From: Haloterrigena turkmenica DSM 5511
GTDB taxonomy: Archaea; Halobacteriota; Halobacteria; Halobacteriales; Natrialbaceae
Assembly (NCBI RefSeq): GCF_000025325.1
Contig: NC_013743.1
Location: forward strand, 248,001-312,000
Length of the DNA stretch: 64,000 nt
Direction of reading: 5' to 3'
Shown: piece by piece, positions 1 to 64,000 of the stretch
How the letters are laid out: each line of letters opens with the position of its first letter
Position numbering within the stretch: the first letter of the stretch is position 1
Notes under the pieces: model-generated
Told to the model about the DNA's origin: nothing
The model's input: only the letters and a program-made list of their open reading frames with translations
Database searches by the model: none
Made by a program: the position numbers and the translations under genes

Positions 1-406
1 CGCTCGAGTCGTCGATGTTGATGGCCTCGCGGTGGGCGCCGATCGCCGCGTCGTACTCCTCGAGTTCGGCGTGGGCGACGCCTTTGTTCACCCACGCCTC
101 CTGCTCTAAGCGCTCGTCCTCGGCGAACTGGGCGGTCCGCTCGAAGGCGTCGGTGGCCTGTTCGTAGCGGTTGATCTGCATGTAGTTCAGCCCGACGTCG
201 AGCAACTCCGTGGCGTCGACGTCGTCCGTGGCGATGTTCTGATCGTCGAGGGTGTCGGTGACGACTCGCGAGTCGATGGGGTCGACCTTCCCCGGGTCGA
301 CGGCCAGTTCCGGCGGGTCCAGATCGAACTCCTCGTAGGCGTCGTCGAATCCCTCGCCGTCGGAGAATCGGTGATCGCCCTCGCGATCGCCTTCTCGGTC
401 AGTCAT
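1..406 (-). CDS. TPR-repeat protein, 3' end cut by window edge
   Basis: The reverse strand reads from ATG at 406 without a stop to base 1 (about 135 residues). It starts MTDREGDREGDHRFSDGEGF, followed by an acidic linker and then helical repeats such as LLDVGLNYMQINRYEQATDAF and EAWVNKGVAHAELEEYDAAI, which have the A/G/Y spacing of tetratricopeptide repeats. TPRs mediate protein-protein contacts; no enzymatic role can be read here. The C-terminus lies outside the window. It is divergent from the ABC operon that starts at 523. The TPR call is firm; the specific function is unknown. Confidence 0.75.
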   Translation of the reverse strand, partial: MTDREGDREGDHRFSDGEGFDDAYEEFDLDPPELAVDPGKVDPIDSRVVTDTLDDQNIATDDVDATELLDVGLNYMQINRYEQATDAFERTAQFAEDERLEQEAWVNKGVAHAELEEYDAAIGAHREAINIDDSS

Positions 407-493
407 TGTCGGAAACTAGCGGTGACGACTGTTAAGGGCTGCGACCTCGGGAGTGACCGATCGATCGTCGCCGAACGTGTCGAGTAGAAAGAA

Positions 494-501
494 CTATAAA
501 A
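494..501 (+). promoter_or_regulatory. TATA-like box for the ABC exporter operon
   Basis: CTATAAAA lies 22-29 nt before the ATG at 523, in an A/T-rich patch that stands out from the GC-rich surroundings. This spacing suits a leaderless haloarchaeal transcript. Confidence 0.55.
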
Positions 502-522
502 CAATTATTCTTCTAACAATAC

Positions 523-1437
523 ATGACTGCAATAACGGTCGAGAACGTGTCGAAGCGGTACGGTACCGTGACGGCGCTCGACCGCGTCGATCTGACGGTC
601 GACGAGGGCGAGGTCTTCGGCTTCCTCGGACCGAACGGCGCGGGCAAGTCGACGCTGATCAACGTGTTCCTCGACTTCGCTCAGCCGGATGACGGACGAG
701 CGGCGATCTTCGGTCATGACTGTCAGGCGGAGTCCGTCGAGGCCAAGTCCCGGATGGGCGTCCTCCCGGACGGCTACACCGTCTACGACCGACTGACCGG
801 ACGACAACACCTCGAGTACGCGATCGAGGCCAAGGAGGCCGACGTCGAACCGATGGCCGTTCTCGACCGGGTCGGCATCCGCGACGCGGCCGATCAGCCG
901 GCCGGCGGCTACTCGAAGGGGATGGCCCAGCGGCTCGTTCTCGGCATGGCGCTGGTCGGCGAACCCGACCTACTCGTCCTTGACGAGCCTACCAGCGGGC
1001 TCGACCCCCACGGGATCAAGCAGATCCGAACGGTCATCCGCGAGGAACGCGAGCGCGGCGCGACCGTCTTTTTCTCGAGTCACATCTTAGAACAGGTCGA
1101 GGCGGTCTGTGACCGCGTCGGTATCCTCTACGACGGCGAACTCGTCGCGACGGACACGATCGAGGGGCTGCGCGACTCTGTCGGCGGCACGACGAAGCTG
1201 TTGATCACGGTCGACCGCGCCGAATCGGACGTCCTCGAGCGGGTCGAATCGCTCGCGGGCGTCGAGCGCGCCTGGCCGAACCCGGAGGCCAACCGAGTCG
1301 AGGTGACCTGCTCGAACGACGCCAAGATGGACGTGCTGATCACGCTCAATGAGGCCGGCGTCGACATCGAGAACTTCCGAACCGAGGAGGCGTCGCTCGA
1401 GGAGATGTTCGTCGAGTACACGAGCGGAGCGAGCTAA
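523..1437 (+). CDS. ABC transporter ATP-binding protein (ABC-2 exporter type)
   Basis: This 304-residue cytoplasmic ATPase powers an ABC-2 type exporter. Walker A GPNGAGKS lies at about residues 36-43, an ABC signature variant YSKGMAQ at about 130-136 and Walker B LLVLDEPTSGLD at about 150-161, followed by the H-loop region SSHILEQVE. The C-terminal ~80 residues are the accessory region typical of NosF/CcmA-like or drug/Na+ exporter ATPases. The stop overlaps the start of the first permease (1437), so the two are translationally coupled; a second permease follows. The substrate cannot be read. NosF-like copper transport is possible, but no nos genes are present. Confidence 0.93.
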   Translation: MTAITVENVSKRYGTVTALDRVDLTVDEGEVFGFLGPNGAGKSTLINVFLDFAQPDDGRAAIFGHDCQAESVEAKSRMGVLPDGYTVYDRLTGRQHLEYAIEAKEADVEPMAVLDRVGIRDAADQPAGGYSKGMAQRLVLGMALVGEPDLLVLDEPTSGLDPHGIKQIRTVIREERERGATVFFSSHILEQVEAVCDRVGILYDGELVATDTIEGLRDSVGGTTKLLITVDRAESDVLERVESLAGVERAWPNPEANRVEVTCSNDAKMDVLITLNEAGVDIENFRTEEASLEEMFVEYTSGAS

Positions 1438-2261
1438 TGTCGTGGACGACGATTGCGCGCCGGGAGTACGCGGCGACCGGCGACTCTCGAGCGATCCGCT
1501 GGTTGCTGGCGCTGCTCGCCGGCGCCTGCATCCTGAGCGGGTATCTGTATCCGGTTCTCGGCAGCGAGCCCTACACCACGAAAGCGTTCGTCGGCTTCGG
1601 CTTCCTGACCGGGAGCATCGATTACCTCCTGCCGCTGATCGGCGTCTTTCTCGGCTACGGCGCGATCGTCACCGAGCGGACGTCCGGTCAGTTGACGCTG
1701 CTGCTGTCGCTGCCGTACAGCCGCCGCGATCTCGTCGTCGGCAAACTTGTCGGCCGCTCGCTCGCGTTCGCGACGACGCTCGTCGCCGCGCTGGCCGTCG
1801 CCGGCGCGCTCGTGGCCTACCCCTTCGGCTCGCTCTCGTTGGGCTGGTATCTGGCCTTCGTCGCGCTGACCGTCCTCTACGGCGTGATCTTCACCGGGAT
1901 CGCGACCGCGGTCTCGATACTCACGCGATCGAAACACCTCGCGACCGCCGGCTCGTTCGGCGCGTACGGGCTGTTCGTCCCCGTCTGGGGCGCTGCTCGG
2001 TCGGCCCTGCGGTACGGCCTCGAGTCGATCGGACTGATCGACGGCGCGTTACCCGATCCCGCGTTGTTCCTGTTCGGACTGAATCCGGTAACGCTGTACG
2101 ATCGGTTGGTGGCCGGGTTCTTCGTCGACGGCGGCGCCAGCGCCTACGCCGAATCGAACGCCTGGTACTTGAGCGAGTGGCTCGCACTCCCGTTGTTTCT
2201 CGCTTGGGTCGTCGTCCCCGTCGCGCTCGGCCACCTACGATTTCGCAACACCGACCTATGA
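1437..2261 (+). CDS. ABC-2 type permease, first copy
   Basis: This 274-residue integral membrane protein has about six hydrophobic segments, e.g. LLALLAGACILSGYLYPVLG and YLAFVALTVLYGVIFTGIA. The motif TERTSGQLTLLLSLPYSRRD is the cytoplasmic loop characteristic of ABC-2 permeases, with a conserved family pattern of E-R-x-S-G then S-L-P-x-S-R-x-D. It starts at the last base of the ATPase gene and is its membrane partner. Its C-terminus (LGHLRFRNTDL) closely resembles that of the next gene, so the two permeases are paralogues and probably form a heterodimer. Confidence 0.9.
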   Translation: MSWTTIARREYAATGDSRAIRWLLALLAGACILSGYLYPVLGSEPYTTKAFVGFGFLTGSIDYLLPLIGVFLGYGAIVTERTSGQLTLLLSLPYSRRDLVVGKLVGRSLAFATTLVAALAVAGALVAYPFGSLSLGWYLAFVALTVLYGVIFTGIATAVSILTRSKHLATAGSFGAYGLFVPVWGAARSALRYGLESIGLIDGALPDPALFLFGLNPVTLYDRLVAGFFVDGGASAYAESNAWYLSEWLALPLFLAWVVVPVALGHLRFRNTDL

Positions 2262-2322
2262 TCGATCGCACACCCTCCGATGGTACGGCTCTCCGAACGC
2301 CCTTCGGAAGCGGTGATCGCGG

Positions 2323-3132
2323 ATGAACTGGCAGCCGACCGCACGGAAGGACTTCCGGGATTCGATCCGCTCGCGGACGATCTGTGTCCTGATCGCGGTG
2401 CTCGTCGGCCTGTTCGTCCTCGGGAGCGCGGTCTTCGGTCCGGAGTCCGGAGCGTTCCCGGCGTTCGTCGAGACGGCGTTCGGGAACGTCTACGGGCTGG
2501 TGCCGCTGATCGGCATCGTGGTGGGCTACAAGGCCGTACTGTACGAGCGCGAATCGGGGAGTCTCGTCCTCGCGCTGTCGCTCCCGCAGTCGCGTCGGGA
2601 CTTCGTCGCCGGCAAACTCGTCGGGCGCTCGCTCGTGCTCGGGCTCCCGCTGGTCGCTGGCCTGGTCGTCGCCGGCGCCGTCGCGGCCGCACAGTACGAG
2701 TCCGTGGCGCCGCTGTCGTATCTGACCTTCGTCGGCGCGACCCTGCTGTACGGCGTCGCGTTCGTTTCGATCGCGCTCGCCTGCTCGATGAGCTTCGCGA
2801 CCGATCGACAGGTTCTCGTCAGGGCGATCGGCCTCTACGTCGCGCTCGATCGGGCCTGGATCTGGCTGGTGGATACGATCGTGGCGGTTCTGTTCCGCTT
2901 CAACACCCCTTCGCCGATCCCCGACTGGGCGGTGGCCCTCCAGTTGGCGTCGCCGAGCGAAGCGTACCGACACCTCGTCGCCGTGCGCTTCGAGTTCGAT
3001 TCCGCGCAGGCCCACCTCGCCGCGGAGGTGCCGTCGCTCGTCAACTCCTGGACCGCGCTGATCGTTCTGGCGGGCTGGATCCTCGGTCCCGTCGCGATCG
3101 GCTATCTCCGCTTCAGGGACACCGATCTCTGA
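2323..3132 (+). CDS. ABC-2 type permease, second copy
   Basis: This 269-residue integral membrane protein is paralogous to the preceding permease. It shares the loop YERESGSLVLALSLPQSRRD and the end IGYLRFRDTDL. Hydrophobic helices include TICVLIAVLVGLFVLGSAVF near the N-terminus. It lies 61 nt after the first permease in the same orientation, so an ATPase plus two permease subunits is the likely complex. The upstream reading frame stays open from 2280, but the ATG at 2323 gives the N-terminus matching the family (MNWQPTARKDFRDSIRSR). The substrate is unknown. Confidence 0.9.
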   Translation: MNWQPTARKDFRDSIRSRTICVLIAVLVGLFVLGSAVFGPESGAFPAFVETAFGNVYGLVPLIGIVVGYKAVLYERESGSLVLALSLPQSRRDFVAGKLVGRSLVLGLPLVAGLVVAGAVAAAQYESVAPLSYLTFVGATLLYGVAFVSIALACSMSFATDRQVLVRAIGLYVALDRAWIWLVDTIVAVLFRFNTPSPIPDWAVALQLASPSEAYRHLVAVRFEFDSAQAHLAAEVPSLVNSWTALIVLAGWILGPVAIGYLRFRDTDL

Positions 3133-3197
3133 CCGACCGAGTCGTTCGGAATCCCGCCGTGACCGCGGTAGCCTCTCACAAGATGTCAACGCAAAAA

Positions 3198-3205
3198 TTT
3201 TTATC
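3198..3205 (+). promoter_or_regulatory. TATA-like box before acidic lipoprotein
   Basis: TTTTTATC is centred about 29 nt before the ATG at 3231. It supports 3231, rather than the in-frame ATG at 3183, as the start of a leaderless message. Confidence 0.5.
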
Positions 3206-3230
3206 TACCAACCGGTTAGCATCAAGTGGC

Positions 3231-3968
3231 ATGTCCCCGCTAAATCGACCCCAATCGACAGCGACGCCCTCCGCGTCGGCGGACCGCTCCCGAACCGACC
3301 GCGTCCTCTCCCGGCGCACGTTCATCGCCGCCGGGAGCGCGACGGCACTGGCCTCGCTCGCCGGCTGTTCGGCGGTTGCCGACTTCCTCGCCGACATGGC
3401 GCTCCAAGAGGTGAACGTCTTCAACGGCGCCGACGAGTCGGTCAGCGGAACGATCGAGGTCGTCGACCCCGACGGCGAGACCGTCCTCGAGGAGACATTC
3501 GATCTCGATGCGGAACCCGAGGACGACGGGTCCGACGAGAACACCGAGGCGACGGCCCAGTACGACGACGTCTGGACCGACGCCGGCGACTACGAGGTCA
3601 CGGTCGCGCTCGACGACCCCCTGGAGGAGGGAACTGACGACTCGAGCGACGAGTCCGGAAACGAGACGAACGAGACGAACGAATCCGACTCGACGCCCGT
3701 CGAGGAGTTGGCGAACGAGTCTGACGACGGAGAATCGACGCCCGTCGAGAACGGTGGCGGCGAGACCGACGACGCCAACGAAACTGACGGGAACGAGACC
3801 GACTCCGACGACCCGTCACAGAGCGGACCGAGCAAGACCGACACCGTGTCGATCGACGACACCGACGAGCAGAGCCTCGTGATCGGCATCGCGCAGGAGG
3901 AGCCGGCCGACCTGATCAGCTACCACGTTATCGAGGACTTCAGCGACCTCGAGGACGAGTTCGAGTGA
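3231..3968 (+). CDS. Acidic Tat/lipobox lipoprotein of unknown function
   Basis: This protein has 245 residues from the chosen ATG; a longer start at 3183 is in frame but would include the TATA box. The N-terminus has a twin-arginine-like SRRTFIAAG, a hydrophobic stretch and a lipobox LASLAGC. The mature part begins with a short beta-type segment (VNVFNGADESVSGTIEVVD, resembling haloarchaeal Ig-like lipoproteins). It then carries a long Asp/Glu/Asn/Thr linker (DSSDESGNETNETNESDS) that looks like a cell-surface spacer, and ends with a second folded segment. Location: outer face of the membrane, lipid-anchored. No catalytic motif was seen. Confidence 0.8.
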   Translation: MSPLNRPQSTATPSASADRSRTDRVLSRRTFIAAGSATALASLAGCSAVADFLADMALQEVNVFNGADESVSGTIEVVDPDGETVLEETFDLDAEPEDDGSDENTEATAQYDDVWTDAGDYEVTVALDDPLEEGTDDSSDESGNETNETNESDSTPVEELANESDDGESTPVENGGGETDDANETDGNETDSDDPSQSGPSKTDTVSIDDTDEQSLVIGIAQEEPADLISYHVIEDFSDLEDEFE

Positions 3969-4005
3969 TCGGTCCCGAACCGTCGACTGCATAGCCGCGC
4001 ACTCG

Positions 4006-4019
4006 TTTTTCGGTCTTTT
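4006..4019 (+). terminator. Oligo-T terminator candidate
   Basis: TTTTT (4006-4010) and TTTT (4016-4019) lie about 40-50 nt after the stop of the acidic lipoprotein gene. Archaeal RNA polymerase terminates at such T tracts. Confidence 0.4.
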
Positions 4020-4104
4020 CGTCCGCGTCGACGGCGACGAGCGTCGCGCCGACGCCGCGGCCATCCGGCACACGATTCAATAGCTTGCCGACCGGACGCC
4101 CGAT

Positions 4105-4662
4105 ATGCGACTGTTCGTCAGCGTCGACCTCCCGGACGACCTCGCAGCGCCGGTCGCCGACCTGCAGGACGAGTTCGCAGACGCCGGCGGCCTCAACTTC
4201 ACCGATCCCGAACAGGCTCATCTCACGCTGAAGTTCCTCGGCGACGTGGACGAGGATCGCGTGCCCGCCCTCGAGCGGGAGCTCGAGGCCGCGGTCGCCG
4301 ACGCCGACGTCGACCACTTCACGGTCCGCTACGGCGGCCTCGGCGTCTTCCCGAGCCTCGACTACATCAGCGTGGTCTGGCTCGGCACCGAGACCGGCGG
4401 CGAGGAACTCACGCGGCTCCACGAGGCGATCGAGGAGCGAACGACGGCGATGGGGTTCGAGCCGGAGTCCCACGACTTCACGCCCCACGTCACGCTCGCG
4501 CGGATGGAACACGCCGGCAGCAAGGACCGCGTTCAGGAACTCGTCCGCGAGCGCGATCCGACGATCGGCGAGACGACGGTCGAGGAGATCCGCCTGACCG
4601 AGAGCACGCTCACCGACTCGGGGCCGGTGTACTCGACGGTCGAGTCGTTTCCCCTCGAGTAG
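4105..4662 (+). CDS. thpR: RNA 2',3'-cyclic phosphodiesterase (ThpR, 2H family)
   Basis: This 185-residue protein of the 2H phosphoesterase family opens 2',3'-cyclic phosphate RNA ends; the family was originally described as a 2'-5' RNA ligase. Both catalytic H-x-T-x motifs are present: HLTL at residues 39-42 (AHLTLKFLGDVD) and HVTL at 128-131 (FTPHVTLARM). The N-terminus MRLFVSVDLPDDL is typical of the family. Length is normal. It is a stand-alone gene with about 136 nt of leader and no operon partner. Role: RNA end processing, possibly connected to tRNA splicing products. Confidence 0.92.
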   Translation: MRLFVSVDLPDDLAAPVADLQDEFADAGGLNFTDPEQAHLTLKFLGDVDEDRVPALERELEAAVADADVDHFTVRYGGLGVFPSLDYISVVWLGTETGGEELTRLHEAIEERTTAMGFEPESHDFTPHVTLARMEHAGSKDRVQELVRERDPTIGETTVEEIRLTESTLTDSGPVYSTVESFPLE

Positions 4663-4851
4663 CCGACTATCGATACGATCCGCGACGATTCGGCGAGGAT
4701 AGTGTGACGGTCCGCGACGAGAGTTGGGCGACCGGCGCCGAAGGTCGTCGTTCGGGGCAGAACCGGCCGTTCGGCGAATGCAAGGTCGATACCGATACTG
4801 ACGCCCGGCGTAGCGAGCGGACACGATGGCTGAGACCGCCGTCGATCGCTC

Positions 4852-5820
4852 GTGACGCCGTCGCTCCCGACCGGACTCACCGATGTGGCCGCGAGCGGGC
4901 GCATCGTCTCGCGCCGAGAGGTGCTGGCCGCCGTCGGCGGCGCGGCCGGCGTCTCGTGGTCTCGAGCCGACGCTCCGTCGGTGGCTGACGCTGCCGCTGA
5001 CACGTCCGTTCAGGTTCGCGTGTATTCCGGACCGCTCCCGTTGCGGCTCCGACTGCCGAACGCCGTCGCCGGATCGGGCGACTGGCCGCCGTCGCTGCGG
5101 GACGCGACGGCGGCCGTCGAGGACGCGATCACGCAGGTTCTCGACTACGCCCGCGAGCGGTCGCGACTCGAGTCCCTCGAGATCACCGTCGAGCGCGCCG
5201 GGTCGATTCAGCTCTCTCGCTCGGCGGTTCAGCGCCCGTCCGACGCCGTCGTTCCGTCCCTCGAGACGGTCCTCGACGGATTCCACCGTCGGCTCCGGGA
5301 GCGCGACGCGCTGACGGGGTCGACCTGCCACCTGCTGCTGTGTTGGGAGCCGCTGAACTACCAGGTCGGCTACGGCGGGACGCTGTCACCGAACGCGCAC
5401 GTCGGCGACGACGCCGACGGGAGTCCCGGCGACGCGCTGACGGTGGCGAACGTCGGCGCGAGCGAGGTCTGGGACTCCCGGGACGTCACGCGAAACATGG
5501 CGATCCACGAGACGCTGCACACGTTCCTCTCGAGCGACGTCGTCGAGGCGGTCGGCGACTCGCCGTGTGATCACGATCTCGGGGCGGCGATCCGGACCGC
5601 CGACGAGACGCTGCACGTGTCCCCGATGGCGTCGGCCTACGCCGGCCGGAACGAGATCGGCTCCGGCACCCGCTTTCACGGCACCGGTTGCTACGACCAC
5701 GAGGCGTTTCACCGCCACGGCGGCACCGACGGCGTCGAGAACTGGACGCACACGACCGAACTGAGCGAGGCAACGCTCGAGGGAGCGACGCGCTATCTCG
5801 AGCGGACTGTGGGCCCGTAA
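4852..5820 (+). CDS. Secreted HEXXH putative metallohydrolase
   Basis: This is a 322-residue protein from a GTG start; the exact start is uncertain. A Tat-like SRREVLAAVGGAAG precedes a hydrophobic stretch, suggesting export. The central part carries MAIHETLHTFL with HEXXH at residues 219-223, and DSPCDHDLG about 18 residues later could supply a third zinc ligand at His241. Conserved-looking Cys residues (CHLLLCW, CDHD, GCYDHE) suggest a disulfide. The C-terminal half is His-rich (RFHGTGCYDHEAFHRHGG). This reads as a zincin-type metalloprotease, but no named family was recognised. Confidence 0.6.
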   Translation: MTPSLPTGLTDVAASGRIVSRREVLAAVGGAAGVSWSRADAPSVADAAADTSVQVRVYSGPLPLRLRLPNAVAGSGDWPPSLRDATAAVEDAITQVLDYARERSRLESLEITVERAGSIQLSRSAVQRPSDAVVPSLETVLDGFHRRLRERDALTGSTCHLLLCWEPLNYQVGYGGTLSPNAHVGDDADGSPGDALTVANVGASEVWDSRDVTRNMAIHETLHTFLSSDVVEAVGDSPCDHDLGAAIRTADETLHVSPMASAYAGRNEIGSGTRFHGTGCYDHEAFHRHGGTDGVENWTHTTELSEATLEGATRYLERTVGP

Positions 5821-5865
5821 CCGCCGGCGACGGCGCCGTCGGCCCGCGTCGCGAAGATGGACAAG

Positions 5866-5873
5866 ATTTTAAG
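5866..5873 (+). promoter_or_regulatory. TATA-like box for rpl39e-rpl31e-eIF6
   Basis: ATTTTAAG lies 26-33 nt before the ATG of rpl39e at 5899, fitting a leaderless ribosomal-protein transcript. Confidence 0.55.
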
Positions 5874-5898
5874 CCACCGCGGGCTACGTTCGGCTACT

Positions 5899-6051
5899 AT
5901 GGGTAAGAAATCGAAGGGCAAGAAGAAGCGTCTTGCCAAACTCGAGAACCAGAACAGCCGCGTGCCGGCCTGGGTCATGATGAAGACTGACATGGAAGTC
6001 CAGCGCAACCCCAAGCGACGCAACTGGCGGCGCAACGACACTGACGAGTAA
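5899..6051 (+). CDS. rpl39e: 50S ribosomal protein L39e
   Basis: This 50-residue, strongly basic protein starts [20 protein letters not shown] and ends with the diagnostic [15 protein letters not shown]39e lines the peptide exit tunnel of archaeal and eukaryotic ribosomes. The ATG at 5899 gives the standard full length; upstream in-frame codons run into the promoter. It heads the rpl39e-rpl31e-eIF6 operon with 2-nt intergenic spacing. It is one of the few basic proteins in this acidic proteome, as expected for an rRNA-buried protein. Confidence 0.97.
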
Positions 6052-6053
6052 CG

Positions 6054-6332
6054 ATGAGTGCAAGTGATTTCGAGGAACGCGTCGTTACCGTTCCGCTGCG
6101 CGACGTCAAGAAGGGGGCCAACCACGAGGCCGCCGACTACGCGATGCGACTGGTCCGCGAACACCTCGCGAAACACTTCGCGGTCGACGAGGACGCCATC
6201 CGCCTGGACCCCTCGATCAACGAGGAAGTCTGGTCGAACGGTCGCTCCAACCCGCCGCGAAAGCTGCGCGTTCGCGCGGCCCGCTTCGACGAAGAGGGTG
6301 AGGCCGTCGTCGAGGCCGAGGTCGCCGACTAA
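6054..6332 (+). CDS. rpl31e: 50S ribosomal protein L31e
   Basis: This 92-residue protein has the family signature [20 protein letters not shown] at its N-terminus, then [32 protein letters not shown], in which the helical region and the 'N-x-x-V-W' segment are typical of L31e. It sits at the outer surface of the large subunit near the exit tunnel. It lies 2 nt after rpl39e and 2 nt before eIF6, so it is co-transcribed. The haloarchaeal protein has an added acidic C-terminal tail. Confidence 0.97.
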
Positions 6333-6334
6333 AC

Positions 6335-7000
6335 TTGCAACGCCTCGCCTTCGCCGGGTCGGCGTACGTCGGCGTCTTCGCCCGCGCGACCGACTCGTGC
6401 GTGCTCGTTCGCCCGGACGTCGACGATGACGTCGTCGCCGACCTGACCGACGAACTCGAGGTACCCGCAGTGCAGACCACCGTCGGCGGTTCCTCGACGG
6501 TCGGCGCCCTAGCCACGGGTAACGAGAACGGGCTGCTCGTCAGTGCCCGCGTCCTCGAGTACGAGCGCGAGGCGCTCGAGGAGGCGGTCGATCTGCCCGT
6601 CGCGGAACTGCCGGGGAACATCAACGCCGCCGGAAACGTCGTGCTCGCCAACGATTACGGCGCGTACGTCCACCCCGATCTCCCGCGGGAGACGGTCCAG
6701 ATCGTGAAAGACACCCTCGAGGTCCCCGTCGAACGCGGCGACCTCGCGGGCGTTCGCACGGTCGGGACCGCCGCGGTCGCGACGAACTCCGGGGTGCTCT
6801 GTCACCCCAAGGCGACCGACGAGGAACTGGACGTCTTAGAGGAGACCCTGGACGTCCGTGCCGACGTCGGCACCGTCAACTACGGTGCGCCGCTGGTCGG
6901 CTCGGGGCTGATCGCCAACGAGTCCGGCTACGTCGTCGGCGAGGACACCACCGGACCGGAGCTGGGCCGGATCGAGGACGCGCTCGGCTATCTCGAGTAG
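6335..7000 (+). CDS. eif6: Translation initiation factor aIF6 (ribosome anti-association factor)
   Basis: This 221-residue protein equals the usual aIF6 length. It consists of repeated pentein-type modules, seen as recurring patterns such as [60 protein letters not shown] and [20 protein letters not shown]. aIF6 binds the 50S subunit and blocks premature joining with 30S. The start is TTG at 6335, 2 nt after the rpl31e stop, and gives the conserved [17 protein letters not shown] start. The gene order L39e-L31e-aIF6 is conserved in archaea. Confidence 0.96.
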
Positions 7001-7204
7001 GAGTCTTCTCGTCGCTCCGTTTTCAACTGGCAGACGATAGCTGTCAGTGGAGTTATCAGACGATGCGGCTGCTGTATCGACTTTTCCGAGTAGCGATTGC
7101 ATTCGCGACGACCTCGCGAGACGAGACGCGATTCACGTTCGCTCGTCGCATCTCAGCGCGCCGTTCAACCGATAGTGCCTCGAGGGAGCGCGAACGTTAC
7201 CGTG

Positions 7205-7516
7205 CTATCGCTGCTCGAACCGGTGGCGAACGACCTCGCTGTCGTCGTCCCACTCGAAGTCGTCGTGGGCGCGCTCGAGCAGGCGTCGATACCCCTCGAG
7301 GTCGTCCATCCCCTCAGCCTGGGCGTCTTCGTCGGTCAGGTCGCCGAGCGTGCGTTCGGTCACGTCGGTCACCTCGAAGGTCGTGTCCTCGATGGCGAAC
7401 GTATCGCCTTCCTCGGCGTACCGGTGGCCGCGGTGGATCTGGGTGACCTCGCCTTCGAGGACTTGCTTTCGCATCCGTTCGCTGGGCAGCAGATCGCCGG
7501 CGTCGAGTTCGGACAT
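7205..7516 (-). CDS. ASCH domain protein
   Basis: This 103-residue protein starts at ATG 7516 (MSELDAGDLLPSERM). It contains the ASCH signature of a beta-barrel related to PUA domains: VLEGEVTQIHRGHRYAEEGD, then FEVTDVTERTLGDLTDEDAQAEG and the helical end DLEGYRRLLERAHDDFEW. ASCH domains bind RNA or nucleotides and some act as hydrolases of modified nucleosides. It is transcribed against the ribosomal-protein cluster and lies between eIF6 and rpl18a. An extended start at 7543 is possible but less likely. Confidence 0.85.
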   Translation of the reverse strand: MSELDAGDLLPSERMRKQVLEGEVTQIHRGHRYAEEGDTFAIEDTTFEVTDVTERTLGDLTDEDAQAEGMDDLEGYRRLLERAHDDFEWDDDSEVVRHRFEQR

Positions 7517-7849
7517 GGTTCGGTGGGTCGTACGATATCGCACGCAAAGTCAGTTCGCCCCTCGCGACGACCAGAACGGTCCAGCAACGCGGCTCCCGCG
7601 GGGCGAAATAGTGCTGTACCAGTACGCAATCGACAGGAACCTGTCCCCGAGTTCGACGGCATCGAACCCGACGCGATCGGTCGCCGGAACCGCGGCTCGA
7701 GTGCGTTTCTGGCGGGACTTCCGGCCGACAGCCCGGTCAGATATCGGCCGTTCGGTCCGGAACCGCCGGAACGCCGGCGGCTACCGCGAACGGTGTCGGG
7801 GCTTCGATGGAAAGGAACATTCTTCCGACTGCCTGCCGGAGTCATAGCC
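7517..7849. other. Intergenic region, no gene recognised
   Basis: About 330 bases between the ASCH gene and rpl18a. Open frames here lack recognisable protein features. The region presumably holds divergent promoters; no clear TATA box was singled out. Confidence 0.5.
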
Positions 7850-8026
7850 ATGAGTCGGTTTGCGGTCACCGGCCGGGTTACCGATTACGACGGTTTCGCG
7901 GCGCGCGAAACCGCGGCCGTGACCGAAAACGAGAGCGTCGGTCGCGAACGCGTTCTCTCTCGACTCGAGAGTCGATGCGGACCGAAGCGAAGACAGATCG
8001 AACTCGAGGATATTACCCAACAATGA
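7850..8026 (+). CDS. rpl18a: 50S ribosomal protein L18Ae/LX
   Basis: This 58-residue protein starts MSRFAVTGRVTDYDGFAARE and ends GPKRRQIELEDITQQ, the archaeal LX (L18a) pattern, with an N-terminal beta-strand F-x-V-x-G and a basic C-terminal K-R-x-x-I motif. ATG at 7850 is chosen because it yields the family's length; the same frame is open upstream without homology. The stop overlaps the ATG of pfdA by 4 nt (ATGA), so the genes are translationally coupled. It belongs to the common archaeal rpl18a-pfdA-ftsY group. Confidence 0.93.
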   Translation: MSRFAVTGRVTDYDGFAARETAAVTENESVGRERVLSRLESRCGPKRRQIELEDITQQ

Positions 8027-8472
8027 GTCAACAACAACTACAGCAGCTGTCCCAGGAGCTACAGGAGATCGAAGAACAGATCGAGGCACTCGAACAGAGC
8101 GTCGAGGGCGTCCAGCAACAGAAAACCGAGACCGACGAGGCCATCGAGGCCCTCGAGACGCTGGATACGGACTCGACGGTACAGGTCCCCATCGGCGGCG
8201 GTGCCTACCTTCGAGCCACCATCGAGGACATCGACGAAGTGATCGTCGAACTCGGCGCCGACTACGCCGCGGAACTCGAGGAGGACGACGCCGTCGACGC
8301 CCTCGAGAGCAAGAAGGAGAACCTCGACGACCGGATCGACGAGATCAACAGCGAGATCGCCGAACTCGAGACCGAGAGCGAGGAGCTCGAGCAGCAGGCT
8401 CAGCAGCTTCAGCAGCAGGCGATGCAACAGCAGATGCAGCAGATGGGCCAGGGCCAACAGCCCGACGAGTAA
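8023..8472 (+). CDS. pfdA: Prefoldin subunit alpha
   Basis: This 149-residue protein has N- and C-terminal coiled coils (heptads in LSQELQEIEEQIEALEQSVE and LESKKENLDDRIDEINSEIA) flanking the beta-hairpin core TVQVPIGGGAYLRATIED. This is the classic prefoldin alpha layout. Prefoldin is a hexameric jellyfish-shaped holdase that hands nascent proteins to the thermosome. It ends in a Gln/Met-rich tail. The ATG at 8023 overlaps the rpl18a stop, and ftsY follows after 21 nt. Confidence 0.96.
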   Translation: MSQQQLQQLSQELQEIEEQIEALEQSVEGVQQQKTETDEAIEALETLDTDSTVQVPIGGGAYLRATIEDIDEVIVELGADYAAELEEDDAVDALESKKENLDDRIDEINSEIAELETESEELEQQAQQLQQQAMQQQMQQMGQGQQPDE

Positions 8473-8493
8473 CGACGGGACCCCTTTCCCACC

Positions 8494-10083
8494 ATGTTTG
8501 ACAACCTGAAGGAGAAACTCGGGAGCTTCCGGAAAGACGCCGAAGAAGCCGCCGAAGAGAACGTCGAGGAGGTCGACGAGGACGAACTCGAGGAGGCAGA
8601 CGTCGAGGAGCTCGAGGCCGAGTCCGAGTCGGCGGCCGGCGAGGACGACGCGACGACTCCGGACGCTCCTGATACCACCGGTGAGCCAGTCGACGAGCCC
8701 GAGGGCGACCTCGAGGCCGAGACGGCGGCGCCGGACGAGACGACGGCTGGCGCCGAACCGGAGACCGACGAGCCGGAGCCCGCGTCAACTTCCGCTGCGA
8801 CTGAAACGGCCGACGCGGCCGAGACAGCCGGCGCGGCGTCGACGGACGACCCGTCGGCTGCGGAGCCAGAGCCGGAGGCCGAATCTGAACCCGACTCCGA
8901 ACCCGAGACTGAGACCGAGTCCGAAGCCGACGAGGAGGAGAGCTCCGGACTCGACCTCAAGGGAATCATCAAACGGGGCAGCGAGGCCGACGAGCAAACG
9001 GACGAGACCGAGGACGAACCGGCTGCCGACGTCGAGCCGGCCGACGGCGCCGAGAGCGAACTCGAGGCCGAGACGGCTGCCGGCGCTGAGACGGCCAGCG
9101 CTGAGACGGCCGACGCAGTCGAGGCCGACGCGCTCGAGGACGAGGAGGAAGACGCGGACGCGGAAGCCGACGCCGACGAGGAGTCGTCCTCGACCGGGTT
9201 CGGTACCAAGGCCCGCTCGCTCGTCAAGGGGAAGTTCGTCATCGAGGAGGAAGACCTCGAGGCCCCCCTGCACGAACTCGAGATGGCGTTGCTCTCGAGC
9301 GACGTGGAGATGGGCGTCACCGATGAGATCCTCGACAACCTGCGCGACGAACTGATCGGGGAAACCCGGTCGTTCACGACTTCGACGGGCGATGTGATCG
9401 AGGAGGCGCTGCGCGACGCGATCTACGACGTGATCAGCGTCGGCCAGTTCGATTTCGACGAGCGCATCGCCGCCGCGGAGAAGCCGGTCACAATCGTCTT
9501 CACCGGCGTCAACGGCGTCGGGAAAACGACGTCGATCGCGAAGCTGAGCCGCTACTTCGAGGAGCGGGGCTACTCGACGGTGATGGCCAACGGCGACACC
9601 TACCGCGCCGGGGCCAACGAGCAGATCGAGCAACACGCCGAGGCGCTCGGTACGAAACTCATCACCCACGAACAGGGCGGCGACCCCGCCGCCGTGCTCT
9701 ACGACGGGGTCGAGTACGCCGAGGCCAACGACATCGACGTCGTGCTCGGCGACACCGCGGGTCGACTCCACACCAACGAGGGGCTGATGGATCAACTCGA
9801 GAAGATCGATCGCGTCGTCGGTCCGGATATGACGCTGTTCGTCGACGAGGCTGTCGCCGGACAGGACGCCGTCAACCGCGCCCGCGAGTTCAACGAGGCC
9901 GCCGAGATCGACGGGGCGATCCTGACGAAAGCCGACGCCGACTCCAACGGCGGCGCGGCGATCTCGATCGCACACGTCACCGGGAAGCCGATCCTGTTCC
10001 TCGGCGTCGGTCAGGGGTACGACGACCTCGAACCGTTCGACCCCGAGGAGATGGTCGATCGCCTGCTCGAGGACGACGAATAG
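8494..10083 (+). CDS. ftsY: Signal recognition particle receptor FtsY
   Basis: This 529-residue SRP receptor GTPase docks SRP-ribosome complexes at the membrane. After a short amphipathic start (MFDNLKEKLGSFRKDAEE) comes an Asp/Glu/Ala/Thr linker of roughly 200 residues, then the NG domain. The P-loop GVNGVGKTT lies near residue 338, followed by DTYRAGANEQ, the G3 motif DTAGRL and the G4 motif TKADAD. The extended acidic linker makes it far longer than bacterial FtsY and is usual for haloarchaea. It is coupled to pfdA upstream; its partner Srp54 is encoded at 31958. Confidence 0.97.
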   Translation: MFDNLKEKLGSFRKDAEEAAEENVEEVDEDELEEADVEELEAESESAAGEDDATTPDAPDTTGEPVDEPEGDLEAETAAPDETTAGAEPETDEPEPASTSAATETADAAETAGAASTDDPSAAEPEPEAESEPDSEPETETESEADEEESSGLDLKGIIKRGSEADEQTDETEDEPAADVEPADGAESELEAETAAGAETASAETADAVEADALEDEEEDADAEADADEESSSTGFGTKARSLVKGKFVIEEEDLEAPLHELEMALLSSDVEMGVTDEILDNLRDELIGETRSFTTSTGDVIEEALRDAIYDVISVGQFDFDERIAAAEKPVTIVFTGVNGVGKTTSIAKLSRYFEERGYSTVMANGDTYRAGANEQIEQHAEALGTKLITHEQGGDPAAVLYDGVEYAEANDIDVVLGDTAGRLHTNEGLMDQLEKIDRVVGPDMTLFVDEAVAGQDAVNRAREFNEAAEIDGAILTKADADSNGGAAISIAHVTGKPILFLGVGQGYDDLEPFDPEEMVDRLLEDDE

Positions 10084-10193
10084 CGACCGAACGCCGTCCC
10101 GGCGTCGGTTCCGGCTACTTCGAGGTCGCAACTCGTCGATTCTCCTTCGAGGTGCAGTCCCACGGACCGTCATTCGACGGGAATACGAAACAT

Positions 10194-10205
10194 ACATATA
10201 ATATC
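10194..10205 (+). promoter_or_regulatory. TATA-like box before lipoprotein gene
   Basis: ACATATAATATC lies 17-28 nt before the ATG at 10222 in an A/T-rich patch. Confidence 0.5.
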
Positions 10206-10221
10206 TGTTTGACATCAATGT

Positions 10222-10806
10222 ATGCGCAAACCCCGTTCCCGCCGCGCCCTCCTCACGTCGATGGTGGGGCTGTCTCTGGGGGCTGCAGGCTGTTTCGAAA
10301 GCGATCTCACGAGTTCGGAGTCCGAAGAGTCGCTCGAGTCCGGCGTCGTTCCGGCGGACGAGTTCGACTGCGACGATGTCGATCGGCCTGACCCGTCCCC
10401 GCCCATCCGCGACGAAGCCCTCGAACCCGCGACGTATCCGACCCCGCCGAACCCGCTGCTCGAGTCGGCCGGCGAGTACGTCCGCGATTTCGAAGCGGCG
10501 TATCAGCACAACGCCTTTCTCGAGGAGTACGGATCGGAGACCGAGGAGTTCGAGTTCGACCTCGAGGCGAGGGACGCGAAACCAGTCGATGCGGAGTCCG
10601 ACCGCGAGGCGAAACTGGTCTCGCTCGTCTTCGATCTGACGACCAAAATACGACGGACGCCCGAAAAATCCGAGCGATCCATCCGCGTCACCTACTACGT
10701 CGACGAACACATCGTCCTCCGGGCTCGGTATTCTGGCCTCGCCGACGAGCCGACGTTCGATCCCAATCCGCGGAGTGCGGGCGGTCCCGTCGCCTGTTTC
10801 CACTGA
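10222..10806 (+). CDS. Haloarchaeal lipoprotein, unknown function
   Basis: This 194-residue protein has basic residues (MRKPRSRRALLTS), a hydrophobic stretch and lipobox LGAAGC, so it is predicted to be a membrane-anchored lipoprotein exported by Tat. The mature part is acidic and ends with antiparallel-strand-like segments (REAKLVSLVFDLTTKI, SIRVTYYVDEHIVLRARY). No catalytic motif or known domain was recognised. It stands alone between ftsY and the nitrite/sulfite reductase gene. Confidence 0.8.
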   Translation: MRKPRSRRALLTSMVGLSLGAAGCFESDLTSSESEESLESGVVPADEFDCDDVDRPDPSPPIRDEALEPATYPTPPNPLLESAGEYVRDFEAAYQHNAFLEEYGSETEEFEFDLEARDAKPVDAESDREAKLVSLVFDLTTKIRRTPEKSERSIRVTYYVDEHIVLRARYSGLADEPTFDPNPRSAGGPVACFH

Positions 10807-11089
10807 GACGGCCGCTCGACTACCGGAGATTATTGCAGGTTTCAGTGACGACGTTCGCTCGAGCGGACTGATCTGACTCCGGTACCGTCCGTTCGGAGGG
10901 GATCTCTCGACCACGGGGAGAGCCGCGGCTTCCGAAGGAGGCAATATTTTCTTGTTCGGACGACCCTCGTCATGATTCGCCCCTTTGCAGGGTGGTATAG
11001 GGCTAGGGTGTTACTACCCGCTAAACGATGGTCTTTCAAGATAGTGTGACCGCGCTGGCTACTGGCAGCGCTCGCCAGCGGTGGTATCT

Positions 11090-12790
11090 ATGAATACGAC
11101 GGAACAATACAAACAGAACAAGCACCCGCTCGACGTCATCGACGATGTCTACGACTACGCCGACGAGCAGCTGAGCTTCGAGGAGATCGAGGAGCGCGCC
11201 GGCGGCGGCGAGTGGGAGCGCCTGAAGTGGGCCGGCATGTACGCCCAGAAGCAGGAGGGTTACTTCATGATCCGGACTAAGGTGCCGGGCGGCAAGCTCA
11301 CGCCCGAACAGGCCGAGGTCATCGGCGAGGTCACCGAGGACTACGCCGTCGCTCCCGAGGAGTACGGCGGCGAAGAGCAGAACGAACTCTGGGGCGACGC
11401 CTACCTCGACATCACGACGCGACAGGACATCCAGAAACACTGGATCCGCGTCGAGGACGTCCCGGAGATGTGGGAACGGTACGATGAGGTCGGCCTGACG
11501 ACGGTTCAGGGCTGTGGCGACTCGGCCCGGAACGTTCTGGGTTGCCCCGCTGCCGGCCTCGACGACCACGAGTGCTTCAACGCGCAACCGGTCATCGACG
11601 CCGTCTCGGACTACTTCACGAACAACCGCGAGTACGCCAACCTCCCGCGAAAGTTCAAGATCACGATCACCGGCTGCGCCCACGACTGCGCGCAGTCCCA
11701 GATCAACGACGTCGGTCTCGTCCCCGCGAAGAAGGAGGTAGACGGCGAGTACCTCTACGGCTTCCACGCCCGCGTCGGCGGCGGCCTCTCCGACGGCCCG
11801 CGGATGGGCTCGGAGCTCGACGTCTTCATCCGACCCGAGGACGCCGTGGAGTTCTGCCGCGCCGTCGCCCAGACGTTCAAGGAGCTCGGCGACCGCAACA
11901 ACCGCGGCGTCTGCCGCATGCGCTACCTCGTCGAGCAGATGGGCCCCGAGAAGTTCGAGGAGGCCGTCCGCGACCGCTGTACGATCGACCTACCCACCGG
12001 CGGCGAGAACTTGACCGTCGGCTACCAGGGCGACCACGTCGGCGTCCACGAGCAGAAGCAGGACGGACTCAACTACGTCGGCTTCAACGTGATCGCCGGC
12101 CGCATGGGCGGCGACGAGTTCGCCGAGGCCGCCCGCGCCGCCGAGAAGTACGGGACCGAGGACGCCTCCGTGCGTCTGGCGACCGATCAGAACTTCCTGA
12201 TCACTCACATCCCCGACGAGAACGTCGACGACCTGCTGGCGGAGCCGTTCGCCCGGGAGTACAGTCCCGATCCGGGGCCGTTCTCCCGCGGCGCGGTCGG
12301 CTGTACGGGCAACGAGTTCTGTAACTACGCCATCATTGAGACGAAAAAGCGAACCAAGCGGTGGGCCCGCGAGCTCGACGAGCGCATCGACGTCCCCGAC
12401 GACATCGAGGCCATCCGGATGCACATGTCCGGCTGCTCGGCCTCCTGTGCCCAGCCCCAGATCGCCGACATCGGCTTCCGCGGCGAGACGGTCAAACTCG
12501 AGGACGAGAACAGCACCAACGCCGAGGGCGACAACATCGTCGAAGGCATGGACTTCGGACTCGGCGGCTCGCTCGGCGCCGACAACGAGTTCCTCGACTG
12601 GGTCGAGAACGCCGTGCCCGCCCAGTCCGTGATTCCGGCGCTCGAGCAGCTGTTCGAGGCCTACAGCGAGGGCCGCGACGACGGCGAGAAGTTCTACGAG
12701 TGGACCCGCCGCATCGACAACGAGCGCCTCCGACAGATCATGCAAGGGGCCGACGCGCCGGTTGCACGAGGTGTTGCCCATGGGGACTAA
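11090..12790 (+). CDS. Siroheme [4Fe-4S] nitrite/sulfite reductase
   Basis: This 566-residue cytoplasmic enzyme performs six-electron reduction of nitrite or sulfite. The siroheme-[4Fe-4S] ligand set is complete: C-x5-C in GCTGNEFC (Cys405 and Cys411) and C-x3-C in GCSASC (Cys449 and Cys453). Two ferredoxin-like half domains repeat (YFMIRTKVPGGKLTPEQ, VGFNVIAGRMGGDEFAE). ATG 11090 is preferred over GTG 11081. The gene overlaps the F420-type flavoprotein gene that follows, its probable electron donor. Nitrite versus sulfite cannot be decided from sequence alone; the family name in haloarchaea is ferredoxin-nitrite reductase-like. Confidence 0.9.
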   Translation: MNTTEQYKQNKHPLDVIDDVYDYADEQLSFEEIEERAGGGEWERLKWAGMYAQKQEGYFMIRTKVPGGKLTPEQAEVIGEVTEDYAVAPEEYGGEEQNELWGDAYLDITTRQDIQKHWIRVEDVPEMWERYDEVGLTTVQGCGDSARNVLGCPAAGLDDHECFNAQPVIDAVSDYFTNNREYANLPRKFKITITGCAHDCAQSQINDVGLVPAKKEVDGEYLYGFHARVGGGLSDGPRMGSELDVFIRPEDAVEFCRAVAQTFKELGDRNNRGVCRMRYLVEQMGPEKFEEAVRDRCTIDLPTGGENLTVGYQGDHVGVHEQKQDGLNYVGFNVIAGRMGGDEFAEAARAAEKYGTEDASVRLATDQNFLITHIPDENVDDLLAEPFAREYSPDPGPFSRGAVGCTGNEFCNYAIIETKKRTKRWARELDERIDVPDDIEAIRMHMSGCSASCAQPQIADIGFRGETVKLEDENSTNAEGDNIVEGMDFGLGGSLGADNEFLDWVENAVPAQSVIPALEQLFEAYSEGRDDGEKFYEWTRRIDNERLRQIMQGADAPVARGVAHGD

Positions 12791-14396
12791 CGGCGACGAA
12801 CGTCGATTCCCTCACGTTCCAGCGTCGGACGACGATGACGACGCCGTCGTCGTCCCCGACGCTGAGGGCGGCGCGTCCCGCTCCCGGGAGAACACCGACC
12901 ACGCTCGAGAGGGCGCTATTGCGACCGACGGCGGCGCGAACGCGGAGGGCGACAGCTGCTCGCCCGACACCTGTACCTGCGGCGAGAAGACCGCCGAATC
13001 GGCCGCGTCCGCGGGCTCGGCCGACGACAAGCGCGTCGCCACCGACGGTGCGGGCGCCGCCAACGTCGACGAGATGGGCGAACTCGGCGAGCTCGAGTTC
13101 ACCGAGCCGGCCGAGAACGTCAGCCAGGACGTCTACGACGACGCGCCCGACGTCCGCGTCGGTATTCCGGACGGCGTCGACCTCGAGACGCCGGAGTACT
13201 CGATCCGGTCGCAGATGAACGACATCGAGACGCCCGACGAGAAGACCTGGTTCATGGAACTGGACGAGGCCGTCATCGACGAGGGCCGCTGTATCCAGTG
13301 TGGGACCTGTGTCGCCGCCTGTCCGTCCGACTCGATCGGCGTCGGCGACGACGACCTGCCGGAACTGGTCAAGATGTGTACCGGCTGTTCGCTCTGTTGG
13401 GACTTCTGTCCCCGCGGCGGGATGCGCTACGAGCGCCAGTGGAAGATCACCGGCGGCGAGGACAACGTCAAGGGCGCCGGCGATCCGATCACGGAGTTCT
13501 CCGCGAAGGTCGACGACGACTGGACCGACAACGCCCAGGACGGCGGCGTCGTCACCGGCGTCCTCTCGACGCTGCTCGAGGAGGGCGAGATCGACGGCGC
13601 CCTCGTCGCGACCGAGAGCGAAGAGGAAGAGTGGAAGGCCGAGAGCTTCCTCGCGACGACCACCGAGGAGCTCATCGAGAACGCAGGCACCGTCTACAAC
13701 CAGACGCTCGCGCTCGGCAACCTCGACCTGAAACAGTGGGAGCACAAGCTCCCCGACAAGGACTGGGACGACCTCTCGCTGGCCATCGTCGGCACGCCGT
13801 GTGAGATCGAGGGCATCCGCGCCCTGCAAGACTTCGAGTGGGACTACCAGGCCCAGAACGAGGGCATCCGCGCGGTCGACTACACGATCGCGCTGATGTG
13901 TACGAAGAACTTCAACTACCACAGCCTCATGGGCGAGCAGCTCGAGGAAAAACGTGGCATCTCCCCGTCGGAAATCGGCAAGATGGACGTCCTCAACGGG
14001 AAGATGATGGTCTACGACCACGACGGCGAGATGATCGTCGAGGAGGACATCGAGAACTTCCACGACGCCGCGCTCAAGGGCTGTGACGAGTGTGCCGACT
14101 TCACCGGCTTCTGTTCGGACATCACCGTCGGCTCCGTCGGCTCGAGCGACGAGTATTCGAGCGTCATCATCCGCACCGAGCAGGGGATGAACGCTTGGGA
14201 GCTGACCGAGCCGAAACTCGACTACCACGACCTCGAGGATCGCTCGGCAGTCGGCAAGCTCCAGGGCTGGGACAAGAAGAAGGCCTTCGAGAGCCTCGAG
14301 CGTCCCTTCGACCCCGACGCGCCGCGCTTTATCGATTACACCGACCACGCCGAGAACTACGGCACTGCCCTGAACCCGCACGATCAGGGTCACTAG
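12780..14396 (+). CDS. FrhB/F420-dehydrogenase beta-subunit family protein with two [4Fe-4S] clusters
   Basis: This 538-residue protein starts at ATG 12780, with a GAGGTG Shine-Dalgarno-like stretch 7 nt upstream; a TTG at 12762 is also in frame. An acidic, disordered N-terminal region of about 100 residues contains CSPDTCTCG. It is followed by ferredoxin motifs CIQCGTCVAACP and CTGCSLCWDFCP, then an FrhB-type flavin/F420-binding region (LAIVGTPCEIEGIRALQDFE, TIALMCTKNFNYHSL, CDECADFTGFCSDITVGSVG). The family oxidises reduced F420 or passes electrons between F420 and FeS clusters. It overlaps the reductase gene by 11 nt, implying a stoichiometric complex. Confidence 0.9.
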   Translation: MGTNGDERRFPHVPASDDDDDAVVVPDAEGGASRSRENTDHAREGAIATDGGANAEGDSCSPDTCTCGEKTAESAASAGSADDKRVATDGAGAANVDEMGELGELEFTEPAENVSQDVYDDAPDVRVGIPDGVDLETPEYSIRSQMNDIETPDEKTWFMELDEAVIDEGRCIQCGTCVAACPSDSIGVGDDDLPELVKMCTGCSLCWDFCPRGGMRYERQWKITGGEDNVKGAGDPITEFSAKVDDDWTDNAQDGGVVTGVLSTLLEEGEIDGALVATESEEEEWKAESFLATTTEELIENAGTVYNQTLALGNLDLKQWEHKLPDKDWDDLSLAIVGTPCEIEGIRALQDFEWDYQAQNEGIRAVDYTIALMCTKNFNYHSLMGEQLEEKRGISPSEIGKMDVLNGKMMVYDHDGEMIVEEDIENFHDAALKGCDECADFTGFCSDITVGSVGSSDEYSSVIIRTEQGMNAWELTEPKLDYHDLEDRSAVGKLQGWDKKKAFESLERPFDPDAPRFIDYTDHAENYGTALNPHDQGH

Positions 14397-14516
14397 GTCG
14401 GTCGTTCCGCTTTCGATTGTCGTCGCTCGAGAGCACGTTTTTGTCAGCGGTTCTCATTGTCGAGTAGTTCCGAAATCACAGTGGCCACGCCGCTCGTGAT
14501 CGAGTGCCGTCGTTTC

Positions 14517-14557
14517 TTTAAGTGCCTCTGGTCACAAGGTAGAGCTATGACGGGAAG
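14517..14557 (+). repeat. Promoter-like/hairpin repeat, copy 1 (diverged)
   Basis: TTTAAGTGCCTCTGGTCACA is followed by AGGTAGAGCTATGACGGGA, matching copies 2-4 at 16553-16845 over about 38 nt. The downstream hairpin half present in copies 3 and 4 is degraded here. It lies in the 299-nt gap between the FrhB-family and PAP2 genes. Confidence 0.75.
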
Positions 14558-14695
14558 TCGCCCTCGGCCGGATTCTCGAGGGTGATCGCGTTTTCCTCGG
14601 AGTAACATCGCCGTTGCTCGGCCACAAGAGTGTGGCAGACTACGGACCGACGCTCAGCCGACACCGATTAGTGACCTGTCGGCGTAGCGGGACGC

Positions 14696-15409
14696 ATGTC
14701 CAGGGGAATCGGTGTACTGCCGGCGGTTCAGGACGCGCTCCCCGACTGGGCAGCGCTGCTCGTCGCGCTGCTGACCCAGCTGGGGGACGTCTGGTTTCTG
14801 GTCCTCCTCGTCGGACTCGTCTACTGGTTTCGGCCGGACGACCGCGAGGAGGCCGCCGTCCTCGTCGGACTGATGCTGGCCGGCTTCTCGCTGGTGACTG
14901 CCCTGAAATACGCGTTCGCCCTGCCTCGACCTGGCCGACCGCTCGCGGAACTCGAGGCGCTGGGGCCGCTGGCCCGGTCGCTGTACGAGGCGACGGGAAC
15001 CGCCGACGGCTACGGCTTCCCGAGCGGGCATGCCGTCCTGACGACAGTTGTCTACGGCGGCCTCGCCTGGCGGCTCTCGATCGGCACGGCCCGCCAGCGG
15101 GCCGCCGCGGCGGCGACGGTCGTCTCGCTCGTTTGCGCCTCGAGGGTCGCGCTGGGGGTCCACTATTTCGTCGATGTCGTCGCCGGGGTCGCCATCGGGC
15201 TGGCATTCCTGGTGGTTGTGAACCGGCTGACGGCCCGCTACCCGACCGATCAGCAGACGGTCGCGTTCGCGATCGCCGTCGCGGTCGGCGTCGTCGCGCT
15301 CGTGACGAGCGGCGCCGCGGTCGACGCCGTGCTGGTCTTCGTCGCCACGCTCGCCGTATTCGGCGGGTTGCAGTTCGCGCGCGACGCTCGCGACAGGTCG
15401 TCCGCTTGA
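14696..15409 (+). CDS. PAP2-family membrane phosphatase
   Basis: This 237-residue integral membrane phosphatase has the complete three-part PAP2 signature: K-x6-R-P at residues 71-79 (KYAFALPRP), PSGH at 109-112 (GFPSGH), and S-R-x5-H-x3-D at 149-160 (SRVALGVHYFVD). About six membrane helices are visible. The family dephosphorylates phosphatidic acid, prenyl diphosphates or similar lipids at the outer membrane face. There is no operon partner, and the start ATG 14696 follows a gap holding the first repeat copy. A prenyl-diphosphate role is plausible in an archaeon but unproven. Confidence 0.93.
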   Translation: MSRGIGVLPAVQDALPDWAALLVALLTQLGDVWFLVLLVGLVYWFRPDDREEAAVLVGLMLAGFSLVTALKYAFALPRPGRPLAELEALGPLARSLYEATGTADGYGFPSGHAVLTTVVYGGLAWRLSIGTARQRAAAAATVVSLVCASRVALGVHYFVDVVAGVAIGLAFLVVVNRLTARYPTDQQTVAFAIAVAVGVVALVTSGAAVDAVLVFVATLAVFGGLQFARDARDRSSA

Positions 15410-15434
15410 GGGAGACCGACGGCGCTGATTTTCG

Positions 15435-16394
15435 TCAAAGTACGACGCCGGACTGCAGTATCGCGATCAGAACGGTGAGCACCGGGATCGAAAGCAGCGT
15501 CGTCAGAAACACGCACGTCGAGACGTACTCCGAGACGAGCACCCCCTCGGACCGGGCGCCGCCGGCGAACTCGATGACGAGGATCAACGGTGTCACCGCG
15601 GCCGGCATCGCGGTCTCGAGGACGAACACGCGCGCGACGGTCTGGTTCTCGAAGCCGATCAGGAGCGCGATCCCGAGCCCGATCACCGGCGCGACGACCA
15701 TCTTGAGGGCCGTCGCGGACCACGCGCGGGAGACCGCCGAGGCGGTGTCGGTGCGCGCGAGCTGGATCCCGAGGATGAGCAGCATGAGCGGAATCGAGGC
15801 GTCGCCGACGAGTTGCAGCGTCTCCATCGCCGCCGTGTCCGCGGGCGGAACCAGATCCAGCGCCCGGGCGACCAGCGCGGCGACGACGGCGTAGGCCAGC
15901 GGGATGTAGAACACTCGGCGAACCCCCTCGAGGCCGGCGGAGCCGCTGCTCCGGGAGGCGATGTAGACGCCGAGGGTGTACATCAGCACTGACTGGACTG
16001 AGAGGTAGAGGACGGCCGTCTCCCGCCCGATGTCGCCGAACGCGAAGTCGGAGACGGGAATGCCGAGGTTTCCCGAGTTAGTGAAGATCGCGACGAGGAT
16101 CAGCGCGCTCAGCGCCGGCTCGCGCTCGCCGGTGGCGCGCCCGGTCAGTTCGGCGAGCCCCCACATTGCCGCGGTGAAGAGGACGACTCCGACCGTCACT
16201 CGCGCGAGCGTCGCCGCGGCGAGTTCCGTGACGGCGAGGCTATGAAATACCAACGCGGGCGCTAGCACGTAGACGACGGCCATGTTCAACGGCTCCGGAT
16301 CGATCTGTTTGACGGTCGCCAGGACGTAGCCGACCCCCGCGATCGCGACGATCGGCCCGATCGCCGAGGCGAAGATGCCGATCAGGTCGGCCAT
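15435..16394 (-). CDS. AEC-family (auxin efflux carrier-like) transporter
   Basis: This 319-residue protein has about ten hydrophobic helices arranged as two five-helix halves. Family hallmarks are visible: FTNSGNLGIPVSDFAFG (the N-x-G-x-x-G/P crossover motif) and METAMPAAVTPLILVIEF-like VLETAMPAAVTPL near the C-terminus. AEC carriers in prokaryotes move organic acids or amino acids by secondary transport. It is convergent with the PAP2 gene (25 nt between stops) and reads away from the tandem repeats at 16553-16845. The substrate is unknown. Confidence 0.92.
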   Translation of the reverse strand: MADLIGIFASAIGPIVAIAGVGYVLATVKQIDPEPLNMAVVYVLAPALVFHSLAVTELAAATLARVTVGVVLFTAAMWGLAELTGRATGEREPALSALILVAIFTNSGNLGIPVSDFAFGDIGRETAVLYLSVQSVLMYTLGVYIASRSSGSAGLEGVRRVFYIPLAYAVVAALVARALDLVPPADTAAMETLQLVGDASIPLMLLILGIQLARTDTASAVSRAWSATALKMVVAPVIGLGIALLIGFENQTVARVFVLETAMPAAVTPLILVIEFAGGARSEGVLVSEYVSTCVFLTTLLSIPVLTVLIAILQSGVVL

Positions 16395-16552
16395 CGGTCA
16401 GCGCTCACCCTCCTCGAGAGGCGGCCGGCTCGAGGGACTCCTCATCCTTGCAGTCGTTTCCTGCATTACGGCTGTGACACTCTCAGTGCTCGGTATGGGC
16501 GTTACGGTCGGTACACGAGATACGCTTGCCGGCGTCGTGACTCCGTTCGTCC

Positions 16553-16620
16553 GTTAAGTGCTTCTGGTCACAAGGTAGAGCTATGACGGGAGGACGCCGT
16601 TCTCTGGAGCACAATCTCGA
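16553..16620 (+). repeat. Promoter-like/hairpin repeat, copy 2
   Basis: GTTAAGTGCTTCTGGTCACA, then AGGTAGAGCTATGACGGGAG and CGCCGTTCTCTGGAGCACAA. It is nearly identical to copy 1 for the first 38 nt and to copy 3 in the TTCTCTGG-GCACAATCTCG tail. TTAAGT resembles a TATA box with the A of ATGACGGG about 30 nt downstream. Confidence 0.8.
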
Positions 16621-16673
16621 GTAGTCGCTACTGTCTCTCGGTCGATGATTCGACGCGGTGGACACAGACGGTA

Positions 16674-16740
16674 TTTAAGTGGCTCTCGTCACAAGGTGAA
16701 GATACGACGGAGAAGCGTCGTTCTCTGGCGCACAATCTCG
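16674..16740 (+). repeat. Promoter-like/hairpin repeat, copy 3
   Basis: TTTAAGTGGCTCTCGTCACA, then AGGTGAAGATACGACGGAGA and a perfect 6-bp hairpin ACGACG-GAGAAG-CGTCGT (16704-16721). It begins about 120 nt after copy 2. Confidence 0.8.
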
Positions 16741-16790
16741 TAGCCACGGCTGAATCGCTCGGGGATCCCGTGTAGTGAACTCGGATTTCC

Positions 16791-16845
16791 TTTAAGTAGT
16801 TCTGGTCATAAGGTAGAGATACGACGGGAGAGCGTCGTTCTCGAG
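16791..16845 (+). repeat. Promoter-like/hairpin repeat, copy 4
   Basis: TTTAAGTAGTTCTGGTCATA, then AGGTAGAGATACGACGGGAG with a perfect hairpin ACGACG-GGAGAG-CGTCGT (16821-16838). It begins 117 nt after copy 3 and about 130 nt before the acetyltransferase gene. Compensated stem bases between copies suggest an RNA or DNA hairpin. Confidence 0.8.
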
Positions 16846-16924
16846 GAACTCGATCGACCAGCCACGGGTCTCGGCGCCGCCGGTTTCAAGGAACTTATCA
16901 CTCGAGTCGCAAAGAGACGACCGT

Positions 16925-17536
16925 ATGACAGCCGACGCGCGGATTCGAGTCGCGACACCGGACGACGCCGCTGCAGTCCGCGATATCTACGCCCCCTTCT
17001 GCGAGTCGACGGCGGTCACGTTCGAGGAGACGCCACCGACCGAGGCCGAGGTGGCCAATCGAATCGCGTCGACCCTGGAGACGTACCCGTGGCTCGTCTG
17101 TGAAATAGACGGCGCGGTCGCCGGCTACGCCTACGCCAGCCGGCTGCGCGAACGCCGGGCCTACCAGTGGACGGTCGAACTCTCCGTCTACGTCGCCGAC
17201 GACGCCCGCCAGTCGGGTGTCGGCCGCGCGCTCTACGAGTCGCTGTTCGCGGTCCTCGAGCGCCAGGGCGTCCGCGACGGCTACGCCGTGACGACGGTCC
17301 CCAACCCCGAGACCGAGCGGTTCCACGAGCGGCTTGGCTTCGAGCGCTGCGTCGACTTCCCGGCGATCGGTCACAGCGAGGGCGAGTGGCGAGACGTCGC
17401 CTGGTGGCGCCGGTCGATCGGCGAGAAGACGGCCGATCCGGAGCCGATCACGCCGCTGCCCACGCTCCGGGACCGGCTCGACGAGGCCGACTGGAACGCG
17501 CTGGTTCGGACCGGAGTGAATCGCCTCGAGTCCTGA
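16925..17536 (+). CDS. GNAT N-acetyltransferase, phosphinothricin acetyltransferase-like
   Basis: This 203-residue GNAT protein has the PAT/YwnH-type N-terminus IRVATPDDAAAVRDIYAPFC and TFEETPPTEAEVANRI. The acetyl-CoA pyrophosphate-binding motif region is RQSGVGRALYESLFAVLERQ (Q-x-x-G-x-G/A), followed by NPETERFHERLGFERC and WRDVAWW. PAT-like enzymes acetylate amino groups of small molecules such as methionine sulfone or sulfoximine analogues. The C-terminal ~30 residues extend beyond the core. It is upstream of thiE by 89 nt with no evident functional link. Confidence 0.9.
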   Translation: MTADARIRVATPDDAAAVRDIYAPFCESTAVTFEETPPTEAEVANRIASTLETYPWLVCEIDGAVAGYAYASRLRERRAYQWTVELSVYVADDARQSGVGRALYESLFAVLERQGVRDGYAVTTVPNPETERFHERLGFERCVDFPAIGHSEGEWRDVAWWRRSIGEKTADPEPITPLPTLRDRLDEADWNALVRTGVNRLES

Positions 17537-17625
17537 GCACCGGTCGCGGATCGGAATCGCGATGTCTGAACGCCCGTGCGCGAGAACCACAGTCGCTTAG
17601 TGGATCTGTCACGCCAGTTCCTCCC

Positions 17626-18294
17626 ATGGATCCATCGGAGTACGGCACCTACCTCGTCACCCAGCAGTCGATCTCCGGCGACCGCTCGACGGTCGACGTC
17701 GTCCGAGACGCCATCGCGGGCGGCGTCGACGTCGTCCAACTGCGCGAGAAGGATACCGACGCCCGCTGGCGGTACGAACTGGGCCTCGAGTTGCGTGAAC
17801 TGACCGCCGAGGCGGACGTGGACCTGATCGTCAACGATCGCGTCGACGTCGCCGAGGCGATCGACGCCGACGGCGTCCACGTCGGCCAGTCGGACCTCCC
17901 TGTGGGCGTCGCGCGGGACCTGCTCGGTCCCGAGGCGATCGTCGGCTGCTCGACGGCGACGGTCGAGGAGGCCCTCGAGGCCGAGGCCGCGGGTGCGGAC
18001 TACCTCGGCGTCGGCACCGTCTACGGGACGACCTCGAAGGAGGTCGACCGATACAAGGACGGCGTCGGCCCGGAGCGGATCGCGGAGATCGTCGACGCGG
18101 TCTCGATCCCGGTCGTCGGTATCGGCGGCATCACGGCCGACAACGCGGGCCCGGTCGTCGAGGCCGGCGCGACCGGCGTGGCCGTCATCTCCGAGATTAC
18201 CGCTGCCGACGAGCCGCGGGCCGCGACCGCGGCGCTCGCCGACGCCGTCGAAACTGCGAAGGGAGTGGGGGACGGATCGGTAGCCGATGAGTAA
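17626..18294 (+). CDS. thiE: Thiamine-phosphate synthase
   Basis: This 222-residue TIM-barrel enzyme joins hydroxymethylpyrimidine diphosphate and hydroxyethylthiazole phosphate to thiamine phosphate. Motifs: VVQLREKDTD (pyrophosphate/Mg region), DLIVNDRVDVA, GVHVGQSDLP, DYLGVGTVYGTTSK and the phosphate-binding VVGIGGITADNAG. ATG 17626 gives the standard length, although the frame is open further upstream. It overlaps thiM by 8 nt, so the two are co-translated. No TPP riboswitch was recognised in the 89-nt leader. Confidence 0.96.
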   Translation: MDPSEYGTYLVTQQSISGDRSTVDVVRDAIAGGVDVVQLREKDTDARWRYELGLELRELTAEADVDLIVNDRVDVAEAIDADGVHVGQSDLPVGVARDLLGPEAIVGCSTATVEEALEAEAAGADYLGVGTVYGTTSKEVDRYKDGVGPERIAEIVDAVSIPVVGIGGITADNAGPVVEAGATGVAVISEITAADEPRAATAALADAVETAKGVGDGSVADE

Positions 18295-19126
18295 TCCATT
18301 ACCCGATGGTATTACCGATGACGAACTCGCGGACTCGCTGCGAGCGATCGGTCGGGGATCGCCACTCGTCCAGCACCTGACCAACGAAGTGACGATGAAC
18401 GACGTGGCCAACCTCACCCTCCACTGGGACGCGCTCCCGGTGATGGCCGACTCGCCGGGCGACGCCGGCGAGATGGCTGCCGGCGCCGCCGCGATTCTGC
18501 TTAATACCGGACAGGTGCCCGAGGGGAAAGTTGAAGCCATGCACGAGGCCGCCGAAACCGCCGCAGAGCGAGACATTCCCGTCGTGCTCGACCCCGTCGG
18601 TGTCGGGGCCACGCCCACGCGGGAAGCGGTCGCCGAGGCGCTGCTCGAGGATGTCGACTTCTCGATCATCAAGGGCAACTACGGCGAGATCAGCGCGCTC
18701 GCGGGCGTCGAGGCCGAGGTGAAAGGCGTCGAGTCGGTCGGCGAGTACGACGAGATCGAGGACGCGGCCCGGTCGCTGGCGGCGTCGACGGGTGCGACTG
18801 TCGTCGCCTCGGGCGTCGAGGACGTCGTCGCGACCGGCGACGGCGCGGTCCGGCTCTCGGCCGGCCACGAACGGCTCTCCGAGGTCGTTGGTACCGGCTG
18901 CATGCTCGGGGCCACGCTCGCGGCCTTCCGCGGCGCCGTCGACGACGCGCCGACGGCCGCCGTCCACGGCGCGCTCGCCTTCGGCATCGCCGGCGAACGC
19001 GCGGCCGAGATGCCCCACGAGGGACCGGCCAGCTTCCGGACGAACTTCCACGACGCCGTCGCCGGCTTCGATCCGGAGACGGCGACCGAACTGGACCTCG
19101 AGGAGCGACTCGAGCGCGTCGACTGA
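18287..19126 (+). CDS. thiM: Hydroxyethylthiazole kinase
   Basis: This 279-residue ribokinase-fold kinase phosphorylates 4-methyl-5-(2-hydroxyethyl)thiazole, salvaging it for ThiE. Conserved segments: PLVQHLTNEVTMNDVANLTL, DSPGDAGEMAAGAAAILLNTG, VVLDPVGVGATPTR, SIIKGNYGEISALAG and the catalytic/anion-hole stretch VVGTGCMLGATLAAF. The ATG overlaps the end of thiE. Together they form a thiazole-salvage and coupling unit. Confidence 0.96.
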   Translation: MSNPLPDGITDDELADSLRAIGRGSPLVQHLTNEVTMNDVANLTLHWDALPVMADSPGDAGEMAAGAAAILLNTGQVPEGKVEAMHEAAETAAERDIPVVLDPVGVGATPTREAVAEALLEDVDFSIIKGNYGEISALAGVEAEVKGVESVGEYDEIEDAARSLAASTGATVVASGVEDVVATGDGAVRLSAGHERLSEVVGTGCMLGATLAAFRGAVDDAPTAAVHGALAFGIAGERAAEMPHEGPASFRTNFHDAVAGFDPETATELDLEERLERVD

Positions 19127-19170
19127 CGACAATTTTCGAGACGTTCCACTTCTTGGAATCGATTGAAACC

Positions 19171-19178
19171 GTTTTAAC
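19171..19178 (+). promoter_or_regulatory. TATA-like box for small DUF protein
   Basis: GTTTTAAC lies 23-30 nt before the ATG at 19201. Confidence 0.45.
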
Positions 19179-19200
19179 CGCCCCGGGTGAACGTCAGCGT

Positions 19201-19473
19201 ATGGCACGAGAAAACCTCGAAGACGCAGCAGCGACGCTCCGAGAAGCCGCGGATGCCGCCTCCGACGACGAGACCCGCGAGCGCCTCGAGAATCAGGCCG
19301 ACCAGTTCGCTAACCTCGCTGAGGCCGACCGCGGCCCCGATCACGGCAAACTGGCCCGTCACGAGCACATCCTCTCCGATATCTCCGACGAAGAAGGCGG
19401 CGAGGTCGCCGACCTCGTCGACGACGCCCTCGAGTCGGTCCGGGCGTTCCGGGAGACGGTGGAAGGCGTCTGA
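19201..19473 (+). CDS. Small acidic helical haloarchaeal protein
   Basis: This 90-residue protein, MARENLEDAAATLREAADAA onward, is almost entirely helical and acidic, with heptad-like Leu/Ala spacing. It resembles a conserved haloarchaeal family of uncharacterised small proteins (DUF7553-like, from memory). ATG 19201 is preferred because a TATA box lies 23-30 nt upstream. No catalytic residues stand out. It is followed by an oligo-T tract and a convergent rubrerythrin-like gene. Confidence 0.8.
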   Translation: MARENLEDAAATLREAADAASDDETRERLENQADQFANLAEADRGPDHGKLARHEHILSDISDEEGGEVADLVDDALESVRAFRETVEGV

Positions 19474-19502
19474 ACGCGGTTCGAACGGCACCGAATCACT
19501 CG

Positions 19503-19508
19503 TTTTTT
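19503..19508 (+). terminator. Oligo-T terminator candidate
   Basis: TTTTTT lies 30 nt after the stop of the small helical protein gene, in the 71-nt gap between convergent genes. Confidence 0.45.
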
Positions 19509-19544
19509 GGCCAGTACTCGGGTCCGATCAGCGCCCGGTCGAGC

Positions 19545-20180
19545 TCAGCAGACGGGCTTGGGATTCGCGCCCATCGCCTCGAGGCTCTCGACGTACTCGT
19601 CGTAGGCGGCCTCGATCGCGCCGTCGGCGGCCTCGTGGGCGCGCTCGCGGTCGTCCTCGTCCTCGCAGACGTCCTCGAGGAGGTCCGTCGCGCGCTCGAG
19701 CTGGGCGTCCAGATCGTCGCCGAACTCGCGGAAGACGCTCGCGGTCTGGGGATCGGCGTCGCCGACGAAGTAGCCGACGACCTGGTCTTTCGAGCGCTGA
19801 CTTGCGAGGATCCGGCCGACGAAGGCGCCGACGCGCTCGACGGTCGACTCGAGGCCGCGCAGGTACTCGTGGAGCGCGGGCACTTCCTGCGGTTCGTACT
19901 CCTCGTCTCCGAGGTGGTCGAGGACGGTCTCGTAGTGACCTTGCTCCTCCTCGGCGGTGGTCTCGAAGGCCTCGCGGGCCGCCTCGTAGCTCTCGTCGTC
20001 GGCCCACTCGAGGAACGTCTGCCAGGCGGCGTGTTCGGCGTCGGCGGTCGCCCGGAGGACGGGTTCGGTGTCGATGTCGCCGTCGGTGTCGGCGTACAGC
20101 GACTTCGAGGACCCGAGTCGGGAGAGCGCGGTCTGGTTGTCCTCCTCAACGGCTTCGACGAACGCCTCGGCATCTGTCAT
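19545..20180 (-). CDS. Rubrerythrin/ferritin-like diiron-fold protein
   Basis: This 211-residue protein starts at ATG 20180 (MTDAEAFVEAVEEDNQTALS). It contains paired helices with ferritin-like metal motifs: ATADAEHAAWQTFLEW and TTAEEEQGHYETVLDHLGDE (E-x-x-H patterns), plus a second helical pair near EFGDDLDAQLERATDLLEDV. Haloarchaeal proteins of this type are annotated as rubrerythrin-like and are thought to handle oxygen or peroxide or to store metal. The C-terminal rubredoxin domain of true rubrerythrin is absent. A single cysteine ends the protein. Confidence 0.75.
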   Translation of the reverse strand: MTDAEAFVEAVEEDNQTALSRLGSSKSLYADTDGDIDTEPVLRATADAEHAAWQTFLEWADDESYEAAREAFETTAEEEQGHYETVLDHLGDEEYEPQEVPALHEYLRGLESTVERVGAFVGRILASQRSKDQVVGYFVGDADPQTASVFREFGDDLDAQLERATDLLEDVCEDEDDRERAHEAADGAIEAAYDEYVESLEAMGANPKPVC

Positions 20181-20366
20181 ACCGGCCTCTTCGACGGGCC
20201 TCGAGTTAGGTCTGTCGCGATAGCGCTTGCGGCTCGTCGGGGCGCGGTCGAGAGCCGACCGGGGGAGTAGCCGGCCCATTCCGACTATCAGCCGCCGGTT
20301 AATACAGCCGTTCCTGACGATAACCGAGCTATAACAATCACCCTATATCGAATTTCCTCGATCGGA

Positions 20367-21563
20367 ATGAAACGACGAGTGTATCTCGCGACGGCCGGTG
20401 CGACGCTGTTCGCCGGCTGTTCTGCCCTGACCGGTTCGGAGACCGACGAAAAAAACGGCGACGACAACGGTGACGACAACGGCGACGAGAACGGATCGTC
20501 GGACCCGATCAACGAGGATCCGGGCTCGTTCGACGAGTTCGAGGACCTCTCGAACTGGACGGTGATGGAAGGCTCGATGAGCGCCGACGAGGAGCGCACG
20601 CACGTCGGGTCCCAGTCCGCCCGGATGGACGCCGCCGAATCCGACACCCGCGTGATGATCAAACGCGAGTTCGACTCGCCGCGCGACCTCTCCGACGAGC
20701 TCCCCGCGCTGGCGTTCGCGAGCGATCGCGAGGTCAATCCGGTCGTCCAGCTCTCGGACACCGATGGCAACCGACTGCTGCTCCAGTGTGCGGTCGAGGC
20801 CGACGGCTCGTTCGCCCGTCACGACCTCGGTTACAGGAAGACCGTCGGCGACCCGGACCTGAGTTCGATCGCTCACACCAAGATCTCGTTCTGGGCCGGC
20901 GACCGAGAGATGTCCCTGTGGGTCGACGACTACCACTTCGTCAAGCGACCCGACACTGGGAAGGTCCTGCTCGAGTTCCCCGACGAGTCGGCCGCCGTCG
21001 ACGCCGCCCCGGCGCTCGCCGAGCACGATCTCCCCGCGACCGCGTTCGTCAAGACCGACTACGTGGGCGGCTCCGGCTACCCCTCCGTGGACGACCTCGA
21101 GTCGCTCCAGGAGGACGGCTGGACGATCGCCAGCGAGGGCGCGACCGGCACCGATCTCACCGCGCTCGACGCGGAGAGTCAGAAAGCCGAGATCACCAGT
21201 GCCGTCTCGTGGCTCGAGGACCACGGGTTCGACGCCGAGTACTTCTCGTACCCGCTCAACCGGTACGACGACACCACCCTCGAACTGGTCAAAGAGCACC
21301 ACGACCTCGGGTTCGTCGGCGGCTTCCCCGGTCACGGCCACGTGACCAACCCCGCTATGGTGCCCCGTGCAACCAACCCCGACGCCGAGGAGGCCGAGAC
21401 GCTCCTCGAGTGGACCGCCGACCAGCGGACGATCACGACGGTCTCGTTCCGCGACCTCGAGAATCTCGACGCGACGCTCGAACTGGTCGCCGACCTCGAA
21501 TCGAACGGCGATCTCGAGGTCATCACGCCGTCCGATCTCGCGTCGGACTACCTCCACGAATAA
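20367..21563 (+). CDS. Polysaccharide deacetylase-like lipoprotein
   Basis: This 398-residue protein has lipobox LFAGC at residues 14-18 after a short basic start, then an Asn/Asp/Gly linker (NGDDNGDDNGDENGSS). A beta-sandwich carbohydrate-binding-like region follows (FDEFEDLSNWTVMEGSMSAD to about residue 190). The C-terminal part resembles a NodB-type fold: LLEFPDESAAVDAAPALAEH, PATAFVKTDYVG, GWTIASEGATGTDLT, AEYFSYPLNRYD. Some metal-binding residues typical of NodB (D-x-x, H-x3-H) are not obvious, so activity is uncertain. It probably acts on cell-surface polysaccharide. Confidence 0.75.
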   Translation: MKRRVYLATAGATLFAGCSALTGSETDEKNGDDNGDDNGDENGSSDPINEDPGSFDEFEDLSNWTVMEGSMSADEERTHVGSQSARMDAAESDTRVMIKREFDSPRDLSDELPALAFASDREVNPVVQLSDTDGNRLLLQCAVEADGSFARHDLGYRKTVGDPDLSSIAHTKISFWAGDREMSLWVDDYHFVKRPDTGKVLLEFPDESAAVDAAPALAEHDLPATAFVKTDYVGGSGYPSVDDLESLQEDGWTIASEGATGTDLTALDAESQKAEITSAVSWLEDHGFDAEYFSYPLNRYDDTTLELVKEHHDLGFVGGFPGHGHVTNPAMVPRATNPDAEEAETLLEWTADQRTITTVSFRDLENLDATLELVADLESNGDLEVITPSDLASDYLHE

Positions 21564-21590
21564 CGTCGCTTACCGGCGGTAGCACGGTCG

Positions 21591-21596
21591 TTTTTT
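21591..21596 (+). terminator. Oligo-T terminator candidate
   Basis: TTTTTT lies 28 nt after the stop of the deacetylase-like lipoprotein gene. Confidence 0.45.
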
Positions 21597-21698
21597 CTCG
21601 CAGCCACCGTTCGCGAGCGACGGCGATCGCGATATCGTCAACCACGCACCCACGTACCGATCGGTCGGTATTTCACGGACGATTAGAAACAGGGGTGC

Positions 21699-22145
21699 AT
21701 GAAAATCCGACGGCCGCGACGCCCCCGCCAGTTCCGGGTGGCCGACTCGGCACAGCAGATCGTCGGCGGCTTCCTGCTCGCCGGCCCGTTCGTCGTGACC
21801 GAGGAGGTCTGGATCCTCGCGGGTAGCATGAGCGCGATACAGGCGGTGCTGACGGTCTGCGTCGTCTCGGCGATCGGCTACGGTGCGCTGTACACGGCAG
21901 ACACGACTCGCGATCCGGATGTCGAACAGGAGGTCGCCGGCGTGCCGGTCCGCTTTATCTCGCTGTTGCTCGTCTCGTTCGGCTCGGTACTGATCCTCGC
22001 GCTCCTGTTCAACGCGCCGACAGCGTTCCTCGACGACGTCGAAACGAGGTCCGCCGTCACATGGATCACGTTCAAGGCCGTCAGCGTCGGCTCCGTGTTC
22101 AGCATCGTCGGTGCGGCGACCGCCGACAGCGTCTTCTCGAAGTAG
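21699..22145 (+). CDS. DUF2391-like integral membrane protein
   Basis: This 148-residue protein has four hydrophobic helices (FLLAGPFVVTEEVWILAG, IQAVLTVCVVSAIGYGALYT, VRFISLLLVSFGSVLILALL, AVSVGSVFSIVGAATADSVF-like). The pattern FRVADSAQQIVGGFLLAGPF matches the DUF2391 family of small putative membrane proteins in archaea and bacteria. Function is unknown. It is monocistronic and followed by a T tract at 22164-22169. Confidence 0.8.
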   Translation: MKIRRPRRPRQFRVADSAQQIVGGFLLAGPFVVTEEVWILAGSMSAIQAVLTVCVVSAIGYGALYTADTTRDPDVEQEVAGVPVRFISLLLVSFGSVLILALLFNAPTAFLDDVETRSAVTWITFKAVSVGSVFSIVGAATADSVFSK

Positions 22146-22163
22146 TCGGTGAGCTCGGAACGA

Positions 22164-22169
22164 TTTTTT
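22164..22169 (+). terminator. Oligo-T terminator candidate
   Basis: TTTTTT lies about 19 nt after the DUF2391-like gene stop. Confidence 0.45.
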
Positions 22170-22267
22170 CGCGTGGCTCGGTGACGACGCGTCGATGAGA
22201 GCGCAGTCGCTACTCGAGACGCAGCATCCGAAAAAACGGCTATCTGAGACCGCTTACTGGGCGTCGC

Positions 22268-23125
22268 TCAGTTGCCCTTTTCGATCGGCGCATTGACCAG
22301 GTTGCCCCACTCGGTCCAGGAACCGTCGTAGTTGACGGTGTCCTCGTAGCCGAGCAGTTCGTGCAGGGCGAACCAGGCGACGGAGGAGCGCTCGCCGATG
22401 CGGCAGTAGGCGACGGTCGTCTCGTCGCCGTCGATGTCTTCTTCGGCGTAGAGCTCCTCGAGCTCGTCGTAGTCCTTGAAGGTGCCGTCGTCGTTGGTGA
22501 CGGCCGCCCACGAGATGTTCTTCGCGCCGGGGATGTGGCCGCCGCGCTGGGCGGTCTCCTGGAGTCCCGGGGGTGCGAGGACCTCGCCGGAGTACTCCTC
22601 GGGCGAGCGAACGTCGACGAGCGGAACGCCGCGCTCGATCGCGTTCTCGACGTCCTCTCGGTAGGCGCGGATGCTCTCGCGTGGACCGGCGGCGTCGTAC
22701 TCGGTCTCCGAGAAGTCGGGCTCCTCGTCCGTGGTCGGGTAGTCGTTCTCGAGCCAGTACTCGCGGCCGCCGTCGAGCAGCTTGACGTCGTCGTGGCCGT
22801 AGTACTTGAACTGCCAGTAGGCGTAGGCGGCGAACCAGTTGGAGTTGTCACCGTAGAGGACGACCGTGTCGTCCTCGCTGATACCGTGACTGCCGAGCAG
22901 TTCCTCGAAGTCCTCCTTTTCGAGGATGTCTCGTTGGGTCTGGTCCTGGAGCTGCGTCTCCCAGTTGAACCCGATCGCGCCGGGGGCGTGCTCTTCCTCG
23001 TAAGCTTCCGTGTCGACGTCGACTTCGACCAGTCGGAGGTCGGAGTCGTCGTCTTGGAACTCGTCGAGACGCTCCTCGGCCCAGTCGGCGGACACGAGTA
23101 CGTCGTTGGCGTAGTCGGTTGCCAT
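22268..23125 (-). CDS. Sulfurtransferase, tandem rhodanese domains (TssA-like)
   Basis: This 285-residue protein has two rhodanese domains. The N-terminal domain is inactive (VVLYGDNSNWFAAYAYW lacks Cys) and the C-terminal one carries the catalytic loop AYCRIGERSS with the persulfide-forming Cys. Other signatures are VEVDVDTEAYEEEHAPGAIG, PLVDVRSPEEYSGE and HIPGAKNISW. This is a thiosulfate/3-mercaptopyruvate sulfurtransferase-type enzyme that transfers sulfane sulfur. Start ATG 23125 is chosen; a longer start at 23152 exists. It is divergent from a second sulfurtransferase at 23407, so the two may share a regulatory region. Confidence 0.93.
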   Translation of the reverse strand: MATDYANDVLVSADWAEERLDEFQDDDSDLRLVEVDVDTEAYEEEHAPGAIGFNWETQLQDQTQRDILEKEDFEELLGSHGISEDDTVVLYGDNSNWFAAYAYWQFKYYGHDDVKLLDGGREYWLENDYPTTDEEPDFSETEYDAAGPRESIRAYREDVENAIERGVPLVDVRSPEEYSGEVLAPPGLQETAQRGGHIPGAKNISWAAVTNDDGTFKDYDELEELYAEEDIDGDETTVAYCRIGERSSVAWFALHELLGYEDTVNYDGSWTEWGNLVNAPIEKGN

Positions 23126-23406
23126 ACTCGTCCCTTCGATGGCGACACACAAAGGGACTGCTTAACCGGTCAATTCGGACACCGATCGATCCTGTCGGAA
23201 ATATTTGCCACAACTTTCGTTCGTCGATCGGTTCGTGTCCGCTCACAGCCGGTGAAAGAAGCTGAACGGCGTCATTTTCGGCGAATGCGCCAGGATATCG
23301 ATACGTTCCGTCCGCTGACACCAGCAATAGTTGCCACTGTCCCGGTACCCGTTCGTTCGGGTCCAAACCGGTGCGTTCTCGGAGCTTCGCTCCTAGTGAC
23401 CGCGTA

Positions 23407-24204
23407 ATGAACGACTCCGTCGTCGTCACGCCCGACTGGCTCGCAGCGCACCGGGAGGATCCGCAGGTACGCATCGTCGACGTCAGGGACGCCTGGGAGT
23501 ACGACGGCATCGGTCACGTTCCCGGTGCCGTCAGCATCCCGTTCGACAGCTACCGCGACGAGAGCGACGTCGACCGCGGGACCCTCCCCGGCGCCGAGGC
23601 CTTCGCCGACCTCTGCTCCGAGGCCGGTATCTCGCCCGAAGACACGATCGTCGCCTACGACGACACCCACGGCGTCTTCGCCGCCCGGTTCGTGCTCACC
23701 GCCCTCGAGTACGGCCACGACGACGTGCGCCTGCTCGACGGCGATTACAGCGCCTGGAACCGCGAGTACGAGACCTCGAGCGAGACCCCCGACGTCGAGT
23801 CGACCGAGTACGAACCCGATCCGCTGGCACCCGAGGAGAGCCCGCTAGTCGACTACGCCGCCGTCGAAGCGGCCTTAGAGCGCGGCGCGCTGTTCGTCGA
23901 CACGCGCGAGGCCCACGAGTTCGAGGAGGCTCGCCTGCCCGGCGCGGTCCGGTTCGACTGGCGCGAGGTCGTCGACGACGAGACGCGCCGGCTGAAACCC
24001 GCAGACGAACTCGAGGAACTGCTGGCCGAGTACGGAATCACGCCCGACCGCGAGATCGTCCTCTACTGTAACACCGCGCGGCGGATCAGCCACACCTACG
24101 TCGTGCTCCGGGCACTGGGCTACGAGAATGTCTCCTTCTACGAGGGGAGTCTAACGGAGTGGCTGGCGAACGATGGGGAGGTAGAGAGCGGCGAGGTCGA
24201 GTGA
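23407..24204 (+). CDS. Second sulfurtransferase, tandem rhodanese domains
   Basis: This 265-residue paralogue of the divergent neighbour has N-terminal rhodanese IVDVRDAWEYDGIGHVPGAV with an Asp in place of Cys (VAYDDTHGVFAARF). The C-terminal rhodanese has active-site loop LYCNTARRISHT. The loop differs from the CRIGERSS type, suggesting different acceptor specificity. The last codons (GEVESGEVE) are encoded by the left arm of a 10-bp hairpin that spans the stop codon, so the C-terminal tail may derive from a palindromic insertion. Confidence 0.92.
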   Translation: MNDSVVVTPDWLAAHREDPQVRIVDVRDAWEYDGIGHVPGAVSIPFDSYRDESDVDRGTLPGAEAFADLCSEAGISPEDTIVAYDDTHGVFAARFVLTALEYGHDDVRLLDGDYSAWNREYETSSETPDVESTEYEPDPLAPEESPLVDYAAVEAALERGALFVDTREAHEFEEARLPGAVRFDWREVVDDETRRLKPADELEELLAEYGITPDREIVLYCNTARRISHTYVVLRALGYENVSFYEGSLTEWLANDGEVESGEVE

Positions 24205-24536
24205 GCGAAGCGAACTCGACCTCGAGGCGGAGCGGGGAGCGAAGCGACCCGCGGAGCGCGTAACGAGGCGACCGTAGGGAGACCTCGGGCACGGTTGCGT
24301 TCGCGTTGAGGTCCGCTGGCATTGCCTGTCCGACAGGTCGTTCTAGGAGTCGAATACGCTACCGTTCGCTCCGACTACACAATCATTGATTCGACTAATT
24401 AGCGCCACGGACGACGTTGTTCAGCTGTCACGATATCCGTCCCGACCTGGTTGTTGTATCATATCCAACAGTAACGGGCCGATTACCGGGCTGCAAGGCC
24501 TCTATTACAAGGGCCGATATTATCGGTTGATGGGTT
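24205..24536. other. Intergenic region with palindromic element and asnB promoter side
   Basis: The first ~100 nt are rich in short repeated words (GAGCGAAGCGA, GCGGAGCG) and include the right arm of the stop-codon hairpin. The remainder becomes A/T-richer toward 24500-24525 (TCTATTACAA, GATATTATC), probably the promoter of the asparagine synthase gene. No gene was recognised. Confidence 0.5.
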
Positions 24537-26405
24537 ATGTGCGGCATCGTTGGTGCGTACGGGTGGACCCACGACGAGACGCTCTCGTCGATGCTCGACT
24601 GGATCGAACATCGCGGCCCCGACGAGGAGGGGTCGTACCTCGACCGCGACGCGGGACTCATGATGGGTGCGCGCCGTCTCTCGATCGTCGACCTCGAGGG
24701 CGGCTCCCAGCCGAAGTGGAACGAGGACGAGACGGTCGGCGTGGTCTTCAACGGCGAGATCTACAACCACGGCGAGTTGCGCGAGCGGCTCTCCCGCGAG
24801 GGCCATCAATTCGAGAGCGAGTGTGACACCGAAGTCCTGGTCCACCTCTGGGAGGAGTACGGCGAGGAGATGGTCTCTCACCTCGAGGGCATGTTCGCGT
24901 TCTCCATCTGGGACCGCGAGACCGAGACCGTCTTCCTCGCCCGCGACCGGTTCGGCATTAAGCCGCTGTACTTCGGGAAGACCGACCGGGGCTACGTCTG
25001 GGGGAGCGAACTCCCGGCGCTGCTGATCGGCGGCGTCGACCGGACGATCGATCCCGCGGCCGTCTACAACCACTTCTCGCTCGAGTACACGCCGGCGCCC
25101 CAGACCCTGCTGGAGGACGTCTGGAAGGTTGAACCGGGTCAGTCGGTGACGATCACCGACGACGGGGTCGAGACGCGGAAGTACTGGGACCTGCTCGAGC
25201 TCGAGACCGGGACGCGGACGACGTCGATGGCGGCGGCGGCCGACCGACTGCGGACCCTGTTGGAACGCTCCGTCGAGAAGCGCCTGATGGCGGACGTGCC
25301 GGTCGGGGCGTTCCTCTCGGGCGGGCTCGACTCCTCCGCCGTCACCGGAATCGCTTCGCAACTGAAGGACGATCAGCTCAAGACCTACTCCGTCTCGTTT
25401 ACCGACGACCGCCTCGACGAGAGCGACGAAGCGCGGCTCGTCGCGGACCACTTCGGCACCGACCACCACGAGGTCGACATCGACCTCTCGTCGATGGACC
25501 TGTTCGGCGAGATGATGCAGTACCTCGGCGAGCCGACGGGCCACCTGCAGATGCTGCCGATGTACGCCCTCTCCGAGCGGGCCAGCCAGGACGTCAAGGT
25601 TGCGCTGGCCGGCGAGGGCGCCGACGAACTGTTCGCGGGCTACCCGTGGTACCAGCACGTCCCCGAACACAAGCGCAAGGTCGACTTCATGCCGGAGTTC
25701 ACTCACGACGTCGCCGGGGCCGTCGCGCAGGTGGCGCCGGTCGGGAACAAACACCTCCGGTACTTCTCCGGGCTGAAGAACAACGAGGAGATGCTGCTCA
25801 ACCACGTCTGCGGCTTCACGACCTTCCGACCCGAACCGGACGAGTTCCTCCGGACAGGGGAGTCAGCCGCGACCTCCGGCCTGCGGGCGAACGTCGGCGA
25901 GGTCACCGCGGAGGTCGCGGATCCGGCCTTAGAGCAGCACATGTCGACCTACGAGACGGGCTACACGCTGCCCGACTACCACCTCTACAAGGCCGACCAC
26001 ATGAGCATGGCCCAGTCGCTCGAGCTTCGCGTCCCCTTCCTCTCGAAAGAGATGGTCGAGTTCGCCCACTCGCTGCCGGCCGAACTCAAGGTCAACGACG
26101 ACGACGTCAAACGGGTGCTCAAGACCGCCGTCAGCGACCTCCTCCCCGATCAGATCCTCGAGCGCGAGAAGATGGGAATGCGCCCGCCCGTCGAGGACTG
26201 GTTCGAGGAGGAACACGACTCGATCGAGACCTGGTTCACGCGGGAGAAACTCCGACAGACGCCGTACGTCGACGCGAACCGGGCCACGGCGCTCCGGGAC
26301 GCCCACCGCCGCGGCGAGGAGTCGGTCGGCCGGACGCTCTGGATGATCCTCACCTACGTCGCCTGGTACCACTCCTTCATCGACGAGCAGAACGCAGTCG
26401 TCTGA
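24537..26405 (+). CDS. asnB: Asparagine synthase, glutamine-hydrolysing
   Basis: This 622-residue enzyme converts aspartate, ATP and glutamine to asparagine. The N-terminal class II glutaminase domain begins directly with nucleophile Cys2 (MCGIVGAYG) and has RGPDEEG and VVFNGEIYNH. The synthetase domain has the pyrophosphate loop FLSGGLDSSAV near residue 260 and substrate segments LAGEGADELFAGYPWY and DHMSMAQSLELRVPFLSKEM. All expected catalytic parts are present and length is normal. Stand-alone; the start is fixed by the requirement for Cys2. Confidence 0.96.
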   Translation: MCGIVGAYGWTHDETLSSMLDWIEHRGPDEEGSYLDRDAGLMMGARRLSIVDLEGGSQPKWNEDETVGVVFNGEIYNHGELRERLSREGHQFESECDTEVLVHLWEEYGEEMVSHLEGMFAFSIWDRETETVFLARDRFGIKPLYFGKTDRGYVWGSELPALLIGGVDRTIDPAAVYNHFSLEYTPAPQTLLEDVWKVEPGQSVTITDDGVETRKYWDLLELETGTRTTSMAAAADRLRTLLERSVEKRLMADVPVGAFLSGGLDSSAVTGIASQLKDDQLKTYSVSFTDDRLDESDEARLVADHFGTDHHEVDIDLSSMDLFGEMMQYLGEPTGHLQMLPMYALSERASQDVKVALAGEGADELFAGYPWYQHVPEHKRKVDFMPEFTHDVAGAVAQVAPVGNKHLRYFSGLKNNEEMLLNHVCGFTTFRPEPDEFLRTGESAATSGLRANVGEVTAEVADPALEQHMSTYETGYTLPDYHLYKADHMSMAQSLELRVPFLSKEMVEFAHSLPAELKVNDDDVKRVLKTAVSDLLPDQILEREKMGMRPPVEDWFEEEHDSIETWFTREKLRQTPYVDANRATALRDAHRRGEESVGRTLWMILTYVAWYHSFIDEQNAVV

Positions 26406-26471
26406 TCACGATCGGGAACGACGTCGCCCGCGAGACACGGAGTCCGCGTCGGGATTGGCGGCCGAGAGCGA

Positions 26472-28049
26472 TCACGACTCGCGGGCCGTCGCCGCCGGCA
26501 GCGTGAACCGGAACGTCGCTCCCTCGCCGGGCACCGACTCGACCCAGATCTCGCCGTCGTGGCGCTCGATGATGCGCTCGCAGAGCGCGAGCCCGATGCC
26601 GGTCCCGTCGAACTCCTCGTGGCTGTGCAGGCGCTGGAACACGTCGAAGATGCGATCCGCATCGTCGGGGTCGACACCGATTCCCTCGTCACTGACCGAG
26701 ACGATCCACTCGTCGCCCCTCCGCTCAGCGCTGACGCGGACGCGCGGCGGCTCGTCACCGCTGTACTGCAGTGCGTTCGAGAGGAGGTTCTGGAGGACCT
26801 GTTGTAACTGATCGGGGTCTCCCTCGACGCGGGGCAACGACTCCCTCGAGAGCTCCGCGCTCGTTTCCGTCAGCTGGAGTTCCAGATCGCTTCGCACGTC
26901 CTCGAACACGGCGTTCAGGTCCACCGGTTCGAACGGGGCGCCCCGCGTTTCGACCCGCGAGTACGCGAGCAGGCCGTTGATCATCGCTTTCATGCGCTCG
27001 GCACCGTCGACGGCGTAGTCGATGAACTCTCGCCCGTCCTCGTCGAGGACGTCACCGTAGCGCCGCTCGATGAGCGAGAGATAGCTCTCGACCATTCGCA
27101 GCGGCTCCTTGAGGTCGTGGCTGGCGGCATAGGCGAACTGCTCGAGGCGTTCGTTCGACGTCTCGAGGTCCGCTTCGTACTCCCGCCGTTCGAGTTCGGC
27201 GCTCACCCAGTTGCCAAGCAGTTCGACGAAGGTGACCTCCCAGTCGGAGAAGGCCTCGGTTCGGGCCTCCATGTCGTAGAAGCAGAACGTCCCGTACACG
27301 TCACCGTCGACGACGACCGGCGTCCCGAGATAACAGGAGATTCCCCACTCGGCGTTGCCCGCGCGGTCGGCCAGCTCCGGCGCGTCCGCGTCGACGTCCT
27401 GGAGGACGAGCGTCCGTTCGCTGCTGACGACCCGCTCGCAGTTGGTCGCCTCGAGCGCGGTCGTATCGCCGGCCTCGAGATCCGCGTCGGGCGGCGCGTC
27501 GACGGCCTCGAAGATGTACTCGTCGGCGTCTTCGTGGACGCACGACAGCGTTCCGTACTCCGTTCCGATCGTCTCCCGAACGACCCCCAGCAGCGACTGC
27601 AGCTGTTCGTCGAGCGATCGGTCGGGATCCGCGATGACTTCGTAGGCGTTCTGCAGTGCCGTCCGGCGCCGGTCGAGTCGCTCCCGCCGTCGCACGTGCT
27701 CCGTGTCGACGCGAACGGTGACCGTGAGCCCGTTCTCGGAGGGATACGCGCGTCCCTCGATCCAGTCGTCGAGCGGTTCGGATCGGGCCCCGAACGCGAC
27801 CGGTTCCTGCGTGTCCATCGCACGCTCGTAGGTCGCCCGGAACGGCGAGAACGCGTCAGGGAACGCCTCCCAGACGACCGTTCCGAGTAGCTCCGTCTCT
27901 GATCGCCGGAGCAGCCGCTCGGCCTGCTCGTTGCAGAAGGTGAACCGCCACTCCGAATCGAGCGCGAAGACGGCGTCGGTGATCCGCTCGTAGGCCGCCG
28001 TCGCCGCGTCATCGCCGCCTGTCACGGACGGTTCCGATCTGTCGGGCAT
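26472..28049 (-). CDS. PAS-GAF sensor histidine kinase
   Basis: This 525-residue cytoplasmic kinase starts at ATG 28049 (MPDRSEPSVTGGDD). Order: PAS domain (about 20-130; ITDAVFALDSEWRFTFCNEQ), GAF domain (about 150-290; ISCYLGTPVVVDGDVYGTFC), HisKA with phospho-acceptor in YAASHDLKEPLRM (about 310) and HATPase with N-box LLSNALQYS, G1 DEGIGV and G2 GTGIGLAL. It has no transmembrane helices, so it senses a soluble signal. No response regulator is adjacent, as is common in haloarchaea. The transmitter is very similar to that of the kinase at 41929. Confidence 0.94.
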   Translation of the reverse strand: MPDRSEPSVTGGDDAATAAYERITDAVFALDSEWRFTFCNEQAERLLRRSETELLGTVVWEAFPDAFSPFRATYERAMDTQEPVAFGARSEPLDDWIEGRAYPSENGLTVTVRVDTEHVRRRERLDRRRTALQNAYEVIADPDRSLDEQLQSLLGVVRETIGTEYGTLSCVHEDADEYIFEAVDAPPDADLEAGDTTALEATNCERVVSSERTLVLQDVDADAPELADRAGNAEWGISCYLGTPVVVDGDVYGTFCFYDMEARTEAFSDWEVTFVELLGNWVSAELERREYEADLETSNERLEQFAYAASHDLKEPLRMVESYLSLIERRYGDVLDEDGREFIDYAVDGAERMKAMINGLLAYSRVETRGAPFEPVDLNAVFEDVRSDLELQLTETSAELSRESLPRVEGDPDQLQQVLQNLLSNALQYSGDEPPRVRVSAERRGDEWIVSVSDEGIGVDPDDADRIFDVFQRLHSHEEFDGTGIGLALCERIIERHDGEIWVESVPGEGATFRFTLPAATARES

Positions 28050-28081
28050 TGGTATAGATGAGGGGTGCGTGCGTGCATAAT

Positions 28082-29536
28082 TCACTCGTCACTCACGTCT
28101 CGCCAGTCGGGCGCCGTCGAGAACTCGCTCGAGGACAGTTCGTCGAAAGCGGTGTAGACGACCTCCGAGAGCGCCGGGTGGACGTGAACGGGCTCGGCGA
28201 CGTCGTCGACGGTTCCGCCGCCCTCCATCGCGGTGACGACCTCTTGAATCAGCGTCGAGGCCTGCGGACCGACGATGTGACAGCCGAGAATCTCGCCGTC
28301 GGGCGCCGCGAGCACCTTTACGAACCCGTCGTCGGCGTCCATGATCATTCCCAGCGGCGCGGCGTCGAAGGGGACCGTCGCCGACTCGTACTCTCGATCC
28401 GCATCCTCGAGTTCGCCCTCCGTTCGCCCCACGCTGGCGACCTGTGGCTCGGTGAAGATGGCGTGGGGCATCGCGCCGTAATCGACCGCCTGGTCGCCGT
28501 CCTCGAGAAGGTTCGCCGAAACGGTCTTCGCCTCGTAGTCCGCGGCGTGTTTGAACGGCTGCTCGCCGACGATATCGCCCAGCGCCCAGACGCCGTCGCA
28601 GGTCGTCTCGAGTCGGTCGTCGACGACGACGTACTCGCCGTCGTCGGTCTCGACGCCGGTCGCCTCGAGGTTCAGCGTGTCCGTGTTCGGACGCCGCCCC
28701 GTCGCGAGCAGCAGGTCGTCGGCTTCGAGTTCGACGCCGTCGCCGGTACTGCTCTCCCCGTCGTCGCCGTCTCCGCCCTCGTTCGGTTCAGCCGTCACGA
28801 CGACGCCCGTATCGTTCTCTGCGACTTTGGCCGCCTCGTACCCCGTGTAGACGTCGCAGTATCGCTCGAGCGACTCCGTCACGACCTCGCTGACGGCGTC
28901 ATCCTCCCGCGGGACGAGTCGCTCGCTTCGCCCGACGAGCGAGACGTCCGTCCCGAGCGCAGCGAAGAAGTAGCCAAGTTCGGCGCCGATGTAGCCCCCG
29001 CCGACGACGACCAGCGAGTCGGGCTGTTCGTCCAGGAAGAGTGCGTCGTCGCTCGTGAGGAAATCCACGTCCTCGAGGCCGTCGATCGGCGGGATCATCG
29101 GCCGACCCCCGACCCCGAGGACGACGCTGTCGCCCCGTACCTCGACGTCGCCGCCGTCGTTCAGGTCGACCTCGAGCGTTCGCTCGTCGGCGAACCGGCC
29201 CTCGCCGCGGTAGAGCGTGACGTTCTCGGCGTCCTCGAGGCTCGCTTCCTGACGGTCGGCCTTCTCGTAGACCGTGTCGTGGATCGCCGCCGTCATCTCA
29301 CCGTAGTCGACGCCCTCGAGCGCGGCCCCGACGCCGAACGCTTCGGCGTGGCGGACCGAGTCGGCGATGTCAGCCCGGTGGATCAGCGCCTTCGAGGGGA
29401 CACAGCCCCGCGTGATGCAGGCGCCGCCCAGCGGGCCGCGTTCGATCACGGCCGTCTCGAGGCCCCGTTCGGCGGCCGCCGTCGCGACCTGACTGCCCGA
29501 GCCGCCGCCGACCGCGATCAGATCGTACTCGTCCAT
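28082..29536 (-). CDS. Pyridine nucleotide-disulfide oxidoreductase (dihydrolipoyl dehydrogenase-like)
   Basis: This 484-residue FAD/NAD(P) enzyme has an N-terminal FAD motif IAVGGGSGSQVA, redox-active disulfide C-x4-C in GGACITRGCVPSKA (Cys40/Cys45), NAD motif LVVVGGGYIGAELGYFF, a second FAD motif GVWALGDIV, and a C-terminal interface with base HPALSEVV. This is the class I layout of lipoamide dehydrogenase, mercuric and mycothione reductases. The CITRGC spacing differs slightly from the classical CLNVGC, and no pyruvate dehydrogenase genes are adjacent, so a thiol-reductase role for haloarchaeal gamma-glutamylcysteine is possible. Confidence 0.88.
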   Translation of the reverse strand: MDEYDLIAVGGGSGSQVATAAAERGLETAVIERGPLGGACITRGCVPSKALIHRADIADSVRHAEAFGVGAALEGVDYGEMTAAIHDTVYEKADRQEASLEDAENVTLYRGEGRFADERTLEVDLNDGGDVEVRGDSVVLGVGGRPMIPPIDGLEDVDFLTSDDALFLDEQPDSLVVVGGGYIGAELGYFFAALGTDVSLVGRSERLVPREDDAVSEVVTESLERYCDVYTGYEAAKVAENDTGVVVTAEPNEGGDGDDGESSTGDGVELEADDLLLATGRRPNTDTLNLEATGVETDDGEYVVVDDRLETTCDGVWALGDIVGEQPFKHAADYEAKTVSANLLEDGDQAVDYGAMPHAIFTEPQVASVGRTEGELEDADREYESATVPFDAAPLGMIMDADDGFVKVLAAPDGEILGCHIVGPQASTLIQEVVTAMEGGGTVDDVAEPVHVHPALSEVVYTAFDELSSSEFSTAPDWRDVSDE

Positions 29537-29603
29537 ACGCGAGTCGATCACGGCTGCGCGCGTAAAACCGGACCCTGCGACTCGAGGGTCCCCCGGTAGC
29601 TGG

Positions 29604-30779
29604 CTACGCGTCCCGCCGAGCGGCGTCGCGCACAGCGTCGGACTCGGTGGTTTCGTCCGCCGCGCCTTCGTCCGCTTCGGTGTCGCTGTCCGCCTCGGCG
29701 TCCCCGTCTCGAACGTTCCAGCGGAGCCCGACGCCGACGCTGTCGTCGACGAAGGGGATCGCGGACGTCTCGCGGTCGCCGTCGACGCGGTCCGGCGGCG
29801 GCACCTGAACCGACTCGCCGTCGACGACGATCCGCACGTCGGACGCGGTCGGCAGCCGATCCTCGAGGGCGCCGATCGTCCGGATAGGATCGACGGTGCG
29901 CGCGGCGCCGTCGGCTCCGTCCGGAACGGTCGCGCCGGCGCTCCCCGCTTCGAGGGCGACGCCGCCGATCACGGGCTCGATCGAGACGTCCTCGCTGCGA
30001 TTGGAGAGCACGGCGTTGACGGCCGCGCCGACGAGGATCACGAGCCCGCTGACGTAGAGCCACGTCATCAGAACGATGACCCCCGAGAGCAGCCCGTTTT
30101 CGGCGTTCGTGGAGCCGTACTCGACGTAGAGTCGAAACGCCGACTCCGCGGTCACGAGGCCGACGGCGGTGACGCCGACGCCCGGCAACACCTCGACGAC
30201 GGTGATCTTCGGTTCGTCCGGGAAGAGGTAGTACATCGGGACGAGCGCGACGCCCGTGGCGACGACCAGCAGGAGCCGGTGGAGGAGCCAGCCCGCGGTG
30301 CCGCCGACGGCCTCGAGTCCGCCCCCGAGCGACTCGAGGACGATGACGACGGCGACGACGGCCGCGACCGAGACCAGCACGACGAGGCCGTCCCGCAGCT
30401 GGTCGAGGAAGGTGTTCTCGGCCTGGGACTCGTAGATGTCCGAGAAGGCCATATCGAGGCTCCGGAAGATCCGCAACGCCCCCCAGAGGAGGGCGGCGAG
30501 GCCGAGCAGCGAGGCCCCGGCCGTCGATGTCTGCAGTTCCTCGACGAGGACGTCCGCCGCGCCCGGCGTCAGCGCCGCGCGCGTGATCGATAGCAGCCCC
30601 CGCTCGAGGCCTTCGTCCCCGACGCTGCTGATGATCGTCAGGAGGAGCAAGAGCAGCGGGAGCAGGGAGAGGAAGGCGTTGTACGCGATCGACCCGGCCA
30701 TGAACGTCACCCGTTCGACCTTGAGTTCGTGGACGATCGCCCGCAGGACGGTTTCGACGCGGTCCCGTCGAACGTTCAT
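29604..30779 (-). CDS. YihY/virulence factor BrkB family membrane protein
   Basis: This 391-residue protein has an N-terminal membrane region of about 270 residues with six helices. It contains the family pattern RVTFMAGSIAYNAFLSLLPL and LLWGALRIFRSLDMAFSDIY, then VPMYYLFPDEPKITVVEVLPG. The C-terminal ~120 residues are soluble, acidic and Pro-rich, ending in a low-complexity tail (DAEADSDTEADEGAADETTE). The family is wrongly known as ribonuclease BN in older annotations; its real function is unsettled (possibly transport). Monocistronic. Confidence 0.9.
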   Translation of the reverse strand: MNVRRDRVETVLRAIVHELKVERVTFMAGSIAYNAFLSLLPLLLLLLTIISSVGDEGLERGLLSITRAALTPGAADVLVEELQTSTAGASLLGLAALLWGALRIFRSLDMAFSDIYESQAENTFLDQLRDGLVVLVSVAAVVAVVIVLESLGGGLEAVGGTAGWLLHRLLLVVATGVALVPMYYLFPDEPKITVVEVLPGVGVTAVGLVTAESAFRLYVEYGSTNAENGLLSGVIVLMTWLYVSGLVILVGAAVNAVLSNRSEDVSIEPVIGGVALEAGSAGATVPDGADGAARTVDPIRTIGALEDRLPTASDVRIVVDGESVQVPPPDRVDGDRETSAIPFVDDSVGVGLRWNVRDGDAEADSDTEADEGAADETTESDAVRDAARRDA

Positions 30780-30870
30780 GCTCGCCGGAACGATTCGACC
30801 TCACATAACCACTGCGACAAGCGCGTCCCCCGCGGAACGCGTCGTCACCGCGGGATGCCCGCGGTCGTCG

Positions 30871-31425
30871 TTACTGCGAGCTACCGCCGCGCCCTCGTCC
30901 GCGTTTTCGGCCGCGTCGTCCGACGATCCTGATCGGCGCCGTTCCCGCGAGTCCGTGCGCGCCGTCCTCGCTTCGCTCCCACTCGAGGCGGGCGGTCGAT
31001 TCGTCGCCGTCGAACCCGGCGTCGGCGGCCGGGAACAGCAACAGGAGGTCGTCCCGTCCGTCGCCGTCCATGTCGACTCCGTGGCCGTCGTGCATCGGTC
31101 GCGCGCCGTCGCCACTCTCTACGACATCGGGCGCGCCGAACCGGTACCGGACGACCTCGTTCGTCGGATCGAACTCGTCGGTCCCCTGGACGGCGACCGG
31201 GATCACGCCACAACTGTTCGGGTTGATCGGCGCTCGATCGGTGCCCGGCTTGACGTCGATCTCGAGGTCCGCCGGGAAGTGCGCGGCGGCCTGACCGCCG
31301 AGCGTCGCGATACCGAGGGCCGTTGCCGCCAGTCCCGTTCCGCCTCGAAGCACGCGCCGGCGCGCCATCGCCGAATCTGTCGTCGAGTCGCTTCCGCGCG
31401 GTGAATCGGATCGTGTCTGTTCCAT
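30871..31425 (-). CDS. Tat-secreted protein with INPNSCGVIPVAV-type domain
   Basis: This 184-residue protein has Tat signal MARRRVLRGGTGLAATALG ending near AAAHF. The mature domain LEIDVKPGTDRAPINPNSCG, then GVIPVAVQGTDEFDP and VDMDGDGRDDLLLLF, matches a domain of unknown function found in many secreted bacterial and archaeal proteins. Its Asp-rich DMDGDGRDD segment resembles a Ca-binding loop. A basic tail (GRRGRKRGRGRGGSSQ) is unusual for a haloarchaeal protein. Start may be ATG 31425 or the internal Met at 31368. Confidence 0.75.
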   Translation of the reverse strand: MEQTRSDSPRGSDSTTDSAMARRRVLRGGTGLAATALGIATLGGQAAAHFPADLEIDVKPGTDRAPINPNSCGVIPVAVQGTDEFDPTNEVVRYRFGAPDVVESGDGARPMHDGHGVDMDGDGRDDLLLLFPAADAGFDGDESTARLEWERSEDGAHGLAGTAPIRIVGRRGRKRGRGRGGSSQ

Positions 31426-31589
31426 GCGACAGTAGACTCGTTCACCACAGGGGCGAATAGTTACTCTGGTGCGTCTGTCGAAAGAATTGCTGTGCGCGGA
31501 GAACGGTTCTTATTGTCGACGCTATGGGAGTTGGTGCTGGTTGGCAACACTATTCCACTGACGACCCTCTCCGGCCACCACTGCCGCGC

Positions 31590-31811
31590 TCACAGCCAGT
31601 CGTCGCCCGGGTCGTCGTCCGTCGCCTCCCGATAGGATCGCACCGCCTCCGCGAGGTTCCGAACGGCTTCCTCGGGCGTCTGTCCCTGACTCGAGACGCC
31701 GGTGACCTCGTCGTCGGCGATGTGGAGGCCGTGTTCGGTTTCGCGCATCGTGACGTCGGCGTCCTCGAGCGCCTCGTACTCGCTGGGATCGGCGTCCGCG
31801 TCGGAACTCAT
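31590..31811 (-). CDS. HicB-like antitoxin-fold protein (orphan)
   Basis: This 73-residue protein has the partial RNase H-like fold of HicB: VTMRETEHGLHIADDEVTGV followed by SSQGQTPEEAVRNLAEAVRS, the family's characteristic 'S-x-G-x-T-x-E-E-A-x-x-N' segment. HicB antitoxins normally sit beside a HicA RNase toxin. No HicA-like reading frame was found in either flank, so this is an orphan or a regulator. It ends in an acidic tail. Confidence 0.8.
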   Translation of the reverse strand: MSSDADADPSEYEALEDADVTMRETEHGLHIADDEVTGVSSQGQTPEEAVRNLAEAVRSYREATDDDPGDDWL

Positions 31812-31926
31812 ACGCGGACGTTGTTCTGGTCGGGTGAAATACTCACCGACGCCGCCTCGGGTTCGTCCCGTATCGACCGTGATCTCGTCTCGGGATTCCG
31901 TTCGCGCCGTGTAGAGTAGAAAAAGC

Positions 31927-31933
31927 CTTTAAC
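31927..31933 (+). promoter_or_regulatory. TATA-like box for srp54
   Basis: CTTTAAC lies 25-31 nt before the ATG at 31958, fitting a leaderless transcript. Confidence 0.5.
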
Positions 31934-31957
31934 GCCATCGCCCCGTAGACTGAGCAA

Positions 31958-33349
31958 ATGGTACTCGACGATCTCGGGAGTTCTCTACGGGGCACCTTAG
32001 ATAAACTCCGCGGGAAGTCACGCATCAGCGAGGAGGACATCGAGGAGATCGTCAAGGAGATTCAGCGCTCCTTGCTCTCCGCCGACGTCGACGTCTCGCT
32101 CGTGATGGAGCTGTCGGACAACATCAAGGAGCGAGCGCTCGAGGAAGAACCGCCGGCCGGGACGCCGGCGCGGGACTTCGTCCTCCGCATCGTCTACGAG
32201 GAACTGGTCGACCTCATCGGTGACTCCACCGAGTTGCCCCTCGAGGAACAGACCATCCTGCTCGCGGGGCTGCAGGGGTCCGGTAAGACTACCTCCGCCG
32301 CGAAGATGGCGTGGTGGTTCTCGACGAAGGGACTCCGGCCCGCCGTGATCCAGACCGACACCTTCCGCCCCGGCGCCTACGAGCAGGCAAAGGAGATGAC
32401 CCAGCGCGCGGAGGTCGACTTCTACGGCAACCCGGACAACGACGATCCCGTCGAAATCGCCCGCAAGGGCCTTGAGAAGACCAGCGAGGCCGACGTCCAC
32501 ATCGTGGACACGGCGGGTCGCCACGCTCTGGAAGACGAGTTGATCGACGAGATCGAGGAGATCGAGGACGTCGCCGATCCCGACACGTCGCTGCTCGTGC
32601 TGGACGCGGCGATCGGGCAGGGAGCCAAGGACCAGGCCCAGCAGTTCGACGAGTCGATCGGGATCGACGGCGTCGTCATCACGAAGATCGACGGGACCGC
32701 GAAGGGTGGCGGCGCCCTGACCGCCGTCGACCAGACCGATTCGTCGATCGCCTTCCTCGGGACCGGCGAGGAGGTCCAGGACATCGAGCGCTTCGAGCCC
32801 GACGGCTTCATCTCGCGGCTGCTCGGTATGGGCGATCTCGGCCAGCTCGCCGAGCGCGTCGAGCGCGCGATGGAGCAGACCGAGATGGAGGAAGAGGACT
32901 GGGACCCCGAGGACATGCTCCAGGGCTCGTTCACCCTCCACGACATGCAAAAGCAGATGGAGGCGATGAACAACATGGGGCCGCTGGATCAGGTGATGGA
33001 CATGATCCCCGGCTTCGGCGGCGGGATCAAGGACCAGCTGCCCGACGACGCGATGGACGTCACCCAGGACCGGATGCGCACGTTCAGCGTCATCATGGAC
33101 TCGATGACCGAGGCCGAAAAGGAGTACCCGAAGGCCATCGGCGCCAGCCAGATCGAGCGCATCGCCCGCGGCTCGGGTACGACCGAGGAGGAAGTTCGGG
33201 AACTGCTCCAGCAGTACAAGATGATGGAGAAGACGATCAAGCAGTTCCAGGGCATGGGCTCCGAACAGGAGATGCAGCGCATGATGAAACAGATGCAGCA
33301 GGGCGGCGGTGGCGGCGGCGGAATGGGCGGGATGGGGCCGTTCGGCTGA
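31958..33349 (+). CDS. srp54: Signal recognition particle protein Srp54
   Basis: This 463-residue SRP GTPase recognises signal sequences emerging from the ribosome. The N domain (about 1-90) is followed by the G domain with P-loop GLQGSGKTT near residue 104, [11 protein letters not shown]3 DTAGRH and G4 [10 protein letters not shown]. The Met-rich M domain (about 300-460) includes [20 protein letters not shown] and ends in [20 protein letters not shown], which binds signal peptides and 7S RNA. Stand-alone; FtsY at 8494 is its receptor. Confidence 0.97.
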
Positions 33350-33476
33350 TCGCGACGCGATCCTCACTCGACTCACCGCCGATCGATTCTCCCCTCGAGC
33401 GCGTTCGTTTCGGACTCGAGACACGTATTGTCGGCTGCCACTACGTTCATGTTCCTCTAGACGTATCCTCGAGTCG

Positions 33477-34511
33477 ATGAACCGTCGGCAGTATCTCACG
33501 CGCACTGGTATCCCCCTCGCCACGCTGGCCGCGACGGCCGGCTGTCTCGACGATCTCCCGGGTAGCGATTCGAGCGACGACTCCGTCGCGGTCGCCGATC
33601 GGACCGGCGACCGCGAACTCGACCGCGCCGTCGGCGAGTTGAACGAGGCCGCCCTCGCCCTGTTCGCCGCCGACGACTTCGAGGAGCCCACCGACGTCGA
33701 GTTCGACGCCTCGGTCCCGACCGAGCGGATCGAGAGCGCCCGCGCACACCTCGAGACGGCGGCGGACGAACTGGACGACGACCGCGAGTCCGAGATCGAA
33801 CTCCTGCGGACGTACGCGGGCGTCCTCGAGCGGCTGGTCGACGTGACCGAGACGGTCACTGACGAGACGCTCGAGGCGGACCTCGAGGCCGTCTTCGACG
33901 CGATCGGCGGCGACGACGCTGCCGATGGCGACGAGGGTGGCGATGACGCCGACAGCGACGACGAGAGCGCCGATGACGACGACCTCGAGGCGGCGTCTGC
34001 GACGATCGACGAGCGAACGGACGAGTTTGCGGTCGCCGAGACGAACCACGCGGAGGCGGCCGCCGACGTCGAATCGTTCGACGAGGCGTTCGAGCGACTG
34101 GTCCGGATCGATCCCGCGGAACTCGCGGACGGCGTCGCGACGCTGGGCGACGCGGTCGGGTCGCTCGTGACCCTCGGCGACGGCCTCGAGTCGCTGCTCG
34201 GCGGCTACGAGGACCTGCAGACGGGCCGCGAGCACATGGAGAATCAGGCTTACGGGAAGGCGGAGACCGCCTTCGGCAACGCCCAGTCGACCTTCGAGAC
34301 GGCGACGACGACCCTCGAGGAAGACGAGGAGCCGCCGGGCGGGATCGCCGACCACGTCGACACGGCGATCTGCCAGAGCGAACACCTCACCGATGCGGCG
34401 GCGGCCTTCGAGGAGTGGGCGATCGCCGCGGCCGACGGCGAACCCGTTGCGGCACAGAACCACAAGGAAACGGGCGAGGAGTCGGTCGACGCGGCCGGCG
34501 ACTGCACGTAA
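33477..34511 (+). CDS. Helical Tat/lipobox lipoprotein, unknown function
   Basis: This 344-residue protein starts at ATG 33477 (MNRRQYLTRTGIPLATLAAT) with lipobox ATAGC. The mature part is almost wholly alpha-helical and acidic, split by an Asp-rich linker (GGDDADSDDESADDDD). The halves ELLRTYAGVLERLVDVTETV and AYGKAETAFGNAQSTFETAT have four-helix-bundle or TPR-like periodicity. Three Cys residues occur beside the lipid Cys at the end (CQSEH, DCT). Function unknown. Confidence 0.78.
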   Translation: MNRRQYLTRTGIPLATLAATAGCLDDLPGSDSSDDSVAVADRTGDRELDRAVGELNEAALALFAADDFEEPTDVEFDASVPTERIESARAHLETAADELDDDRESEIELLRTYAGVLERLVDVTETVTDETLEADLEAVFDAIGGDDAADGDEGGDDADSDDESADDDDLEAASATIDERTDEFAVAETNHAEAAADVESFDEAFERLVRIDPAELADGVATLGDAVGSLVTLGDGLESLLGGYEDLQTGREHMENQAYGKAETAFGNAQSTFETATTTLEEDEEPPGGIADHVDTAICQSEHLTDAAAAFEEWAIAAADGEPVAAQNHKETGEESVDAAGDCT

Positions 34512-34597
34512 TCGACACGATTAGCAGTTCGCAACCGACTCTAGTCGATGGTCTCGGCTCGGCGTCGCCGCTGGCGGCCACGGTCCCGTCCCCGTCG

Positions 34598-35542
34598 TCA
34601 ATCGTGGGCCACCGGCTCGTCTTCGGCTGTCGCTTCCGGCGGGAGGTCGTCGACGAGGACGACCGCGTCGCCGTCGAGCACGGTCGTTCCGTCGCCGTCG
34701 GTGACGGTCGTCTCGATCCGGTACTTCGAGCCGCCCAGATCGTCGACGACCTCGCAGACGGCCGTCACGCGGTCGTCGATCGGCACCGGCGCGAGGAAGC
34801 TGCTCTCCTGTGAGAGGTAGATCGTCAGTCCCGGCAGGCGGGCGAGTGCGGCGCTGATCAGCCCGGTGGCGAGGACGCCGTGGACGATCCGCTCGCCGAA
34901 TCTGGTCTCGGCCGCGTAGGCCGCGTCCAGATGCAGCCGGTTCGTGTCGCCGCTGATCTCGGCGAACGCCTCGACGTCGCTCTCCGAGATCACCTTTGAG
35001 AACCGGGCGACGTCGCCGACGTCGACGGTCGACTCGTTGTCGGCGCGGTACTCGAACGTCCAGTCGTCGCGCTCGTACTGCGTGTCGGTTCGCACCCGTT
35101 GTCGCGGGCGATCGGCCCCGAGTCCCCCCGTCCGACGGGCGAGGTGCGGGACGTAGTAGCTGAGCTCCGTCGTGGTGAGGATGCCGGCGAGGTCGGCGGG
35201 ATCGTCGGCGTCGCTCCCGCCGTCGACGACCGGGAGGTGTTCGAAGCCGGACTCGCGCAGGATGGCCACGGCGTCGACGATCGACGTGTCGGGTGCGATC
35301 GTCTCGAGGGGCGCCGACAGCACGTCGGTCAGCTCGACACTGCCGAGGTCGGTGCGTTCACAGAGGTGCTCGAGGAAGTCGCCCTCGGTCACGATACCGA
35401 TCGGCTCGCCGTCGCGGACGACGACGACCGAACTGACGCCCTCGTCGCGCAACAGCGTCGCGGCGCGGGAGGCGGTGGCGTCCGGCGGGGCGGTGACAAC
35501 GTCGGTGACCATGATCTCCGAGACGCTGATCGTGTCGTGCAT
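34598..35542 (-). CDS. CBS-pair protein fused to MaoC-type (R)-specific enoyl hydratase domain
   Basis: This 314-residue protein has an N-terminal CBS pair (about 1-130; SEIMVTDVVTAPPDATASRA, VTEGDFLEHL, LPVVDGG) that usually binds adenine nucleotides. A ~40-residue linker is followed by a hot-dog MaoC domain (about 175-300) with catalytic Asp and His in SGDTNRLHLDAAYA and FGERIVHGVLATGLISA, the D-x-N-x-x-H signature of PhaJ/MaoC enoyl-CoA hydratases. This fusion suggests a CoA hydratase gated by cellular energy state. Monocistronic. Confidence 0.88.
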   Translation of the reverse strand: MHDTISVSEIMVTDVVTAPPDATASRAATLLRDEGVSSVVVVRDGEPIGIVTEGDFLEHLCERTDLGSVELTDVLSAPLETIAPDTSIVDAVAILRESGFEHLPVVDGGSDADDPADLAGILTTTELSYYVPHLARRTGGLGADRPRQRVRTDTQYERDDWTFEYRADNESTVDVGDVARFSKVISESDVEAFAEISGDTNRLHLDAAYAAETRFGERIVHGVLATGLISAALARLPGLTIYLSQESSFLAPVPIDDRVTAVCEVVDDLGGSKYRIETTVTDGDGTTVLDGDAVVLVDDLPPEATAEDEPVAHD

Positions 35543-35681
35543 CTGTCGGTAGTATGCGGCCGACCCCTATCAGTAGTGGGCTGATTCCGTTGCTCGGCGG
35601 TTACGCCGGCTCACTCACAGTTCCAGCCAGGCGTTCTCGTCTCGGTCTGCTCGTTTCGCTAGAGGTTCCGGGAACGGGGTC

Positions 35682-36257
35682 TCAGTGCTCGTGCTCATCG
35701 TCGTGACTGTGGCTTTCGTCGTCGTGGCTGTGGCTCGAGTGCTCTTCGGTCACGGTCGGCGTCAGTTCCTCGCCGGTTTCGGAGCGAAGTGCCGCGTCGA
35801 ACTCGTCGGGGTCGTGTGCGGTAAACAGCGAGTAGAGACCGTCGGACTCGATCTCGAGTTCGATCGTCGTTTCGCCCTCGGATTCGAAATCGACGCGATA
35901 GAGCGTCTCGGACGAGGGCTGAACCGTGTCGCCGTCGGACACCGTGTCCGCCTCGCCGTTTTCGAAGAGTTCCGTCGCGGTTTCCCCCGCGTGGAAGAGC
36001 CCGTGGTCCCCGTCTTCGTCCGTCGGCACGATCGCGAGGTGCATATCGGGGTTGGGACCGTCCTGATAGGTGTACGGATAGGTACCCTGATCGAGTTCAT
36101 ACAGTCCGCCCCGCTCCCACGGCGGGTCGTCGTGCTCGTGCTCGTGTTCGTGGTCGTCGCCGCCGGTGATACTGTTGAGACAGCCGCTCGCGAGCAACGA
36201 GAGAACTCCCGTGAAACCGAGCCCAAACCGTCGTCTCGTGAGTTCCGTCGCAGTCAT
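35682..36257 (-). CDS. His-rich lipoprotein, probable metal (Zn) binding
   Basis: This 191-residue protein starts at ATG 36257 (MTATELTRRRFGLGFTGVLS) with lipobox LLASGC. Just after the lipid Cys is HEHEHEHDD, and the C-terminus is another cluster (HSSHSHDDESHSHDDEHEH). Between them is a beta-rich domain, GGLYELDQGTYPYTYQDGPN to ESDGLYSLFTAHDPDEF. Such His clusters bind Zn, Ni or Cu; the layout resembles surface metal-scavenging proteins that serve ABC metal importers, but no importer is adjacent. Confidence 0.72.
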   Translation of the reverse strand: MTATELTRRRFGLGFTGVLSLLASGCLNSITGGDDHEHEHEHDDPPWERGGLYELDQGTYPYTYQDGPNPDMHLAIVPTDEDGDHGLFHAGETATELFENGEADTVSDGDTVQPSSETLYRVDFESEGETTIELEIESDGLYSLFTAHDPDEFDAALRSETGEELTPTVTEEHSSHSHDDESHSHDDEHEH

Positions 36258-36656
36258 CGTGTCAGCACCTGTCGCCACGAGAAAAATAGCGCTTTCGTAG
36301 TCGTCACTAATCAGTACTGAATCTGTCTCGAGTGCCACGGGTCGCTACCGAGTCAGTGTGACGATCTCCTCGTACTTTATGGCGAGAGTACGGATTAGAA
36401 CCGGCCGGCCCCGTTAAAATGCTTGAGGTGTTCTGAGAGACGGACGAGCCTTCTTCTGAGAACAACGACGACTCCAGTTAGTGCAACCAGTGCCATTGCC
36501 TCCTACCGGAAATAATCACGGCACTAACGGAAGCGAGAGGAGGTGTTCACCAGTTAATGATGCTCTATAACGAGTTCGTTATGTTCACTGCGTAATTAGT
36601 CGGATTCTTACTATATTTCTTCTCGCCCAGATCCGAGTACGCTCCAGTATGAAAGT
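36258..36656. other. AT-richer intergenic region with inverted repeat
   Basis: About 400 nt with no gene recognised, clearly less GC-rich than flanking DNA. It contains a TATA-like CTATATTT at 36611-36618 and a 16-nt inverted repeat at 36567-36582 upstream of the lysyl oxidase gene. Confidence 0.6.
36567..36582. promoter_or_regulatory. Inverted repeat ATAACGA-GT-TCGTTAT, candidate operator
   Basis: A perfect 7-bp inverted repeat with a 2-nt spacer lies 29 nt upstream of the TATA-like box of the lysyl oxidase gene. Its geometry fits a dimeric helix-turn-helix regulator. Confidence 0.45.
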
Positions 36657-37547
36657 ATGATACTAAATTGGATAAAAGAGAGGAAGCGTGCGACGGCACT
36701 GGTGGGAGTTCTCCTCATCGTAGTGGCGGGGGTCGGTATGATCACGCTCGGAGGCGTTGCGGCTGACAACCCGTTCACAGTGAGCGACAGTAGCACAGAC
36801 ACCTCCACAACTTCCGGAAGCGAAGACACTGCAAACGAGGAGGCCACTCCGGTGGATGAAGAGAATTCGACGACGCCATCCACAACTGAGTCCGACTCTG
36901 AACCCTCAGATGATCAAGTCGAAGATGATCAAGTTGAGGACCAGCCGGAGGTCAACTTCGTTCCGGGCGTCAGGAATTTTGATGTTTCAATAGAAGAGTT
37001 TGATGAGTCCAGCGCTGACGTTGAAGACGGTTTCGTAACTCCGGGCGAACATAGACTACTTCGATTTGACATGATCATATACAATGTAGGAGATGCAGAT
37101 GCCGAATTGGGTCATCCTGAGAACAGATCTGATCTGTTTGAATATTCGGACTCCCATAACCATGCGCATCTGAAAGGCTTCAATAAATATAAGATACTTG
37201 ATGAAGCAGGCAACGAGATGAACGCGGGAAAGAAACAGACATTTTGTCTTCGGGATAACTTCCAAACCCGCTCAAACGCCAGCAGTAGTGCCAAGTTCGA
37301 TTGTGACTATCAGGGAATTAGTGCGGGGTGGGCCGACGTGTATCCGGCGTCTCTACCCGGCCAATATCTTGTTATTGACGATCTCCCTGACGGAGAGTAC
37401 ACGCTTCAGGCCACGACGAACGCGGAAGGTACGATTGACGAGAAATGCGACGACGATAACACCGTTCGAGTTGACCTCCGTATCAACAACGACACAGTTA
37501 CGGTCCATTCTTCACAAGACGACTATGTGAAACCCCCTTCCTGCTGA
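36657..37547 (+). CDS. Membrane-anchored archaeal lysyl oxidase
   Basis: This 296-residue protein is a copper/quinone amine oxidase of the lysyl oxidase family. It has one N-terminal membrane anchor (about 13-36) and a Ser/Thr/Glu linker (about 40-95), then the catalytic domain. Copper ligands His167, His169 and His171 lie in SHNHAHLKGF. Lys193 in GKKQTFCLRD and Tyr229 in GWADVYPASLPGQY align with human LOX Lys320 and Tyr355, which make the lysine-tyrosylquinone cofactor, with matching spacing. Cys residues (197, 216, 264, 296) could form disulfides. Base use is AT-richer than neighbours, suggesting recent transfer. It probably oxidises surface amines or lysines. Confidence 0.9.
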   Translation: MILNWIKERKRATALVGVLLIVVAGVGMITLGGVAADNPFTVSDSSTDTSTTSGSEDTANEEATPVDEENSTTPSTTESDSEPSDDQVEDDQVEDQPEVNFVPGVRNFDVSIEEFDESSADVEDGFVTPGEHRLLRFDMIIYNVGDADAELGHPENRSDLFEYSDSHNHAHLKGFNKYKILDEAGNEMNAGKKQTFCLRDNFQTRSNASSSAKFDCDYQGISAGWADVYPASLPGQYLVIDDLPDGEYTLQATTNAEGTIDEKCDDDNTVRVDLRINNDTVTVHSSQDDYVKPPSC

Positions 37548-37595
37548 GAAATTTGACACTCTCTTACGGTTTCAACAGAGCCGAACGACCCAAGA

Positions 37596-38009
37596 TCAGG
37601 CGTCGACCGGTCGACCGTCCTCGGTCGGCGGCGCGATGTGGTCGATGTACTCCTCGACGGTCGGCTCCTCGACGCGGACCCGAACGCTGATCTCACCGAG
37701 TTCGTCCGGTTCGCCCACCGAGAAGTTGATCCGATCCTCGAAGGCCGCCTGCTTCTTCAGCGCGAAGGAGAATGTATCGCCCTCACGGTTCGCGAAGAAC
37801 TCGCCGCGGGCGGTGTCGAGGATCTCCTGGCGGTGGAGCAGATCGGAGAAGTGGTCCATCGCGTGCGCTTCGGCCCTGACCTCGCCGAACTCCTCCTCGA
37901 GGTCGGCGTTGGGGAAGATGTTGGCCACGGCGTCGACGACGCGACTCGTGACTTCGGTGTCGTAGATCGGCGCCGTGATCTCGACGTCGACGCGGTAGAT
38001 GTCGGTCAT
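37596..38009 (-). CDS. RNA-binding domain protein (UPF0201 family)
   Basis: This 137-residue protein starts at ATG 38009 (MTDIYRVDVEITAPIYDTEV), overlapping the upstream kinase gene by 4 nt. The sequence VVDAVANIFPNADLEEEFGE, DILHRQEILDTARGEF-like HFSDLLHRQEILDTARGEFF and the end VEEPTVEEYIDHIAP match the archaeal UPF0201/RNA-binding family related to ribosomal L5-like folds. The precise role is unknown. Its tight coupling to the nucleotide kinase upstream is seen across archaea (recalled, not checked). Confidence 0.85.
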   Translation of the reverse strand: MTDIYRVDVEITAPIYDTEVTSRVVDAVANIFPNADLEEEFGEVRAEAHAMDHFSDLLHRQEILDTARGEFFANREGDTFSFALKKQAAFEDRINFSVGEPDELGEISVRVRVEEPTVEEYIDHIAPPTEDGRPVDA

Positions 38010-38602
38010 GGATCGGTGTTGGAGACGGAGTCGGGTGTCGGTTCCGATTCGGAGCCGGGGCCCTCGCGGATGATCGCCTCGATGCGCTCGTGGAAGGCCT
38101 CGAGCGAGTCGGTGTTCTCGACGACGACGTCGGCCCGGTCCATCGCGTCGTCCATCCCGAAGCCGCGCTCGCGCTCGTCGCGGGCGGCCAGCCCCTCGCC
38201 GCCGTCGTCTTCGGCGGCGTCCCGGCCGCGGGCATCGATGCGCTCGGCCCGCATCTCGAAGGGGGCCTCGATACTGACCAGCGTGAACGCCTCGCCGAAC
38301 CGCTCCTCGAAGACGTCGACCTCGGTGTCCGATCGGATGCCGTCGACGAGGACGGTGTCGTGGTCCTCGAGACGGTCCTCGATCATCGGCAGCGATCGCT
38401 CGGCGATCGCGGTCGGTCCGTTCTCGTCGCGCAGCGCCTGCGCGACCTTGCCGTGGTCCTTCGTCGGGTCGAGGCCTCGGTCGGCCGTCTCCTGGCGGAC
38501 GACGTCGCCCATCGTCACTACCGGGATGCCGTGCTCGCGCGCGACGGTCGCGGCCTCGCCCTTCCCGCTGCCGGGCAGTCCCACCGTTCCGATGACGTGC
38601 AT
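38006..38602 (-). CDS. P-loop nucleotide kinase (UPF0200 family)
   Basis: This 198-residue protein starts at ATG 38602 (MHVIGTVGLPGSGKGEAATV) with Walker A GLPGSGKG at residues 8-15. MGDVVRQETADRGLDPTKDH and VLVDGIRSDTEVDVFEERFG follow, the archaeal UPF0200 (adenylate/dephospho-CoA kinase-like) family. The substrate has not been clearly established for the family. A TATA-like box lies 25-32 nt upstream. It overlaps the RNA-binding protein gene downstream by ATGA coupling. Confidence 0.88.
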   Translation of the reverse strand: MHVIGTVGLPGSGKGEAATVAREHGIPVVTMGDVVRQETADRGLDPTKDHGKVAQALRDENGPTAIAERSLPMIEDRLEDHDTVLVDGIRSDTEVDVFEERFGEAFTLVSIEAPFEMRAERIDARGRDAAEDDGGEGLAARDERERGFGMDDAMDRADVVVENTDSLEAFHERIEAIIREGPGSESEPTPDSVSNTDP

Positions 38603-38965
38603 CGACGGATCGTACCGGCGAGACGTGTATAAGCGCTGTTGTTCGTCGCTCGAGTCGAGCGGGTTCGTGGCGGCCGAAACGGCCCGATTGCACCCAGTGA
38701 AACGTCCGTAGGGCCCGATTATCCGGCTCGGTTGGTGCGGATGCGCCCCTCTCGAAACGGGCCGGCTGCGTCCTCGAGTCGGTACTCGCGACCGGCCGCG
38801 TCGTGCCCGTGCGCCCTCTCTCTTGTCCGGTGTGCAACGGCGGCGACGAGCGCAACTATTCACCCGGTTCGAGTTAAAAACGGATAATTCAACACAATCC
38901 AGACTAACAATTCGAATCGACTGTCGCCATTATTTAGCAGTCGGTCATCGCCTCGACTGCACGCT
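38603..38965. other. Intergenic region, divergent promoters
   Basis: 363 nt between divergent genes. The left end has the kinase promoter. The right 90 nt are A/T-rich (GAGTTAAAAACGGATAATTC, CCATTATTTAGC) and probably hold the promoter of the small lipoprotein. No gene was recognised between. Confidence 0.55.
38627..38634 (-). promoter_or_regulatory. TATA-like box for the kinase/RNA-binding operon
   Basis: On the minus strand this reads GCTTATAC, 25-32 nt before the ATG at 38602. Confidence 0.5.
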
Positions 38966-39346
38966 ATGACAGGTCCGAAACTCGACCGACGGCGGTTCGC
39001 GACGACAGTTGGTGCCGGTGCTATCGCCGCACTCGCCGGCTGCAGCGACGTAGGGTCTCAGGAGAACGAATCCAGCGATGACGACGGCAGTTCCGCTGAT
39101 GGAAGCGATCCCGGTGCGAACGAGACGGGCAACGAGTCCGGCACTGGCGAGAACGGCGGCGCCGAACCGGGTGCGGACGAGAACGACTCCGAGGACGATG
39201 GCATGTCCGGTCCAAGTACGGACGAGAACGACTCGGCAGACGACGAAAACGCGTCCGACGACGGGTTCGAATCGGACAATCCGTTTAGCGACAACGACAG
39301 TTCCGCGGACAACGGTTCGGACGCAGAGGGAGACACCAGCCTCTAG
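38966..39346 (+). CDS. Small acidic low-complexity lipoprotein
   Basis: This 126-residue protein, MTGPKLDRRRFATTVGAGAI, has a Tat RR motif and lipobox ALAGC. The mature part is only Asp, Glu, Ser, Gly, Asn and Ala (e.g. ENGGAEPGADENDSEDDGMS) with no folded domain evident. It probably works as a surface-exposed acidic tether or has lost a domain. A T tract at 39388-39393 follows. Confidence 0.7.
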   Translation: MTGPKLDRRRFATTVGAGAIAALAGCSDVGSQENESSDDDGSSADGSDPGANETGNESGTGENGGAEPGADENDSEDDGMSGPSTDENDSADDENASDDGFESDNPFSDNDSSADNGSDAEGDTSL

Positions 39347-39387
39347 CGTCCGCGGTCGAAGACGCGAGACGATCGACGTCACACGGC

Positions 39388-39393
39388 TTTTTT
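39388..39393 (+). terminator. Oligo-T terminator candidate
   Basis: TTTTTT lies 42 nt after the stop of the small acidic lipoprotein gene. Confidence 0.4.
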
Positions 39394-39493
39394 CGCGGTC
39401 GCCTCCGGTATCGACGGTGTGAGGAAGATCTCCGCTCAGCGACGCAACTGCGATCGATCGCCGTGATTACTTCTGTCGGTTCGTTCAGTCGGT

Positions 39494-39871
39494 ATGTCAC
39501 AACGGTCCCTCTTCGTGCGAGCGATCTGGTTTCTCGCCGTCGGCTGGTGGGCGACGCCGATCGTCGTCAACCTCGCGTGGGCGCTGAACGTCACCGTCGT
39601 CCTGGCACCGATCGGGATCAAACTCGTCAACCTCGTCCTGACGGTGTTGACGCTGGCCGAACCGCGAACGTTCACGAACCTCGACTCGGCTCGCGGCCAG
39701 CACTCCCTATTGACTCGAGCGCTGTACTTCGTCCTCGTCGGCTGGTGGCTGAATTTCCTCTGGGCTAACCTCGCGGCCCTGTTCGCGGTCACGATCGTCG
39801 GCCTCCCGGTGGCGATCTGGCTGGTCAATCGGTTGCCGTTCGTGACTTCACTGTACCGCTTCCACGGGTAG
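39494..39871 (+). CDS. YccF-domain membrane protein
   Basis: This 125-residue protein is made of two repeats of the YccF-like unit: RAIWFLAVGWWATPIVVNLA and RALYFVLVGWWLNFLWANLA. Each continues into a hydrophobic stretch and the 'GLPVAIWLVNRLP' type motif. YccF proteins are small inner-membrane proteins of unknown role. The internal duplication is clear by eye. Monocistronic, followed by tRNA-Arg. Confidence 0.88.
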   Translation: MSQRSLFVRAIWFLAVGWWATPIVVNLAWALNVTVVLAPIGIKLVNLVLTVLTLAEPRTFTNLDSARGQHSLLTRALYFVLVGWWLNFLWANLAALFAVTIVGLPVAIWLVNRLPFVTSLYRFHG

Positions 39872-39921
39872 CTGCGGGAATCCACACCGCTTATACCGAT
39901 CCGTCGTCGATTCCTACTCGA

Positions 39922-39996
39922 GGGCGCGTAGCTCAGTCCGGAAAGAGCGTCGGACTTCTAATCCGACGGTCGTGGGTTCAAATCCCATCGCGCCCG
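39922..39996 (+). tRNA. tRNA-Arg (anticodon UCU)
   Basis: This 75-nt cloverleaf has acceptor stem GGGCGCG pairing with CGCGCCC (39989-39995) and discriminator G39996. The D-arm is in TAGCTCAGTCCGGAAAGAGC. The anticodon stem TCGGA/TCCGA encloses loop CTTCTAA, giving anticodon TCT. The T-loop is GGGTTCAAATCCC. No intron is present and CCA is not encoded. The 3' 21 nt are repeated at 40080-40100. Confidence 0.97.
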
Positions 39997-40079
39997 TGCA
40001 ACGAGTCGCGGAGCGACGAGTGAACCGGCACGTGGGATTTGAAGGAGACGGCGGCGAGCGATAGCGAGCCGACGGCGTC

Positions 40080-40100
40080 GTTCAAATCCCATCGCGCCCG
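40080..40100 (+). repeat. 21-nt direct repeat of the tRNA-Arg 3' end
   Basis: GTTCAAATCCCATCGCGCCC plus a final G is identical to 39976-39996 of the tRNA gene, spaced 104 nt away. This pattern is expected of an attachment-site or palindromic-element remnant. Confidence 0.85.
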
Positions 40101-40315
40101 CTTTTCACGACGCTTCCTCGAGGTGACTCCGCTTCTCGGTACGCTCCCCTCACTTCGCGCTCCGATAAACTAATGCGTGTTGACACCCTTAACTAACCTG
40201 TCGGCAGCGCCGGTCAACGGCATCACACGGGGGATCGAGGGGAACACATCGATCATCGCCACGCGCGACGATCACCGTCCCCACTGCCGACGCGCGTACA
40301 CCCTTTACAAGTACC

Positions 40316-40376
40316 TTTTTGCGTCTCGGGATTCCTCACTTCGCTCGGAACCACTCGGCGCAAAAATCTACGCTAA
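40316..40376. repeat. Long hairpin TTTTTGCG...CGCAAAAA
   Basis: Complementary 8-nt arms at 40316-40323 and 40369-40376 enclose 45 nt that contain CTTCGCTCGG-type palindromic words. It resembles repetitive intergenic elements of haloarchaea; it could also act as a terminator. Confidence 0.5.
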
Positions 40377-40535
40377 AAAGGCCGTTCGCTCCCGCTGGTC
40401 GCTCACGGGTGCAGCGCTTGTGTCTCGGCCGCAACGGTAACGCCTCCGCCTGTGCTAATCGTCGAACGGCTGCTACACTCAATCCGATATTAATTCAGGC
40501 CGGCGATACAACCCCCTCGAGTCCTAGCTTTCGAT

Positions 40536-41774
40536 ATGGACGATACGGCCGTCGACACCATTGCGTACGACGATACGATCGCCGGCGTCGATTCGTTCGC
40601 CGAGCACGCGCGGCGCCGCGCCGAGACCGAGCGCGAGGCCGTCGAGTGGGCGATCGACGAACTCGAGTCGATCGTCGACACGCAGGGGGTCGACCTCGAA
40701 CCGCTGCTCGAGTACGCGCGCCGGAGTCGGGAGAGTCTGCCGGATCGCCATCGGCGGGCCTACGAGGCGATGGCCGACGTGTTCGATGTTGATCAGGCGG
40801 TCTACGAGGCGTATGTCTTCGCCTATTCCGAGCTGTGCGAGGAACTGGCCGAGGGAGAGGGTCGCTCGGAGAAGAATCCGAAAGGGGTCGGTAACGGAAT
40901 CGGAGAGGGGTGTACGAACGCGCTCGTCACGCCGCCGCGAGTCGAGTCGGACGGCGGGATCGATACGGGCGGCGACGCCGGAACCACCGGCCCGCTGGTG
41001 CTCAAGAACCGCGACATCGCCGGCCGAGGCACGCGCCCGAAGTCGATCGTCGAGCAGCCGCCGATCGACGACTACTACGGGATCCTCACGATCGACACCT
41101 GCGGGACGGTCTCGATGTTCAAGGGCGTCAACGATCAGGGACTGGTCGCGGCGAACACGTACATCGACTGCGAAGGCGAGGGCGAGGACGTCACCCCCGA
41201 AACCCGACTGCGAAACGGCACCGTCATCCGCATGCTGCTCGAGGAGTGTGCGACCATCGAGGACGCCCGCGAGTTCCTCGAGTCCCGGCTCACGCGTCGC
41301 TTGATGGGCCAGACGCTGTTTCTGGCCGACGACACCGACGCGGTCCTGCTCGAGGTCGACCCCGCGGCCGAGCGGATCATTGACGACGACGACCCCGTCG
41401 TCACCCGGACGAACCACTTCGTGTGCTCGGCGTCGACCGAAGCCGAGAGTTCGACGAAACGTCGCCAGCGCGCGCTCGAGTTGCTCGAGGGCGACGAACA
41501 GTTGGATCGCGAGGACCTCTGGCGGTTCGCGCGGGACCACGTGAACGGCCCGGGGGACGACTCGATCTGTCGCCATCCCGAGCCCGAGACGGACGAACCC
41601 CACGCCTTCGGACAGTTGACGACCGCGAGCAGCGCCATCTTCGAGGGTGGATCGCCGGCGATCGAAGCCGCGATGGGCAATCCCTGCGAGGCCGAGCGCA
41701 TCCGCTGTGCGTTCGGCGACGAGATTCCGACCGACCTCCGGACCGGCCAGCGGTGGCTCGATCGACTGCACTGA
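40536..41774 (+). CDS. C45-family NTN hydrolase/acyltransferase
   Basis: This 412-residue protein is related to the acyl-CoA:6-aminopenicillanic acid acyltransferase (AAT, peptidase C45) family. The self-processing nucleophile is Cys126 in GIGEGCTNALV. Downstream conserved segments include GPLVLKNRDIAG, TCGTVSMFKGVNDQGLVAAN and FVCSASTEAESSTKRR. Family members process themselves N-terminal to Cys, then hydrolyse or transfer acyl groups, for example on N-acyl amino acids or peptides. The substrate in archaea is unknown. A monocistronic gene. Confidence 0.85.
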   Translation: MDDTAVDTIAYDDTIAGVDSFAEHARRRAETEREAVEWAIDELESIVDTQGVDLEPLLEYARRSRESLPDRHRRAYEAMADVFDVDQAVYEAYVFAYSELCEELAEGEGRSEKNPKGVGNGIGEGCTNALVTPPRVESDGGIDTGGDAGTTGPLVLKNRDIAGRGTRPKSIVEQPPIDDYYGILTIDTCGTVSMFKGVNDQGLVAANTYIDCEGEGEDVTPETRLRNGTVIRMLLEECATIEDAREFLESRLTRRLMGQTLFLADDTDAVLLEVDPAAERIIDDDDPVVTRTNHFVCSASTEAESSTKRRQRALELLEGDEQLDREDLWRFARDHVNGPGDDSICRHPEPETDEPHAFGQLTTASSAIFEGGSPAIEAAMGNPCEAERIRCAFGDEIPTDLRTGQRWLDRLH

Positions 41775-41928
41775 GTCGCACTGCGTCGCGGCGTGATTGC
41801 GGGTTTCCGTTGCTATTCGCCCGCTCGAGCGACAGTCCGACGCGGGGATCGCTATCGGCCGTCAGTGATGTCGAACGGGAGTGCAAACTGATCAAACGGA
41901 GCGAGCACTATCCACTGTGGACACTCCC

Positions 41929-43809
41929 TTACGCTTCCGGGTCGGGCAACGTAACAGAGAACGTCGATCCCTCACCCGGCGTAGATTCGACCCAGATGTC
42001 TCCCCCGTGGCGCTCGACGATACGTTCACAGAGCGCGAGCCCGATTCCGGTTCCAGCGTGTTCGTCGTTCGTGTGGAGGCTCTCGAAGACCTCGAAGATG
42101 CGGTCGGCATGGTCGGGATCGATCCCGATCCCCTCGTCGCGTACCGAGAGTATCCATTTCGCTCCATCGCGTTCGGCGGAGACGTGAATTCGCGGTGGTT
42201 CCTGGCCGCTGTATTCGATAGCGTTGGACAGTAAGTTCTGGAATACCTGTCGAAGCTGGTTGGCATCGCCCTCTACGGTGGGTAACCGTTCGCTGGTGAT
42301 TTCGGCACCGCTGTCGTCGACCCGGAGCTGGAGGTCCTCGCAGACATCTTCCAGCACTACATTGAGATCGACCGCCTGAAAGGGTTCACCCTCGGCCTCG
42401 ACTCGAGAGTACTCGAGCAGCCCCTGAATCATCTCCCGCATCCTGTCGGCACCCTCGACCGCGAACTCGAGAAACTCCTCGCCGTCTTCGTCGAACGCGT
42501 CGCCGTATCGGTTCTCGATGAGCCGTAGATAGCTCGACACCATCCGCAGCGGCTCCTGTAAGTCGTGCGAGGCCGCATAGGCGAACTGCTCGAGGCGTTC
42601 GTTCGACTCCTCCAGTCGCTCGACTAACTCCCTGAGCTGTCGCTCGCGTTCTTTGCGATCCGTGACGTCTCGGACGACCCCGACCGCACGCACTGGGTCC
42701 CCCTCGTCGTCGGAGTGGAACGCTCCTTGAGCCGAAATTTCGCGCTCCTCACCGTCGGTTCTGATGATCCGACACTCGAACTCCCATTTACCCGCCTCGA
42801 AGGCCTGCTCGAAGGATCGTTCCACGTTCTCACGGTCGTCCGGGTGAACGTGATCGAGAAACGTCTCGAAGGTCCACTCCTCGATCGGTTCCTCGTAGCC
42901 GAAGATGCGATCGTGCTGACGTGATCGGATGGGCGAGTCTTTCGTCTGCAGGTCGAGTTCCCACATGCCCATTTCTCCGGCCTCGAGCGCGAGCTGCAGT
43001 CGTTCTTCGTTTTCTTGGAGGTCTTCCGCCAGCTCCCGGAGGCGTTGCTCGCGCTTGGAAAGTCTGTCTTTCACGTCGGTTTGCTCTCGGAGCATACCCA
43101 GTTGGCGGTCGACCTCGCAGTCCGCCTTCTCGGGGCCGAAGAATTCCTTCGGTGGCGTGTAGTAGACGTTGCTACTGATCCGGTTATCGTGGATGAGGAG
43201 CGGATGAGTGCTGATGACGTCGCGGATCACGTCCGCGGGAAACCGCTCGCGATTGTACTGACAGAGCGCGATGCCGTCCGCATCGTCGAAGAGATAATTT
43301 GCCTTCGCCTCACATTTGACGAGTTCCTCGCCGTCGGGATCCTCTTCTAAGACGCTGCTCATCTCGCCGGTCATGCGGAGCGCCTCGTACTCTTCGGTGG
43401 CGTCCTCGATAGCAGCGTCGATGAACTCGAGCGTCTCGTCCGCGTCGAACGTCTCGTTGCGGAGGTAGGTCTCCTCTTCGTCGTGAATGGAGAGCTGTCC
43501 CGAGTCGAGGGCCGTATCGACATCGATATCGTAGGCCCGCATCGCTTCGATGACCTCCGCTCTGGTATTCTCGTACGTGATGTACAGGCACCGCTCGTCC
43601 CGTTCGAGTCCTTTGCGGATGAACGGGATAGCGGCCGCGAACTGCTCCTCTCGGGACTCGTAAATAAGCGCAAAGTGATCGTTAGCGTGTTCGTGGGCAT
43701 CGAGAGAAGGGGCTGAGCCACGCAACTCCGGGCTATACGTCAGCGTCTCAGACCCGGTTGCGGGATACCCCACTTCCGACTGAGCATCGGACTCGATCCG
43801 TTCACTCAT
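41929..43809 (-). CDS. MEDS-PAS sensor histidine kinase
   Basis: This 626-residue cytoplasmic kinase has an N-terminal MEDS sensory domain (about 35-215; HFALIYESREEQFAAAIPFI, RCLYITYENTRAEVIEAM), a coiled coil (REQTDVKDRLSKREQRLREL), a PAS/PAC domain (about 270-390; ending VRDVTDRKERERQ), HisKA with AYAASHDLQEPLRMV, and HATPase with LLSNAIEYS, DEGIGI and GTGIGLAL. The MEDS fold was first noted in DcmR and often senses hydrocarbons or volatile compounds. No response regulator is adjacent. It is a paralogue of the kinase at 26472. Confidence 0.95.
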   Translation of the reverse strand: MSERIESDAQSEVGYPATGSETLTYSPELRGSAPSLDAHEHANDHFALIYESREEQFAAAIPFIRKGLERDERCLYITYENTRAEVIEAMRAYDIDVDTALDSGQLSIHDEEETYLRNETFDADETLEFIDAAIEDATEEYEALRMTGEMSSVLEEDPDGEELVKCEAKANYLFDDADGIALCQYNRERFPADVIRDVISTHPLLIHDNRISSNVYYTPPKEFFGPEKADCEVDRQLGMLREQTDVKDRLSKREQRLRELAEDLQENEERLQLALEAGEMGMWELDLQTKDSPIRSRQHDRIFGYEEPIEEWTFETFLDHVHPDDRENVERSFEQAFEAGKWEFECRIIRTDGEEREISAQGAFHSDDEGDPVRAVGVVRDVTDRKERERQLRELVERLEESNERLEQFAYAASHDLQEPLRMVSSYLRLIENRYGDAFDEDGEEFLEFAVEGADRMREMIQGLLEYSRVEAEGEPFQAVDLNVVLEDVCEDLQLRVDDSGAEITSERLPTVEGDANQLRQVFQNLLSNAIEYSGQEPPRIHVSAERDGAKWILSVRDEGIGIDPDHADRIFEVFESLHTNDEHAGTGIGLALCERIVERHGGDIWVESTPGEGSTFSVTLPDPEA

Positions 43810-44075
43810 TGGAAATCGATAGTGGGCTGGTGCAGTTAAAATTGCGTATTTTTAGTCAGATAGACGTCACTACGTCTCGTTCGGTGGATCTCGACTGACT
43901 TCGCATTCGCGACAGACGCGTACTGAACGGTCGGGGTCGTTCTCGCGGGCGCATCAGAAACAGTCCGATTTCTGCGGATGTTTTCGCGCCAGCGCGGGAC
44001 CGCCGGTCCCCTCTCCCGCTCGAGTGGAAATAGCTGGACGAGGAGCCCGGACTCGGTCCTGGCACTGTGTACGTT

Positions 44076-45167
44076 TTAGGCCCGCACGCGGCGTCGCTCG
44101 AGGTCGGCCTCGAGTCCGCGCGCGGCCTCGAGTCGCAGGTCCTTCGCGCGGCGTTTCGAGAGCCGCGAGTCGGGGAGGCGGCTCGCGAGCGGATCGTACG
44201 CCGACGGCTCGAAGCCGAGGTTCTGCAGGTAGTTCCGGACGCCCGCGTTCTCGAGGCCGTCGTGGATCGCGGCGTCGGTGACCGTCTCGACGCTGTCGAA
44301 CAACGGGAGGGTCACCGAACCCTCGTTGTTACCGTGGGTGTCGGTCGGGTCGCCGTCACCGATTGTGGTCCCGCGGGCGTCGGCGCGGCTGACGAGCGAG
44401 CGGACCGTCTCGGCGAGGCGCAGCACCTGACTCGGCAGGGCCGTGTCGGGCGAGCGCCACTCGACGGTCGGCATCGCTTTCCGCAGTTGGACCGGCGTCC
44501 AGACCGCGTCGTAGGGGGCGAACTCGTCGTCGAACGCCGCCGAATCGACGCCGCGCTCGAGCGCGCGCTCGCGGAAGCAGTCGTAGGCGGTCTCGAGTTC
44601 TTCCTCCCACTCGGCAGCGCTGTCGACGTAGGGCCAGAGCTGGCCCTGGTCGGGACAGGGCTCGTAACACGAGCGCCGATAGAGGAACGGCCGGGCGCAC
44701 TCGAGAATGTGCTCGCCGCGGTAGTGCGAGGAACTGTTCACGAGCGCGAAGGCGGGATCGAGCGCCGTCAGCATATTCAACTGGTCGGCGACGTTCGATT
44801 GCTCGAAGTGCATGTGCGTGCCCGCACAGACTCGCGCGTCGTCGAACGCCGGGCCGACGATCCGTCGCTGGAGGTCGGTCCCCCGCTTGTCGCGGTAGGG
44901 GATCTCCGACGGGGCGGCGTGCAGCGGCGTCGCCAGCGGGACGAGTCGCTTGTCCCGTTCGCGGGCCGCGTCGACTATCTCCTCGATCAGGCCGAGGAAC
45001 TCCTCGCGGAGCTCGGCCATCGACGAGCAGGGCGTCGTCTTGATCTCGAGCATCGGTTCGACGAACTCTGGATCGATCTGTTCGGAGTAATCGAGCAGTG
45101 ATCCGGGTGAAACCAGGTCGCCGTCGTCGTCGATGACCCAGTATTCCACCTCGAGGCTTGTGTTCAT
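44076..45167 (-). CDS. GCS2-family glutamate-cysteine ligase-like enzyme
   Basis: This 363-residue protein starts at ATG 45167 (MNTSLEVEYWVIDDDGDLVS). GCS2/YbdK hallmarks: E-x-E start LEVEYWVID, EPMLEIKTTPCSSMAEL, and the metal/substrate strand DARVCAGTHMHFEQ, followed by ECARPFLYRRSC and VEWRSPDT. The family ligates glutamate to cysteine or similar amines; haloarchaea use gamma-glutamylcysteine as main thiol. The sequence differs from what I recall of typical haloarchaeal GshA, so it may be a paralogue with other amine acceptors. Extended frames upstream have no homology. Confidence 0.82.
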   Translation of the reverse strand: MNTSLEVEYWVIDDDGDLVSPGSLLDYSEQIDPEFVEPMLEIKTTPCSSMAELREEFLGLIEEIVDAARERDKRLVPLATPLHAAPSEIPYRDKRGTDLQRRIVGPAFDDARVCAGTHMHFEQSNVADQLNMLTALDPAFALVNSSSHYRGEHILECARPFLYRRSCYEPCPDQGQLWPYVDSAAEWEEELETAYDCFRERALERGVDSAAFDDEFAPYDAVWTPVQLRKAMPTVEWRSPDTALPSQVLRLAETVRSLVSRADARGTTIGDGDPTDTHGNNEGSVTLPLFDSVETVTDAAIHDGLENAGVRNYLQNLGFEPSAYDPLASRLPDSRLSKRRAKDLRLEAARGLEADLERRRVRA

Positions 45168-45572
45168 GGATGTCTCCGTTGGCTGCTGTGTCGAGTGGCC
45201 CTCGAGCAAGCCGTCACCGGGCCACGACTGATGGACGGCGCCGACGGCCGCGGGGGGACGGTCGCGGGCCGGCGCCGGGTGGTTCTGTTCCGTACTGTCA
45301 GGATTGGCCGGTTTCGCTTGAAGCGGTTGAGCCTGCGTACGCCGGGCAGATAGTATCCGTCTCAGCCCTTCAACCACGGAAATACTGATGATACGGCGAA
45401 ACCGGTTGTCCGTTCGAGCGACACGTCGATGATGTGTCGGCACGCGCACTGCCGCTATCGCGGGACGTTCGTCCGAGGGCCGGCGACCGCAGCGCCCGGT
45501 AACACGCGTGTTACGTAGTTGACCCGGCGTCTCTGCGGGGTTCATACGGCTGCGGTAACATTCTGTAACTAC
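45168..45572. other. 405-nt intergenic region with 16-bp palindrome
   Basis: Divergent region between the GCS2-family gene and the flavoprotein operon. It contains GTAACACGCGTGTTAC at 45499-45514 and GTAAC repeats at 45555-45569, just before the operon's start codon. No gene was recognised. Confidence 0.6.
45499..45514. promoter_or_regulatory. Perfect palindrome GTAACACGCGTGTTAC, candidate operator
   Basis: A 16-nt perfect palindrome lies 59 nt upstream of the ATG of the flavoprotein gene. A related pair of GTAAC words (GTAACATTCTGTAAC, 45555-45569) sits immediately before the start. Strong dyad symmetry suggests a dimeric HTH repressor. Confidence 0.6.
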
Positions 45573-46343
45573 ATGAGCGACGAGACGTCTGCGGACGAAT
45601 CCGAACGGAACGCATCTGTGATCGTCATCGGCGGCGGCCCCGCCGGCCTCAGCGCCGCGCTCTTCACCGCGAAGAACGGCCTCGAGACGACGGTGTTCGA
45701 CGCCGACGAGACCTGGATGCACAAGGCACACCTGTTCAACTACCTGGGAATCGGCTCGGTCGGCGGCAGCGAGTTCATGGCCACCGCGCGCCAGCAGGTC
45801 GACGACTTCGGCGCGGACCGGCGACAGGGCGAGGAAGTGACCGCGGTCGGCGACTCCGGCGAGGGCTTCGTCGTCGAGACCAGCGTTGCGTCGGAGACGC
45901 AACGAGCAGACGGCGATAGCGCGGAGCAAAGTCGAGGGAAATCGGAGAGTTCCCGACCTTCGGGAGACGACGTCTCCCGAGACTCCGCGGACCGTTCGAG
46001 CGGGCGACGCTCGCGAGAAGAAGCCGCCGACGACGACGGCGAGTACGAGGCCGACTACGTGGTCCTCGCGACGGGCGCGAACCGCGACCTCGCGGAAGAA
46101 CTGGGCGTCGACTTCGCCGAGAACGGCACCGTCGATGTCGGCGTCGAGATGGAGACCAGCGTCGAGGGCGCCTACGCGACGGGCGCGATGGTCCGCCCCG
46201 AGGAGTGGCAGGCCGCCATCGCCGTCGGCGACGGTGCCGCCGCAGCACTCAACATCCTCTCGAGCGAACGGGGAGAACACTACCACGACTTCGACGTTCC
46301 CGCGGACGCCGAGCGCGTCTTCGGTGAACTGGTCGCGGAGTAA
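45573..46343 (+). CDS. TrxR-like FAD oxidoreductase with palindrome-encoded insert
   Basis: This 256-residue protein has an N-terminal FAD motif VIVIGGGPAGLSAALF, the ATG-type motif DYVVLATGANRDL and a C-terminal FAD motif EGAYATGAMVRPEEWQ. It is related to thioredoxin reductase but short, lacking the C-x-x-C disulfide and a clear NADPH domain. Residues about 108-157 form a hydrophilic Ser/Arg/Asp insert encoded by three perfect DNA hairpins. The first gene of an operon (6 nt to the VOC gene), probably redox support for the dioxygenase. Start ATG 45573. Confidence 0.85.
   Translation: MSDETSADESERNASVIVIGGGPAGLSAALFTAKNGLETTVFDADETWMHKAHLFNYLGIGSVGGSEFMATARQQVDDFGADRRQGEEVTAVGDSGEGFVVETSVASETQRADGDSAEQSRGKSESSRPSGDDVSRDSADRSSGRRSREEAADDDGEYEADYVVLATGANRDLAEELGVDFAENGTVDVGVEMETSVEGAYATGAMVRPEEWQAAIAVGDGAAAALNILSSERGEHYHDFDVPADAERVFGELVAE
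45884..46013 (+). repeat. Three perfect hairpins inside a coding sequence
   Basis: CGTTGCGTC-GGA-GACGCAACG (45884-45904), CGGGAGACG-A-CGTCTCCCG (45961-45979) and CGAGCG-GGCGA-CGCTCG (45997-46013). The segment keeps the reading frame and encodes the non-conserved insert of the flavoprotein. Confidence 0.75.
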
Positions 46344-46348
46344 CACCC

Positions 46349-46969
46349 ATGTCACAGGATCACCCGAACCCAGTCACGCCCGAACTGCCCGACAGCCCCG
46401 TCCACACGACCGGAACCGACCACATCACCATCTGGGGTAGCAACGAGGCCGACACGATCGAGTTCTACCGCGACCTGCTCGGCATGCCCCTCGTGCTCCG
46501 CCAGCCGAACCTCGACGACCCCTCTCAGACCCACCTGTTCTTCGACACGGGTGACGGCCGGATCCTGACGTTCTTCGTCAGCGACGACCGCCCCTCCGCC
46601 CGCGGCCAGCGGGCCGGCGTCGGCGCCGTCCACCACCTCTGTTTCAGCGTCGACCCCGACGAGTACGAGGAGACGATGCAGGCCTTAGAAGACGCAGGCC
46701 ACGGCTACAACGTCTTCGACCGGGGCATCTTCCACTCGATCTACACCCGCGACAACAACGGCCTCGTGATCGAGCTCTCGACGGACAAGTACGAGATCCC
46801 CGACGACCGCCGCGGCGAGGTCTTAGCGAAGGCCCAGGAGCTCCGCGAGGAGGACGGCGCCGACTACGCCAAGGACGAACACCTCCGCGGGGCGATCGAG
46901 GCGCTCGGCCTCGAGGTCGTCGAACACGACCTGCCCGACGCCGACGCCGGCGTCGGTGGTGTCGAATGA
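46349..46969 (+). CDS. VOC-family protein, ring-cleavage dioxygenase/glyoxalase-like
   Basis: This 206-residue protein has one VOC module: TTGTDHITIWGSNEADTIEF (first metal His in DHIT), YRDLLGMPLVLRQPN, VGAVHHLCFSVDPDEYEE (second His), and YTRDNNGLVIELSTDK with the acidic ligand Glu. It resembles MhqO/YkcA-type putative extradiol dioxygenases in bacilli. A C-terminal helical extension of about 40 residues is acidic. It lies 6 nt after the flavoprotein and overlaps the esterase gene by 4 nt, so all three are co-translated. Confidence 0.88.
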   Translation: MSQDHPNPVTPELPDSPVHTTGTDHITIWGSNEADTIEFYRDLLGMPLVLRQPNLDDPSQTHLFFDTGDGRILTFFVSDDRPSARGQRAGVGAVHHLCFSVDPDEYEETMQALEDAGHGYNVFDRGIFHSIYTRDNNGLVIELSTDKYEIPDDRRGEVLAKAQELREEDGADYAKDEHLRGAIEALGLEVVEHDLPDADAGVGGVE

Positions 46970-47634
46970 GCGTCGGTGACGGCGCCGACGGCCCCCACCA
47001 GGGCCAGCCGCTCGTGACGGGCGGCACTGCCCTCGAGGACGCCGAGGCCGCGATCGTCCTCACCCACGGCCGCGGCGCGACCGCCCAGGGGATGATCCAG
47101 ATAGCGAACGAAGTGGGTCGGGAGGGCGTCGCCTTCCTCGCGCCGCAGGCGGCCCGGAAGACGTGGTACCCGAACTCCTTCCTCGAACCCGTCGAGCGCA
47201 ACGAGCCCGGCCGAACGTCGGGCCTGCGGGCGATCGGCGACGCGATTTCGGAAGCGAACGACGCCGGCATCCCGACCGAGCGCGTCATGCTGATGGGGTT
47301 CTCGCAGGGGGCCTGCCTCGCCAGCGAGTTCGTCGCGCGCGACCCGCGACGGTACGGCGGCCTCGCCGCCCTGAGCGGCGGCCTCATCGGCGAGGACGTC
47401 GATCCCGACGACTACCTCGCCGACGATCCGGACCTCGAGGAGACACCCGTCTTCCTCGGCTGCAGCGACGTCGACCCCCACATCCCCGAGGAGCGTGTCC
47501 ACGAGACGGCCGACGTCCTCGAGTCCATGAACGCCGACGTCACCAAACGGCTCTACGAGGGCATGGGACACGGCGTCAACGAGGACGAACTCGAGTTCGT
47601 CTCCGGAATGGTTGCGGACCTCGTCGACGACTGA
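46966..47634 (+). CDS. Phospholipase/carboxylesterase family alpha/beta hydrolase
   Basis: This 222-residue serine hydrolase has the oxyanion segment VLTHGRGATAQGM, nucleophile Ser in LMGFSQGACLASE, Asp in FLGCSDVDPHIPEERV and His in YEGMGHGVNEDEL. The fold and motifs match the YpfH/MhqD carboxylesterase group. Operon with a VOC dioxygenase and flavoprotein mirrors bacterial mhq quinone-resistance gene pairs. The likely substrates are esters or ring-cleavage products; unproven. Confidence 0.92.
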   Translation: MSVGDGADGPHQGQPLVTGGTALEDAEAAIVLTHGRGATAQGMIQIANEVGREGVAFLAPQAARKTWYPNSFLEPVERNEPGRTSGLRAIGDAISEANDAGIPTERVMLMGFSQGACLASEFVARDPRRYGGLAALSGGLIGEDVDPDDYLADDPDLEETPVFLGCSDVDPHIPEERVHETADVLESMNADVTKRLYEGMGHGVNEDELEFVSGMVADLVDD

Positions 47635-47740
47635 CCCTCGATCCCCCGTTCGCCGAACCGTTCTTCCGACGTTCCGCCGCGAGTGACACTCACTGCCGCC
47701 GTGACTGGCGCTTATCCACCTCAACGGCGTAGGTCCGCGT

Positions 47741-48250
47741 ATGGAACCGAACGGCACGGACCGGCGCGGCACGGACAGGCGAGCGGTCCTGTCGACGGTA
47801 GCCGGCGCGGTCGCGGCCGTCTCCGTCGCCGGCTGTCTGGGCGGCGCGGACTCGGAGGACGACGAACCCGAACCCGGGCTCGATCAGGCGACGGCGGTCG
47901 AGGGCGACACCGACCCCGAGGCGTGGCGCGACGTCGAGTCGCTCCGGTTCGACGGCTACGTCGGCGGCTGGCTCGGCCTCGAGCCGAGCGCGATCGAGGG
48001 CGTCGAGAACCCGACGCTCGTCCTCGTCGAGGGTCGCGAGTACGAGGTCACCTGGGAGAACAAGGACGGCATTCACCACAACTTCGCGTTCTGGGACGAA
48101 GACCGCGAGGTCGTCGAGGACTACTCGACCGACGGCACCGACGTCGAGGGAGAGCGCGAGACGCTCGTCTTCGAGGCGACCCCAGAGATGGACACCTACC
48201 GCTGTGAGTACCAGCCGGCGGGACAGAAGGGCCCCGTCGAACTGATATAG
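47741..48250 (+). CDS. Cupredoxin-fold lipoprotein with altered copper site
   Basis: This 169-residue protein has Tat/lipobox (TDRRAVLST, lipobox SVAGC at about residue 32) and a C-terminal cupredoxin domain (about 75-169). The first His ligand is in GIHHNFAFW (His112/113) and the Cys in TYRCEYQPAGQKGPVEL (Cys155). In plastocyanin-type domains His follows at +3 and Met at +8; here Gln158 and Lys163 occur instead. It is therefore a halocyanin relative that may not bind copper in type 1 fashion. Convergent with the UspA gene, 6 nt apart. Confidence 0.8.
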   Translation: MEPNGTDRRGTDRRAVLSTVAGAVAAVSVAGCLGGADSEDDEPEPGLDQATAVEGDTDPEAWRDVESLRFDGYVGGWLGLEPSAIEGVENPTLVLVEGREYEVTWENKDGIHHNFAFWDEDREVVEDYSTDGTDVEGERETLVFEATPEMDTYRCEYQPAGQKGPVELI

Positions 48251-48256
48251 CGAGGC

Positions 48257-48673
48257 TCACCGAACGAGGGTCACCGAGACGGGGGCGCGCCGAACGATCC
48301 GTTCGGCGACGCTGCCCAGCAGGATCCGCGAGACGCCCTTCCGACCGTGGCTACCGACGAGGATGTGGTCGACGTCGTTCTCCTCCGCGTACTTGACGAC
48401 CTCTCGAGCGGGATCGCCGGAGGCGACCTCCATTCGGAAGTCGACGCCGCTCGTATCGACGAGGTCCATCAGGTCCTCGCGCAGTTTCGCGGCGGCCTCC
48501 TCCTCGCGGTCGTCGAGTAAGTCCTGAATGGCCCTGATGCTCGCTTCCGTGTAGCCGTCGGCGAACTCGACGACGCGCAGGAGGGTGATCTCCTCGTCGG
48601 CGTATTCGTCGAACGCGTATTCTACTGCCTTCTGTGCGGGCGCGGAGCCGTCGTATGCGACGAGGACTTTCAT
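48257..48673 (-). CDS. Universal stress protein UspA family
   Basis: This 138-residue protein starts at ATG 48673 (MKVLVAYDGSAPAQKAVEYA). It carries the ATP-binding signature G-x2-G-x9-G-S in GSHGRKGVSRILLGSVAERI and ends RRAPVSVTLVR. Single UspA domain of normal length; forms dimers and binds ATP. One of the many Usp copies typical for haloarchaea. The extended start at 48700 is unlikely. Confidence 0.94.
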   Translation of the reverse strand: MKVLVAYDGSAPAQKAVEYAFDEYADEEITLLRVVEFADGYTEASIRAIQDLLDDREEEAAAKLREDLMDLVDTSGVDFRMEVASGDPAREVVKYAEENDVDHILVGSHGRKGVSRILLGSVAERIVRRAPVSVTLVR

Positions 48674-48802
48674 GGTTCCGGATACTGCCGCGATTGACAT
48701 AAAGCCGGCCGCTGGGAACCGGGGTCGGGACGGCGTCTCGGCGTCCGCTCGAGCGACCGTCAGCCGTCGCCGCCGAACGGGCCGATCGATCGAAGGGAGC
48801 GC

Positions 48803-49981
48803 TCAGTGCCCGAAGAGCGGAACGAACTCGAACAGCACGAACGCCCCGACCGTCGCGACGATCGGGACGACGTTCTGCATCACGACGACCCGGGCCGTCG
48901 TCGAGGGATCGAACAGCGACGCCGCCTTCGGCGCGTCGGCGGTCTCCTGCGCGCTGGACGCCGGCGAACCGTGCTCCCCGTCGGCGGCCAGCGCGCCGAC
49001 GGCGGTCGGCGCGTCCTCGCGGCGGGCGACGTCGGAGAGCGTCGGCGTCCGGGACGCCCGTCCCCAACCCAGTCCGACGATGCTCATCGTCGCCACGATG
49101 ACGAAGCTCGCGGGGATGCCGACCGCCGAGAGGCTCACAACGATCGCCGAACTGATGACGGCGACGACGATCGCCGCCGGCAGCGGCAGCGCCGTGATGT
49201 CGTTGCCTAGCGTCTCGAGGGTCCGCCGGGCGATCGTGAATGCGCCGACGGCGACGGCGGCCGAGCCGAGCAGGAGCAGCGGGTCGAGTTCCAGTTCGCC
49301 GGTCGCGTACAACGGCGCGACGGCGTTTGCGATGTTGCTCGTCCCCGAGGCGTAGGCCATCAGACAACCGACGGCGACGACGGTAACCGCCCCCGATAGC
49401 TCGCGTCGCCCGTCGGTCGATTCGACGTCGGGCCGCGGCGTAATTCCCGACGAAACCACCCGTACGAGCGGTCGCTCTCGCCGACCTTCCTCGAGCGCGA
49501 GCCACGCGTGCAGCCGCGGATACCAGTACCGACCGACGACGCCGGCGACCCAGAAACCGACGACCGGTGCGAGGAGCCACCACGTGACGATCTCGCCGAG
49601 CACGGCGCGGTTGAGTTCGCCGGCCGCAAAGCCCAGCGCGGCGACCGCGCCGACGGCGGTCATCGACGTCGAGGTGGGGACGCCCGCGTAGTTGCCCAGG
49701 AACAACGCCCCGCCGATCACCAGCAGGACGGCGGCGCTCGAGCGAAGCGTGAAGACCGACTGATCCCGAAGGAGATCGCCCGCGAGCGTGTCGACGACTT
49801 CCGGACCGACGGTCAGGGCGCCAGCGAAGAAACAGACGGACATGAGCGCCGCCGCGACGACCTTGCCAATTACGCCGGCCCCAACGGCGGGGCCGAACGC
49901 CGGTCCAGTCGTCGACCCACCGATGTTGTACCCGACGAAGGCCGCGACGAGCAGCCCGACGGCGAGCAACAGCGCGGACAT
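48803..49981 (-). CDS. PiT-family inorganic phosphate transporter
   Basis: This 392-residue membrane protein starts at ATG 49981 (MSALLLAVGLLVAAFVGYNI). It has two homologous halves with the PiT signatures VGYNIGGSTTGPAFGPAVGA and CLMAYASGTSNIANAVAPLY (G-x-N-D/N-x-A-N-A-type motifs), and ASMPTSMT-like GVPTSTSMTAVGAVAALGFA. About ten helices; a hydrophilic loop of ~90 residues separates the last helix. The family co-transports phosphate with H+ or Na+. No PhoU-like gene is adjacent. Confidence 0.9.
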   Translation of the reverse strand: MSALLLAVGLLVAAFVGYNIGGSTTGPAFGPAVGAGVIGKVVAAALMSVCFFAGALTVGPEVVDTLAGDLLRDQSVFTLRSSAAVLLVIGGALFLGNYAGVPTSTSMTAVGAVAALGFAAGELNRAVLGEIVTWWLLAPVVGFWVAGVVGRYWYPRLHAWLALEEGRRERPLVRVVSSGITPRPDVESTDGRRELSGAVTVVAVGCLMAYASGTSNIANAVAPLYATGELELDPLLLLGSAAVAVGAFTIARRTLETLGNDITALPLPAAIVVAVISSAIVVSLSAVGIPASFVIVATMSIVGLGWGRASRTPTLSDVARREDAPTAVGALAADGEHGSPASSAQETADAPKAASLFDPSTTARVVVMQNVVPIVATVGAFVLFEFVPLFGH

Positions 49982-50236
49982 AGACGTTCGGTACGTCAAT
50001 ACGTTATGTGAAATATTTGTGGATTATGGAACTGACATACTCGAGGCCCCGCCGTCGCTCTCGGCGATGATCGGTATCCATTTCGAGTTCGATTCGGCGA
50101 GTACTCACGCAAAAACTTCGATGAAAATACCGGAAGCGCACGACGCTTCCGAACCCGCGCTCACGTCGTTCGCGAGGAAGCCGCGACTCGCGGTTCGCTC
50201 CGCTCACCGATCGGAATCTCGGCGTTTTCGCTCCGC

Positions 50237-51340
50237 TCAAATGCCGCTCTCTTCGAATCCGTCCTCGAACCGGAACGTCCCGTCCCGCTGCACCACTTCG
50301 CCATCCACTTCGATGACCGAATCTTCGCTCATGTCGACGATCATGTCGACGTGGACCGCCGAATCGTTGGCCTCGTTGCCCTCGCCGACGGTGTCGTCGT
50401 AGGCCCGGCCAACGGCCATGTGGACCGTATCGCCCATCTTCTCGTCGAACAGCATGTTGTAGGTGAACTGATCGATGTCGCGGTTCATCCCGATACCGAG
50501 TTCACCCAGGCGCCGCGCGCCGTCGTCCGTGTTGAGGACTTCGGTGAGGACGTCCTCGTTCTTCGCCGCCGAGTGGTCGACGACCTCGCCGCCCTCGAAC
50601 TCGAGGTAGACGTCCGTGATCTCCCGACCCTGGTGGTACAGCGGCATGTCGAACAGCACCTCACCCTCGACGCTGTCGGGCTGTGGCGCGGTGAAGACCT
50701 CGCCACCGGGCAGGTTGTGCTCGCCGTGGTCGTTGAGCGTCGGGTTGCCGGCGATCGACATCGTGACGTCGGTCGTATCGCCGCTCTTGATCCGGATCTC
50801 ATCGGCGGGATCCATGATCTCGACCATGTGCTCCTGGTGTTCGCGCTGTTCCTCCCAGTCCTTGTTGACGGCGTCCCAGACGAAGTTCTCGTAGCCCTCA
50901 GTGCTCATCTCGGCCAGTTGGGCGTTGGCCGGCGCGGGATACTGGGTGAGACACCAGCGCTTCGAGAGCCGTTCCTCTAAGATCGGCCGGTGGGCCTGCT
51001 GGTAGGCCGCCTGCGTCTCGGGATCGACGTCGCTGGTCTGCGTGACGTTGTCGCTGGCGCGGATGGCGATGTAGACGTCCGTGTTCTGGATGAGCGCGAG
51101 TTCGTGCTCAGGCGTTTCGTACTCATCATCACCCGCCCGAAGGAAGGCCCGCCGCTGGCGCTCGCCCGTGCGCTGGCTGACCGTCACCGGATTCGCACCC
51201 TGATCGCCGATGACCTCGTGAAGGGCGACGACCAAGTCCTCGGCGACGGGGTGGGCGTCGACGACGACGTTGTCGCCTTCCTGCAGATCGACCGAGTGGT
51301 TCGCGATGACCTCGGCGTGCTCGCGGATACGTGGGTCCAT
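50237..51340 (-). CDS. Aminopeptidase, M29 family
   Basis: This 367-residue metallopeptidase starts at ATG 51340 (MDPRIREHAEVIANHSVDLQ). M29 features: N-terminal LQEGDNVVVDAHPVAEDLVV, and the C-terminal metal site with NLPGGEVFTAPQPDSVEGEV (conserved G-G-E-V-F-T-x-P), ITDVYLEFEGGEVVDHSA, LGELGIGMN and the last His/Asp ligands in DSAVHVDMIVDMSEDS. It uses two metal ions to cleave N-terminal residues. Cytoplasmic peptide turnover enzyme. Followed at 50230 by palindromic filler. Confidence 0.94.
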   Translation of the reverse strand: MDPRIREHAEVIANHSVDLQEGDNVVVDAHPVAEDLVVALHEVIGDQGANPVTVSQRTGERQRRAFLRAGDDEYETPEHELALIQNTDVYIAIRASDNVTQTSDVDPETQAAYQQAHRPILEERLSKRWCLTQYPAPANAQLAEMSTEGYENFVWDAVNKDWEEQREHQEHMVEIMDPADEIRIKSGDTTDVTMSIAGNPTLNDHGEHNLPGGEVFTAPQPDSVEGEVLFDMPLYHQGREITDVYLEFEGGEVVDHSAAKNEDVLTEVLNTDDGARRLGELGIGMNRDIDQFTYNMLFDEKMGDTVHMAVGRAYDDTVGEGNEANDSAVHVDMIVDMSEDSVIEVDGEVVQRDGTFRFEDGFEESGI

Positions 51341-51419
51341 GTGACAGACGTCTGCGACCGCCGGGATACCGTTTTCGCATCGACACTCGAGGTAAGCGGG
51401 GCGTCGCGGTCCGGCCAGT

Positions 51420-51659
51420 CTAGTCTCGGTTCGCCAGGAAAATCCCGAGATAGATCGACGCCAGCGCGCACCCGACGCCCGCACCGAACGCCAGCGTGAA
51501 CGGCGACTCGAGGGTGACTTCGCCGCCCTCGTCGATCACCCAGCCGCCGAAACCCAGCAGAAGCAGCCAGAACGCCGCGGTGCGCAACGCGAGGACGGCC
51601 CCGCGGGCCAGCGAGCGCCGGGGTCGAGCGGAGTCGGTCTCGCTCACGGTCTCAGACAC
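51420..51659 (-). CDS. Small two-helix membrane protein
   Basis: This 79-residue protein, MSETVSETDSARPRRSLARG, has two hydrophobic helices, VLALRTAAFWLLLLGFGGWV and FTLAFGAGVGCALASIYLGI, linked by a short acidic loop. It has the appearance of a conserved haloarchaeal DUF membrane protein. It ends in FLANRD. An even smaller membrane protein lies 8 nt upstream in the same orientation; the two may be one operon. Confidence 0.75.
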   Translation of the reverse strand: MSETVSETDSARPRRSLARGAVLALRTAAFWLLLLGFGGWVIDEGGEVTLESPFTLAFGAGVGCALASIYLGIFLANRD

Positions 51660-51667
51660 TCGGTCGA

Positions 51668-51793
51668 TTATCGCATTCCGTCCCGGAACTCGAGGATGGT
51701 CCGTCGAATGAGCAGATACGAGAAGAAGATCAACGTGAGGAGGATCACCACGATGGCGATGATGACGGGGTCGTCGGGGATGAGGTCGAACAT
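51668..51793 (-). CDS. 41-residue single-helix membrane protein
   Basis: The minus strand from ATG 51793 to TAA at 51668 encodes MFDLIPDDPVIIAIVVILLT followed by LIFFSYLLIRRTILEFRDGMR. It is one continuous hydrophobic helix flanked by an acidic N-terminus and basic C-terminus, consistent with the positive-inside rule. The reading frame lies 8 nt before the 79-residue membrane gene, and the translation start coincides with the first ATG. Function unknown; possibly a subunit or regulator of its neighbour. Confidence 0.65.
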   Translation of the reverse strand: MFDLIPDDPVIIAIVVILLTLIFFSYLLIRRTILEFRDGMR

Positions 51794-52225
51794 ACCGGGG
51801 GTACCGTGTCAGCGCGCAAAATCGTTTCGACCTCGGTCACGTGTTGGCGACGCGACTCGATACGGTCGCGATCGCTTCGGCGACCGAAACTAACTCAAAC
51901 AGATGTTTCAGCTTGCGCTGACTATATTCTACGACGGAACGTAGTCGAGCGTGCGTCTCGGTCGTCGTCCGCGAGGAAACGATCGAGACGGGTCGCCCGC
52001 GACTCCGCTATCACCCTCCCAACCCGACCGCTTCGATCCGACGCGGGCGATCGACGGCCGGCCGTCGATGCCGAACTCCCGCTCTGATCGCGTTTCCGAT
52101 AGGTTGCCGGAACGCGACGGTCCCGCTGGCGCGATGAGTCCCCGCGCCTTGTTCCGCCGATCAGTTTCGCCTTCTACACCGTTCGGTAGCGTCCGATCGT
52201 CGGTTCGCGACGCTCGACAGCAATA
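51794..52225. other. Intergenic region upstream of TFB remnant
   Basis: No intact gene was recognised. The part next to 52226 may contain more decayed TFB sequence, but I could not read it in any frame. Confidence 0.4.
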
Positions 52226-52423
52226 GAGTCGGCGGAACTGCTGTACGGCCGCTCGCTCGAGGGGTTCGCGGCCGCCTGCGTCTACGCGACCTGTCGGATT
52301 CAGTCGATCTCGCGCACGATCGACGAGATCGTCGACGTCACGCAGACGGCGGTCGCGGAGCTCGCCGGCGTCTCGCGGATGACCGTCCGCTCGACCGCGA
52401 CGGAGCTCAATCAGTGGGAGTAG
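52226..52423 (+). pseudogene. TFB (TFIIB-like) remnant, apparently chimeric
   Basis: The frame from 52226 to the stop at 52421-52423 reads ESAELLYGRSLEGFAAACVY, then ATCRIQSISRTIDEIVDV, TQTAVAELAGVSRM and TVRSTATELNQWE. The first half fits the first cyclin repeat of archaeal transcription factor B (GRS-x-E-x-x-AAA-x-VY-x-x-CR-x-x-x-x-x-RT-x-DEI). The second half fits the end of the second repeat (T-Q-x-A-V-A-E-x-A-x-V-S-x-x-T-V/I-R). About 66 codons of a normal ~320 remain, without a start codon or zinc ribbon. Confidence 0.75.
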
Positions 52424-52478
52424 TAATTCAGCGGCTTCGTGTACACGTTCAAATGGGAAGAGGAAGCCTAATCGAGGC

Positions 52479-53822
52479 ATGATCGCAATCGCCGGTGCGA
52501 AAGGTGGCTGTGGCAAGACGACGACGACGCTGGGTCTCGCCGAGGCGTTCGGTCGTGCCGGAACGCCCGCGCTCGCGGTCGACGCCGACCGACAGCTTCC
52601 GAACCTCCACGTCAGGGGCGGTATCGATCGCGAACCGACGCTCGTGGCGGCACGGGGTGAAGACGACGTACTGCAGGCCGCCCAGACGGACCCGCGGTCG
52701 TCGAACGTCGCGTTGCTCCCGGCGCCGAAGTCCTCCGAGCAACTCGATATGGAGACGGCCATAGAGCGACTGTCGCCCGACTCGGTGCAGTCGCTGATCG
52801 ACTGCCCGTCGGGCGCGGGCCCCGACGTCGTCGATCCGCTCTCGGTCGCCGACGCGGTGGTCGTCGTCACGACCGCGGACGACCGGAGTCTGGACGCCGC
52901 CGAGACGACCGTGGAGATGGCGAACCGGCTCGGCGTCCCGGTGCTCGGCGCGATCATCAACCAGTCGACCGACATCCCCGAGACGGTCCGGTCGTGGGTC
53001 GATGTGCCGGTACTGGGCGTCGTTCCCGAGGTCGACGACCCGCTGTCGAGCGACGACTCCCGGGCCGTCTACGACGAAATCGTGCGGACGCTCCAGACGA
53101 AGAACGCGACGGTCCGGACGCCGCCGGCGTACGCCGACGAACTGCTGGGGACCGGTATCGACACCCTCGACCGCCGACTCGGCGGCGGCTTCCCGCCCGG
53201 CACCGTCGTCGCGCTGACGGCCGATCCGGCGAGTCAGAGCGAACAGCTCCTCTACCAGACGACGGCCGTCCGCGGCTCGCTGTACATCACGACGCGTCGC
53301 TCCGAACGGAACGTCGACCGCGCGATCGAGTCGTCGACGCTCGAGACCGGCTCCCCGACGGTTCGCCGGATCGACGGCGAGGGCGCCGAGCCCTTCGACC
53401 GGTTCCGGGAGATCCTCGACAAGCTTCCCGATGGCGCGAACCTGCTCGTCGACACCGCGAGCGCGCTCGAGCGCCGCGACAGGAGGGCCTACGTCGCGTT
53501 TCTGAACGATCTCAAGGACAGAATGGCCGAGACCAACGGCGTCGCCGTCCTCCACTGTCCGACGCGAACGGTCCCGGAAAACCGCGAGATTACGACCCAC
53601 TTCGCGGACGTCGTGCTCGAACTCGAGACCGTCTCGTCCGGTGTCGGTGCGGACGTCGAACACTATCTTTCGGTCCCGAAACATCGCGCTGACTGCGGTT
53701 TCTCCGAGACGATCGAACTGCGCTTCGACGGAACGTCGAACGCGATTACGGTGCCGGCCGACGGGGAACTGGGAGCCGGCTCCGCTCCCGGCGTTACCGC
53801 CGAGCGTCGATCGGACGAATAG
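52479..53822 (+). CDS. ParA/MinD-like ATPase fused to RecA/KaiC-like domain lacking a P-loop
   Basis: This 447-residue protein has an N-terminal ParA/MinD domain with deviant Walker A KGGCGKTT at residues 8-15, DADRQLPNLHVRGG, SLIDCPSGAG and TTADDRSLDAA. From residue 226, a second domain begins GIDTLDRRLGGGFPPGTVVA exactly like KaiC/RadA proteins. Where the second Walker A is expected, there is ADPASQSEQ (248-256), so this copy cannot bind ATP canonically. Recalled as a haloarchaeal DUF7125-type protein. Convergent with the MinD-like gene that follows. Confidence 0.8.
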   Translation: MIAIAGAKGGCGKTTTTLGLAEAFGRAGTPALAVDADRQLPNLHVRGGIDREPTLVAARGEDDVLQAAQTDPRSSNVALLPAPKSSEQLDMETAIERLSPDSVQSLIDCPSGAGPDVVDPLSVADAVVVVTTADDRSLDAAETTVEMANRLGVPVLGAIINQSTDIPETVRSWVDVPVLGVVPEVDDPLSSDDSRAVYDEIVRTLQTKNATVRTPPAYADELLGTGIDTLDRRLGGGFPPGTVVALTADPASQSEQLLYQTTAVRGSLYITTRRSERNVDRAIESSTLETGSPTVRRIDGEGAEPFDRFREILDKLPDGANLLVDTASALERRDRRAYVAFLNDLKDRMAETNGVAVLHCPTRTVPENREITTHFADVVLELETVSSGVGADVEHYLSVPKHRADCGFSETIELRFDGTSNAITVPADGELGAGSAPGVTAERRSDE

Positions 53823-53872
53823 CAGTCGGAATCGAGTGCCGACGCCGCGCCGTCGGCGTGGCCGTCGTTCGA

Positions 53873-54571
53873 TCAGTGAACGCCGATACGGCTCGAGATC
53901 CGCTGTTCGGACCGTTCGATGGTCCTGGCGATCTCGTCGAACGCGCCGACCGCCGGACAGTCCGGATCGACGTCGTCGACGGGCAGCCACCGCGACTGGG
54001 CCTCGTCGACCGTCGCTCGGTCTTCGACGATCGTGGTCGTCGCACCGAACCGTTCTTCGACGCGACTCGCGAGATCGCCGTGCTCGTCGCGATCGGCCCG
54101 GTTGAGGACGACCGACGCGATCGGCGTCTCGAGATCGGCCGCGACGCGTCGCGTCCGGACGGCGTCGACGAGCGCGGCTTCGTCCGGCGTCGTGACGAGG
54201 ACGGCGAGGTGGGCCGTCTCGAGTTGCGTCCCCACGTCCCTCGCGAGGCCCGCGGGACAGTCGATGACGACCCGGCCGTACTCCCGCTCGAGCCGTTCGA
54301 CGACGCGGTCGAGCGCGGAGAGATCCGCCGCACGGGCGCCGGCCAGGGTCCGTCCGCAGGAGAGGTAGCGAACCGGTCCGAACCGTTCGACGGCCGCGAC
54401 CGGGTCGGCGCGGCCGGCGAGGACGTCGTGGAGGTCGGGGCCGGTTCCGGGCGGGAGATCCGCCGTCGCGAGGTCGCCGTCGACGACGACCGCGTCGAGT
54501 TCGTACCCGAGGTTGAGCGACGTCGTCGACTTCCCCACTCCTCCCTTGCCGCCGGTTACCGCGACGATCAT
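53873..54571 (-). CDS. MinD/ParA-family ATPase
   Basis: This 232-residue protein starts at ATG 54571 (MIVAVTGGKGGVGKSTTSLN) with deviant Walker A KGGVGKST at residues 9-16. VVVDGDLATADLPPGTGPDL follows, then VVIDCPAGLARDVGTQLETA (Walker B/A') and LVTTPDEAALVDAVRTRRVA. No clear C-terminal membrane-targeting helix is present, so it is not a classical MinD. It overlaps the 121-residue gene upstream by 4 nt and faces the ParA/RecA-like fusion end to end. Confidence 0.9.
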   Translation of the reverse strand: MIVAVTGGKGGVGKSTTSLNLGYELDAVVVDGDLATADLPPGTGPDLHDVLAGRADPVAAVERFGPVRYLSCGRTLAGARAADLSALDRVVERLEREYGRVVIDCPAGLARDVGTQLETAHLAVLVTTPDEAALVDAVRTRRVAADLETPIASVVLNRADRDEHGDLASRVEERFGATTTIVEDRATVDEAQSRWLPVDDVDPDCPAVGAFDEIARTIERSEQRISSRIGVH

Positions 54572-54933
54572 AGCTCCCGCGAGAGGACGTCCGTCGTCGG
54601 CGCCCACTCCTCGAGGTCGGCGAGGACGGTCTTCGACGAGGGCGACTCGTCGCCGTCCGCTCGGCGCACCTCGGCGATTTCGACCGGCGACTCGATCGGG
54701 GGCACCGGACTGGCGAATCCGAGGCCGCGCGTCCGGCCCGGTTTGACCGTCCCGGTCCACCCGCTGTCGTCCCATTCGGGGGCCGCGACCGACCCCGCCC
54801 GCGGCGGCCAGACCGGTCCCTCGAGTCGACTCCGCAGGCGAATCGTCTGTGGCGTCGACCGAGTGTTCGTGACGGTCGCCTGGACTAGCGTCACGTCCTC
54901 GTGTCGCTCACACGTCGCTTCCACCTCGACCAT
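54568..54933 (-). CDS. Beta-rich partner protein of the MinD-like ATPase (DUF)
   Basis: This 121-residue protein, MVEVEATCERHEDVTLVQAT, reads as a beta-sandwich: VTNTRSTPQTIRLRSRLEGP, WPPRAGSVAAPEWDDSGWTG, RGLGFASPVPPIESPVEIAE. It resembles a haloarchaeal DUF (DUF7857, recalled) genetically tied to MinD-like ATPases. The start codon overlaps the MinD-like gene (4 nt) with a TATA-like box 25-32 nt upstream. No catalytic residues are apparent. Confidence 0.75.
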   Translation of the reverse strand: MVEVEATCERHEDVTLVQATVTNTRSTPQTIRLRSRLEGPVWPPRAGSVAAPEWDDSGWTGTVKPGRTRGLGFASPVPPIESPVEIAEVRRADGDESPSSKTVLADLEEWAPTTDVLSREL

Positions 54934-54957
54934 ACCACTATTATCGCGCTCGATTAC

Positions 54958-54965
54958 GTATAAAT
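54958..54965 (-). promoter_or_regulatory. TATA-like box for DUF-MinD operon
   Basis: The minus strand reads ATTTATAC, 25-32 nt before the ATG at 54933. It is the most conspicuous A/T run in this intergenic stretch. Confidence 0.6.
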
Positions 54966-55195
54966 TACATCACCAGTGCGGCGATTCGTAGTCACCTCGA
55001 ACGAGAGAGGTGGGGAACCCCCTCGACGCCGACGTCATATCGCTGGCGACCGGCGTGATGCCGCCTCGACCGCCGCTCGCGACCGTTTCGGCTCGCGGAA
55101 TTGCTACAGAAATCCGCGTAAAACTCTCTGTCGAGTTAAAATCGGTCGAGAAGCCTCGAAACGGTTATCCCCCTCGGTAGTGGACTCCCGGGTAT

Positions 55196-56209
55196 ATGAT
55201 CCAGGTCGCGATCAACGGCTACGGCACGATCGGCAAACGCGTCGCGGACGCCGTCCGCGAGCAGCCCGATATGGAGGTTCGCGGCGTCGCCAAAACGCGT
55301 CCCAACTTCGAGGCCGAGACGGCCGTCGACAAGGGGTTCCCGCTCTACGCAGCCGTCGAAGAACGGGCCGATCAGTTCGCGGACGCCGGCCTCGAGATCG
55401 CCGGTCCGGTCGAAGACCTCGTCGACGCGGCCGACGTCGTCGTCGACGCAACGCCCTCGGGCATCGGCGCCGAGAACAAATCGATGTACGAGGCGTACGA
55501 CACGCCCGCGCTCTATCAGGGCGGCGAGGACGCCGACCTCGTCGACACCAGCTTCAACGCCCGTTCGAACTTCGAGGACGCGACCGGGGCCGACCACGTC
55601 CGCGTCGTCTCCTGTAACACGACGGGCCTCTCCCGCGTGATCGCGCCCCTCCGGGAGGCCTACGGCGTCGAGAAGGTCCGCGCGACGCTCGTCCGGCGGG
55701 GCGGCGACCCCGGCCAGACCTCCCGCGGCCCGATCAACGACATCCTGCCGAACCCGGTGACGATCCCCTCCCACCACGGCCCCGACGTCGAGACAATCTT
55801 CGACGATCTGGACATCGACACGCTGGGCATGAAGGTCCCCGCGACGCTGATGCACATGCACAGTCTCAACGTCACTCTCGAGGAGGAGGTCGACGCGAGC
55901 GAGGTTCGCGACCTGTTCGCCGAGGAGTCCCGGCTCTTCCTGATCCCCGAGCGGATGGACATCGACGGCAGCGGCAAGCTCAAGGAGTACGCGCTGGACG
56001 CGGGCCGCCCGCGCGGCGACGTCTGGGAAAACTGCATCTGGGAGGAGTCGATCTCCACCGTCGGCGACGACCTCTACCTCTTCCAGGGGATTCACCAGGA
56101 GAGCGACGTCGTCCCCGAGAACGTCGACGCGATCCGAGCGGTGCTCGGCGAAGCCGACGCCGAGGAGAGCATCGAGACGACCAACGAGACGATGGGCATC
56201 GGGCTGTAG
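55196..56209 (+). CDS. gap: Type II glyceraldehyde-3-phosphate dehydrogenase
   Basis: This 337-residue enzyme is of the archaeal type II GAPDH class. It has NAD(P) motif [17 protein letters not shown] at the N-terminus, active-site Cys140 in [10 protein letters not shown] and the family run [20 protein letters not shown]. It catalyses NAD(P)-dependent interconversion of glyceraldehyde 3-phosphate and 1,3-bisphosphoglycerate, mainly gluconeogenic in haloarchaea that also have type I enzymes. ATG 55196 gives the standard length. Monocistronic. Confidence 0.97.
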
Positions 56210-56300
56210 CCCTCGAGTTTCTGTCGTCGTCACGCCGACGCATCGCGTTTTCGACGTCGGTTCGCCGGTTTCGCTCGTCTCGAACAACTAGTGACGACAG

Positions 56301-56310
56301 AAAGTTTTTG
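56301..56310 (+). promoter_or_regulatory. TATA-like box before hsp20
   Basis: AAAGTTTTTG lies 25-34 nt before the ATG at 56335, typical for leaderless heat-shock genes in haloarchaea. Confidence 0.5.
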
Positions 56311-56334
56311 GCCCGCGGTCTACTACACGTTCGC

Positions 56335-56736
56335 ATGCGCCGAGACGACCGCGACGAACCCTTCGACGACCTGTTTCGCGAGATCGAGCGGATGATGAAC
56401 GAAATGATGAACGGCGCGGACGCGAACGTCGACTTCTCCTCCTCGAGCGACGTCGGCAACGGCTTCGGGATGGACACCCACGTCGACATTCACGAGACCG
56501 ACGACGAGGTCCGAGTCGTCGCCGATCTCCCGGGCGTCGAGAAGGACAACATCGAACTCGAGTGCGACGGGAAGACCCTGACCATCTCCGCCGAGAGCGA
56601 GCACCGCCAGTACGACGAACGCGTCTCCCTGCCGACCCGCGTTAACGAGCACACCGCCTCGGCGACCTACAACAACGGCGTCCTCGAGGTCGTCTTCGAT
56701 CCCGCGGAGCAGTCCTCGGGCATCAGTCTCGAGTAA
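56335..56736 (+). CDS. Small heat shock protein Hsp20
   Basis: This 133-residue protein has an N-terminal helical, Met-rich region (LFREIERMMNEMMNGADANV) and an alpha-crystallin domain: VDIHETDDEVRVVADLPGVE, then DNIELECDGKTLTISAESE and the G-x-L signature in YNNGVLEVVFD. It forms oligomers that hold unfolding proteins. ATG 56335 is chosen from the promoter spacing; the same frame is open slightly upstream. Probably induced by heat stress. Confidence 0.95.
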   Translation: MRRDDRDEPFDDLFREIERMMNEMMNGADANVDFSSSSDVGNGFGMDTHVDIHETDDEVRVVADLPGVEKDNIELECDGKTLTISAESEHRQYDERVSLPTRVNEHTASATYNNGVLEVVFDPAEQSSGISLE

Positions 56737-56766
56737 CCCGGTCAGTCGCGGTCGACGCCCTCGTTT

Positions 56767-57639
56767 TCACTGCCGGTCCGCAGCCGTTCGAATCGCGTCC
56801 GCGAGTCGATCGTAGAAGTCCGGTTCGTACTTCGTTTCGTCGTCGATCGTCGGCCGCGCGTTCGTCTCGTTGACCACCAGTCGGTCGTCGGTCTCGAGCA
56901 GATCGACGCCGAGGAACGGGATCTCGAGCGCTGCCGCGACCCGCTCGGCCAGCTCGCGGTACTCGTCAGGTAACTCGACGCCCGTCGCCTCCGCGCCGCG
57001 GTGGACGTTGTGTTTCCACTGGCCCTCGGCGACGGCCTCGTCGGGCAGCCGTCGCTCGACCGCGCCGACGTACTCGCCCTCGAGGACCATCACACGGTAG
57101 TCGGTCGCGTCGGGGAGGTACTCCTGGACGAGAAACGACTGGTCGCCCGTCGCCTTGTAATCGTGGACCAGCGAGAGGTAGTCACAGATTCCCAGAAAGG
57201 AATCGAGGTCGTGGGCCTTCGCGACGCCGACGCCGCGAGTCGTCGAGTTCGGCTTGACGACTACCGGCGGCTCGAACCGCTCGAAGACGTCGGTCAGCTC
57301 CGCTTCACCGACGTCGTTCGAGACGTAGACCGACTCCGGAACCGGCAGGTCGGCCCGCCCGAGTCGCGCCAGCACCTCGGCCTTGTTACGCGAGGTTAGC
57401 ACCGTCTCGTGGTCGTTGAGCCACGGGATCTCGAGCAAGGCGTCGGCGACGCCGCCCTCCATGAGTCGGCCGGGGTAGACGAACCCCACGTCGTAGTCGT
57501 CCGCGTCCCATGGCGGATCGCCGAGCGCGATCGTGCGCTCGCGCACGGGCACGTGATGAACCCGTATCCCCCGCTCGGACAGCGGCTCCTGCATCCGCCG
57601 GAACGTCTGTTTCGCGTTCGCTACCGCGAGCTCGATCAT
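56767..57639 (-). CDS. ATP-grasp ligase of RimK family
   Basis: This 290-residue protein starts at ATG 57639 (MIELAVANAKQTFRRMQEPL). ATP-grasp features: VVVKPNSTTRGVGVAKAHDL (glycine-rich lid), FLVQEYLPDATDYRVMVLEG and the Mg-binding end FLGVDLLETDDRLVVNETNA. The family adds glutamate or other amino acids to protein or small-molecule carboxylates. Strong similarity to LysX/RimK, but no lysine-biosynthesis genes are adjacent. Monocistronic; substrate unknown. Confidence 0.9.
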   Translation of the reverse strand: MIELAVANAKQTFRRMQEPLSERGIRVHHVPVRERTIALGDPPWDADDYDVGFVYPGRLMEGGVADALLEIPWLNDHETVLTSRNKAEVLARLGRADLPVPESVYVSNDVGEAELTDVFERFEPPVVVKPNSTTRGVGVAKAHDLDSFLGICDYLSLVHDYKATGDQSFLVQEYLPDATDYRVMVLEGEYVGAVERRLPDEAVAEGQWKHNVHRGAEATGVELPDEYRELAERVAAALEIPFLGVDLLETDDRLVVNETNARPTIDDETKYEPDFYDRLADAIRTAADRQ

Positions 57640-57997
57640 AGTCGGCACTCGGGAGTAGAGGGGTAAAAAGGTGCTCGAGACCGGCCACACTCGAGTTCAC
57701 GGATTCGGCCGGGAGTGCGTCTCGAGCAGATGCGAGAGACGCATGACTCTACGGAAGAGCAAGCTCTTCCGAGCATCGCGGACGCTCCGCGTCCGCTCAA
57801 CGGGGGAGGGCAGGCCGTTGCCCTGTCACCGACCGCGAGCGAGGCTGAAGGCCGAGCGAGCGGGCCGACGACCGATGTGAACGAACGACTGGGCGACGCG
57901 AAGCGTCGCTCAGGAGTGAGTGAGCGGAGAGAGGAGTGCTTTTCATCGAAGTTTTCCCGAGGGTGCGCCACAGGCGCACCCGCAGAGGAAAAGTTCG
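57640..57997. other. Intergenic region with hairpin cluster
   Basis: About 360 nt between the RimK-family gene and rpl10e. Four perfect hairpins occur at 57753-57981, interspersed with GAGCGAGC-type words. No gene was recognised. Confidence 0.65.
57753..57981. repeat. Four perfect short hairpins, palindromic element cluster
   Basis: GGAAGAGC-AA-GCTCTTCC (57753-57770), GCGGACG-CTCCG-CGTCCGC (57778-57796), GCGACGC-GAA-GCGTCGC (57893-57909) and GGGTGCGCC-ACA-GGCGCACCC (57961-57981). The last lies 17 nt after the stop of rpl10e (minus strand) and could terminate it. Confidence 0.7.
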
Positions 57998-58528
57998 TTA
58001 TGCGATAAGCTGTTCTTCGCCCTTCTCGACGACGACGCGACACGGCGGCGAGATCTTGTTGTAGGCGCGGCGCATCGCCTCCTTGGCGAACTCGGCGTCG
58101 TCGACGTCACACCAGATCGTGAAGATGCGCTCGCCGGCGTCGATACGCGCGGCGGTGCCGACGATCTTCCCGAAGGCCTGACGCATCCCGTCGGAAACAC
58201 GGTCTGCACCCGCACCCGTCGCCTGCTTGTTCTCGCGGATGACGTGGTGGGGGAACTTCCGGAGGATCATCTTGTAGTTGTTCTCGCCGGCGTTTTTCAG
58301 CATGTGACGGTTGGCCGAGAGACGCGAGGCCTCGAGGCTCCCGTGGCGAAGCTGAACCTCTTCTTCGGTGATGAGGCTGATCTGAACGGGGTAGTCCTCG
58401 GGATCGGCGCTGATGTCGCCCATCTTGTGCTGTGCAATCTTGGAGCCCGGGATGCCGGTGATGTATTCGCGTCGCGTGTAGGCCGGCTTGCTGATCTCCC
58501 GGTACATTGAGGCGGGTTTGTCGGACAT
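57998..58528 (-). CDS. rpl10e: 50S ribosomal protein L10e (L16-like)
   Basis: This 176-residue protein starts [20 protein letters not shown] and carries the L10e/L16 core [40 protein letters not shown] and [18 protein letters not shown]. It binds near the A-site and helps tRNA selection. Standard archaeal length. Monocistronic here, with a strong hairpin just downstream. Confidence 0.96.
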
Positions 58529-58751
58529 GGTTGTGGTTACTTACGAAAACGCAGGCCTACCGTGCGGATAAAGGCTTCGAAGCGCGCGCTGGATGCGGGT
58601 CCGCGGCTATGTACGTCGACGGCTGGGTCGGTAGCATTCGAGTACCGATGCGAGCGGGCCCACTCTCGAGGCCGGACGACGGTCGACGAGCCAGCGGCTC
58701 GGTGGCGAGCGGTCAACGGGCGCTCTAACGCGGCACGGTCGGCGAGAACAA

Positions 58752-58982
58752 TCAGCGAATCGGCACGTACGTTCCGTCGCACTTCTCGATCAGCTGCTGA
58801 CTCGAGAGGGAGTTACAGACGCTCAGGATGTCGATCTTCTTCATGGCCAGCACCTGGCCCAGTTCGTCGACCGTCGCTCCGTCCGTCGCCTCGAGGTAGA
58901 GGTAGACGAGCTTCCCCTGTGCGGAGTTGAGTTCGGTCGGCAGTTCGGTGAGTCCGGCGTCGGCGTGGGTCTGTTCCATCAT
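58752..58982 (-). CDS. Small winged-helix (MarR/TrmB-like) protein
   Basis: This 76-residue protein, MMEQTHADAGLTELPTELNS, contains one winged-helix domain: AQGKLVYLYLEATDGATVDE, LGQVLAMKKIDILSVCNSLS, SQQLIEKCDGTYVPIR. The L-x-x-x-L-x-M-x-x-x-x-L-x-x-x helix pair is a DNA-recognition arrangement. A TATA box (59009-59016) and an inverted repeat TGCAC-CGA-GTGCA (59023-59035) lie directly upstream, so it may autoregulate. Monocistronic. Confidence 0.75.
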   Translation of the reverse strand: MMEQTHADAGLTELPTELNSAQGKLVYLYLEATDGATVDELGQVLAMKKIDILSVCNSLSSQQLIEKCDGTYVPIR

Positions 58983-59008
58983 CGTAGTTACATCATCGAC
59001 GAACTACC

Positions 59009-59016
59009 GTATAAAC
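59009..59016 (-). promoter_or_regulatory. TATA-like box for winged-helix protein
   Basis: The minus strand reads GTTTATAC, 27-34 nt upstream of the ATG at 58982. Confidence 0.55.
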
Positions 59017-59022
59017 CTATTG

Positions 59023-59035
59023 TGCACCGAGTGCA
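59023..59035. promoter_or_regulatory. Inverted repeat TGCAC-CGA-GTGCA, candidate operator
   Basis: A perfect 5-bp inverted repeat with 3-nt spacer lies directly upstream of the TATA box of the winged-helix gene, in the position of the factor B recognition element or an operator. Confidence 0.45.
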
Positions 59036-59547
59036 TATTCGGTAATGGATACTAGCGTCATTATATGTGTACCGAGTCAGTCACACGCAGACTCGATATC
59101 GGACTCGATCGCTATTCTCCATGGAATCGCATTCTCGAGCCCGTCAGACACTCTCTCTCGATAAGTACTACATTTCGTATATTTTGGTGGCGGAAAGCGA
59201 ACCGTTTCGACCAGTAGGTGAAACCGCGATCCGAAGCGCGAATAATTGTATCTATAGTTACTATAAGACGACGCTCGCGACCCATATAATGAATATTAAT
59301 ATCGGTGGTTGTCGACGCGGCGAAGACACCTCGAGGCGGTGCCTAGCAACTCTCTACCTCGACTTCGGCTACCAATGATCGCTCGAACTGGCCGGTGGGG
59401 GTGACGAGCGGACGGACAGTTCGACTGACGTCACTGCGTTCTCGATACTGTGGTCGGGGAGTACAGAACAAGGTCAAACCGGGACGACAAACGGTGACCC
59501 TCGCCTTCGTCGGCGTTTTTAAGGCCTTTCCACGGGTAATATGTTGC

Positions 59548-60729
59548 ATGCCTCGGAGTTTCCGGATCGGTTCCCTGTTCGGGATCCCGATCAAGTTGGA
59601 TCTCACGTTTCTGTTGGTGCTTCCGCTGTTCGCCTATCTCATCGGCGCACAGATCGAACCCGTCGCGGGTCTGCTCAACGACGGGCTCGCGGCGGGTATC
59701 GACGTCGGCGCCATCACGTCCGGGCCGATGCCGTGGATACTCGGGTTGGCGGCGGCGATCGGGCTGTTCGTCGGCGTCGTACTCCACGAACTCGGCCACT
59801 CGCTGACGGCCCAGCGCTACGGCTTTCCGATCGACTCGATTACGCTCTGGCTGTTCGGCGGCATCGCCGCGCTCTCGGAGATGCCCGAGGACTGGCGACA
59901 GGAGTTCACCATCGCTATCGCCGGTCCGATCGTCTCCGTGTTCGTCGGCGTCGGTTCGTACGCGCTCTTTCTGATCGTCCCCGAAAGTCTCGACGGTGCC
60001 CGGTTCGTCCTCGGGTATCTCGCCGTTCTGAACGTCGTGCTCGCGGGTTTCAACATGATCCCCGCGTTCCCGATGGACGGTGGCCGGGTCCTTCGGGCGT
60101 TTCTCGCCCGCAGTCAGCCGTACGCGAAAGCGACCCAGCAGGCCGCCAGCATCGGCAAACTGTTCGCGGTCCTCATGGGACTGTTCGGCCTCTTCGCGGG
60201 GGGGAACATCATTCTCATCGGCGTCGCCTTCTTCGTCTACATCGCCGCCTCGAGCGAGGCCCAACAGGTGACGATGAAGGCCGCGTTCCAGGACGTCACC
60301 GTCGGCGACATCATGACGCCCGCCGGCGACCTCCACACGGTCGAACCCGAGACCACGATTGCGGAGCTGGTCCAGCGGATGTTCACCGAGCGCCACACCG
60401 GCTACCCGGTGATCGATACGGACGCGTTCGAGGGCGAGCGCCTCGTCGGACTCGTCACGCTGACCGACGCCCGCGAGGTGGATCCGGTCGAGCGCGACGC
60501 GTTCACGGTCGACGAGGTGATGTCGACCGACCTGAAGACGATTACGCCCGACTCGGACGCGATGACGGCGATCGAGGAGATGCGCGAGAACAACATCGGT
60601 CGCCTACTCGTCGTGGACGACGGCGACCTCGTCGGCCTGATCTCGCGGTCCGACGTGATGACCGCCTTCGACATCGTCCAGAAGAGCGGTGCGGTCAGCT
60701 CCGGCGGCCTCCCGCGGACCGCGAACTGA
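59548..60729 (+). CDS. Site-2 protease (M50) with tandem CBS domains
   Basis: This 393-residue integral membrane zinc protease has HELGH at residues 80-84 (VVLHELGHSLTAQRY) and the third ligand Asp177 in NMIPAFPMDGGRVLRAFLAR, plus six hydrophobic helices. The C-terminus has a CBS pair (about 245-380; VGDIMTPAGDLHTVEPETTI, VDEVMSTDLKTITPDSDAMT). S2P-family proteases cut membrane-embedded substrates; CBS domains likely gate by ATP or AMP. ATG 59548 is the family's usual start. Monocistronic. Confidence 0.94.
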   Translation: MPRSFRIGSLFGIPIKLDLTFLLVLPLFAYLIGAQIEPVAGLLNDGLAAGIDVGAITSGPMPWILGLAAAIGLFVGVVLHELGHSLTAQRYGFPIDSITLWLFGGIAALSEMPEDWRQEFTIAIAGPIVSVFVGVGSYALFLIVPESLDGARFVLGYLAVLNVVLAGFNMIPAFPMDGGRVLRAFLARSQPYAKATQQAASIGKLFAVLMGLFGLFAGGNIILIGVAFFVYIAASSEAQQVTMKAAFQDVTVGDIMTPAGDLHTVEPETTIAELVQRMFTERHTGYPVIDTDAFEGERLVGLVTLTDAREVDPVERDAFTVDEVMSTDLKTITPDSDAMTAIEEMRENNIGRLLVVDDGDLVGLISRSDVMTAFDIVQKSGAVSSGGLPRTAN

Positions 60730-60857
60730 TCGGTGCGCCGAGTCGCGCCGAACGGCCGACGCGATCGATCGAAACGAACCGGCAAAAACGACCGTAACGA
60801 CCGTCTCGGGCGCCGCAATCAACATTCTTAACCGCGGCCGGGGCCGACTCATCGGCG

Positions 60858-61883
60858 ATGCCACCGGCCATCGAGACCGTCGATCTCGTGAAGGAATACG
60901 GGGACTTGCGCGCGCTACAGGAGTTGTCGCTGACCGTCGAGGAGGGCGAGTTCTTCGGCCTGCTCGGCCCCAACGGCGCGGGCAAGACGACCTTTATCAA
61001 CACGCTGGTCGGCCTGGTCCGCAAGTCCGGCGGCGAGGCGCGGGTCTTCGGCCACGACGTCGAGGCGGACTACCGGGAGGCTCGCGACGCGATCGGGCTG
61101 GCGCCCCAGGAGTTCAACGTCGATCGCTTCTTCCCCATCAAGGAAGTCCTGATGCACAAGGCCGGTTACCACGGAATCCCCGAGGACGAGGCCGCCGAGC
61201 GCGCCGACGAGGTGCTCAAACGCGTCGGGATCTACGACAAGCGCGACGAGCGCTTCGACTGGCTCTCCGGCGGGATGAAGCGCCGTCTGCTGCTCGCGCG
61301 AGCGCTGGTGACCGATCCCGACCTGCTCATCCTCGACGAGCCCACCGCGGGCGTCGACGTCCAGTTGCGCCACGACCTCTGGGAGCTCGTGACCGAACTC
61401 AACGAGGAGGGGACGACGATCCTCTTGACGACCCACTACATCGAGGAGGCCGAACGCCTCTGCGACCGGGTCGCGATCATGAACGAGGGCCGGAAGGTGA
61501 CCGTCGCGACGCCGGACGAACTCAAAGAGCGCGGCACCGACACGATCTCCGTCCGCCTCGAGTCCGGCGTCTCCGCGAGCGCGGCGGCCGACCTCGAGAC
61601 CGATCTCGGCGCGTACGCCCACGAGGTGACGACGAGCGGCGAGACCCTCGAGGTCCGCGTCGACGACGGCGGCTCGACCGCGCCGCGCCTGTTGAACGAC
61701 CTCGAGGCGCGGGGCCACGAGATCGCCGACCTCGAGATCACCCGAACCTCACTCGAGGAGATCTTCGTCGACTTGACCCGGAGCGAGGACCGGACGGTGA
61801 CCCGGTCGTCGGCCTCGAGCGCCGATGAGGGAGAGGAGAGCGAGACGACGCCGGCGGAGCGCGAACAGGAGGGGGTCGCCTGA
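60858..61883 (+). CDS. ABC transporter ATP-binding protein (DrrA/CcmA-like)
   Basis: This 341-residue ATPase has Walker A GPNGAGKT at residues 37-44, ABC signature LSGGMKRR near residue 140, Walker B LLILDEPTAGVD and H-loop TTHYIEEAERL. The C-terminal DrrA-type accessory region is followed by a variable acidic tail (EDRTVTRSSASSADEGEESE). It overlaps the permease gene (61883) by one base. The pair forms an ABC-2 exporter distinct from the one at 523, having a single permease. Confidence 0.94.
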   Translation: MPPAIETVDLVKEYGDLRALQELSLTVEEGEFFGLLGPNGAGKTTFINTLVGLVRKSGGEARVFGHDVEADYREARDAIGLAPQEFNVDRFFPIKEVLMHKAGYHGIPEDEAAERADEVLKRVGIYDKRDERFDWLSGGMKRRLLLARALVTDPDLLILDEPTAGVDVQLRHDLWELVTELNEEGTTILLTTHYIEEAERLCDRVAIMNEGRKVTVATPDELKERGTDTISVRLESGVSASAAADLETDLGAYAHEVTTSGETLEVRVDDGGSTAPRLLNDLEARGHEIADLEITRTSLEEIFVDLTRSEDRTVTRSSASSADEGEESETTPAEREQEGVA

Positions 61884-62695
61884 TGCTGCCGAAACTGTCG
61901 GTCGGCTTCCGCGCGCTGTTCCGACGCGAGGTGTTGCGATTCGTCCGCCGTCCGAAGAACACGTTCATGCCGCCGGCGATCACGAACGTCCTCTACTTCG
62001 CCGTCTTCGGGCTCATTCTGGGCGGCCGAATCGACCAGATCGCCGGCTTCGACTACATCCTCTTTATCGTGCCCGGACTGGTCGTGCTGGGAGCGATCTC
62101 GAACGCCTTCGAGAACGCCTCGTTCTCGATCTTCCACGGGAGATGGAACGAGTACATCCACGAAACGCTGACCTCGCCGCTGTCCTACGCCGAGATGGTC
62201 GTCGCCTACGTCGCGGCCAGCGCGGTGCGGGGGCTCATCGTCGGCGTCATCATCGCCGCCGTGGGCCGCCTGTTCGTGCCGATAAGCATCGAGCACGGCC
62301 TGTTTCTCGTGGCCACGATGGTCGTCATCACGGCGCTGTTCGCCGGCTGCGGGATCATCGGTGGCCTCGTCGCTCGTGACTTCGACGACCTGACCGTGAT
62401 GAACCAGTTCATCCTCCGGCCGCTGGTGTTCTTCGGCGCGGTCTTCTACTCCCTCGAGACGTTCGAGCAGGCGTGGCAGGTCCAGCTCTCGCTGGTGAAC
62501 CCGATGGTCTACATGGTCGACAGCGTCCGGTACGGACTGCTGGGCCACTCGGACCTGATCGGCGTCGGTATCCTCCCCGCACCGTACACCGAGTTCGCGC
62601 CGCTGTTCGCGCTCGGGGTGCTCACGGCGGCTACCGTCCTCGTGCTGGCGATCGACGTCTACCTGTTCAAGATCGGCTACGGACTGACCGACTGA
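61883..62695 (+). CDS. ABC-2 type permease (DrrB/YadH-like)
   Basis: This 270-residue integral membrane protein has about six helices. Conserved DrrB-like segments: FRREVLRFVRRPKNTFMPPA, IVPGLVVLGAISNAFENASF, WNEYIHETLTSPLSYAEMVV and FFGAVFYSLETFEQAWQVQL with VNPMVYMVDSVRYGLLG. Overlaps the ATPase gene by one base, so they are co-translated. The substrate is unknown; the family exports drugs, polysaccharides or lipids. Confidence 0.93.
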   Translation: MLPKLSVGFRALFRREVLRFVRRPKNTFMPPAITNVLYFAVFGLILGGRIDQIAGFDYILFIVPGLVVLGAISNAFENASFSIFHGRWNEYIHETLTSPLSYAEMVVAYVAASAVRGLIVGVIIAAVGRLFVPISIEHGLFLVATMVVITALFAGCGIIGGLVARDFDDLTVMNQFILRPLVFFGAVFYSLETFEQAWQVQLSLVNPMVYMVDSVRYGLLGHSDLIGVGILPAPYTEFAPLFALGVLTAATVLVLAIDVYLFKIGYGLTD

Positions 62696-62723
62696 CCGCG
62701 ATCCGTCGAGTCGTCTGTGATAC

Positions 62724-62731
62724 ATTTATTT
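62724..62731 (+). promoter_or_regulatory. TATA-like box for zinc-ribbon membrane protein
   Basis: ATTTATTT lies 24-31 nt before the ATG at 62755, fitting a leaderless transcript. Confidence 0.5.
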
Positions 62732-62754
62732 CCCTGACTGCTCGATGTCGGAAT

Positions 62755-63288
62755 ATGGAAACCGATCACTGTCCGCACTGCGGTGCCTCGCTCTCGCCGA
62801 GCGCGAACTACTGCAGCGAGTGCGGGGAGGCGGTAAACGACGACTCGTGGGGATCCTCGAGCGCGGAGAGTTCGTGGGGCGGCGCCGACGACCGGTCACT
62901 GGACGGCGCCGGCGACTCGTCTTGGGACGCCGGCAACCCGTGGAGCGGTTCGAGTCCGGAATACGCGTCGGGTCGCCGACCCGAAGGCGATACGACGCTC
63001 GCGGCGATCACGCACGTGCTCGCGATATTCACGTGGGCTATCGGTCCGCTGATCGTTCTCGTCGCTACCGAGGACCCGTTCGTCGAGGAGAACGCGCGAA
63101 ACGCGTTAAACTGGCAGATCGCGTTCACGATCTATATGACCGTCTCGTTCTTCCTCACCCTCGTCGTCGTCGGCATCGTTCCCCTACTGGTCCTCCCGAT
63201 GGTCGATCTGGTGTTCTGCGTCCTCGCCGCGATCAAGGCCGCCGACGGGGAGGCGTGGTCGTATCCGGCGACCCCCGATATCGTGTGA
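62755..63288 (+). CDS. Zinc-ribbon DUF4870 membrane protein
   Basis: This 177-residue protein has an N-terminal zinc ribbon with four Cys (CPHCGASLS and CSECGEAV), a Ser/Asp/Gly/Trp-rich linker (WGSSSAESSWGGADDRS), and a C-terminal DUF4870 domain with three helices: ITHVLAIFTWAIGPLIVLVA, FVEENARNALNWQIAFTIYM, VGIVPLLVLPMVDLVFCVLA. The V-x-x-x-A-R-N-A-L-N-W-Q motif is diagnostic of DUF4870. Function unknown. ATG 62755 begins exactly at the zinc ribbon. Confidence 0.9.
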   Translation: METDHCPHCGASLSPSANYCSECGEAVNDDSWGSSSAESSWGGADDRSLDGAGDSSWDAGNPWSGSSPEYASGRRPEGDTTLAAITHVLAIFTWAIGPLIVLVATEDPFVEENARNALNWQIAFTIYMTVSFFLTLVVVGIVPLLVLPMVDLVFCVLAAIKAADGEAWSYPATPDIV

Positions 63289-63344
63289 GCGCTGGGGAAC
63301 AACCCGCGTGACCGCGACGCGACGGCTGCGTTCCGCCGGTTCGA

Positions 63345-64000
63345 TCATTCGGCCAGACCGAGGACCTCGTCGCGGACCGAACACAGCGTTCCCAGGTGGT
63401 CGTCGTCGATCTCGCGGAGAGTGACGGCCGGCCGGTCCTCGTAGGCGGTTCGGACCGGACCGATCGGGGCGTTTTCGTCGTCGATTCCGTGCCAAACCGT
63501 CACGTCGTCTGGCAGCGGGAGCGACCAGTCGGCCGCGAGCGCCCGACTCTCGCGGACCGCACCCGATGGCCCGGCCGATAGCCCGACGCGAAAGTCCTGA
63601 CCGACGATGCGGGCGGTCTCGTCGTCTACGGCTCTATCGGTCAACTGGTCGACGACGAATCGATCGCCCCGGAACCGTGCGACGATCGCGCCGAACCGGA
63701 ACGCGATGCCCAGGAGTCTCGGGAACCCCACGAGCGGACCGAACGGCCCTCCGTCGTGTGCCGGAACCGGAGCGCCGATCACGCCGACGTCGGAGACGCG
63801 ATCGGCGTGGTGTGCGGCGACGGCCAGCGCGTAGGGGCCGCCGCCCGAGAACCCGGCGACCGCGACCCACTCGAGTCCCAGGGCGTCGACGAGCGCTCGA
63901 CAGTCTCCGGCCCACGTTTCGAACGTTCCGTCCGGATTCGGATCGGAACGACCGTATCCGGGTCGACTCGGCGCGATTACGCGAACGCCTCGAGCGCGGG
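63345..64000 (-). CDS. Alpha/beta hydrolase, N-terminus cut by window edge
   Basis: The minus strand is open from the window edge to the stop at 63345 (about 218 residues). It reads RVIAPSRPGYGRSDPNPDGT and WVAVAGFSGGGPYALAVAAH, with nucleophile Ser in G-F-S-G-G-G. DVTVWHGIDDENAPI supplies the Asp region and REIDDDHLGTLC the catalytic His. Standard alpha/beta hydrolase of the esterase/epoxide hydrolase kind. The N-terminal ~50 residues are outside the window. Convergent with the zinc-ribbon protein gene. Substrate unknown. Confidence 0.88.
   Translation of the reverse strand, partial: RARGVRVIAPSRPGYGRSDPNPDGTFETWAGDCRALVDALGLEWVAVAGFSGGGPYALAVAAHHADRVSDVGVIGAPVPAHDGGPFGPLVGFPRLLGIAFRFGAIVARFRGDRFVVDQLTDRAVDDETARIVGQDFRVGLSAGPSGAVRESRALAADWSLPLPDDVTVWHGIDDENAPIGPVRTAYEDRPAVTLREIDDDHLGTLCSVRDEVLGLAE

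Follow-up and report, generated by a model that had tools for sequence, protein, structure and literature searches.

A haloarchaeal promoter-like element that co-occurs with RNA polymerase subunit epsilon

Why should four copies of one short sequence, each opening with what looks like a TATA box, surround a transporter gene in the haloarchaeon Haloterrigena turkmenica DSM 5511, and what might act on them? The copies lie in a stretch of 64,000 nucleotides of this genome (henceforth the window), where an initial annotation had described them as three tandem copies and one outlier, each combining a promoter with a hairpin. All four are present at the positions originally given, and all are on the forward strand (Table 1). 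Successive copies are spaced 2036, 121 and 117 nt from start to start; hence, of the tandem period of 117-120 nt proposed earlier, the value of 117 nt stands while 121 nt falls outside the range. The letters of the motif likewise had to be corrected, namely to GTTAAGTG in copy 2, where GTTAAG is found, to TTTAAGTA in copy 4, and to ACGACGGAGA instead of ACGACGGGAG in copy 3. The AEC transporter gene, around which the copies had been described, is a neighbor of the element rather than its partner, the pairing not being kept across genomes. A gap of 149 nt separates copy 1 from the PAP2 gene and one of 104 nt separates copy 4 from the GNAT gene, whose product is closest to the ArsN1/PPT acetyltransferases but remains under their cut-offs. 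Since the PAP2 and GNAT genes each have their own TATA-like sequence about 30 nt 5' of the ATG (by eye), the four copies of the window would be either extra distal promoters or small-RNA genes. The Rfam 15 covariance models gave no match up to an E-value of 1 when run against positions 14000-17500 of the window.

Table 1. Features at the locus, in window coordinates
Feature	Position	Strand	Remarks
Element copy 1	14517..14554	+	TATA box 14517-14523, box 14526-14544, predicted start A 14547
Possible hairpin after copy 1 (TCGCCCTCG / CGAGGGTGA)	14560..14588	+	by eye; fold z -0.97
PAP2-family phosphatase gene	14696..15409	+	downstream of copy 1
AEC/Mem_trans transporter gene	15435..16394	-	between copies 1 and 2, opposite strand
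Element copy 2 (GTTAAGTG variant)	16553..16590	+	predicted start A 16583
Element copy 3	16674..16711	+	predicted start A 16704
Element copy 4	16791..16828	+	predicted start A 16821
GNAT acetyltransferase gene	16925..17536	+	downstream of copies 2-4

The conserved unit spans about 40 nt and comprises the TATA box TTTAAGT, a pair of variable bases, the box TTCTGGTCACAAGGTRRAG, which is nearly fixed and situated between the TATA box and the predicted start (for short, the GGTCACAAGG box), and the predicted start itself, TA-YGANGGG. Its information content is high from TTTAAGT through TTCTGGTCACAAGGTRRAG to TAYGANGGG and drops toward background on either side. The earlier proposal that a TATA box precedes a likely start by about 30 nt is borne out as a prediction: TTTAAGT is nearly invariant and the A located 30 nt from its first base is invariant in 151 of 151 copies, so that the element presents the TATA-like box at a fixed distance from a start-like TA that is expected of a TATA-type promoter. 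Among orthologous copies within the genus, selected by a strict ortholog filter, identity is 0.98 in the TATA box, 0.94 in the box, 0.95 in the start region and 0.91 at +14 to +24, compared to 0.82 upstream and values of 0.72 to 0.86 over most of the remaining sequence. These figures confirm the unusual conservation between TATA box and start that had been remarked upon at the outset. Because identity in these four parts exceeds that of the surrounding stretches, the conserved part is promoter-like DNA together with the first bases of a presumed transcript.

The element resembles the haloarchaeal core promoter (PMC4983044) in being intergenic and directional and in the TATA box that precedes a likely TA start by about 28-30 nt; it differs in having between the two a further box of about 18 bp, which is almost invariant. 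The promoter motifs described in haloarchaea are the BRE, the TATA box and the -10 WW, without a spacer box, and the published motif set consists of TTWT, CGAAA and WW (PMC4983044). The open literature searched, to which most subscription papers do not belong, holds no description of the element. The sequence ACAAGGTAG seems to resemble the 3' region of 16S rRNA, which we take to be due to chance.

According to the initial annotation, a lack of transcripts starting at the four A positions together with a lack of copies in related genomes would have pointed to a local duplication of no function; the copies are in fact widespread. In the H. turkmenica genome (5.44 Mb, 7 contigs) the element also occurs outside the window, as five copies at C1:505,071-506,895 around the gene for an RlaP nucleotidyltransferase, in pairs on contigs C3 and C4, and as isolated copies; 16 places in this genome have E <= 0.001. 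A pattern of 28 nt with up to three mismatches matched 33 of 61 relatives (reversed-pattern controls: 0), and a scan of named genomes returned exact matches in Natrialbaceae, among others in Natrinema, Haloterrigena, Natronococcus, Natronorubrum, Halopiger, Halobiforma, Natrialba and Halovivax. Using a weight matrix over the loci read, we recovered 281 distinct copies and none in 732,394 reversed bases. Both results put the repeat well outside what chance would give. All but one of these copies are intergenic (280/281, as judged by a home-made gene caller). Two contigs of the H. turkmenica genome have in common a stretch of about 320 bp (L010:2475-2792 and L011:2325-2642), which holds two elements 234 nt apart, that is, twice the usual period, with conserved sequence between them. 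Further, PadR-like regulator genes (MYDLTxFQRDLLY...) adjoin several dispersed elements (L172, L133, L137 and L275), some of them on plasmid-like contigs. The plasmid records that were matched have no annotated feature at the sites of the element.

In Natrialbaceae the main array is situated between the divergently transcribed mptA gene, the RlaP gene and a third gene; the next downstream gene is the third gene for 97 copies and RlaP for 92, in all cases on the same strand. The product of the third gene has no match in Pfam or NCBIfam, and its homologs on annotated public replicons are named DNA-directed RNA polymerase subunit epsilon. In each of the other haloarchaeal families examined, the element lies directly upstream of the epsilon gene, and the remaining neighbors differ. 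Forty epsilon genes from several families were drawn from the search list as a sample, and 38 of them have one to four same-strand elements upstream. Genomes G395 and G341, and several genomes of genus g69 in family f4, have an epsilon gene without a recognizable element upstream. The gene behind the element bears the annotation of the haloarchaeal RNA polymerase subunit epsilon (rpoeps, OE_1279R; PMC8305020), and Hbt. salinarum is among the organisms with an upstream element. In this species (G072, so assigned because a bacteriorhodopsin is 100% identical over residues 3-262) the nearer of two elements begins 115 nt 5' of the epsilon ATG and the other lies 814 nt further upstream; by eye, the nearer element is followed by a separate TATA-like TTTATT, some 27 nt ahead of the ATG. 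Epsilon genes can also have an ordinary proximal TATA box, likewise by eye. A link of the element to RlaP and RNA repair was considered and rejected: many genomes have the element without RlaP and others have RlaP without the element, which indicates that epsilon, and not RlaP, is the partner.

Several other genes were encountered in these neighborhoods. An RNA-repair-type RlaP gene (PF10127) at L009:2841-3808 (-) lies between mptA and epsilon with elements on both sides and has equivalents in most Natrialbaceae, and a short ORF at L009:2460-2560 (-), between two elements near epsilon, resembles a small zinc-finger protein (CDVCG...HPEC). Near epsilon in Halobacterium there is a DsbA/FrnE-like oxidoreductase gene, also with elements upstream (L257, L259, L263), and DsbA/FrnE-related genes adjoin epsilon in some Natrialbaceae (L129, L131, L146). 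The gene at L275:1738-2652 (Halobacterium genome G106, contig C4) looks by eye like a distant paralog of epsilon, with a divergent element about 230 nt upstream. At loci other than those of epsilon, RlaP and GNAT, the strand of the next gene is evenly divided (29 versus 26), as expected of stand-alone units, and many copies away from the epsilon gene look like stand-alone transcription units. The operator and the small RNA family between which the initial annotation had hesitated are accordingly not exclusive of each other, as the conserved part appears to be promoter DNA and many copies resemble transcription units in their own right.

Epsilon, discovered with the RNA polymerase of Halobacterium in 1983, is still described as enigmatic in its relevance: it is an extra subunit in Hbt. 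salinarum and a subset of haloarchaea, and the polymerase that contains it transcribes native templates efficiently, whereas the epsilon-free polymerase does not (PMC8305020). No promoter element or promoter selectivity for epsilon is described in the literature searched. Across 391 Halobacteria genomes, in which a strong epsilon was defined by E < 1e-50, we found near-perfect co-occurrence: 150 have both element and epsilon, 230 have neither, 10 have epsilon only, and one, whose assembly is 87% complete, has the element only. In four of the epsilon-only genomes (G014, G343, G011 and G016), a divergent element, typically TTTAAGTNNTTCTCGCGAYAACGG, occurs upstream of epsilon. Fisher's p for the co-occurrence is 7e-95, a value that is too optimistic because the genomes are related, and part of the co-occurrence is simple adjacency of the element to the epsilon gene. 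In genus g12 three members are without both element and epsilon, and family f5 has a single genome with a strong epsilon, G154, which alone in that family also has elements, eight on six contigs. This joint absence in g12 and lone joint presence in f5 show that the element and epsilon move together, G154 being a lateral case of the two. Both features by which an epsilon-dependent promoter would be recognized, namely presence only in genomes with epsilon and position upstream of the epsilon gene, are therefore observed. This tie to an RNA polymerase subunit is a new result, which could not be seen from the window. Weak homologs of epsilon (E 1e-11 to 1e-26) are found in 17 element-free genomes of families f5, f4 and f6; these may represent a paralogous family.

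Haloarchaea possess multiple TFBs that serve as promoter-selective factors, and TFB contacts the DNA beside the TATA box. We modeled epsilon with AF2 from 29 sequences; confidence is concentrated in residues 80-220, and of the versions of the model only the best reaches a fair confidence. On a second look, the structure matches of this model were nearly all to Brf2, TFIIB, archaeal TFB and cyclins, covering one cyclin repeat (Z 9-10.6, about 97 residues, rmsd about 2.8), and Foldseek gave weak matches with a best E of 0.75. Sequence homology between epsilon and TFB was sought and none was detected: Pfam, including PF00382, yielded no match, and hhalign against haloarchaeal TFB profiles yielded nothing (probability 0.2). 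As a lead from the model, then, epsilon may have the fold of a single TFIIB/cyclin-like repeat. It would be like TFB/TFIIB in this predicted repeat and in acting beside the TATA box, and unlike them in having one repeat rather than two, no visible zinc ribbon and no homology at the sequence level. Given that TFB contacts the adjoining DNA, one cyclin repeat sitting immediately 3' of the TATA box would, if the fold is true, be a natural reader of the box.

The initial annotation had further given the element a 6-bp hairpin. The stem ACGACG(N6)CGTCGT is indeed present in copies 3 and 4, but it cannot be upheld as a trait of the family, as the Natrialbaceae copies display neither excess stability nor covariation. 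In this family, the mean stability z of the first 50 nt is +0.27, versus +0.03 and -0.16 in the flanks, with no extra stability over shuffles or flanks, and the 5' half of the stem pairs with its own downstream sequence no better than with that of another copy when partners are swapped. Excess structure of the transcribed part was also not found in most other families, and the hairpin of copies 3 and 4 is incidental here. At the orthologous loci L051 and L054, the arms of the possible hairpin after copy 1 read TCGTCCTCG / CGAGGACGA, by eye a compensated change. In G154, six copies have a 9-bp covarying stem at +10 to +31, with 98% of cells paired versus 88% in shuffles, two-sided changes at five of the nine pairs and a mean stability z of -2.0. 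Because the stem covaries there, it suggests that the sequence of the element is transcribed and folded in the G154 lineage, the structure not being general.

The G154 stem, along with the conservation of +14 to +24, is what might be expected if the elements were small RNA genes acting on the epsilon-polymerase or the epsilon mRNA in a 6S-like feedback, such that the partnership with epsilon resided in the RNA and not in the promoter. However, excess structure is missing from the transcribed part in Natrialbaceae and most other families, and that part varies between families whereas the promoter box stays fixed, and we hold this reading to be quite unlikely. Archaeal repressors commonly act between the TATA box and the start, where the element is conserved, and the PadR-like genes mentioned above lie near a few copies; a separate regulator could hence be at work, with the epsilon gene merely one member of its regulon. 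Yet only one of the 231 epsilon-free genomes has the element, so that such a regulator would need to be gained and lost together with epsilon, the single gain in f5 fits this joint movement too, and the epsilon locus has no constant regulator-gene neighbor. We accordingly regard a separate regulator as unlikely.

It is very improbable that the copies are leaderless micro-protein genes starting with AUG or ACG: while ATG stands at the predicted start in 79 of the 281 copies, ACG does so in 188 and ATA in 12, and the spacing past the start shifts by single bases, which leaves no common frame. The initial view that no protein is consistently encoded is thereby sustained. The tandem arrangement of copies at intervals of about 117-121 nt, the location of some copies on plasmids and the longer segment common to two contigs of the H. 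turkmenica genome would all suit a mobile or locally duplicated repeat without function. Nevertheless, the box is preserved while its flanks diverge, contradicting a lack of function, its place upstream of epsilon is kept across families, and a virus collection contained no match, which makes such a repeat hardly credible. A viral or phage origin was rejected in its own right, there being no match among viral contigs, nor any phage match covering most of the query.

The reading that we prefer, with a probability of about 0.55, is that the element is a promoter that depends on epsilon, is autoregulated and gives rise to short untranslated RNAs as well. Speaking for it are the position upstream of the epsilon gene, the near-perfect co-occurrence and the conservation from TATA box to start; speaking against it are the epsilon genes lacking a recognizable element upstream, the ordinary proximal TATA box that epsilon genes can have and the weakness of the fold match. 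The element would act jointly with epsilon, the product of rpoeps: we infer that epsilon reads the box, either directly or as a component of the polymerase, and stimulates initiation at this site. The element before the epsilon gene would then confer autoregulation, and the other copies, the four in the window included, would be epsilon-dependent promoters making short untranslated RNAs, some of which perhaps read on into the next gene. Bacterial alternative sigma factors with autoregulated promoters are comparable in their working only, with the gene of the factor behind its own type of promoter and with dispersed targets; the proteins and the promoter architectures are unrelated. More tentatively, and at somewhat less than even odds, epsilon might be an archaeal subunit for promoter specificity, with a promoter box and a regulon of stand-alone short RNAs that are its own, similar in role to an alternative sigma factor and built on half of a TFIIB-like core.

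As the box is almost restricted to epsilon-encoding genomes, it offers a concrete and cheap handle on the role of epsilon. Its likely targets can be named in sequenced strains, including Hbt. salinarum, and the element family flags a large set of possible short transcripts in Natrialbaceae. If the epsilon-dependent promoter reading is true, promoter selectivity in an archaeal polymerase can reside in an accessory subunit.

Follow-up and report, generated by a model that had tools for sequence, protein, structure and literature searches.

A probable pseudogene remnant of a TFB paralogue upstream of the ParA–DUF7125 gene of Haloterrigena turkmenica

A preliminary description of DNA from Haloterrigena turkmenica DSM 5511 reported a frame of 66 codons that joins the beginning of one cyclin repeat of a TFB to the end of the other, and this raises the question of whether such a frame is a small gene in its own right or what is left of a larger one. 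The window in which it lies, meaning the whole stretch of 64,000 nucleotides that was analysed, corresponds to C1:248001-312000 of this organism's genome (G000), which comprises 5,440,782 bases over 7 contigs, the largest of 3,889,038 bases. The part of the genome report drawn on here gives the same two figures for the genome and the chromosome of the type strain 4k / DSM 5511, together with six plasmids (PMC3035258).

The relatives to which we refer most often are Natronolimnohabitans innermongolicus (G120), which belongs to a neighbouring genus, Haloterrigena salina (G001) and Natronorubrum texcoconense (G009). The ParA-linked TFB paralogue is labelled tfbX in what follows, and its G120 copy was used as a stand-in for the lost parent gene. 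The features of the locus, in window coordinates, are as follows.

51840..52226, + strand: left flank, which aligns to intergenic DNA of G001, G003 and G004 (in G004 to about 52212)
52226..52423, + strand: probable TFB remnant, 65 codons and the stop codon TAG, 198 bases
52227..52339, + strand: repeat-1 part, matching nt 425-537 of the ParA-linked TFB gene of G120 (96/113 identical)
52330..52339, + strand: putative deletion junction CGTCGACGTC, a single copy of a 10-bp motif in which both parts overlap
52330..52423, + strand: repeat-2 part with the stop codon, matching the G120 TFB gene from nt 786 to its end
52448..52453, + strand: TTCAAA, a probable TATA element at -31 to -26 of the ParA–DUF7125 gene, inside a conserved stretch (52440-52478)
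52479..53822, + strand: gene for a ParA/MinD-type ATPase fused to DUF7125 (447 aa), used as the synteny anchor

Coding capacity of the frame and its surroundings

The frame proved to be real, with 65 codons followed by TAG, and its translation is ESAELLYGRSLEGFAAACVYATCRIQSISRTIDEIVDVTQTAVAELAGVSRMTVRSTATELNQWE. The open frame around it (75 residues) was recognised by the Pfam TFIIB profile (E=1.5e-9; score 38.2 bits, cut-off 23.6), with a single hit over profile positions 38-82 of 92 rather than two complete cyclin repeats. It is one of 15 stretches matching PF00382 in this genome, 12 of which are the paired repeats of six full-length TFBs; the other three, the remnant included, are shorter pieces. 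The frame is open upstream as far as a stop at 52187, but between this stop and an ATG at 52379 there is no in-frame ATG, GTG or TTG, so that only the last 14 codons could be read from a canonical start. The remnant thus has no usable start codon, as a functional TFB would need, and codes for less than a whole TFB. It resembles the haloarchaeal TFB/TFIIB paralogues in the sequence of both halves, but unlike them it lacks the zinc ribbon and linker, and of the two repeats it is missing the beginning of the first and the greater part of the second. The likeness to TFB that had been described at this place was upheld, although not its left limit: homology begins at 52227 and not at 52226, the first codon of the remnant, GAG, corresponding to a CAG (Q) codon in the G120 gene.

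The DNA on the left of the frame did not contain the missing part. TFB likeness in 51840-52226 was not above chance (35/300 shuffles scored as high), which indicates that the 5' part of the TFB gene, with the zinc ribbon and linker of a functional TFB, is gone. Likewise, no TFB traces were detected in the 410 bases before the ParA promoter in G001, G003, G004 and G005, where 51, 271, 217 and 242 of 300 shuffles, respectively, scored as high. On the right, the gap of 55 nt to the ParA/RecA-like gene was as previously given. The TTCAAA element in this gap, which lies downstream of the remnant and outside it, would be the promoter of a leaderless ParA–DUF7125 gene; TT[CT]AA occurs at -34 to -21 before the start of this gene at 26 of 30 ParA loci. 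Further to the left, the window contains a 41-aa membrane-protein-like frame (51668-51793, - strand) that begins MFDLIPDDPVIIAIVVILL. A closely similar frame is found upstream of ParA in G001, G003, G004, G005, G120 and G121 (7/30 loci, including the window), and it is probably a real small gene.

Two other TFB pieces were noted in this genome, both outside the window. At C1:2532180-2532485 there is a 102-aa TFB-like gene with a single cyclin repeat, present in 38 of 41 genomes (this one included). Like the remnant it has only one TFIIB-type repeat, but its frame is complete, starts with an ATG and is widely distributed; a regulatory role for it is only a guess. The other, C4:145951-146160 (C4 has 180,781 bases), marks a 134-aa open frame in which a partial TFB repeat runs into unrelated letters, and it looks like a second TFB pseudogene.

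Parentage of the two halves and the junction between them

The frame does couple part of repeat 1 to the end of repeat 2, as had been proposed. In local DNA alignments with the G120 TFB gene the repeat-1 part scored 141 and the repeat-2 part 92, whereas the maxima in 300 dinucleotide shuffles were 39 and 49, respectively, so the likeness of both halves to TFB is not due to chance. When residues were compared with 45 TFB rows (44 distinct genes, one of them read from two loci), the best summed match was to G120, with 33/37 for the first half and 22/28 for the second. The runner-up for the first half, at 29/37, was found in genes outside the ParA-linked clade, and ELLYGRSLEGFAAAC is identical in the remnant and in tfbX of G120. 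For the second half G009 and G130 (24/28) exceeded G120, and genes outside the clade reached at most 15/28. G120 is also the nearest relative by ParA identity among the seven genomes that have a TFB–ParA pair. When the fragment was placed in a maximum-likelihood tree with 44 TFBs, it grouped with G120 (support 100/94) inside a clade (100/98) consisting of seven ParA-linked genes and one gene of G051, the latter not adjacent to the G051 ParA gene. As the fragment fills 21% of the tree columns and has a long branch, its placement is unsure and the tree is used as supporting evidence only. The parent is one particular ParA-linked TFB paralogue, tfbX.

The point at which the halves meet is also informative. 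The G120 gene contains CGTCGGCGTC at 528 and CGTCGACGTC at 786, 258 nt apart and in one codon phase, and the fragment retains one copy; relative to G120, 258 bp or 86 codons are absent between the halves. The consensus of the motif, CGTCGRCGTC, follows 'RTIDEI' of repeat 1 and precedes 'TQTAVAEL' of repeat 2. Of 20,000 junctions drawn at random within the G120 gene, only 6 had a repeat matching at 9 of 10 positions. The motif pair, again 258 nt apart, is present in variant form in G050; the same motif pattern did not find it in G009, G130, G023, G110 or G052. Because both copies are in the same phase, the junction is in frame and the product resembles a chimeric cyclin repeat. The cyclin repeats are spaced by 94 codons, so that the junction misses their register by 8 codons; this speaks for a deletion between short repeats rather than for recombination between aligned ones. 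The original reading as a TFB remnant is thus largely supported: of the suggestion that the two homologous repeats had been joined by deletion, an internal deletion running from repeat 1 into repeat 2 stands, whereas an exchange between aligned repeats does not. The 86 codons were probably lost by way of the 10-base microhomology, for which slippage or microhomology-mediated repair would provide a mechanism. Prokaryotic pseudogene remnants that arise by deletion between short direct repeats are of a known kind. The present one shares with them the single 10-bp motif at the junction between two parent segments, and differs in that its two motifs by chance share a codon phase, which leaves the junction in frame and makes it mimic a chimeric domain.

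The locus in related genomes

The ParA–DUF7125 fusion is patchily distributed, with 65 places in 64 of the 125 family genomes (this one included) at E<=1e-70; G002, for instance, had no match at this threshold. TFB genes were searched for with the G009 protein as query (E<=1e-85) and accepted within 1000 nt upstream of the ParA gene on the same strand. The preliminary description had recommended looking for an intact TFB at this locus in relatives, and 7 of the 64 genomes (G120, G009, G130, G023, G050, G110 and G052) indeed have one directly upstream of the ParA gene, with a spacing of 58-236 nt between the TFB and ParA matches and TFB open frames of 291-315 codons. The 2.5 kb upstream of the ParA gene was searched by tblastn (E<=0.01) at 30 of the 65 places, giving 7 intact TFBs, 1 remnant (that of the window) and 22 loci without a TFB. 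The divergent group of TFBs of about 300 aa to which the parent belongs has a member in 118 of the 125 genomes at E<=1e-85. In 14 of the 64 genomes a further TFB belonging to the tfbX/tfbY group is located no more than 60 kb from ParA–DUF7125, in 13 of these on the opposite strand.

In sister species little of the fragment is left. G001, G003 and G004 align to both flanks of the window yet lack nearly all of it, and the short frame was not found in any of the five other members of the genus (E<=1e-9; the ParA loci of G001, G003, G004 and G005 were also inspected). In G001, about 31 bases similar to the last ~10 codons are joined to the same left flank and precede the ParA promoter region, and 0/1000 mononucleotide shuffles gave as good a match; for last-codon traces elsewhere the corresponding figures were 6/1000 in G004, 21/1000 in G003, which is weak, and 35/1000 in G005. 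The locus therefore seems to show decay in stages, intact in some genomes, partly deleted in the window and nearly erased in others, the order of the deletions being one that we infer.

Conservation of the short frame across several genera, which had been put forward as the observation that would make it a real single-repeat gene, was not found. In a DNA search of the 125 family genomes, with up to six candidates per genome scored and 5 genomes giving no match, only the window itself covered all 198 bases among the matches listed; the others covered at most 129 bases, and none in the 124 other genomes spanned both halves. Among the matches listed from a protein search of 41 genomes, all but the remnant itself belonged to open frames of 157 aa or more. 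Counted by codon position 1, 2 and 3, the remnant differs from G120 at 8, 4 and 22 sites over 37+28 codons, the junction codons being included in both halves of a fragment of only 65 codons. This third-position excess is like that between intact genes (G050 and G110, in which the search motif was unmatched, and G052 were left out of the comparison), and the frame has no internal stop. The absence of a stop and the predominance of third-position differences suggest either that inactivation was recent or that something still preserves the frame; the loss of tfbX may thus be recent.

Decay of tfbX and other origins of the frame

We consider it very likely, with a probability of about 0.93, that 52226-52423 is a pseudogene remnant of tfbX, which once lay directly upstream of ParA–DUF7125, and that at least two deletions produced it. 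One, a separate event, would have removed the 5' part with the zinc ribbon, linker and repeat-1 start, about 141 codons when counted from the ATG at which the G120 gene was taken to begin. The second would have removed 86 codons (258 bp) between the near-identical 10-bp motifs, keeping the frame. On the right side, the neighbour's promoter-like element, conserved at 26 of 30 loci, may limit deletions. Two marks of a pseudogene were found, namely an intact homologue at the same locus (7/64 family genomes) and disabling lesions relative to G120 in the form of a 5' truncation and the 258-bp internal deletion. Such a remnant would be without function; it appears very unlikely that it has been retained as a mini-TFB or as regulatory DNA of the ParA–DUF7125 gene, with any translation beginning at a non-canonical start.

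The open frame and the bias of its changes toward third positions would also be expected of a real short gene, whose single-repeat product might modulate transcription, for example as a competitor for TBP or for promoter DNA, and true single-cyclin TFB-like genes do exist, such as the 102-aa gene described above. However, there is no ATG, GTG or TTG ahead of the last 14 codons, and in comparison with intact TFBs the frame amounts to less than a full cyclin repeat: it lacks the opening part of the repeat and contains one stretch, which we take to be that around helix 4, twice. Together with its absence from the five other genus members and the lack, among the matches listed, of any match across both halves in the 124 other family genomes, this makes a conserved single-repeat gene highly improbable, and it was rejected on its distribution and missing start codon.

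Doubt of another kind concerns the parentage of the first half, which could have come from the other paralogue, tfbY, and been joined to repeat 2 of tfbX by recombination or gene conversion. RTIDEIVDV is common to the repeat-1 part and tfbY of G003, and in DNA this half taken alone resembles tfbY as much as it does the G120 gene (by BLAST, 87% over 89 bp for tfbY of G092 against 85% over 113 bp for G120). At the residue level, by contrast, the 33/37 shared with tfbX of G120 compares with 28/37 for the organism's own tfbY, and the latter is intact, 36 kb away and on the opposite strand, so that a simple deletion cannot fuse the two. Such a hybrid, disfavoured by the residue matches, the tree and the position of tfbY, is highly doubtful. 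Nor does the fragment need to have decayed in place, as a captured piece of a TFB gene could have been inserted into an intergenic region, and the presence of both flanks without most of the fragment in G001, G003 and G004 would fit this. Against it, the order and orientation are the same as for the intact TFB–ParA pair in seven genomes, and at least G001 appears to retain the last codons of the gene; we regard insertion as extremely unlikely. Decay of tfbX in place remains our reading of the locus, and the remnant is a case of ordinary gene decay, although an unusually clear one.

In the literature on haloarchaeal TFB paralogues, TFB pseudogenes and H. turkmenica we found no paper whose title concerns this locus. 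According to the parts of one study used here, the expansion of haloarchaeal TFBs is ancient, several duplications predate haloarchaeal diversification, and tfbE is patchy (39/80 genomes), a pattern which fits the loss of paralogues (PMC4230888). The locus provides a well-documented snapshot of such loss of a haloarchaeal TFB paralogue at one syntenic site, and suggests that one particular TFB paralogue is paired with the ParA–DUF7125 gene. It also cautions against taking an in-frame chimeric domain for a new protein, since such a domain can be the scar of a deletion.
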